Of a stretch of DNA of 20,058 nucleotides, positions 1 to 20,058 are shown piece by piece. Made by a program: the position numbers and the translations under genes. A model generated the notes under the pieces. That model did not search any database. It saw nothing but the letters and a program-made list of their open reading frames with translations, and had not been told where the DNA came from. Each line of letters starts with the position of its first letter. Positions within the stretch are counted from its first letter, which is position 1. The stretch is from a virus, in the IMG/VR virus record IMGVR_UViG_3300027797_000188, positions 1 through 20,058 of that record. One strand, given 5' to 3'.

Positions 1-9
1 CGAGGCATT

Positions 10-585
10 ATGGCAGGTGGGCCAACTTACGGATTAACAGTTACTGGTGGCACTGCTCCATTTACTGGCTGTCACGATGGTTTGCTGCTTAAAGGAACTA
101 CGGTTGTTGCTGGTGACATCATTGTTGACACTGGCGTTATTGTTGCAACATCAGGTGTAACCGATACCATCACTGAAGTAGCTGTAAGTGCAACTGCCAA
201 TCAAAAAGGTGCTATTGGTGTATTTGCAACAATTAGCACGCAAATACCTAACATTTTGCAAATTCCTGTCATTGTTCCTGTTTGGCAAGATAATGAGTGG
301 GTTGATACGGTTGAATATGAATTAAACCCAATTTATCAACCAATCGTTGACACTCACAACTACATCGCCATTAACTCTGTGGGTGAAGGACAAATTAATG
401 TGTGCGGTGAAGGCGGCAACTTTCAGGTTGGTGACTTGATTGTCTGCTCGTCTACTCTTGGAAAAGGCATGAAACAAACTGATGACATTGTGCGAAATAC
501 AACTGTTGCAAAAATTAGAGAAGCCGTAACATTTGCGTCACCAACAGATGTTCAACTTGTATCTTGCATCTATCTGTGTGGCTAA
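10..585 (+). CDS. Phage structural protein, probably tail- or capsid-associated
   Basis: A 191-residue protein, complete: ATG at 10 preceded by GAGG. It is rich in Gly, Thr and Val with alternating beta-type sequence, no signal peptide and no membrane span. The C-terminal half has the pattern VGEGQINVCGEGG, then GDLIVCSST and GKGMKQTDD, then VAKIREAVTF. I associate this pattern with beta-rich domains of phage structural proteins in which a Gly/Cys-rich turn precedes a short barrel. It lies just upstream of another beta-rich protein and the tail fibre, so a tail-tip or decoration role fits. That role is inferred from context; no catalytic motif is visible. Confidence 0.6.
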   Translation: MAGGPTYGLTVTGGTAPFTGCHDGLLLKGTTVVAGDIIVDTGVIVATSGVTDTITEVAVSATANQKGAIGVFATISTQIPNILQIPVIVPVWQDNEWVDTVEYELNPIYQPIVDTHNYIAINSVGEGQINVCGEGGNFQVGDLIVCSSTLGKGMKQTDDIVRNTTVAKIREAVTFASPTDVQLVSCIYLCG

Positions 586-626
586 TTTTCTGGCACAATA
601 GATTAAAGACATTACAAGATTTCGTG

Positions 627-667
627 CCCTGAGAGTACTCGGGGAGCGTCACCACCTGAGTACAGGG
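627..667 (+). promoter_or_regulatory. Imperfect hairpin in the leader of the next gene
   Basis: CCCT (627-630) and GTACTC (635-640) can pair with GAGTAC (658-663) and AGGG (664-667), leaving a GAGA bulge and a 17-nt loop. The 3' arm contains the purine-rich AGGG that would serve as ribosome-binding site for the ATG at 675. No T-run follows, so it is not an intrinsic terminator. Translational control or RNA processing is inferred. Confidence 0.4.
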
Positions 668-674
668 AATTGTC

Positions 675-1172
675 ATGCCAGTCTTTAGCCAAAACGTCAT
701 CACCCAAGTTGCGGGTTTTGATTCGCCACTGCTTACAGGTGAACTTGTCTACAACCAACAAACCTATTGGAATCTTGCGCTTAAAACGACCGCAACGCTT
801 CCAGCTACACCTATCAATATAACTGGCGCAACCATAAGCGCACAAATTGTTAGGCGAACGGTGACCAATCTACAGGACACTCGAACGGGATTGTCCTTTG
901 ATATAGGCAACTACAGTCCGACACCGACCACAGTAACTCTAACGATTGCTAATCGTGTTGATGTTTCTGGTACGTTTACGGTGGTACTTGATGAAACCGC
1001 GTGGTCAGTAATTGCTGGTGATCCTGATTTGCAAATTGACAAAATTGACCCTGTGTGTTTTAGCGGTCGCGTCAAAGTCAGTTTCCCTGCTGCTGGAGGA
1101 ACTCCACAAGATGATTTAATTATTTTCTTAATGTTCCTTGTTCGTTCTGACGGCATCATCAACATCAGCTAA
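675..1172 (+). CDS. Conserved-type phage structural protein, beta-rich
   Basis: A 165-residue protein with no signal peptide. The beta-rich sequence suits an immunoglobulin-like or baseplate-type fold: LVYNQQTYWNLALK near residue 25, TGATISAQIVRRTV near 50 and VSGTFTVVLDETAW near 100. Small proteins of this kind commonly sit directly before fibre genes and may attach the fibre or decorate the tail. The ATG at 675 is preceded by CAGGGA. It ends nine bases before the tail fibre gene, whose Shine-Dalgarno AAGGA starts at 1171. I do not recognise a named family; virion function is inferred from position and composition. Confidence 0.55.
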   Translation: MPVFSQNVITQVAGFDSPLLTGELVYNQQTYWNLALKTTATLPATPINITGATISAQIVRRTVTNLQDTRTGLSFDIGNYSPTPTTVTLTIANRVDVSGTFTVVLDETAWSVIAGDPDLQIDKIDPVCFSGRVKVSFPAAGGTPQDDLIIFLMFLVRSDGIINIS

Positions 1173-1181
1173 GGAATCATC

Positions 1182-4097
1182 ATGGGTCCAATACAAGTAG
1201 TCGTGCAAGACGGAAATAACCTTGTTCTTGAAGTAACGCCAACAGCAGATACTAATGTAATTCTTGACAGAGGTGTGGCGGGAACTGCTGCAACTATTGC
1301 CGTTGGAACAACAACATCTCTTGCACCCGGCAACCCTGCAACCGTTACAAACGTAGGCACTTCCGCTGCTGCTGTTTTTAATTTTGGAATTCCTACTGCT
1401 GGCGGTATTGCTGCTGGCGGGTCAACTACGCAAGTTCAATACAATTTAAGCGGTGTTTTGGCTGGTTCAGCAAACATGACGTTTAACGGCACTACGTTTA
1501 AAGTTGGAACTAACACCATTCTGAGCAACGTCAACGTGCTTAGTGCAAGCTACGACAGTGTGTCTTTTTCTGTTGCAGTGCAGGAAACGTCCTCTACTGA
1601 TTTATTCTTTAGCCCTGATGGTCTGAAGATGTACATCCTTGGCTCAACTGGCGATGATGTCAACGAGTACAACCTGTCTACGGCTTGGGTGGTTTCTTCT
1701 GCTGTATTTGTGACCACATTTAGTGTGGCTGCCCAAGATAGTTCTCCCACTGGATTGTTCTTCCGTGCTGATGGCAAAAAGATGTATGTGCTTGGCGCAA
1801 CTAACGATGCTGTTTTCCAATACACACTAAGCACCCCTTGGTCTGTTGCAACAGCGTCTTACGACAGCGTTTCTTTTTCTGTTGCAACACAGGATATATC
1901 GCCTAACGCAATTTCATTTAAGCCAAATGGTTTGTCCATGTACATGGTTGGCGCAACTGGTGATCTTGTTTACCAGTACACGCTATCAACTGCTTGGAAC
2001 GTATCAACCGCAACATTCTTGCAGTCGTTCTCAGTAGCTGGTCAAGAGACAATTTCTAATGCTGTAACTTTTACAGGCGATGGTTCTCGGATGTTTGTAA
2101 TGGGTCAAACGGGTGATGACGTTAACGTCTACAACCTGACAACACCTTGGGATATCAGCACATCAGCATTTGTTGGCTTGTTCAGTGTTGCTGCACAAGA
2201 TACAGTGCCGCAAGGTCTTTACATCAAGCCAGATGGCACAAAGATGTACATGGTCGGCTCGAGCACCGATGCCGTTTACCAGTACACAGTACCAAGCATT
2301 GACATCCAATTGACAGGCCCGACCTCTGCTGCGGCCTTGGACGTACAGCAAGACTTGACTGTTTATGGTGCTACAACGGCTGCTTCTGGTTCATTTACAT
2401 CTTTGTCTGATTCTGGCAACCTAGCCTTTACAGGCACTGGCAACCGCATCCGTGGCGACTTCAGCAATGCGACTATTGCTAACCGTGTGGCTTTTCAAAG
2501 CAGCACAACAAATGGCAATACACAAATAACAGTTTTTCCCAATGGAACCGCTACTAATTCAGGTTTGGATTTATATTCAAATTCCGACCCTACAAATACT
2601 TCGCGAGGTTTAATTCGTATTGATACAGCAGGTGTAGATTTTAAAATAGACTCTAACCGAACAGGCACTGGCACATACCTGCCTATGACCTTCTACACAG
2701 GAGGCAGTGAGCGAGTCAGGATTGATACATCAGGGAATATGTTGGTTGGGCCTATAACACTACTTGCCAACTCCACATTTGTTGCAAATGCTGGTGTAAC
2801 TGCAAGGACTGCTGCTGCTTCAGCCATAACCCCATATTTGCAACTGTACAACGGCAATTCTGGCACTGACCTGAAAACATGGCGACTTGGTGGGCAAGGT
2901 GACGGATCATTGTCATTTGAATCCGTCAATGATGCTTACACGGTTGGCTCTGTCAAAATGACCATTACCAATGCTGGTAACGTGGGTATTGGGACGAGTT
3001 CGCCTACAAGCGTCGCAGGTTATGGCGCACTGACGCTTAACGGAACTACGGGGTCTTTTCTTGCGCTCAGAACAAACGGAACAGACACCGCATATGTGCA
3101 AACAAATGCAAGCAGCTTTGATTTGAAGGGCGTGAATAACGTCCCAATGATTCTGTATACCAACAACACCGAACGTGCCCGTATTGAAAATGCTGGAGAT
3201 ATTTTAGTTGGCGTTGGAACAACCGCAAGCGCCCACCTTACAGTTTACGGCGCTGGAACAACCTCCAGTTCTTATACAAACGGCGATGCCACTGGAGCAA
3301 CTTTATATTTAAGAGACAGTGGAACTAGCTCGGGCAATGGCGGTCAGATTTTGTTTGGCTCTGCGTTTGGTGTTCACGCTGGAATTAAAGGTCTTGTTAC
3401 CAACGGTACTGGCCCTGCTGGTGATTTGGTTTTTCAAACTCGCACCACTACTGGCAACGTCACTGAAAAACTGCGTATCACATCCGTTGGTGACGTAGGG
3501 ATTGGGACGAGTTCGCCGCAATCAAAATTTGTTGTTTCTAATGGTGGTGCTGCTGGGCTAGAGTTTTTTGTAAACTACCCCGGTGGCGGTGTCGGCACTT
3601 ATATTCAAAGCTACAACCGTAGCGGTACAGCGTATGTAAATACGGCGTATGACGCCTTGTCTCATTCTTTCCGAACTTCTAGCACTGAGCGGGTAATTAT
3701 TGCATCTACTGGCATCGTCACCATGAACGCATATGGTGCTGGTACTGCAACATTCTCGGCTGCGGGTGTTATTTCGTCAGTGTCTGACGAAACATGGAAA
3801 ATCAAAGATGGTGTGCCAGTTAACCCAGATGCCATGCTCAAAAAGTTGGAGCCGGGCTATTGGTACTACAACGACGAAAAGAAAGAATCTTTTGGTGCAG
3901 ACCGACAACTGGGTTTCTACGCTCAAAACGTCAACGCTGCAATTGGCCCTGAAGCCGCACCAGAGCCTGAAGAAGGCAACCCGTGGGGTTACTACGACCG
4001 TTCAGTTTTGGCCGTAGTTGTCATGTCGCTGCAAAAAGCACTTGCCACCATTGAATCACTTGAAGCCCGTATTGCAACTTTAGAAAGCAAACCATGA
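1182..4097 (+). CDS. Tail fibre/spike with five propeller-like repeats and a C-terminal S74 chaperone domain
   Basis: A 971-residue receptor-binding fibre. Residues 1-80 hold a fibre-neck motif (NPATVTNVGTSAAAVFNFGIP). Residues about 121-375 contain five repeats of about 52 aa, each with FSVA.Q[DE], then DG.KMY..G.T.D.V..Y.L and a closing W, as in beta-propeller blades. The middle carries modules ending SERVRIDTSGN or GIGTSSP, typical of trimeric fibre shafts. The C-terminus is an S74 intramolecular chaperone: SDETWK at 868-873 supplies the Ser868/Lys873 cleavage pair, followed by LGFYAQNV and DRSVLAVVV and a short coiled coil (SLQKALATIESLEARIATLE). In this family the domain cuts itself off after trimer folding. 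AAGGA lies 6 nt before the ATG. Fibre identity is firm; the receptor is unknown. Confidence 0.9.
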   Translation: MGPIQVVVQDGNNLVLEVTPTADTNVILDRGVAGTAATIAVGTTTSLAPGNPATVTNVGTSAAAVFNFGIPTAGGIAAGGSTTQVQYNLSGVLAGSANMTFNGTTFKVGTNTILSNVNVLSASYDSVSFSVAVQETSSTDLFFSPDGLKMYILGSTGDDVNEYNLSTAWVVSSAVFVTTFSVAAQDSSPTGLFFRADGKKMYVLGATNDAVFQYTLSTPWSVATASYDSVSFSVATQDISPNAISFKPNGLSMYMVGATGDLVYQYTLSTAWNVSTATFLQSFSVAGQETISNAVTFTGDGSRMFVMGQTGDDVNVYNLTTPWDISTSAFVGLFSVAAQDTVPQGLYIKPDGTKMYMVGSSTDAVYQYTVPSIDIQLTGPTSAAALDVQQDLTVYGATTAASGSFTSLSDSGNLAFTGTGNRIRGDFSNATIANRVAFQSSTTNGNTQITVFPNGTATNSGLDLYSNSDPTNTSRGLIRIDTAGVDFKIDSNRTGTGTYLPMTFYTGGSERVRIDTSGNMLVGPITLLANSTFVANAGVTARTAAASAITPYLQLYNGNSGTDLKTWRLGGQGDGSLSFESVNDAYTVGSVKMTITNAGNVGIGTSSPTSVAGYGALTLNGTTGSFLALRTNGTDTAYVQTNASSFDLKGVNNVPMILYTNNTERARIENAGDILVGVGTTASAHLTVYGAGTTSSSYTNGDATGATLYLRDSGTSSGNGGQILFGSAFGVHAGIKGLVTNGTGPAGDLVFQTRTTTGNVTEKLRITSVGDVGIGTSSPQSKFVVSNGGAAGLEFFVNYPGGGVGTYIQSYNRSGTAYVNTAYDALSHSFRTSSTERVIIASTGIVTMNAYGAGTATFSAAGVISSVSDETWKIKDGVPVNPDAMLKKLEPGYWYYNDEKKESFGADRQLGFYAQNVNAAIGPEAAPEPEEGNPWGYYDRSVLAVVVMSLQKALATIESLEARIATLESKP

Positions 4098-4399
4098 CAA
4101 CTTACCTCTGGACAATCTCTCAAATGGATCGCCTCACTGCTGACGGCTTTGTCGTCACAGTGCATTACAACGTGTCTGCCACTGATGGCACATACAACGC
4201 CTCAATTTACGGCACTGTGGGTTACCAAGAGCAACCGGGAGAGACATACACCCCTTACGACCAATTGACAGAAGCACAGGTAGTTGGTTGGGTGCAGAAC
4301 TCTTTGGGCCAAGCTACTGTTGAAGCCAGCTTGCAAAGCCAAATTGATGCACAGATCAACCCCGTACAAGAGTCGGGTGTACCTTGGAGCCAAGCATGA
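4094..4399 (+). CDS. Small fibre-adjacent phage protein, DUF7936-like
   Basis: A 101-residue soluble protein starting MTTYLWTISQMD. It has VHYNVSATDGTYNASIYGT in the middle and TPYDQLTEAQVVGWVQ toward the end. This matches my memory of a short phage family (DUF7936) commonly found just after tail fibres; the name is recalled, not searched. The start overlaps the fibre stop as ATGA, so it is translationally coupled. Candidate roles are fibre assembly chaperone or minor tail protein; neither is shown by the sequence. Confidence 0.6.
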   Translation: MTTYLWTISQMDRLTADGFVVTVHYNVSATDGTYNASIYGTVGYQEQPGETYTPYDQLTEAQVVGWVQNSLGQATVEASLQSQIDAQINPVQESGVPWSQA

Positions 4400-4989
4400 G
4401 AATCATTGCACCACTGATTGCAGTACTGTCTCTGACAGGCTGTGCGACTGCCGAATACGCAGCCTATGCTGATGCCCACAAAGCCCAAGCAGCGGCTCAA
4501 ACAGCCCGTTATAAGGCTCTGGCAGACATTGCAGCCCAAGGTGACACAACTGCCAAGGTTGCTGCTGTAATGTCGTTGCAGATGGGTGGTGGTCAGCAGA
4601 ACACGCAGATCAATGCCCCAAAGTCATGGGCTGACTATGCTTTGCAATGGACAGGGTTGCTGCTGCCGACCTTTGGGCAGGTGTACACCATCAACAAACA
4701 GACTAGCCTTGGTATGCGTCAGTCTGACAACGCCACAGCTTTGGGTGTCAGCACCAATGCAGCCTTTGTCGGCATTGCAAGCCAGATTCAAGCGCCAGCA
4801 GCTAATGTGACACTGAGTGGCACAGGCGTGATCGGTGCAGGTACTTATTCGATTGGAGCAAACAGTGGTCAAAACTCTGGCAACTCTGGTCGCTTGGCTG
4901 GTGGTTCTATTACTGACAATACGGCTGTACCAACTGTGGTGACCAACACCAACACCACCACAACAACAACTACCCCGGCAGTACCATGA
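4396..4989 (+). CDS. Phage-encoded lipoprotein with Thr-rich tail
   Basis: A 197-residue predicted lipoprotein. A short signal peptide (MRIIAPLIAVLS) leads into the lipobox LTGC, with Cys16 as the lipidated residue. An Ala-rich helical stretch follows (residues 18-60). A Gly/Ser/Asn-rich part ends in a Thr tract of seven in a row. I chose the ATG at 4396 because it forms an ATGA overlap with the upstream stop and places the signal peptide at the N-terminus; an in-frame TTG at 4384 has no advantage. It begins the lysis block, so an envelope role such as outer spanin or superinfection exclusion is possible. At 197 aa it is long for an Rz1-type spanin and no inner-spanin partner is recognisable, so function stays open. 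Confidence 0.65.
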   Translation: MRIIAPLIAVLSLTGCATAEYAAYADAHKAQAAAQTARYKALADIAAQGDTTAKVAAVMSLQMGGGQQNTQINAPKSWADYALQWTGLLLPTFGQVYTINKQTSLGMRQSDNATALGVSTNAAFVGIASQIQAPAANVTLSGTGVIGAGTYSIGANSGQNSGNSGRLAGGSITDNTAVPTVVTNTNTTTTTTTPAVP

Positions 4990-5165
4990 CAACTATTGAC
5001 AAAACCGATGCACGACTCTCAACGCATGAAGAAATTTGTGCGATTCGTTACGAGCAAATCAATGCAAGACTCAAGCGCATTGAAGCCATCATGCTTAAAA
5101 CTGCTGGCGTGATGATTATTAGTATGGCGGGAACAATCTTCTCCGCTGTGTGGATACTTAAATGA
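4986..5165 (+). CDS. XhlA-like 59-aa membrane protein of the lysis block
   Basis: A 59-residue protein overlapping the lipoprotein stop (ATGA) and the next start. Residues 1-37 are charged and probably helical (MTTIDKTDARLSTHEE, then INARLKRIEAIMLK). Residues about 38-58 form one membrane span (AGVMIISMAGTIFSAVW) ending in Lys. This soluble helix plus C-terminal span is the layout of haemolysin XhlA-family proteins, which associate with holins and the cytoplasmic membrane. Position in a holin/endolysin cassette supports the call; exact function is inferred. Confidence 0.65.
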   Translation: MTTIDKTDARLSTHEEICAIRYEQINARLKRIEAIMLKTAGVMIISMAGTIFSAVWILK

Positions 5166-5260
5166 AAGAATGGGCTGTTGCATTTATTGCAGCAGTCCTA
5201 GTGGTTGCTTTAATTGTTTGGTGTGCATACATACTTATCCCGTTGTTTAGGAGCCTGTAA
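5162..5260 (+). CDS. 32-aa membrane peptide, lysis block
   Basis: A tiny protein starting MKEWAVAFIAAVLVVALIV and ending with a second hydrophobic stretch around an ILIP motif and a basic end (FRSL). It is almost wholly hydrophobic, with one long or two short membrane segments. The ATG overlaps the upstream stop (ATGA) and the stop overlaps the next start (TAATG), so it is wedged between real genes, which argues against chance. It could be a small holin, antiholin or pinholin-like peptide. There is no sequence-based family assignment. Confidence 0.55.
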   Translation: MKEWAVAFIAAVLVVALIVWCAYILIPLFRSL

Positions 5261-5709
5261 TGCTTGCCGAACTTGCTGCTTGCAACGCTGCTTTTGCCGT
5301 TATTAAAGGCGCACTTGCCAACGGTAAGGATTTGTCTGACCTTGGCTCTAGAGTCTTTGATTACTTTGACAACAAGGCCAAGATACAGCAAAAGGTCAAC
5401 GAGAAGGGCAACCGTTCTGACATTGAAGAATTTTTTGCTCTCGAAAAACTTAATGCTCAAGAGGTCGAACTGCGTGAAAGAATGATTTACGCTGGTAGAC
5501 CGGGCATGTGGGCTGATTGGCAAAAGTTTCAAGCTGCTGCTGCTCGTAGACGCAGGGAAGCAAAAGAGGCTGAAATCAAAGCCATCAGGGTTCGTAAAGC
5601 CAAGACAGAGCAATTAATTGAATATATTGCAATCGGTATATCCACAGTTATTTTGACTGTCATGTTAATTTACGGCATTATTATTTACATGATGTATATA
5701 CGGAAATGA
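5260..5709 (+). CDS. C-tail-anchored phage protein in the lysis block
   Basis: A 149-residue protein. Residues 1-50 look helical (LAELAACNAAFAVIKGALAN and a conserved-looking region ending DYFDNKAKIQ). Residues 56-75 are acidic. A basic stretch (ARRRREAKEAEIKAIRVRKAK, about 95-115) precedes one membrane span at 119-146. The cytosolic body with a C-terminal anchor suggests attachment to the inner membrane. Similar proteins occur beside holins in other phages from memory, with no known activity. TAATG overlap upstream and ATGA overlap downstream. Confidence 0.6.
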   Translation: MLAELAACNAAFAVIKGALANGKDLSDLGSRVFDYFDNKAKIQQKVNEKGNRSDIEEFFALEKLNAQEVELRERMIYAGRPGMWADWQKFQAAAARRRREAKEAEIKAIRVRKAKTEQLIEYIAIGISTVILTVMLIYGIIIYMMYIRK

Positions 5710-6314
5710 CGGACAAGCCTGAAACCATTGTTGACAAGGTGCTGTCGTATGTTGACAGTCCTTTCAAACTTTTTGCTGTCATTTTGATGGGTGTAATTGC
5801 TTTTTCTGGTTACTTCCTTTGGCAGAATCAAGAGTTTATGAGGGATGCCTACAAGGAGTCTCGCAAGCTGCCAGAAATTAACACCAGCAGGTCAGATGAA
5901 GCCAGTGCCATGCTGTTTAAAAAGACCGGGGCTACTGTTGTGGCGGTCTTTAAAGTCAACCCTCTGTTTGGTAGCAGGGTGCTGTACAAGGCATACACCA
6001 AAGATGGACGGGATAAAACCATTGAGGACATTGACGTTGGTTTGTTTAGTCAGAATCAAGCGAACAATGCCGATGTGATTAAGTTGATGACCAACCAAAT
6101 ACCGTGTTCAGAATACCGCTACGCTCAGTCTGAGGTAGGCTTGTGGTACTTGGACAAAGGCGTAACATTTACTTGCCGGGTCAGCGTTCCACCTGACTCA
6201 CATCGTTTTGTAGGCCAAATAACTGTAGGTTGGGCTGAACCACCAACAGACATTGAGCAGACAAAATTCATGCTGGAGATTGCCAGCGCCATGTTAACCA
6301 AAAGGGGAAATTAA
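5706..6314 (+). CDS. N-terminally anchored protein with a periplasmic domain, possible T4-type holin topology
   Basis: A 202-residue protein: a short cytosolic N-terminus, one membrane span at about 20-40 (PFKLFAVILMGVIAFSGYFLW) and about 160 residues that would lie in the periplasm. That part contains two Cys (in IPCSEYRYA and FTCRVSV) that could form a disulphide. The single N-terminal span with a disulphide-bearing periplasmic domain is the topology of T4 holin T. I see no clear sequence identity to T, so this is a topology argument only. It is coupled by ATGA to the upstream gene and directly followed by the 3-TM holin. An envelope sensor or antiholin partner is an alternative. Confidence 0.6.
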   Translation: MTDKPETIVDKVLSYVDSPFKLFAVILMGVIAFSGYFLWQNQEFMRDAYKESRKLPEINTSRSDEASAMLFKKTGATVVAVFKVNPLFGSRVLYKAYTKDGRDKTIEDIDVGLFSQNQANNADVIKLMTNQIPCSEYRYAQSEVGLWYLDKGVTFTCRVSVPPDSHRFVGQITVGWAEPPTDIEQTKFMLEIASAMLTKRGN

Positions 6315-6812
6315 ATGGATTGGCTTAAACAAATCGCACCGACTATTGCTACAGCAATGGGTGGCCCATTAGCGGGTATGGCTGTTTCGGCTATATCAAA
6401 AGCCATTGGCGTTGACCCTGACAAGGTTGGCGACATGATTAGCAACAACAAATTGACTGCCGAACAAATTGCTCAAGTCAAAATTGCTGAGATTGAATTG
6501 CAAAAGCAAGCGCAGGAGTTGGGCCTTAACTTTGAGAAATTAGAAGTTGAAGACCGCAAGTCAGCACGGGAAATGCAAGCCACTACCCGTAGCCTGATGC
6601 CGCCAATACTTGCTGGTTCTGTCACTGTAGGATTCTTTGGGATTATGGGCATGATGTTTAACGGTGCGGTAGACAGTAGCAACCCCGCTATCTTGATGAT
6701 GCTTGGCAGCTTGGGTACAGCTTGGACGGGCATTATCTCGTACTATTTTGGATCGTCTGCTGGCTCACAAGCCAAAACAGAAATGCTGTCAAAAGCACCT
6801 GCAATCAAGTAA
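6315..6812 (+). CDS. Holin of the three-TM (GTA-type) family
   Basis: A 165-residue membrane protein matching the 3TM holin family first described in gene transfer agents: MDWLKQIAPTIATAMGGPLAG at the N-terminus and a helical central region with KSAREMQ (residues 82-88). Spans lie at about 95-115 (MPPILAGSVTVGFFGIMGM) and 124-146 (ILMMLGSLGTAWTGIISYYFG), ending with GSSAGSQAK. Holins open the inner membrane so that the endolysin reaches the cell wall. GGGG lies 7 nt before the ATG, and the gene starts on the base after the upstream stop. It is the strongest holin candidate here and sits immediately before the endolysin. Confidence 0.8.
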   Translation: MDWLKQIAPTIATAMGGPLAGMAVSAISKAIGVDPDKVGDMISNNKLTAEQIAQVKIAEIELQKQAQELGLNFEKLEVEDRKSAREMQATTRSLMPPILAGSVTVGFFGIMGMMFNGAVDSSNPAILMMLGSLGTAWTGIISYYFGSSAGSQAKTEMLSKAPAIK

Positions 6813-6821
6813 GGACATAAA

Positions 6822-7418
6822 GTGATTACTGCTGAACAACTTAAAGAACTGCACATTGATGACGATTGGCTAGAGCCTTTAAACAATGCTATGCAACGGT
6901 ATGAAATCAACACACCATTGCGAATGGCGGCGTTTATTGGTCAGTGCGCTCACGAATCAGGAAACTTCAAGACTTTGCAAGAAAACCTTAACTACTCAGC
7001 GGAAGCCCTGTGCCGGGTCTGGCCTAGCCGATTCCCAAATCTTGAGGCAGCACAACCTTATCACCGCAATCCCGACAAGATCGCAAACAAGGTATACGGT
7101 GGTCGTATGGGGAATGGAACCGAAGAAACCGAGGAAGGTAGTCTGTATAAAGGCCGTGGCTTGATCCAGTTGACCGGGAAGGATAACTACACTCTCTGTG
7201 GTGATGCTTTGCAAGAGGACTTCATTCATTCGCCTGATCTCCTTTTGTCACCAAAATACGCAGCATTAAGCGGGGCATGGTTTTGGAATAAACGTGGCCT
7301 AAACAAAGAGGCCGATGCAAAAGATTATGTCGCCATGACCAAGAAGATCAATGGCGGCACAATCGGCTTAGAGGATCGTTTAAAGCACATTAATCATGTG
7401 TTGGAAGTCTTGTCCTGA
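6822..7418 (+). CDS. GH19 chitinase-like endolysin
   Basis: A 198-residue single-domain lysozyme of glycoside hydrolase family 19, which cleaves peptidoglycan glycan strands in phage lysis. The motif AAFIGQCAHESGNF puts the catalytic acid at Glu45. Then come ENLNYSAEAL (55-63), NKVYGGRMGNG (89-99), an acidic run with a possible second catalytic Glu (101-105), and the substrate-groove motif YKGRGLIQLTGKDNY (109-123). It has no signal peptide and no separate wall-binding domain, so export depends on the holin, usual for Gram-negative hosts. The start is GTG with AAGGA 6 nt upstream. The last 25 bases overlap the end of the convergent DUF3310 gene. Confidence 0.92.
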   Translation: MITAEQLKELHIDDDWLEPLNNAMQRYEINTPLRMAAFIGQCAHESGNFKTLQENLNYSAEALCRVWPSRFPNLEAAQPYHRNPDKIANKVYGGRMGNGTEETEEGSLYKGRGLIQLTGKDNYTLCGDALQEDFIHSPDLLLSPKYAALSGAWFWNKRGLNKEADAKDYVAMTKKINGGTIGLEDRLKHINHVLEVLS

Positions 7419-7690
7419 TATTCCAACTCAAGCAGCAACTCTAGGTAATGAATGGCCTTGCGAATGTCAGCAGCGCCATTCTTGTCTTTGTGCCGGGTGA
7501 CGTACTTGATGACGTTACCCTCACAAAATCCTAGATCATTGGCAAGGATATAAACAATGGGCTGGATGCCTTTGTCTTTGTAGTGGTTACCTGATACCTG
7601 TTTATCAAGTGCAGATGGTGGCTCACACACAATGGGTGTGCAGCCATGTATTTCACAGATCTCTGGTGTGGGGCAAGTATTGCAAAGCAT
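7394..7690 (-). CDS. DUF3310 phage protein
   Basis: A 98-residue protein. The C-terminal two thirds is the DUF3310 domain: VSGNHYKDKGIQPIVYI, then GFCEGNVIKYVTRHKDKNG, then DIRKAIHYLELLLE. The family is widespread in phage early regions and is sometimes called nucleotide-kinase-like, without firm biochemistry. The N-terminus carries Cys/His pairs (CNTCPTPEICEIHGC) that could bind a metal. I chose the ATG at 7690 over the TTG just before it because AAGGA is 6 nt from the ATG but only 3 nt from the TTG. The start overlaps the MazG-like stop (TGATG). It is the last gene of the leftward operon and runs into the endolysin gene. Confidence 0.85.
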   Translation of the reverse strand: MLCNTCPTPEICEIHGCTPIVCEPPSALDKQVSGNHYKDKGIQPIVYILANDLGFCEGNVIKYVTRHKDKNGAADIRKAIHYLELLLELEYQDKTSNT

Positions 7691-8007
7691 CAAGATTCCT
7701 TAACAAACTGACCTGCTTTGTTCATGTAGCCTTTGCGTGGCTCAATGACCTTGTAGGCGTTGTAAAAGCATTGGCGCAAGTCCAAGTCGCACAACACACC
7801 CACATTGACCAGCGTAACCATAACGTCACCAATGGCATCAGCAATTTCCTCACGGTCATTACTGGCAACAGCAGCAAGCAATTCACCAGCTTCTTCAAGT
7901 GTTTTCTTTGCTTGGCCTAACGCTGTACCGTTCTCGTAGATGCCCCTAGCTTGCGCCCATTGCATCACAGCAAATTCTGTGCTGCCAAACGATTGTGTGT
8001 CTTTCAT
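7690..8007 (-). CDS. MazG-like nucleotide pyrophosphohydrolase
   Basis: A 105-residue member of the all-alpha NTP-pyrophosphatase (MazG/dUTPase-like) group. The metal-binding helices are seen as KKTLEEAGELLAA (Glu38, Glu39, Glu42) and EIADAIGDVMVTL (Asp57, Asp61). Such enzymes hydrolyse (d)NTPs to monophosphates and pyrophosphate; in phages they adjust nucleotide pools or alarmone levels. GGGAG lies 5 nt before the ATG at 8007 and the start overlaps the upstream stop (ATGA), so a longer reading from 8031 is not preferred. It is short compared with two-domain cellular MazG but normal for phage versions. Substrate is unknown. Confidence 0.85.
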   Translation of the reverse strand: MKDTQSFGSTEFAVMQWAQARGIYENGTALGQAKKTLEEAGELLAAVASNDREEIADAIGDVMVTLVNVGVLCDLDLRQCFYNAYKVIEPRKGYMNKAGQFVKES

Positions 8008-8267
8008 TTTGGCTCCCGCATAAAACACCACACTCTCACACCTTTTTCAGTTTTGCGTGTTTTGTAGATGTATTTCGTATTTGTTGTCTTTTTGTAAAAA
8101 TGCAAACTCATTCTTAATGCTTGAATTTGTTTTTTATCAGCTTCCACAAAAAAAGAATCACCACTCATCATTCTCTTAAAAGGATATTTGCTTTCAGTTA
8201 CCTTCTTTTTTTTGGGCTTGCCAAAAGGTATGTTTTTATCAATCTTGTATATCTGGTCGTGTTTCAT
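8004..8267 (-). CDS. Small basic phage protein
   Basis: An 87-residue Lys-rich protein. It has a KPKKKK cluster near residue 17, then PFKRMMSGDSFFVEADKKQ, and ends with TRKTEKGVRVWCFMRE. The layout (basic leader, a GDSFFV strand, a helix, and a final GVRVW strand) resembles short phage early proteins that I recall only as hypothetical. Nucleic-acid binding is plausible from charge. The ATG at 8267 gives an ATGA overlap with the winged-helix gene, the rule in this operon; an in-frame ATG at 8276 has no spaced Shine-Dalgarno. The downstream start overlaps its stop. Confidence 0.6.
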   Translation of the reverse strand: MKHDQIYKIDKNIPFGKPKKKKVTESKYPFKRMMSGDSFFVEADKKQIQALRMSLHFYKKTTNTKYIYKTRKTEKGVRVWCFMREPK

Positions 8268-8575
8268 ATTGTCCATTCTCTTTCATTACGTCCTGAGTTT
8301 GATTTAACCGTGTTGCCTGTCAGCACAATTAAGCACATAACCTTTAACTCGTTTAAGCGTCTTGCAACTTGATTGCTTTCAAGACCAGTTAGCATTGCAA
8401 TGCCATCTTTACCAAGAGGCCCATTCTTTTCCAAACACTCAAGAATAATCTTGTGATGCTTGGCAGAGACTTCCTTAATGCTGTCCGCTGCTTCAAACGA
8501 AGTAATTGGGTCTGTTGCCCGAACACGGGGAAACTTAACATCAAAGAACTCTTTGAATTTGTTGGCGTATTCCAT
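8264..8575 (-). CDS. Winged-helix DNA-binding protein
   Basis: A 103-residue protein. Residues about 18-32 read RVRATDPITSFEAADS, a common start of short phage winged-helix proteins. Residues 40-82 form the helix-turn-helix (HKIILECLEKNGPL, then MLTGLESNQVARRLNEL as recognition helix). The rest (IVLTGNTVKSNSGRNEREW) suits the wing. It probably binds DNA as a regulator or replication accessory. AGGA lies 6 nt before the ATG. A perfect 12-bp inverted repeat at 8597-8631 lies just upstream and is a candidate self-control site. Target and sign of regulation are unknown. Confidence 0.7.
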   Translation of the reverse strand: MEYANKFKEFFDVKFPRVRATDPITSFEAADSIKEVSAKHHKIILECLEKNGPLGKDGIAMLTGLESNQVARRLNELKVMCLIVLTGNTVKSNSGRNEREWTI

Positions 8576-8596
8576 GTCTTGTCCTATTTATGAATG

Positions 8597-8631
8597 TTAG
8601 CAATGTTAGTGTTTGGCAATAACATTGCTAA
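8597..8631. promoter_or_regulatory. 12-bp perfect inverted repeat upstream of the winged-helix gene
   Basis: TTAGCAATGTTA (8597-8608) and its exact complement TAACATTGCTAA (8620-8631) flank an 11-nt spacer. AATGTTAG is also directly repeated at 8594 and 8602. No T-run follows on either strand, so a protein-binding operator is likelier than a terminator. It lies 22 bases upstream of the winged-helix start. Confidence 0.5.
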
Positions 8632-8698
8632 TTAAAGTGGGGTACTCGCTGCGTCTGATGTCTGCTTTTGGTCCCCGCCTAGAACGAGTAATCAGCAT
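8606..8698 (-). CDS. Possible 30-aa Arg-rich micro-protein
   Basis: A short reading frame starting MLITRSRRGPKADIRRSEYP and ending NVIAKH. It has a good ribosome-binding site, GGGGGA 6 nt before the ATG. It lies between the SSB-like gene and the winged-helix gene, in a stretch otherwise empty on both strands, and its stop falls in one arm of the inverted repeat. The sequence is basic (five Arg, two Lys) and could bind nucleic acid. Coding status rests only on the ribosome-binding site and on the operon being otherwise gap-free. Confidence 0.4.
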   Translation of the reverse strand: MLITRSRRGPKADIRRSEYPTLISNVIAKH

Positions 8699-8715
8699 CC
8701 GCTTTCCCCCGTTAA

Positions 8716-8967
8716 TTAAAATGGAACGTCATCGTCCATTGCAAAATTTGTACGCTTTGGAGCAGCCTGTTTAACGGGCCTATCTTCTTTGGGCTTGACC
8801 GATAGACTCATAAACTTTTTACCCGTCTTCTCGCTTGTTTTAAGCCATCCTGAAACCCACAAGTCAACGCCATTCACGTTTAAACTACCTTTGTAGTCTG
8901 GATGATTATCTTGTTGCTTGTCATCGTTTTTAAAGATGGCTCCGCGATTGCTGTTATCGTATTCCAT
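8716..8967 (-). CDS. Single-strand-binding-like protein with SSB-type tail
   Basis: An 83-residue protein. Residues 1-60 start MEYDNSNRGAIFKN and contain a short beta domain (DYKGSLNVNGVDLWVSGWLK, then GKKFMSLSVKPKE). Next come a basic Pro/Ala linker and the acidic tip DDDVPF (78-83). The tip closely copies the DDDIPF end with which bacterial SSB recruits partner proteins. The size is below a full OB-fold SSB, so it could be a minimal SSB or a mimic of the SSB tail. AGGA is 5 nt before the ATG at 8967, and the ERF stop is one base upstream. Adjacency to ERF supports a recombination/replication role. Confidence 0.65.
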   Translation of the reverse strand: MEYDNSNRGAIFKNDDKQQDNHPDYKGSLNVNGVDLWVSGWLKTSEKTGKKFMSLSVKPKEDRPVKQAAPKRTNFAMDDDVPF

Positions 8968-8968
8968 T

Positions 8969-9583
8969 TCATTCCTTTGCTTTTTTAATAGCCGAACGGG
9001 TCTTGCTGTCAAGCAATGACCACAATGCGACCTTTTGATCGGCTTCTAGCTTTTCCGCATCAAGCCTGTCAAGAGCTTGTTTTGGATTGCCTTCAGCCAC
9101 GTTAGCGATTAAATCAATCGCTAATTCTTGAAGGTACTGCATTTCCTCTGGAGGAATAGTGTCTGCAATACCCTGCGAGGGGGTGATGATAACTTTCTTG
9201 TCTTCCACAGGTTTAGAAGAATCAAGCGCATCGTGTTCAACAATCTCTAGCGCAGCAACCCACAAGTATCTGCGGATGTAAGTCTGTACTGCGCCAAGGT
9301 TCTGAACTGGATGGCAACCTTTAAGATTGGCCTCCGACATGGGAGACTCAATCACAATCATTTCTTCTGGCTTGTCAGTGTTGATAATTCGCATATCAGC
9401 AGACTCTTTGCCAAAACTGATAACGCTTGTCAATCCAACTTCATCAAAGATGCTCAAGGCTGGAACAATGAAGTCACCAAGTTCAAAGTATTTGTAACCA
9501 GCAAACTTGTTGTGGCCTGATTTTTTTAGTTCAGTGCTGTGGAACTTATGCCGAGCATCATTAAGTTTTTGATATACATTCAT
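8969..9583 (-). CDS. erf: ERF-family single-strand annealing protein
   Basis: A 204-residue recombinase of the ERF superfamily (P22 Erf type), which anneals complementary single strands in phage recombination and genome circularisation. The N-terminus (VYQKLNDARHKFHSTELKKS) and YKYFELGDFIVPALSIFDEVGL (30-52) are family-like. The signature is QNLGAVQTYIRRYLWVAALE (94-113), equivalent to the GSA.TYARRY core. A variable linker and an acidic/basic helical C-terminus follow. AAGGA lies 6 nt before the ATG, which overlaps the upstream stop (ATGA). The usual partner nuclease is not adjacent; the VRR-NUC-like gene at 11951 could serve. Confidence 0.87.
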   Translation of the reverse strand: MNVYQKLNDARHKFHSTELKKSGHNKFAGYKYFELGDFIVPALSIFDEVGLTSVISFGKESADMRIINTDKPEEMIVIESPMSEANLKGCHPVQNLGAVQTYIRRYLWVAALEIVEHDALDSSKPVEDKKVIITPSQGIADTIPPEEMQYLQELAIDLIANVAEGNPKQALDRLDAEKLEADQKVALWSLLDSKTRSAIKKAKE

Positions 9584-9723
9584 TTTGATTCCTTTAAATG
9601 TTCTTGCGTTTCTTTATCAAGGTCTTTGTACTCAATAAAGTGATTTTCTTGACAGCATGATCGTTTGTCTGCACGTTCTTCAAAGCAGTACGCACAGAAC
9701 TCTAAGCCATCTAAATCGTTCAC
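9580..9723 (-). CDS. 47-aa Cys-rich micro-protein, possible zinc knuckle
   Basis: Starts with GTG overlapping the upstream stop (GTGA) and ends in an ATGA overlap with ERF. The protein reads MNDLDGLEFCAYCFEERADK, then RSCCQENHFIEYKDLDKETQ. Cys10, Cys13, Cys24 and Cys25 (CxxC then CC), with a nearby His, could bind one zinc ion. The tail is acidic and charged. Precise fit between two coupled genes supports it as real. Function unknown; zinc binding is inferred from residue spacing only. Confidence 0.55.
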   Translation of the reverse strand: MNDLDGLEFCAYCFEERADKRSCCQENHFIEYKDLDKETQEHLKESK

Positions 9724-9878
9724 AATGCTTTCCTTACTGGCTCTGCCAACAGCCAGTTGGAGCCAAGCTGAATAACGCTACGCACCCACTTACGTTGGTA
9801 CTGCTGGATAACTTGCGGTGGCGCATCGTAGGTCTTAAACAACTCACGGGCCTTGCGGCGAATTTGATAAGTACTCAT
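9720..9878 (-). CDS. 52-aa basic hypothetical protein
   Basis: Starts ATGA-overlapping the gene above and ends overlapping the GTG of the gene below. The sequence (MSTYQIRRKARELFKTYDAP, then VIQQYQRKWVRSVIQLGSNW) is basic and helical with no Cys, signal or membrane span, and could bind nucleic acid or a protein partner. I do not recognise it; the call rests on its fit into the coupled operon. Confidence 0.55.
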   Translation of the reverse strand: MSTYQIRRKARELFKTYDAPPQVIQQYQRKWVRSVIQLGSNWLLAEPVRKAL

Positions 9879-10039
9879 TCTTGCACCTCTTTTGGTTCTA
9901 TTTTCGTCAACGTAATGCTTTCTGGAAGATGACGGTATGAGTCAGCTACAACTTCATTAAATCCGTAATCTGCAATCATCTTGTTTGCGTAGTCAAGAAG
10001 AATTTTCTCGACTTCAGCGCGGGACAACGTAATTTTCAT
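9875..10039 (-). CDS. 54-aa hypothetical, first gene of the leftward early operon
   Basis: Has one of the best ribosome-binding sites of the operon, AGGAG 5 nt before the ATG at 10039. The protein (MKITLSRAEVEKILLDYANK, then MIADYGFNEVVADSYRHLPE, then SITLTKIEP) looks like one helix followed by strands. It is not recognised. It opens the leftward early operon, so it should be made very early after promoter activation. The stop overlaps the next start (ATGA). Confidence 0.6.
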   Translation of the reverse strand: MKITLSRAEVEKILLDYANKMIADYGFNEVVADSYRHLPESITLTKIEPKEVQE

Positions 10040-10144
10040 GTGAACTCCTGTCTTGTTGAGCCTCTATCTTATGACGCATAAACAAAAAAAACATTAGGAC
10101 AAACCCTAATAGACAACCGGGTCAACAATGATACTCTTGCCAGC
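10040..10144. promoter_or_regulatory. Divergent early control region with operator-like inverted repeat
   Basis: This 105-base stretch separates the leftward and rightward early operons and must hold both promoters. ATTAGG (10093-10098) and CCTAAT (10105-10110) form an inverted repeat with a 6-nt spacer, just beside an A-run (10083-10090). TAAGAT on the minus strand (10066-10071) is a possible -10 for the leftward operon, but I could not pair it with a good -35. No repressor gene lies beside it in this window. Confidence 0.5.
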
Positions 10145-10336
10145 ATGACTACACCAGACCACCACGAAACTGTTGCGGCACAGGAAATTTGCTTTACTGC
10201 AATCCATGCTGTCAAGCAGTACACTTTTGATCCCGGCGACTTTGAGGCAGCTACCGTTGCTCTCTTGGCTCGGGCCATTGAACTAACAACAAAGAAGGAA
10301 CTGACACTGTGCTACACGCAAAACTCTACTACTTGA
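10145..10336 (+). CDS. 63-aa hypothetical, first gene of the rightward early operon
   Basis: The protein starts MTTPDHHETVAAQEICFTA and continues with a helix (DFEAATVALLARAIELTTKKEL). It has no membrane span or known motif. There is no Shine-Dalgarno before the ATG (TTGCCAGC), so it may be weakly translated or leaderless. The end overlaps the GTG start of the next gene by 28 bases, and that gene's AAGGA site lies inside it. An opposite-strand frame covers the same DNA but does not fit either operon. Moderate support. Confidence 0.5.
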   Translation: MTTPDHHETVAAQEICFTAIHAVKQYTFDPGDFEAATVALLARAIELTTKKELTLCYTQNSTT

Positions 10337-10695
10337 AGCAGCTTGAGAATGGCCCCTTAAGCCATAGGACGATCACCAAGCGCATGACAGGCAAATACCG
10401 TGACTCAGCAGCAGGGATTAAAGACGCATTGATTGCTGATGGCATCATTGTGTGCGTCAAGAAAGTCCTGCAAAGCAACGGCAAGTACGCTTACCATCAC
10501 AAGCTAACAGGCAAATCATTTGTTGTTCAACAGCAACAAGAAAATTCTGACCAGTGGGATGACGGTTTGGTCAAGTCAACAGGCAATGCGTTTGATTGGC
10601 GCGGCGCATCTTCTGCTTACAGCAAAAAAGAGATCACGCACTTGCAACAGAAGTATCACAACAATTATCCGATCACTATTTACAGCAGGGCTTGA
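10309..10695 (+). CDS. Hypothetical early protein with possible winged helix
   Basis: A 128-residue protein starting at GTG 10309 with AAGGA 9 nt upstream. Residues 6-50 (YYLKQLENGPLSHRTITKRM, then AAGIKDALIADGIIVCV) resemble a compact helix-turn-helix with a following strand. The C-terminal part is Gln-rich (VVQQQQENSDQWDDG) and ends with a PITIYSRA motif after an unstructured segment. It sits upstream of the replisome organizer, where phages often place a replication regulator. DNA binding is inferred; no family name is offered. Confidence 0.6.
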   Translation: MLHAKLYYLKQLENGPLSHRTITKRMTGKYRDSAAGIKDALIADGIIVCVKKVLQSNGKYAYHHKLTGKSFVVQQQQENSDQWDDGLVKSTGNAFDWRGASSAYSKKEITHLQQKYHNNYPITIYSRA

Positions 10696-10816
10696 GTGGT
10701 GGTATATTAGTTTGAAACAACGGCTAGGTTGGGATTGATCCCCCGACTGAAAAGGATTCCCACTTTTTCCCTGCCGAAGTTTCTTTGTTTTAAGTGGCGT
10801 TATAAGTGGAAAAATC
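10696..10816. promoter_or_regulatory. Leader of the replication gene with repeated TAAGTGG and a palindrome
   Basis: GGGAT-TG-ATCCC forms a short palindrome at 10731-10742. TAAGTGG occurs at 10791-10797 and 10803-10809, with an inverted partner CCCACTT at 10759-10765. TATAAG at 10801-10806 could be a -10 but lacks a convincing -35. Spaced copies of a 6-7-mer in front of a replication gene look like binding sites for a regulator or initiator. Confidence 0.4.
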
Positions 10817-11566
10817 ATGCTTCTAAAGCCAAAAAACTGGGCCGTCTTTCAACATTACAAAGACCGTTGCCCACCGTGGATCAAACTCCACCGCGACCTC
10901 CTTAACGACCGTGTTTTTATGTGCTTGCCACTTGCTAGCAAGGCGCTTGCACCTTTGCTTTGGTTGCTAGCATCAGAGTCCAAAGACGGTACTTTTGATG
11001 GCTCACTGGATGAGCTAGTGTTTCGGTTGCACATCACACCTAAAGACTATCAAGATGGCGTTAAGCCGTTGATTGATAAAGGTTTTTTTGTTATTGCAAG
11101 CAGAGTGCTAGCAGAGTGCTATCAAGATGCTATCCCAGAGACAGAGGGAGAGACAGAGACAGAGAAAGAGGGAGAGACAGAAAAGAGGCAGAAAAGCAAT
11201 CGCGGTTCGCGCTTGCCTGTGGACTTTGTTTTGCCAGAAGATTGGATTTCTTTTTGTCAAACAGAACGCAAGGATTTGGATACAGCAAAGGTTTTTGCAG
11301 AATTTAAAGATTACTGGTGTGCTTTGCCAGCAGGTAAGGCCACTAAGGTTGATTGGACAATGACATGGCGCAATTGGGTTCGCAGACAGTCTGCACCTAA
11401 ACAATCCTTTGCCCAACAAGCCGCTGACGTTGCCCGGTCAACAGTCCCTGCCCAACACACTGGTCGTGACCCTGTGCTGCTCAAAATTGAGGCAGACCGA
11501 AAGAACGCTGCGCCAATGCCAGAACACATTCGCCAACAAATTGCACAAGTATTGAGAAAAGTATGA
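10817..11566 (+). CDS. Replisome organizer, winged-helix plus DnaT-like domain
   Basis: A 249-residue replication protein. The N-terminal domain (about 8-98) is typical of phage initiators: WIKLHRDLLNDRVF, then LAPLLWLLASESKDGTFDG and VKPLIDKGFFVI, a winged-helix layout. A low-complexity Glu/Thr/Lys linker follows (107-125). The C-terminal domain (133-190) resembles the DnaT primosome domain, with LPEDW, FAEFKDYW and VDWTMTWRNWVRRQ, which binds ssDNA and helps load the replicative helicase. The overall role parallels lambda O or a DnaT-type loader. No helicase or primase gene is seen, so host DnaB/DnaG are probably recruited. The linker-coding DNA is repetitive and may be the origin. Confidence 0.8.
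   Translation: MLLKPKNWAVFQHYKDRCPPWIKLHRDLLNDRVFMCLPLASKALAPLLWLLASESKDGTFDGSLDELVFRLHITPKDYQDGVKPLIDKGFFVIASRVLAECYQDAIPETEGETETEKEGETEKRQKSNRGSRLPVDFVLPEDWISFCQTERKDLDTAKVFAEFKDYWCALPAGKATKVDWTMTWRNWVRRQSAPKQSFAQQAADVARSTVPAQHTGRDPVLLKIEADRKNAAPMPEHIRQQIAQVLRKV
11100..11195 (+). repeat. Direct repeats and purine tract inside the replication gene, candidate origin
   Basis: GCAGAGTGCTA is repeated in tandem (11100-11110 and 11111-11121). A nearly pure A/G tract follows, with AGAGGGAGAGACAGA at 11143-11157 and again at 11167-11181 (24-bp period). The palindrome TGCTAGCA occurs at 10933, 10975 and 11106 in the same gene. By analogy with lambda, whose origin lies inside gene O, these could be initiator-binding iterons. 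The alternative is slippage-prone coding of the charged linker. Confidence 0.4.
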
Positions 11567-11751
11567 CAAGAACTTACGCACTTAAACGCCTGTTGGAACA
11601 CGGGGAATTGTCTAGCAAAGAGATTGAAGAAATCACTTGCTGGACAACAAAGCAGGTTTGGGCCAGCATCCAGCGTCTGCAAAAAACTGACGTTGTTCGC
11701 AAGTACCCAAAGATGAAGTGGGGTTTGATACAACTGTGGCCTTACCCATGA
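11563..11751 (+). CDS. Small helix-turn-helix-like protein
   Basis: A 62-residue protein overlapping the replisome organizer stop (ATGA). Residues 5-48 (ALKRLLEHGELSSKEIEEIT, then TTKQVWASIQRLQKTDVVRK) read as a winged-helix core: helix, helix, recognition helix, then a strand. It is short enough to be a stand-alone DNA binder controlling early genes. No paralogue in the window is close enough to call. DNA binding is inferred from the pattern. Confidence 0.6.
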   Translation: MTRTYALKRLLEHGELSSKEIEEITCWTTKQVWASIQRLQKTDVVRKYPKMKWGLIQLWPYP

Positions 11752-11954
11752 CACGCAGACAGATACAAGACGCTGGCGACAGATACCAGATTGAGTTGGG
11801 CGAAGCAAGGGTATTGTTTTGCACCTATCAAGTGACCAAGCAAAAAGTTCTGACTCAGGTCAGGATGGAATGGTTGGAAAAGAAGTACGGCACGGGTTCT
11901 GTAGCAAGAATTCGTGATTACATGACAAGACTACAAAACGGAGAACTTGAATGA
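11748..11954 (+). CDS. 68-aa hypothetical, coupled early gene
   Basis: Starts at ATG 11748, overlapping the upstream stop as ATGA; a longer in-frame reading from 11718 would overlap that gene by 34 bases. The protein begins MTRRQIQDAGDRYQIELGEA and has a central helix-rich part (TYQVTKQKVLTQVRMEWLEK) ending YMTRLQNGELE. It has the look of short conserved phage proteins from replication regions, of unknown function. Charged, soluble, no Cys cluster. Confidence 0.6.
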   Translation: MTRRQIQDAGDRYQIELGEARVLFCTYQVTKQKVLTQVRMEWLEKKYGTGSVARIRDYMTRLQNGELE

Positions 11955-12214
11955 GATACGCAAGCCGTGTGGACGCAAATCAGGCTGAAGTGGTTGCACA
12001 GCTACGAGCAGCAGGTGCTTACGTCTGGGTCATTGCCCTACCTGTTGACCTTTTGGTTGGCTACAACGGTCAGACATTCTTGGTTGAGATCAAGGATGGC
12101 CCTAAAAAGGGTTTAACGAGGCTACAGCAAGACTTTTTTGGGAATTGGATAGGTGGTAGCCTACACCGCATTGATGGCCCTGAAGACGCTTTACGCATGA
12201 TTGGGGTGCTATGA
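11951..12214 (+). CDS. VRR-NUC-like PD-(D/E)XK nuclease
   Basis: An 87-residue minimal restriction-fold nuclease. RVDANQAEVVAQLRAAGAYV gives the first helix. PVDLLVGYNG carries the catalytic Asp33, FLVEIKDG carries the Glu46-x-Lys48 pair, and LTRLQQDFF supplies a Gln-containing helix. This order (D, E-x-K, Q) is that of VRR-NUC and related junction-resolving phage nucleases. It probably cuts branched or replicating DNA beside NinB and ERF; it could also be the end-processing partner of ERF. It is coupled by ATGA on both sides. Confidence 0.75.
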   Translation: MRYASRVDANQAEVVAQLRAAGAYVWVIALPVDLLVGYNGQTFLVEIKDGPKKGLTRLQQDFFGNWIGGSLHRIDGPEDALRMIGVL

Positions 12215-12522
12215 CATTAGACATGAAAAGCCGTGAGCAGGAACGCCTTTATCACGCAATCATCAACCAGATTGCCAAACAATCAAAGTTGCACGGTAGC
12301 CGCTGGACATCTGAGTCGTGGAAACGATACCTGATTGACCAGTGGGCGCATGAGAACGGCGAGTCAGCATCTGTTAGCAAAGTAATGCCAAGCATTGATG
12401 GGCTGCGTGTTGTCCAGTTAGGTCTGCAAAGCCGAAGGTTTACCAAAGAGCAAGCCATCAGCTTTACCGAGTGGTTGATTTATTGGGCAACAACAAATGG
12501 AGTAACCCTTGAAGATCGCTGA
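12211..12522 (+). CDS. ninB: NinB-family recombination protein
   Basis: A 103-residue protein matching the NinB family. It has SREQERLYHAIINQIAKQ (7-24), WTSESWKRYLIDQWAHE (32-48), then IDGLRVVQLGLQSRRFTKEQ (62-81) and FTEWLIYWATTNGV. Lambda NinB (Orf) is an ssDNA- and SSB-binding mediator that can replace host RecFOR functions. This copy is shorter than lambda NinB, mostly at the ends. ATGA overlap with the nuclease upstream, and overlap with the HNH gene downstream, mirror the lambda nin-type neighbourhood. Confidence 0.85.
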   Translation: MTLDMKSREQERLYHAIINQIAKQSKLHGSRWTSESWKRYLIDQWAHENGESASVSKVMPSIDGLRVVQLGLQSRRFTKEQAISFTEWLIYWATTNGVTLEDR

Positions 12523-12793
12523 AGTCATTCACAAAGGCAAAGTAGCAAGCCTTGGCTGTGCGCTGTGCCACCATTTGCATGGCGACCATGAACCCGGCCC
12601 TGTAGAGCTTCACCACCTAAGAGCAGGTGGATGGGGCAAAGGCAACTACCTGACTTTAATTCCACTATGCGTTGAGCATCACCGTGGCAATAAGGGTTTT
12701 CACGGGCTTGGCAGCAAAGGCTTTGTTGAATACTATGACATCACTCAGCAAGAACTGCTTGAGTGGACACTTAACAAGATAGGACAAACATGA
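12509..12793 (+). CDS. Ref-like HNH nuclease (recombination enhancement family)
   Basis: A 94-residue HNH-type nuclease. Cys17 and Cys20 (CALCHH), ELHHLRAGGWGKGNYLTLIP (33-52), LCVEHHRGNKGFHG (53-66) and GSKGFVEYY match the core of P1 Ref, a RecA-dependent nuclease, and of YbcO/NinG-like proteins beside ninB in lambdoid phages. The start is TTG at 12509 with GGAG 6 nt upstream; no ATG would preserve the Cys motif. It overlaps ninB by 14 bases. It likely processes recombination intermediates; whether it needs host RecA is inferred from the family. Confidence 0.78.
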   Translation: MKIAEVIHKGKVASLGCALCHHLHGDHEPGPVELHHLRAGGWGKGNYLTLIPLCVEHHRGNKGFHGLGSKGFVEYYDITQQELLEWTLNKIGQT

Positions 12794-12993
12794 CAAACAC
12801 AATGGGCAACTTACTTGATGAATTTGAAGCAGAGTTGATTGCTAAAGACAAAGCAGTTACACCTGAACAACGGGCCGTAGAAGAACAGCGCCGACAAATT
12901 CAACGCGAATACGAAGCAAAGCACACATCTATTGAAACAGATGAAGACCGTGCCAACACAGACGAATATCCAGTTGATGAGGACGAGCAATGA
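12790..12993 (+). CDS. 67-aa highly acidic hypothetical protein
   Basis: Starts MTNTMGNLLDEFEAELIAKD, with a helical middle (PEQRAVEEQRRQIQREYEAK) and an acidic, disordered-looking end (TDEYPVDEDEQ). The charge suggests a DNA-mimic or a protein-binding adaptor, but nothing specific is recognisable. Coupled by ATGA on both sides. Confidence 0.55.
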   Translation: MTNTMGNLLDEFEAELIAKDKAVTPEQRAVEEQRRQIQREYEAKHTSIETDEDRANTDEYPVDEDEQ

Positions 12994-13244
12994 ACTACGC
13001 AGCCATTGCAGCGGCTATGAGAGCCGAAATTGAAAACCCTTTGAAATGCTATATGCCTAACAGCCCCGGTGCGTTTGTGCGTGACAGGCTGTTCAAGGAA
13101 TGCCTGTGGGAAGAAGCCGCTTACTTTTGGGGTTGCTATTGCAGTCAAATGTTTAACAGCCATGAACTAAACGACTTGTTTCTTGAGCTTGAGGCACTTG
13201 CCGCCAAAGAGAAGATGCCCGATTGGGGAACAAAGGGGACATGA
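12990..13244 (+). CDS. 84-aa hypothetical early protein
   Basis: The protein starts MNYAAIAAAMRAEIENPLKC and has a conserved-looking Cys/aromatic centre (FKECLWEEAAYFWGCYCSQM), then NDLFLELEALAAKE and a short Gly/Lys tail. It is soluble with four Cys, perhaps a small metal-bound helical fold. No family is recognised. ATGA overlap upstream; its stop shares a base with the next start. Confidence 0.55.
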   Translation: MNYAAIAAAMRAEIENPLKCYMPNSPGAFVRDRLFKECLWEEAAYFWGCYCSQMFNSHELNDLFLELEALAAKEKMPDWGTKGT

Positions 13245-13336
13245 TGAACGACTGCCAACATGATTGGAAGCCAATTAAAGGGCCGGGTATGTACCACTGC
13301 GCCCGGTGTGGCGCGTTCAGGAGGATCATTAAATGA
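13244..13336 (+). CDS. 30-aa zinc-ribbon-like micro-protein
   Basis: A short frame MNDCQHDWKPIKGPGMYHCA, then RCGAFRRIIK. Cys4 and His6, then Cys19-x2-Cys22, form a plausible single zinc ribbon. GGGG lies 5 nt before the ATG at 13244; an ATG at 13241 (ATGA overlap) is the alternative start. The stop overlaps the next start (ATGA). Such very short ribbons occur in phage early regions; role unknown. Confidence 0.6.
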   Translation: MNDCQHDWKPIKGPGMYHCARCGAFRRIIK

Positions 13337-13482
13337 ACCAACCATTTTTTGAAGCCGTAACGGGCCTTGCGGAAATTGTGTGGCTGATGTTTGTGTGCTT
13401 GCTCTTGCTGATCACTGCCCCGGTGTGGTTGTTGCCGTACACCGTGTTTAAAGTGTGGCAAAACTTGAGGGGTAACGAATGA
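13333..13482 (+). CDS. 49-aa membrane protein
   Basis: One strong membrane segment (VWLMFVCLLLLITAPVWLLP, about 16-35), followed by a basic tail (FKVWQNLRGNE). AGGAGG lies 8 nt before the ATG, the strongest Shine-Dalgarno in this block, so it should be well expressed. It is placed among early genes rather than lysis genes, so a role in host membrane change or superinfection exclusion is likelier than lysis. No family known. Confidence 0.6.
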   Translation: MNQPFFEAVTGLAEIVWLMFVCLLLLITAPVWLLPYTVFKVWQNLRGNE

Positions 13483-13586
13483 CCGAAGAAGACAAGCCCA
13501 CCCCTGCCGACAAGCAGCTTGGGTGGGTGGTGGCGGCATTCATTGTGCTGATGTTGGGTCTGATGACATTGAGGAGTTGCTTGTGA
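13479..13586 (+). CDS. 35-aa single-span membrane peptide
   Basis: A polar start (MTEEDKPTPADKQLG) and one membrane span (WVVAAFIVLMLGLMTL) ending RSCL. Coupled to the preceding membrane protein (ATGA) and to the next gene (GTGA). Two adjacent membrane micro-proteins suggest a joint function, unproven. Confidence 0.55.
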   Translation: MTEEDKPTPADKQLGWVVAAFIVLMLGLMTLRSCL

Positions 13587-13816
13587 GAAACATTAAAGAA
13601 ATGGCCCGTGAAGTCAAGATGCCATATGACTTTGTGACGGGTGAGCCAATTAACATTGAAAAGCTGGAAGCCTTTGCAAGCCTTGTTCGTGCTGAAGCAC
13701 TAGCAAAACATTTAGCCGTACCCGATGCAATTCACCACACTGACACGAGCGAGACTCTTGAATACATCCAAGGCTGGAACGATTGCCGGGCATTAATGCT
13801 GCAAGGCCAAAAATGA
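13583..13816 (+). CDS. 77-aa hypothetical early protein
   Basis: The GTG at 13583 is the chosen start because GGAG lies 6 nt upstream and it overlaps the previous stop as GTGA. A longer frame from 13523 would run inside the upstream gene. The protein has MPYDFVTGEPINIEKLEAF, then ASLVRAEALAKHLAVPDAIH and YIQGWNDCRALMLQGQK. Mostly helical and soluble. The domain is not recognised, though the C-terminal WNDCR stretch looks like conserved phage hypotheticals. Confidence 0.6.
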   Translation: MRNIKEMAREVKMPYDFVTGEPINIEKLEAFASLVRAEALAKHLAVPDAIHHTDTSETLEYIQGWNDCRALMLQGQK

Positions 13817-14271
13817 GAAAGCAATGCCGCCGCAAGGTTTACCAGTTAGTTGACCCAATTGCTCACGCAATAGCAGGAGCCGCCATCACAACAGACGAAC
13901 AACTCAAACTGCTCAAAGACAAAGAACTTGCCGCAATTGAAGCAATCCGTACAGGCAACGCTACTGTCTACACATGGCAAGAACTGGTGGACATGAACAA
14001 CATCTGTCAGGTTATGGCCCGTCAAGGCATTGGCCCTGAAGCATTAGTTGATTGCATGATTGCAGAAATAGAGCTTAAACACGCTGCTAAACGGTTTGAA
14101 GCAACAGGTCGTATGCTGCTGACAGGTACAGGTTTAAGAGCCATCAACGAGGTTTTAGAATGGCATCACCTGCAAAGAACGTCAATTAGCCGTAGCGAGT
14201 ACGAGCGCATGATTGACAAAACACGCAATAAACTACGCTCTCGCTCAAAAGATGTAACGGTAATACAATGA
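13813..14271 (+). CDS. 152-aa conserved-type phage early protein
   Basis: Starts at ATG 13813 with AAGG 6 nt upstream and ATGA overlap; a frame opening at 13783 lies inside the upstream gene. The N-terminus is basic (MRKQCRRKVYQLVDPIAHAI). The rest is helical with a central TVYTWQELVDMNNICQVMAR and a basic C-terminal helix (SISRSEYERMIDKTRNKLRS). From memory it resembles conserved hypotheticals of betaproteobacterial prophages; I cannot confirm this. A DNA-binding or regulator role would suit the basic ends, as inference only. Confidence 0.6.
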   Translation: MRKQCRRKVYQLVDPIAHAIAGAAITTDEQLKLLKDKELAAIEAIRTGNATVYTWQELVDMNNICQVMARQGIGPEALVDCMIAEIELKHAAKRFEATGRMLLTGTGLRAINEVLEWHHLQRTSISRSEYERMIDKTRNKLRSRSKDVTVIQ

Positions 14272-14288
14272 CGCAAAGGAATATCACT

Positions 14289-14678
14289 ATGAAATTCACG
14301 ATCAAAGAAGCCCCGCAAAACCTCATGGGCGAATTCGCTATGTGCTTGCTTAACAGCGTTACAGCAGGGCATATCCACCATCTAACCACAGACAGTTACT
14401 CACAGCACATGTCTTTGGGTGACTTCTATGATGGCTTGGACGATCTGGCAGACAAATTCATCGAAGCGTACCAAGGCCGATACTCGAAAATAATTTTCGC
14501 GGAAAAGGCACTTTTTCTGGGGGGAAATGGTCTGGAGCTTGTTCAGTACGTCTGTGACCAGATTGAGCTTTACCGCATCATGCCCGGCTTCCCACAGGAT
14601 AGCGAACTGCTAAACATTGTGGATGAACTGCTTGACCTGACAGATTCCACCAAATACAAGCTGAGATTCCTGAAGTGA
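14289..14678 (+). CDS. DUF5856-like helical protein, possible ferritin-like fold
   Basis: A 129-residue helical protein. The first helices read GEFAMCLLNSVTAGHIHHLT and SYSQHMSLGDFYDGLDDLAD (His28, His30, His31, His40), then FIEAYQGRYSK. The C-terminus is LNIVDELLDLTDSTKYKLRF. The His-x-H plus H...FYDGL...D pattern is like Dps/ferritin four-helix proteins and the phage family DUF5856 (name from memory). Possible roles are iron or DNA protection; the metal site is not established. I chose ATG 14289, with AAGGA 8 nt upstream; an earlier ATG at 14268 (ATGA overlap) adds seven residues. Confidence 0.65.
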   Translation: MKFTIKEAPQNLMGEFAMCLLNSVTAGHIHHLTTDSYSQHMSLGDFYDGLDDLADKFIEAYQGRYSKIIFAEKALFLGGNGLELVQYVCDQIELYRIMPGFPQDSELLNIVDELLDLTDSTKYKLRFLK

Positions 14679-14866
14679 TGACAACTATTCAGAACCAAGT
14701 CGGCTGGTATTGCGGTTTGCAAGGCCCATTTGCACACAAGGCACAAGCACTGGCACTGCGTTGGAATGCTGCTGTAGTTAGCTACAAACCAGTACAAAAA
14801 GAGGCCATTTCCTACAGAGTGGACAAAAACGTGTGGAAATCGCCCAACATTTTGGTGGAAAAATAG
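14678..14866 (+). CDS. 62-aa hypothetical, last gene of the rightward early operon
   Basis: Starts at ATG 14678, sharing one base with the previous stop (TGATG). The protein MTTIQNQVGWYCGLQGPFAH, then ALALRWNAAVVSYKPVQKEA is a small alpha/beta-looking sequence of unknown family. It is followed 55 bases later by the intrinsic terminator, which fits an operon end. The Shine-Dalgarno is poor, so it probably depends on coupling. Confidence 0.5.
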   Translation: MTTIQNQVGWYCGLQGPFAHKAQALALRWNAAVVSYKPVQKEAISYRVDKNVWKSPNILVEK

Positions 14867-14921
14867 CAGCATCTTGGAAAATCTTTTACAATTTCCCGGC
14901 AGTTGAAAAGTGAGGGAATTT

Positions 14922-14947
14922 TGCCTAGCTGGACTAGGCATTTTTTT
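14922..14947 (+). terminator. Intrinsic terminator of the rightward early operon
   Basis: TGCCTAG (14922-14928) and CTAGGCA (14934-14940) form a perfect 7-bp stem with a 5-nt loop, followed by seven T (14941-14947). Stem plus T-run on the plus strand is the classic Rho-independent signal. It lies after the last gene of the block and separates it from the non-coding island. Confidence 0.85.
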
Positions 14948-15040
14948 GCTTCCAATTTTTTTTTCCGAAATGCGTAGTTGGCCTATAGGGTTTTTTGGCT
15001 CTATATTGCCGTTTGATTATATAAGCTGCCGCTGATGTGT

Positions 15041-15054
15041 GTGAGCACTCACTT
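15041..15054 (+). repeat. Direct repeat copy 1, GTGAGCACTCACTT
   Basis: A 14-bp sequence repeated exactly at 15272-15285, 231 bases away. Each copy has a palindromic core, GTGAG-CA-CTCAC. In copy 2 the arms extend to AAGTGAG/CTCACTT. Paired palindromic sites flanking a repeat-rich stretch look like dimeric-protein binding sites. Confidence 0.6.
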
Positions 15055-15060
15055 CGCATC

Positions 15061-15106
15061 AGGGTAAACCCCTACTACGTAGGGGAAAACCATTAGGGGT
15101 AAACCC
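15061..15106 (+). repeat. AGGGGTAAACCC repeat cluster with palindrome
   Basis: Three related copies lie within 46 bases: AGGGTAAACCCC (15061-15072), AGGGGAAAACC (15081-15091) and AGGGGTAAACCC (15095-15106). The palindrome CCCCTAC-TAC-GTAGGGG (15069-15085) links the first two. This resembles iterons or clustered operator sites. Confidence 0.55.
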
Positions 15107-15120
15107 TTAAACTCTCTGGT

Positions 15121-15203
15121 AGCAGCACCACAGGCAGACCAGCAGCAGACCACCAGCAAGAAGACACCAGCACAGAAGCCCAGACAAGGCCCACAGCAGA
15201 CCA
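15121..15203 (+). other. 83-nt tract without T on the plus strand
   Basis: The tract has about 33 A, 31 C, 19 G and no T. GCAGACCA is repeated at 15134, 15145 and 15196. The surrounding DNA has normal T content. A plus-strand transcript here would lack U. No reading frame with a Shine-Dalgarno uses it. It could be an unstructured C-rich RNA (a Rho-loading type) or a skewed replication element. Confidence 0.6.
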
Positions 15204-15271
15204 TTTGACCAGTGCCTGTAGGGTAGTGGCTTGACACCACAAAAATGCCTTGTAGACCCCCACAGCAAGAA

Positions 15272-15285
15272 GTGAGCACTCACTT
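15272..15285 (+). repeat. Direct repeat copy 2, GTGAGCACTCACTT
   Basis: Exact second copy of the 14-bp element at 15041. It is embedded in AAGTGAG-CA-CTCACTT, a 16-bp inverted repeat, just before the terminator of the leftward operon. Confidence 0.6.
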
Positions 15286-15298
15286 ACTTAACAGGCCC

Positions 15299-15324
15299 AA
15301 AAAAACCCGGTCTAAGACCGGGTT
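15299..15324 (-). terminator. Intrinsic terminator of the leftward accessory operon
   Basis: AACCCGGTC (15304-15312) and GACCGGGTT (15316-15324) form a perfect 9-bp stem with a 3-nt loop. Read on the minus strand it is followed by a T-run (A at 15299-15303, continuing into the stem). On the plus strand no T-run follows. It lies 12 bases past the stop of the last leftward gene. Confidence 0.85.
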
Positions 15325-15336
15325 CTCTTGGGTCTA

Positions 15337-15573
15337 TTAAGTCAAGGCCCAGAAGTCATTTTTATGTACTTCCCTTGGGTCTTGGTCATCAGGCCCATTC
15401 AACAAGAATACATCCATAGACCCACAGGCATAAATAGTGTCAACAATATAAAGCTGCACTGGTTGACCTGTATCTTCAAGGCAAACCCCTACAGAGTTAA
15501 TATGAATTAACCCTCTCCTTTTGTTTTCTTTCATCTCTTGCACTTCAATATCTAATTCTGAAAAGTAACTCAT
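15337..15573 (-). CDS. 78-aa hypothetical, accessory operon, last gene
   Basis: The protein starts MSYFSELDIEVQEMKENKRR and continues GLIHINSVGVCLEDTG, VQLYIVDTIYACGSM and a Gly/Asp-rich end. A beta-rich small fold is likely. GGAG lies exactly 8 nt before the ATG. The N-terminus MSYF.[DE]L[DN] is shared with the protein two genes upstream, suggesting duplication of the 5' end. The start overlaps the upstream stop (ATGA). Function unknown. Confidence 0.6.
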   Translation of the reverse strand: MSYFSELDIEVQEMKENKRRGLIHINSVGVCLEDTGQPVQLYIVDTIYACGSMDVFLLNGPDDQDPREVHKNDFWALT

Positions 15574-15722
15574 TTGGAAATCTCCTCTCTAAAATAATAT
15601 TGACAGATAGCAGCCATTATTTCGGCATCTTCTACACTGGCATTACAACCCAAAGATAAACACCAAGACTTGCACCAGACTTGACTATCTTCCATAAAAC
15701 CCAAATAAATATAATTTTCCAT
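15570..15722 (-). CDS. 50-aa Cys-rich hypothetical
   Basis: The protein starts MENYIYLGFMEDSQVWCKSW, then CLSLGCNASVEDAEIMAAIC and a basic/acidic end. Four Cys (17, 21, 26, 40) could form a small metal or disulphide fold. AAGGAG places GGAG exactly 8 nt before the ATG. The stop overlaps the next start (ATGA). Not recognised. Confidence 0.6.
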   Translation of the reverse strand: MENYIYLGFMEDSQVWCKSWCLSLGCNASVEDAEIMAAICQYYFREEISK

Positions 15723-15734
15723 GCTGTTTTCTCC

Positions 15735-15998
15735 TTACAAATAGTTATCGTAATCTTCAAAATATTCTAAAAAAGAGTAAGGCCCATTCTTTTCTATATA
15801 TTCTGTAATGATATCTAATAAATAATCCCTTGTTATCATTGTAGGGGATATATTACTTGCAATATCCCCCATAATATCTGCTTGGAATTCCCATAAATCT
15901 ACAGACCGAATAGATAGCAGCATTTTAAAAGCTGCTTTATTGTCCAAATAATTGATGGATTCAATTAATTCTTGATTCAAATCAGGAAAATAACTCAT
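15735..15998 (-). CDS. 87-aa acidic hypothetical
   Basis: The protein starts MSYFPDLNQELIESINYLDN, with a helical middle (AAFKMLLSIRSVDLWEFQAD) and an acidic, aromatic end (SFLEYFEDYDNYL). Strong negative charge and small size would suit a DNA-mimic or protein inhibitor, but no such family is recognised. GGAG lies 8 nt before the ATG, and 14 bases separate it from the Gp88-like stop. Confidence 0.6.
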   Translation of the reverse strand: MSYFPDLNQELIESINYLDNKAAFKMLLSIRSVDLWEFQADIMGDIASNISPTMITRDYLLDIITEYIEKNGPYSFLEYFEDYDNYL

Positions 15999-16012
15999 TT
16001 GATATTCTCCTA

Positions 16013-16663
16013 TTAATGTAATTCATAAGACACAGGCACAGCAGACCAGCAGACCCTGCACTCTTTGCATTCACCACCTTGTGCTGGTGCTTTGCATGGT
16101 TCGCCAATAGGTGCAGCAGTATGCACATTAGAAACAGTAATATTCTTAATGCCTTGTAGACTTGCTGGCACTTTCACTGGTTGGTCTGGATACATAGCAG
16201 ACAATCGAATAATCAGATTATCGGGAAGACTTCCATATTTAGCGACATATTCTTTAATCATTGAATATTCTCTAGTTGGTAACCAGTGCATGGTGTCTGG
16301 TGTCTGTGCTGCTACCTGTGCTATTTTCTCTAAATGCCACAGACCCTGTAGATCTCCTGAGTCATGCCATCTAAAATAAGCATCAAGCCCGATTAAAGCC
16401 ACCATAGAAGCCACCCAATGCTCACTAATAAGAGAATCTAATCTGGCATGCTGTGCTGGTTGTATGGTGTTCTGATACATAGAATAAAAACCCTTATCTG
16501 CATAACAGGTGCTGCAAATGCTGCCTTTAATCTGTGCCATCTTGTAACCAGTAATACAAGCCACAGTAGGCAAAGAATAAGACTTACAAGGCATTTTAGA
16601 AGTTTGAGTTAATCCACCATTAATAATGGAAGCAACTTTTTTGAGCATAAATACTTTTTGCAT
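16013..16663 (-). CDS. Gp88-like protein with two Cys clusters
   Basis: A 216-residue protein that I assign to the Gp88 family first seen in mycobacteriophages (PF17338, from memory). Residues 23-60 contain SKMPCKSYSLP and GSICSTCYADKGFY (Cys26, 36, 50, 53). Residues 98-104 are RWHDSGD and 127-131 WLPTR. The C-terminus has Cys190 and a second cluster, CKECRVCW (Cys199, 202, 205). The RWHDSGD and WLPTRE motifs are also seen in radical-SAM-like proteins of the DUF5131 type. An Fe-S or zinc cluster is likely, but the reaction is unknown. The ribosome-binding core is AGAG, 8 nt before the ATG. It is the only recognisable gene of this operon. Confidence 0.75.
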   Translation of the reverse strand: MQKVFMLKKVASIINGGLTQTSKMPCKSYSLPTVACITGYKMAQIKGSICSTCYADKGFYSMYQNTIQPAQHARLDSLISEHWVASMVALIGLDAYFRWHDSGDLQGLWHLEKIAQVAAQTPDTMHWLPTREYSMIKEYVAKYGSLPDNLIIRLSAMYPDQPVKVPASLQGIKNITVSNVHTAAPIGEPCKAPAQGGECKECRVCWSAVPVSYELH

Positions 16664-16687
16664 TTTGTTTTCTCTTGTGTTGATTGA

Positions 16688-16783
16688 TTAATAAGTCAGG
16701 ATATCAAAGTAAGCAAGGGCAAAGCCACACAGCACAAGGCCCAAAATAACTGCTGTCAATATATCGAAAATGGTTTCTTTCAT
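16688..16783 (-). CDS. 31-aa single-span membrane peptide
   Basis: Starts MKETIFDILTAVILGLVL, with one hydrophobic segment (residues about 7-26) ending CGFALAYFDILTY. AAGGAG puts GGAG exactly 8 nt before the ATG, so it is probably well translated. The gene lies between the Gp88-like gene and a soluble hypothetical. An early membrane peptide in an accessory operon could alter host envelope or exclude other phages. Confidence 0.6.
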   Translation of the reverse strand: MKETIFDILTAVILGLVLCGFALAYFDILTY

Positions 16784-16795
16784 TTTGTTTTCTCC

Positions 16796-17080
16796 TTAAA
16801 TAGTTGTTTCATAAATTTCTGACCACTCTTCCATAAATGATGTACAGGTGTAATCAACCACTGTTTCATCATCTTCAAGACCAAAAGCAGACACTAAAGC
16901 CCATCCAATAACAGCATCTTGCTGCCTGATTCTTAACTGTGCTTCTTCCACTGATTCAATGGCATCAATGATGGCTTTATAGGCTGTGCAGCGTTTTACT
17001 TGCCATTCACCACCATCCCACACAGAGACAGTGCAACCCATTGACAGTGCATGCTTGATTAAATGCTTGTAGGCTTTCAT
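16796..17080 (-). CDS. 94-aa hypothetical, accessory operon
   Basis: I chose the ATG at 17080 because GGAG lies exactly 8 nt upstream and it follows the previous stop; the longer frame to 17194 has no ribosome-binding site and overlaps the upstream gene. The protein starts MKAYKHLIKHALSMGCTVSV. WDGGEWQVKRCTAYKAIIDA and VEEAQLRIRQQDAVIGWALV resemble short phage and plasmid proteins in which WDGEEW is followed by an alternating helix, seen by memory only. It ends acidic (EEWSEIYETTI). Function unknown. Confidence 0.6.
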   Translation of the reverse strand: MKAYKHLIKHALSMGCTVSVWDGGEWQVKRCTAYKAIIDAIESVEEAQLRIRQQDAVIGWALVSAFGLEDDETVVDYTCTSFMEEWSEIYETTI

Positions 17081-17105
17081 TTGAATATCTCCAATTAGTA
17101 AGGGT

Positions 17106-17384
17106 TTAAACGCAAGGCACTGCACCAGCTGCTGCACGTAACTGGTTGACGATTTCGTAATACTTGTCATATGGGATGCCTTCTTTCGATGCATAGGTGG
17201 TTATGTCTCTGTCATAAGCCGACATGACTTCATGCTTGGTCAGTGCCACATGACTAGGCAGCAGCAGGTCTAGGTGTCGGTCATAGTCAACCATGACGAT
17301 GCAGCCGTTTTCTAATTTGGCTGCTGCTATGCGCTGTCCGCACTCTGTATATGTCCGGCCTGTGTTGAATGTGATGGTTTGCAT
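17106..17384 (-). CDS. 92-aa hypothetical, accessory operon
   Basis: Start at ATG 17384, with GGAG 8 nt upstream; a frame extending to 17516 enters the upstream gene. The protein starts MQTITFNTGRTYTECGQRIA, then ENGCIVMVDYDRHLDLLLPS, then EVMSAYDRDITTYASKEGIP and YYEIVNQLRAAAG. It looks like an alpha/beta fold with a beta hairpin at the start. No recognised family or catalytic motif. Confidence 0.6.
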   Translation of the reverse strand: MQTITFNTGRTYTECGQRIAAAKLENGCIVMVDYDRHLDLLLPSHVALTKHEVMSAYDRDITTYASKEGIPYDKYYEIVNQLRAAAGAVPCV

Positions 17385-17406
17385 GTTGTCTTCTCCTGTT
17401 AATAAA

Positions 17407-17631
17407 TTACTTGCCTGATGCGTAGTGGTGCAGGGTCTTGACGTATTCACGAAAAGACTTTTGGTTCTTAGCGTTTTGATACCAAGCCACCACCACAGTG
17501 CCTGACTTCCTGACACCTAAAAAAATGCCCTTGTTAGTCTTGTCTCCTGCATAGATCCATTGACCGGGTTGAATGTGCTTGTAAAAGGCATCAGGCATGG
17601 CCCACACGTTAAAAGCTGGTTGATATCTCAT
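17407..17631 (-). CDS. 74-aa beta-rich hypothetical
   Basis: The protein starts MRYQPAFNVWAMPDAFYKHI. QPGQWIYAGDKTNKGIFLGV is an SH3-like pattern (PGQWI..G..G.F.G). VRKSGTVVVAWYQNAKNQKS and a basic C-terminus follow. It could be a small nucleic-acid- or protein-binding barrel; this is by pattern only. GGAG is exactly 8 nt before the ATG, and 12 bases separate it from the gene upstream. Confidence 0.6.
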   Translation of the reverse strand: MRYQPAFNVWAMPDAFYKHIQPGQWIYAGDKTNKGIFLGVRKSGTVVVAWYQNAKNQKSFREYVKTLHHYASGK

Positions 17632-17643
17632 GGTCTGTTCTCC

Positions 17644-17835
17644 TTAGTAAGTAAAGCCAATAAAAACGAGTTTGTCTGCCTTGATGTAAACGTGTCGGTT
17701 GATGTCTTCCGTATCAGTGCATTCAAATGACTTGGTAGACCTGTCATATGCACCTTTGATGAAGACAGTCTTAGCGTCTTCTTTTCGCTTGATGTATTCA
17801 CCGGGTTTAACTGACTTGATGGTGGTCTGTTGCAT
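17644..17835 (-). CDS. 63-aa small barrel-like hypothetical, first gene of the accessory operon
   Basis: The protein starts MQQTTIKSVKPGEYIKRKED. AKTVFIKGAYDRSTKSFECT, then DINRHVYIKADKLVFIGFTY resemble a recurring short family of phage and plasmid proteins (VKPGEY.KRK...KLVF.GFTY), known to me only as hypothetical. Strands predominate, so a small beta barrel is likely. It shares the PG-x-[WY]-I core with the next gene, hinting at a common fold. GGAG lies 8 nt before the ATG. Confidence 0.65.
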   Translation of the reverse strand: MQQTTIKSVKPGEYIKRKEDAKTVFIKGAYDRSTKSFECTDTEDINRHVYIKADKLVFIGFTY

Positions 17836-17870
17836 GAGGAAATCTCCTATAAAAAAACAATGGGGTCTTT

Positions 17871-17899
17871 ATTGCATCACAGCACAGACAAGTTATCAA
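17871..17899 (-). promoter_or_regulatory. Candidate promoter of the leftward accessory operon
   Basis: On the minus strand TTGATA (17894-17899) and TGCAAT (17871-17876) stand 17 nt apart, 5/6 and 4/6 of the sigma-70 consensus. The -35 overlaps a near-DnaA box (TTATCAACA, 17893-17901), so DnaA binding could affect it. The first gene starts 36 nt downstream. Confidence 0.5.
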
Positions 17900-18136
17900 C
17901 AAAAAAATCCTCTTTTGTGTCTGTTTCTAGCACAGGCCCATAAAAGCCCCTAGAAGGCCTTTTAAGACGTTTTAGGCTTTTCCCATATTTACCCATCAGA
18001 AAAAGTTATCCACACTGCTAGTGCTATCCATCCACAGATTTTGGTCTTATATAAGACTGACAACCTGTGTATAACTCTGGCCTGTATCTTGCACATGTGT
18101 GGATAACTTTGCCTTGTGTGTACAAGCTGTGCATAA
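17893..18136. other. DnaA-box cluster, candidate replication origin or DnaA-controlled switch
   Basis: Four perfect TTATNCACA sites: TTATCCACA (18007-18015, plus), TTATACACA (18066-18074, minus), TTATCCACA (18098-18106, minus) and TTATGCACA (18128-18136, minus). A one-mismatch site, TTATCAACA, is at 17893-17901 on the plus strand. They lie in an intergenic region between the leftward operon and the HNH gene, around a 14-bp palindrome. This density is far above chance and is the layout of a DnaA-binding region. Confidence 0.7.
18045..18058. promoter_or_regulatory. Perfect 14-bp palindrome GTCTTATATAAGAC
   Basis: The palindrome is perfect and AT-centred, in the middle of the DnaA-box cluster. 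It contains TATAAG on both strands, which could be a -10 element in either direction. A dimeric regulator site or an unwinding element is possible. Confidence 0.45.
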
Positions 18137-18137
18137 T
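18109..18137 (+). promoter_or_regulatory. Candidate promoter for HNH-terminase genes
   Basis: TTGCCT (18109-18114) and CATAAT (18132-18137) are 17 nt apart, 4/6 and 5/6 of consensus. Transcription would start near 18144, the chosen ATG, which would give a leaderless message. The -10 overlaps a DnaA box. Confidence 0.4.
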
Positions 18138-18143
18138 TCATGG

Positions 18144-18569
18144 ATGCCCACATCACCACCTACACAGTGCAGCAAGTACAGATGCAAGCATCCTTCTGTC
18201 AAGGGAAGCACCTTTTGTGCAGAGCATGCACCACCCAAGACCACCACCCAAGACCGACAAGCATTCAATGCCCATTACAAGACAGCAGCATGGCAAACCC
18301 AAAGGGCCATTCAGTTATCTAAACAGCCACTGTGCCAAGCCTGTCTATTGAATAACCAGATAACCCAAGCAGAACATATAGACCACCTATTTGCATGGTC
18401 TGATATTGGCGAATCAGCATTTAAATTAAATATATTCCAAAGTTTGTGCGAATCACATCATTCGATAAAAACAGGTCTTGAATCTAAGGGCATATATAGA
18501 CATTACACAGTTAATGGAGAAAAGGATTATTCATTATCTGATTATTACTCTGTGGTTACTTTATCCTAG
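18144..18569 (+). CDS. HNH endonuclease upstream of terminase
   Basis: A 141-residue HNH nuclease. An N-terminal zinc motif uses Cys9, Cys14, Cys25 and His28 (TQCSKYRCKH, then STFCAEHAP). A middle CxxC (Cys64, Cys67) precedes the HNH core: EHIDHLFAW (77-85), Asn96, then LCESHHSIKTG (101-111). Phage HNH proteins beside terminase genes commonly help the large terminase cut DNA at packaging sites. I chose ATG 18144 because the preceding in-frame GTG at 18099 runs through two DnaA boxes and has no ribosome-binding site. The upstream DNA lacks a clear Shine-Dalgarno. Confidence 0.82.
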   Translation: MPTSPPTQCSKYRCKHPSVKGSTFCAEHAPPKTTTQDRQAFNAHYKTAAWQTQRAIQLSKQPLCQACLLNNQITQAEHIDHLFAWSDIGESAFKLNIFQSLCESHHSIKTGLESKGIYRHYTVNGEKDYSLSDYYSVVTLS

Positions 18570-18822
18570 TACTAGCACACCAGCACCAAGACCACACCAT
18601 TTTGTAATGCTTGGGTTTGCAATAAACCATCACCAGACGCCCACAGGCATCAAATTGTAGTACCCATGCAGTACCGCATGAGCAACTAGAAACTAAAAGT
18701 ACCACGTTTGGCGCAGGAGCAGGCGCGGGGACGATTGCGTAGAGATGCAAAGTCAAGAGTGGGTGTACGAACTGTCGGTTTGTGGTACGCTAAAGCATGA
18801 CAAGACAACAGGAACTAAACCT
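18570..18822. other. Intergenic DNA before small terminase; repeats, possible packaging site
   Basis: About 250 bases with no convincing gene. CTAGTACTAG (18566-18575) is a palindrome at the HNH stop. AGTACC recurs at 18659, 18670 and 18699; the first two lie in similar AGTACC-CATG and AGTACCGCATG units. A G/C-rich block follows at 18710-18733. Phages commonly keep cos or pac near the small terminase gene, so this is the best place in the window for one, but no site is proven. Confidence 0.4.
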
Positions 18823-19194
18823 ATGGCAAAAAAACCTCGTCACATTCTTGGCTACTTAAATGACCCTTCCACATGGGACAGGGCTGCGTTTGAGACTGCT
18901 ATTCGCGCTGAAGTCGAAGCCTCGACAGGAACTCTCACGGCATCAGATGAACTGCTGGTTGGTGCGTTGGTCATTACTGTTGACAGTATGCTGACAGCAG
19001 AAATCAACATTCGTGAGCAAGGCCACACGTTTACTTACAACTCAGGTGATGCCACAAGTCCTTGGTACAAGATCCGCACTGAGATGGCTGACAAGGCTGT
19101 AAAGATGCTTGCAGAACTTGGCCTAGTTGCCCGTGGTCGCCCGAAGTTGAAAGCCAAAGTGAGTGATGTAGATGAGCTATTCGCCACTGCTTAA
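18823..19194 (+). CDS. terS: Terminase small subunit, P27 family
   Basis: A 123-residue protein of the P27-type small terminases, which recognise the packaging site and deliver DNA to the large subunit. It has a basic start (MAKKPRHILGYLNDPSTW) and a helix with SDELLVGALVITVDSML. The family-type centre is INIREQGHTFTY, then SPWYKIRTEMADKAVKMLAE and LGLVARGRPKLKAK. The ATG at 18823 has AGGA 9 nt upstream; an in-frame start at 18745 would add 26 residues without homology and lacks a ribosome-binding site. It overlaps the large terminase by 23 bases. Confidence 0.82.
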   Translation: MAKKPRHILGYLNDPSTWDRAAFETAIRAEVEASTGTLTASDELLVGALVITVDSMLTAEINIREQGHTFTYNSGDATSPWYKIRTEMADKAVKMLAELGLVARGRPKLKAKVSDVDELFATA

Positions 19195-20058
19195 CCCTGC
19201 GTTTGAGTATGCGGTAGCGGTGACTCGGGGTGACATTGCAGCGTGTGAGGATGTCAAACTGGCTTGCCAACGGTTCTTGGATATGGTCGAACGTAAGGAT
19301 GCGGCTTACGAGTTTGTACCTGCCAAGGCTGAACACATCCTCAAATTCGTCAAATTCTGCCGCCATGTCAAAGGGCCAGATGCCGGGAAGCCAATTGAAC
19401 TACAGCCTTTTCAGGTTATGTACTTGGCTGGCGTTTATGGTTTTAGGGACAGGCGTGACCACACGTTTCGTTGGGTAACAGATGTCATTTTGTTCGTGCC
19501 TAGAAAATCTGGCAAAACAACCATTGCGTCCATCATTGCGCTGTATGAGTTGCAGTTTGGTGATGCTGGTGCTGAAGTGTTTACTCTGGCTACCAACAGG
19601 GATCAGGCGAGTATTTGCTTTGATTCGTCCAAGGCCATCGTAGAGAATATGAGGCCAGAGTTGGGAGCTAAGTTTATTGCTTATCGCAGTGAACTAAAAA
19701 AGGCTGGCGACTCTATTTCTACCTACCGTGCGCTGTCACGGGAAAACAGGAAGACAGGTGACGGTAAAAACCCGTCTTGCGCCATGATTGACGAGGCGGC
19801 TCAGATTACTGAGAGACAGTCAATTGAGGTGTTGCATTCGGGCATGGGCGCTCGTAAGAACCCGCTGCGTATGTACTTGACCACTGCCAGCTTTACTAAG
19901 GAAACCAAATTCTTTGAAGACCTTTCACACTTCCGTAGCGTGTTGCGTGGCGCTGCTGCTGATAGCTATCGCTGGTTTGGTTTACTCTATAGCATTGATC
20001 CCGGCGACAATTGGGCTGATCCTGCGGTTTGGGGCAAAGCTAACCCGATGCTTGGTGT
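19172..20058 (+). CDS. terL: Terminase large subunit, HK97-type (5' part; runs off the window)
   Basis: The first 295 residues are present; the rest lies past the right edge. The ATPase part is clear: Q motif region IELQPFQVMYLAGVYG (75-90), Walker A VPRKSGKTT (109-117), and Walker B/catalytic CAMIDEAAQ (203-211) with Asp207-Glu208. The TTAS coupling motif follows at 237-240. The C-terminal RNase-H-like nuclease is not yet reached. This motor packages DNA into proheads and, with TerS and probably the HNH protein, cuts concatemers. The start within terS has weak Shine-Dalgarno support. Confidence 0.93.
   Translation, partial: MSYSPLLNPAFEYAVAVTRGDIAACEDVKLACQRFLDMVERKDAAYEFVPAKAEHILKFVKFCRHVKGPDAGKPIELQPFQVMYLAGVYGFRDRRDHTFRWVTDVILFVPRKSGKTTIASIIALYELQFGDAGAEVFTLATNRDQASICFDSSKAIVENMRPELGAKFIAYRSELKKAGDSISTYRALSRENRKTGDGKNPSCAMIDEAAQITERQSIEVLHSGMGARKNPLRMYLTTASFTKETKFFEDLSHFRSVLRGAAADSYRWFGLLYSIDPGDNWADPAVWGKANPMLG

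Follow-up and report, generated by a model that had tools for sequence, protein, structure and literature searches.

Iteron/DnaA theta origins of the P1 oriR, F and pSC101 type carry DnaA boxes, AT-rich repeats and, next to them, iterons of about 20 bp, and bacterial oriC gathers inward-facing TTATNCACA boxes into one intergenic cluster. DnaA boxes also cluster outside origins, as in E. coli datA and DARS. For the lytic Pseudomonas phage vB_PseuGesM_254, Ori-Finder predicted an origin with DnaA boxes and an AT-rich region (PMC11512268). A different kind of site is the operator of SdhR, a HutC/GntR regulator, which has the form TCTTATGTCTTATATAAGACATAAGA with the core TCTTATATAAGA (PMC4494728).

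Here we analyse a cluster of DnaA boxes in one intergenic gap of a 20,058-bp linear IMG/VR virus record, the whole of which we call the window. DnaA/iteron control regions are already known; what is new is the spread of this module among unrelated phages and its apparent incorporation of a host metabolic operator core. The original prediction, which had singled out the cluster in the window, missed the sharing among unrelated Comamonadaceae phages, the SdhR operator core, the sigma54-like motif and the iterons present in related copies.

A DnaA box cluster between divergent genes

Across the full 20,058 bases TTATNCACA occurs exactly four times, and all four sites fall inside 131 bp (18006-18136; Table 1). 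Simulated sequences of the same composition (Markov order 1-3, n=4,500) held at most two such sites per 250 bp, with three found in 0 of 4,500; the four-box cluster is beyond chance. The count over the window agrees with the original prediction of four exact boxes, three of them in one orientation, between divergent genes, and the AT palindrome that it described is likewise present, perfect over 14 bp. The near box that it placed at 17893 is also there, although a second one, TTGTACACA at 18117 on the minus strand, had escaped notice. From left to right, the module is ordered as box 1 (+), box 2 (+), TCTTATATAAGACT, box 3 (-), the sigma54-promoter-like motif and box 4 (-).

Table 1. Features of the module and of neighbouring or related genes in the window.
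Feature	Coordinates	Strand	Basis and remarks
Phage replication/primosomal-type protein (the DnaT-like organizer of the original prediction)	10817..11566	+	phrog_26426, phrog_3992
Small leftward gene, first to the left, no family	17644..17835	-	ATG at 17835
Intergenic control region holding the whole module	17836..18143		308 bp, between divergent ORFs 17644-17835(-) and HNH ATG 18144(+)
Near DnaA box TTATCAACA	17893..17901	+	near-match scan
DnaA box 1 TTATCCACA	18006..18014	+	exact; kept in 7/7 close relatives and DC31
Box 2 position, decayed, CATCCACAG	18029..18037	+	alignment; TTRTCCACA in most other phages
Palindrome GTCTTATATAAGAC, putative core of host SdhR (GntR/HutC) operator	18044..18057		perfect, 14 bp
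DnaA box 3 TTATACACA	18066..18074	-	exact; 59-60 bp from box 1, constant across unrelated phages
Sigma54-promoter-like motif TGGCCTGTATCTTGC (GG-N10-GC)	18078..18092	+, rightward	consensus; candidate function
DnaA box 4 TTATCCACA	18098..18106	-	exact; covers predicted sigma54 start
Near box TTGTACACA	18117..18125	-	exact box in L003, L005, L008
DnaA box TTATGCACA	18128..18136	-	exact; kept in 7/7 close relatives
HNH endonuclease gene, first to the right; TerS and TerL come next	18144..18569	+	phrog_144 E=4e-20; TerS PF05119; TerL phrog_9

The right-hand border of the gap is set by the HNH gene, for which we take the conserved ATG at 18144 as the true start. The GTG at 18099, inside a DnaA box, is a mechanical ORF start only; in most of the distant HNH relatives the alignment begins only at about residue 7-16. 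The boxes had also been said to overlap both candidate promoters. This claim is weak: a sigma70 scan returned one plus-strand site (18109-18137) against 1.5 expected, and we rejected a sigma70 promoter pair because the number of sites is at chance level. The module region matched no known RNA family. The window is only mildly AT-rich, its lowest GC being 33% in 60 bp.

Searching with the HNH gene yielded 53 viral loci, seven at 79-86% HNH identity and 46 at about 43-58%. The seven close relatives all have boxes at the same offsets from box 1 (0, +60, +92, +111 and +122), some single boxes having decayed. The near box TTATCAACA is retained in four of them (L004, L005, L006 and L008), and in the other three (L002, L003 and L007) an exact box lies farther upstream. 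Absence from close relatives, which the original prediction had named as a refutation, did not occur, and the spacing is conserved in all seven as well as in unrelated phages. No comparable cluster was found at the 46 loci of about 43-58% identity, and Methylophilaceae phage P19250A, the nearest isolate by TerL, has a single lone box; the cluster is therefore a property of one clade and not of the HNH-terminase arrangement. Gene arrangement in the HNH relatives without boxes is otherwise similar, and contigs of HNH relatives often terminate just past HNH.

Purine-rich 12-bp direct repeats (11136-11181) lie within the window's replication-protein gene and could be an O-type origin. The window also has recombination genes, at 8716-9583 and 12211-12793; an ERF annealing protein and NinB are encoded there, as is a RecA-dependent nuclease-like protein that falls just under the cut-off.

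The module in unrelated phages

With the gap as BLAST query, the one isolate matched was Limnohabitans phage DC31, which is 79% identical across a 115-bp stretch that has the boxes at its centre. DC31 is a 76-kb phage with its own DNA polymerase and primase-helicase, and its module lies in an unannotated gap. The three-box spacing pattern retrieved 11 viral loci, and the pattern TCTTATATAAGACTNANAANCTGTGNATAA retrieved 57 viral contigs that differ in their terminases and replication genes. In alignment, the 5' part of these copies reads TACCCCTTGGAAAAAG-TTATCCACA-CnnnTAGTGnTAC-TTRTCCACA-gattYAr-STCTTATATAAGACTRAYAACC, and the 3' part continues from STCTTATATAAGACTRAYAACC as TGTGGATAA-CTCTGGCAYGATAnTTGC-nnnC-TGTGGATAA. 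A second isolate, Curvibacter phage P26059A, carries a reduced copy at 72.3 kb. The papers describing DC31 and P26059A do not mention DnaA (PMC12195039, PMC5964084), and our literature search turned up no published account of the module.

The carriers include the window clade (phrog_9 TerL and a replication/primosomal-type protein), podovirus-like contigs, DC31 and P26059A. Podovirus-like contigs such as G1110 encode a T7-like DNA polymerase, primase-helicase, PhoH, a ClpP-like protease and a phrog_2 TerL, and we presume that they resemble HMO-2011-type phages. Both isolates have hosts in the Comamonadaceae, a bacterial family common in freshwater, and on the basis of these two the host group is the only common denominator seen among carriers. 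The T7-like phage P26059B, which shares its host with P26059A and encodes its own RNA polymerase, contains no DnaA box. Even within the window clade the replication gene is exchanged: the relative G1107 has no homologue of the protein encoded at 10817-11566 and carries instead a different gene, for an O-like/primosomal protein (L235 12691-13422), with the module retained.

In both isolates the module occupies a large non-coding gap among same-strand genes, away from the terminase genes (at 20 kb in DC31 and 72 kb in P26059A); at 28 of 56 loci, it has terminase genes on its right and leftward-running small genes. Boxes in full contigs are concentrated mainly at the module. Outside the core, exact boxes up to 300 bp away reach 1.86 per kb, against 0.037 per kb elsewhere in the loci, and are thus 50-fold denser; these flanking boxes point inward, 41 of 42 on the right side being minus and 6 of 6 on the left side plus. 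We found no plasmid homologues, nor an initiator gene beside the module, and a scan of ten further G1110 proteins turned up no replication initiator.

At least 120 viral contigs (L239-L355) have three or more tandem TTATCCACA boxes with gaps up to 30 bp, mostly not related to the module, so DnaA clusters are not unique per se; the palindrome core is nearby in only 1 of 117 tandem-box loci checked. Some loci depart from the common layout. L172 (8967-9190) keeps box 1-TAGTG-box 2 and has seven DnaA boxes and GATAGC repeats where the palindrome would be, and in a subgroup (L127, L134, L135, L149, L155 and L168) ACCCACTGGGT palindromes replace box 2 and, in several, also the sigma54-like motif.

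Motifs and repeats associated with the module

To avoid circularity, we ran a palindrome-independent search that used only boxes 1, 2 and 3 with the TAGTG spacer. Exact TCTTATATAAGA was present, at a fixed distance, in all 17 loci recovered, with box starts 58-60 bp apart. As this is the core of the SdhR operator, we assign the palindrome to that operator core by consensus; the full 26-bp form is only partly present in the module, and phage L126 has the longer SdhR half-site. In 41 Burkholderiales genomes we counted 32 occurrences of TCTTATATAAGA and 5 of the reversed control; TCTTATATAAGA frequently lies between genes that we named from their translations as malate dehydrogenase (mdh) and a GntR regulator. 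Burkholderiales chromosomes also have an SdhR-type palindrome upstream of a gene resembling atpI (L174 1501-1530 and L217), and a single DnaA box adjoins it in L174.

Three further motifs are putative assignments by match to consensus. GGC-N7-TTGC, the sigma54 -24/-12 signature, follows box 3 in 37 of 57 module copies, and in the window the sequence at 18078-18092 fits GG-N10-GC with TGGC/TTGC. DC31 has the sigma54-like motif, with its right-hand gene directed toward it, and P26059A lacks it. In eight loci (L128, L138, L140, L142, L144, L146, L150 and L162) a LexA-like box, TACTGT-N8-ACAGTA, takes the place of box 4 at the same offset (+52 from the palindrome), and at +94 there is, in five of these eight (L128, L138, L140, L142 and L150), a parS-like GTTTCACGTGGAAC or GTTTCACATGGAAC (GTTTCAC(G/A)TGGAAC).

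In about 15 loci from two phage types, the right side of the module continues into a 20-bp periodic array, TTGTGACTGnnnAGTnTAnA; the corresponding lag-20 peak is generally absent on the left. DC31 has three AT-rich 16-mers followed by six 20-bp repeats, and direct repeats within the 17-22-bp range of iteron origins stand beside DnaA boxes in DC31, L060, L131, L154, L157 and others. The window clade has neither iterons nor AT-rich 16-mers, and the window copy is not classed as an iteron origin. In L060 (10338-10640), L131, L154, L157, L129 and L136, the 20-bp iterons TTGTGACTGnnnAGT are interrupted in register by a TTGTAGGnnCCTACATC-like palindrome; the L060 array lies in a non-coding gap of ~900 bp upstream of TerS.

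The original prediction had also named the lack of a local change in GC skew as a refutation. There is no such change at the site in the window, nor is there a reversal at the module in DC31 or P26059A. Skew follows gene direction in the module phages, so this carries little weight, and a reversal is not required of phage origins.

Candidate functions and comparison with known systems

Our best reading, in which we place middling confidence, is that the module would be a host-DnaA-dependent replication origin, also bearing transcription signals, that has passed between Comamonadaceae phages. The gap would be a compact control region worked through host proteins. Host DnaA would bind the inverted boxes that flank the TATATA palindrome and would open or mark the DNA, after which a phage helicase loader (in the window lineage) or primase-helicase (in DC31 and the podovirus-like lineages) would enter. 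In several relatives the 20-bp iteron array, preceded in DC31 by the AT-rich 16-mers, would complete a plasmid-like origin, and the window lineage would represent a short form of boxes, palindrome and rightward sigma54-like motif.

An origin is favoured by the iterons, by there being one main cluster per genome, by the persistence of the module when replication genes are exchanged and by its placement in DC31 and P26059A. That placement, in a non-coding gap among same-strand genes with no evident right-hand promoter role, fits an origin better than a promoter. We also count in favour of this reading that the cluster exceeds chance, that its spacing is kept in close relatives and unrelated phages, that the boxes around the core are dense and face inward, and that P26059B, a phage supplied with an RNA polymerase of its own, has no box. 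Against it stand the lack of a skew reversal, the absence of iterons or a strong AT-rich stretch from the window lineage, the alternative O-type origin that the repeats in the window's replication gene could provide, and the indications of transcription given by the sigma54-like motif and the exchange of a DnaA box for a LexA box. A pure transcription switch is a strong competitor, particularly for the window's own lineage with its lack of iterons; we regard it as possible, though on balance doubtful. DnaA, a host SdhR-type repressor and sigma54 polymerase would together time expression of the early genes to the left and of the HNH-terminase operon to the right, with no replication start, and would couple phage expression to host replication and carbon state. 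Such a switch would account for a sigma54-like motif in most copies, for box 4 lying over the predicted start, for the LexA-like substitution, for the invariant operator core and for the flanking gene order at half of the loci. However, the right-hand gene of DC31 faces the motif, P26059A has no motif, a promoter has no need of iterons, and sigma54 requires an enhancer protein, of which we identified none. Origin and promoter roles may both apply at once.

The original prediction had offered a second origin, a titration device or a switch linking transcription to replication. These span the plausible range, and the boxes are real and conserved; the interpretation is partly supported, with a second origin as a candidate. 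A titration site, which would soak up host DnaA and slow host replication in the manner of datA, seems improbable: several consensus boxes on multiplying DNA would suit it, but titration does not demand fixed spacing, an invariant palindrome or iterons, and the module has just a handful of boxes. The DnaA boxes and, in five phages, parS-like GTTTCACGTGGAAC might suggest that phages acquired a copy of the host chromosomal oriC. No Burkholderiales record had the three-box spacing (84,980 species searched), none of 351 genomes from a single Burkholderiales family matched the DC31 module, and a scan of 399 Burkholderiales genomes for the palindrome-box unit brought up 2 stray hits, sets in which the presence of Limnohabitans or Curvibacter genomes was not established. 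We took the searched genomes as Burkholderiales because the anchor genome is rich in Bug-family (TctC) genes. The dnaA-proximal regions of 30 Burkholderiales loci have few boxes and no palindrome. Lacking a counterpart in the genome scans sampled, a captured oriC was rejected as very unlikely. A component of a packaging site (cos or pac) would explain why TerS and TerL adjoin in half of the loci and why contigs of HNH relatives often stop just after HNH, but box-less HNH relatives are similarly arranged; with the modules of DC31 and P26059A away from the terminase genes, we rejected this role too, and consider it highly improbable.

If the module is an origin, a bolder and so far speculative extension, which we think unlikely in its full form, is that unrelated lytic Comamonadaceae phages trade a host-tuned origin cassette. 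DnaA, an SdhR-type repressor of the TCA cycle and sigma54 polymerase would then act on one 130-bp module, and replication and late transcription would be gated together by the replication and metabolic state of the host. To our knowledge, an origin is known for hardly any environmental phage. A module that can be recognised from its sequence in phages with several different replication systems would provide abundant freshwater phages with a testable origin, would serve as a tag tying viral contigs to Comamonadaceae hosts and would exemplify how lytic phages read the replication initiator of their host; the link to host metabolism suggested by the embedded SdhR core and sigma54-like motif is directly testable in two isolated phages.

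Compared with described systems, the module resembles iteron/DnaA theta origins in DC31 and L060, where DnaA boxes, AT-rich repeats and iterons are adjacent; it differs in that no initiator gene was found alongside, the window form is iteron-less, and the users are lytic phages with their own replisomes. With bacterial oriC it shares a single intergenic cluster of inward-facing boxes, but it is unmatched to any sampled Burkholderiales origin and has an SdhR-type operator core and a sigma54-like motif, both assigned by consensus. The origin of vB_PseuGesM_254 is a prediction in one genome, whereas the module recurs across many lineages. E. coli datA and DARS are chromosomal and without the fixed phage architecture of palindrome and iterons. 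Proteobacterial SdhR operators share the core TCTTATATAAGA (PMC4494728); in hosts they stand at mdh, GntR-regulator and TCA genes, whereas here the core lies within a phage DnaA cluster.
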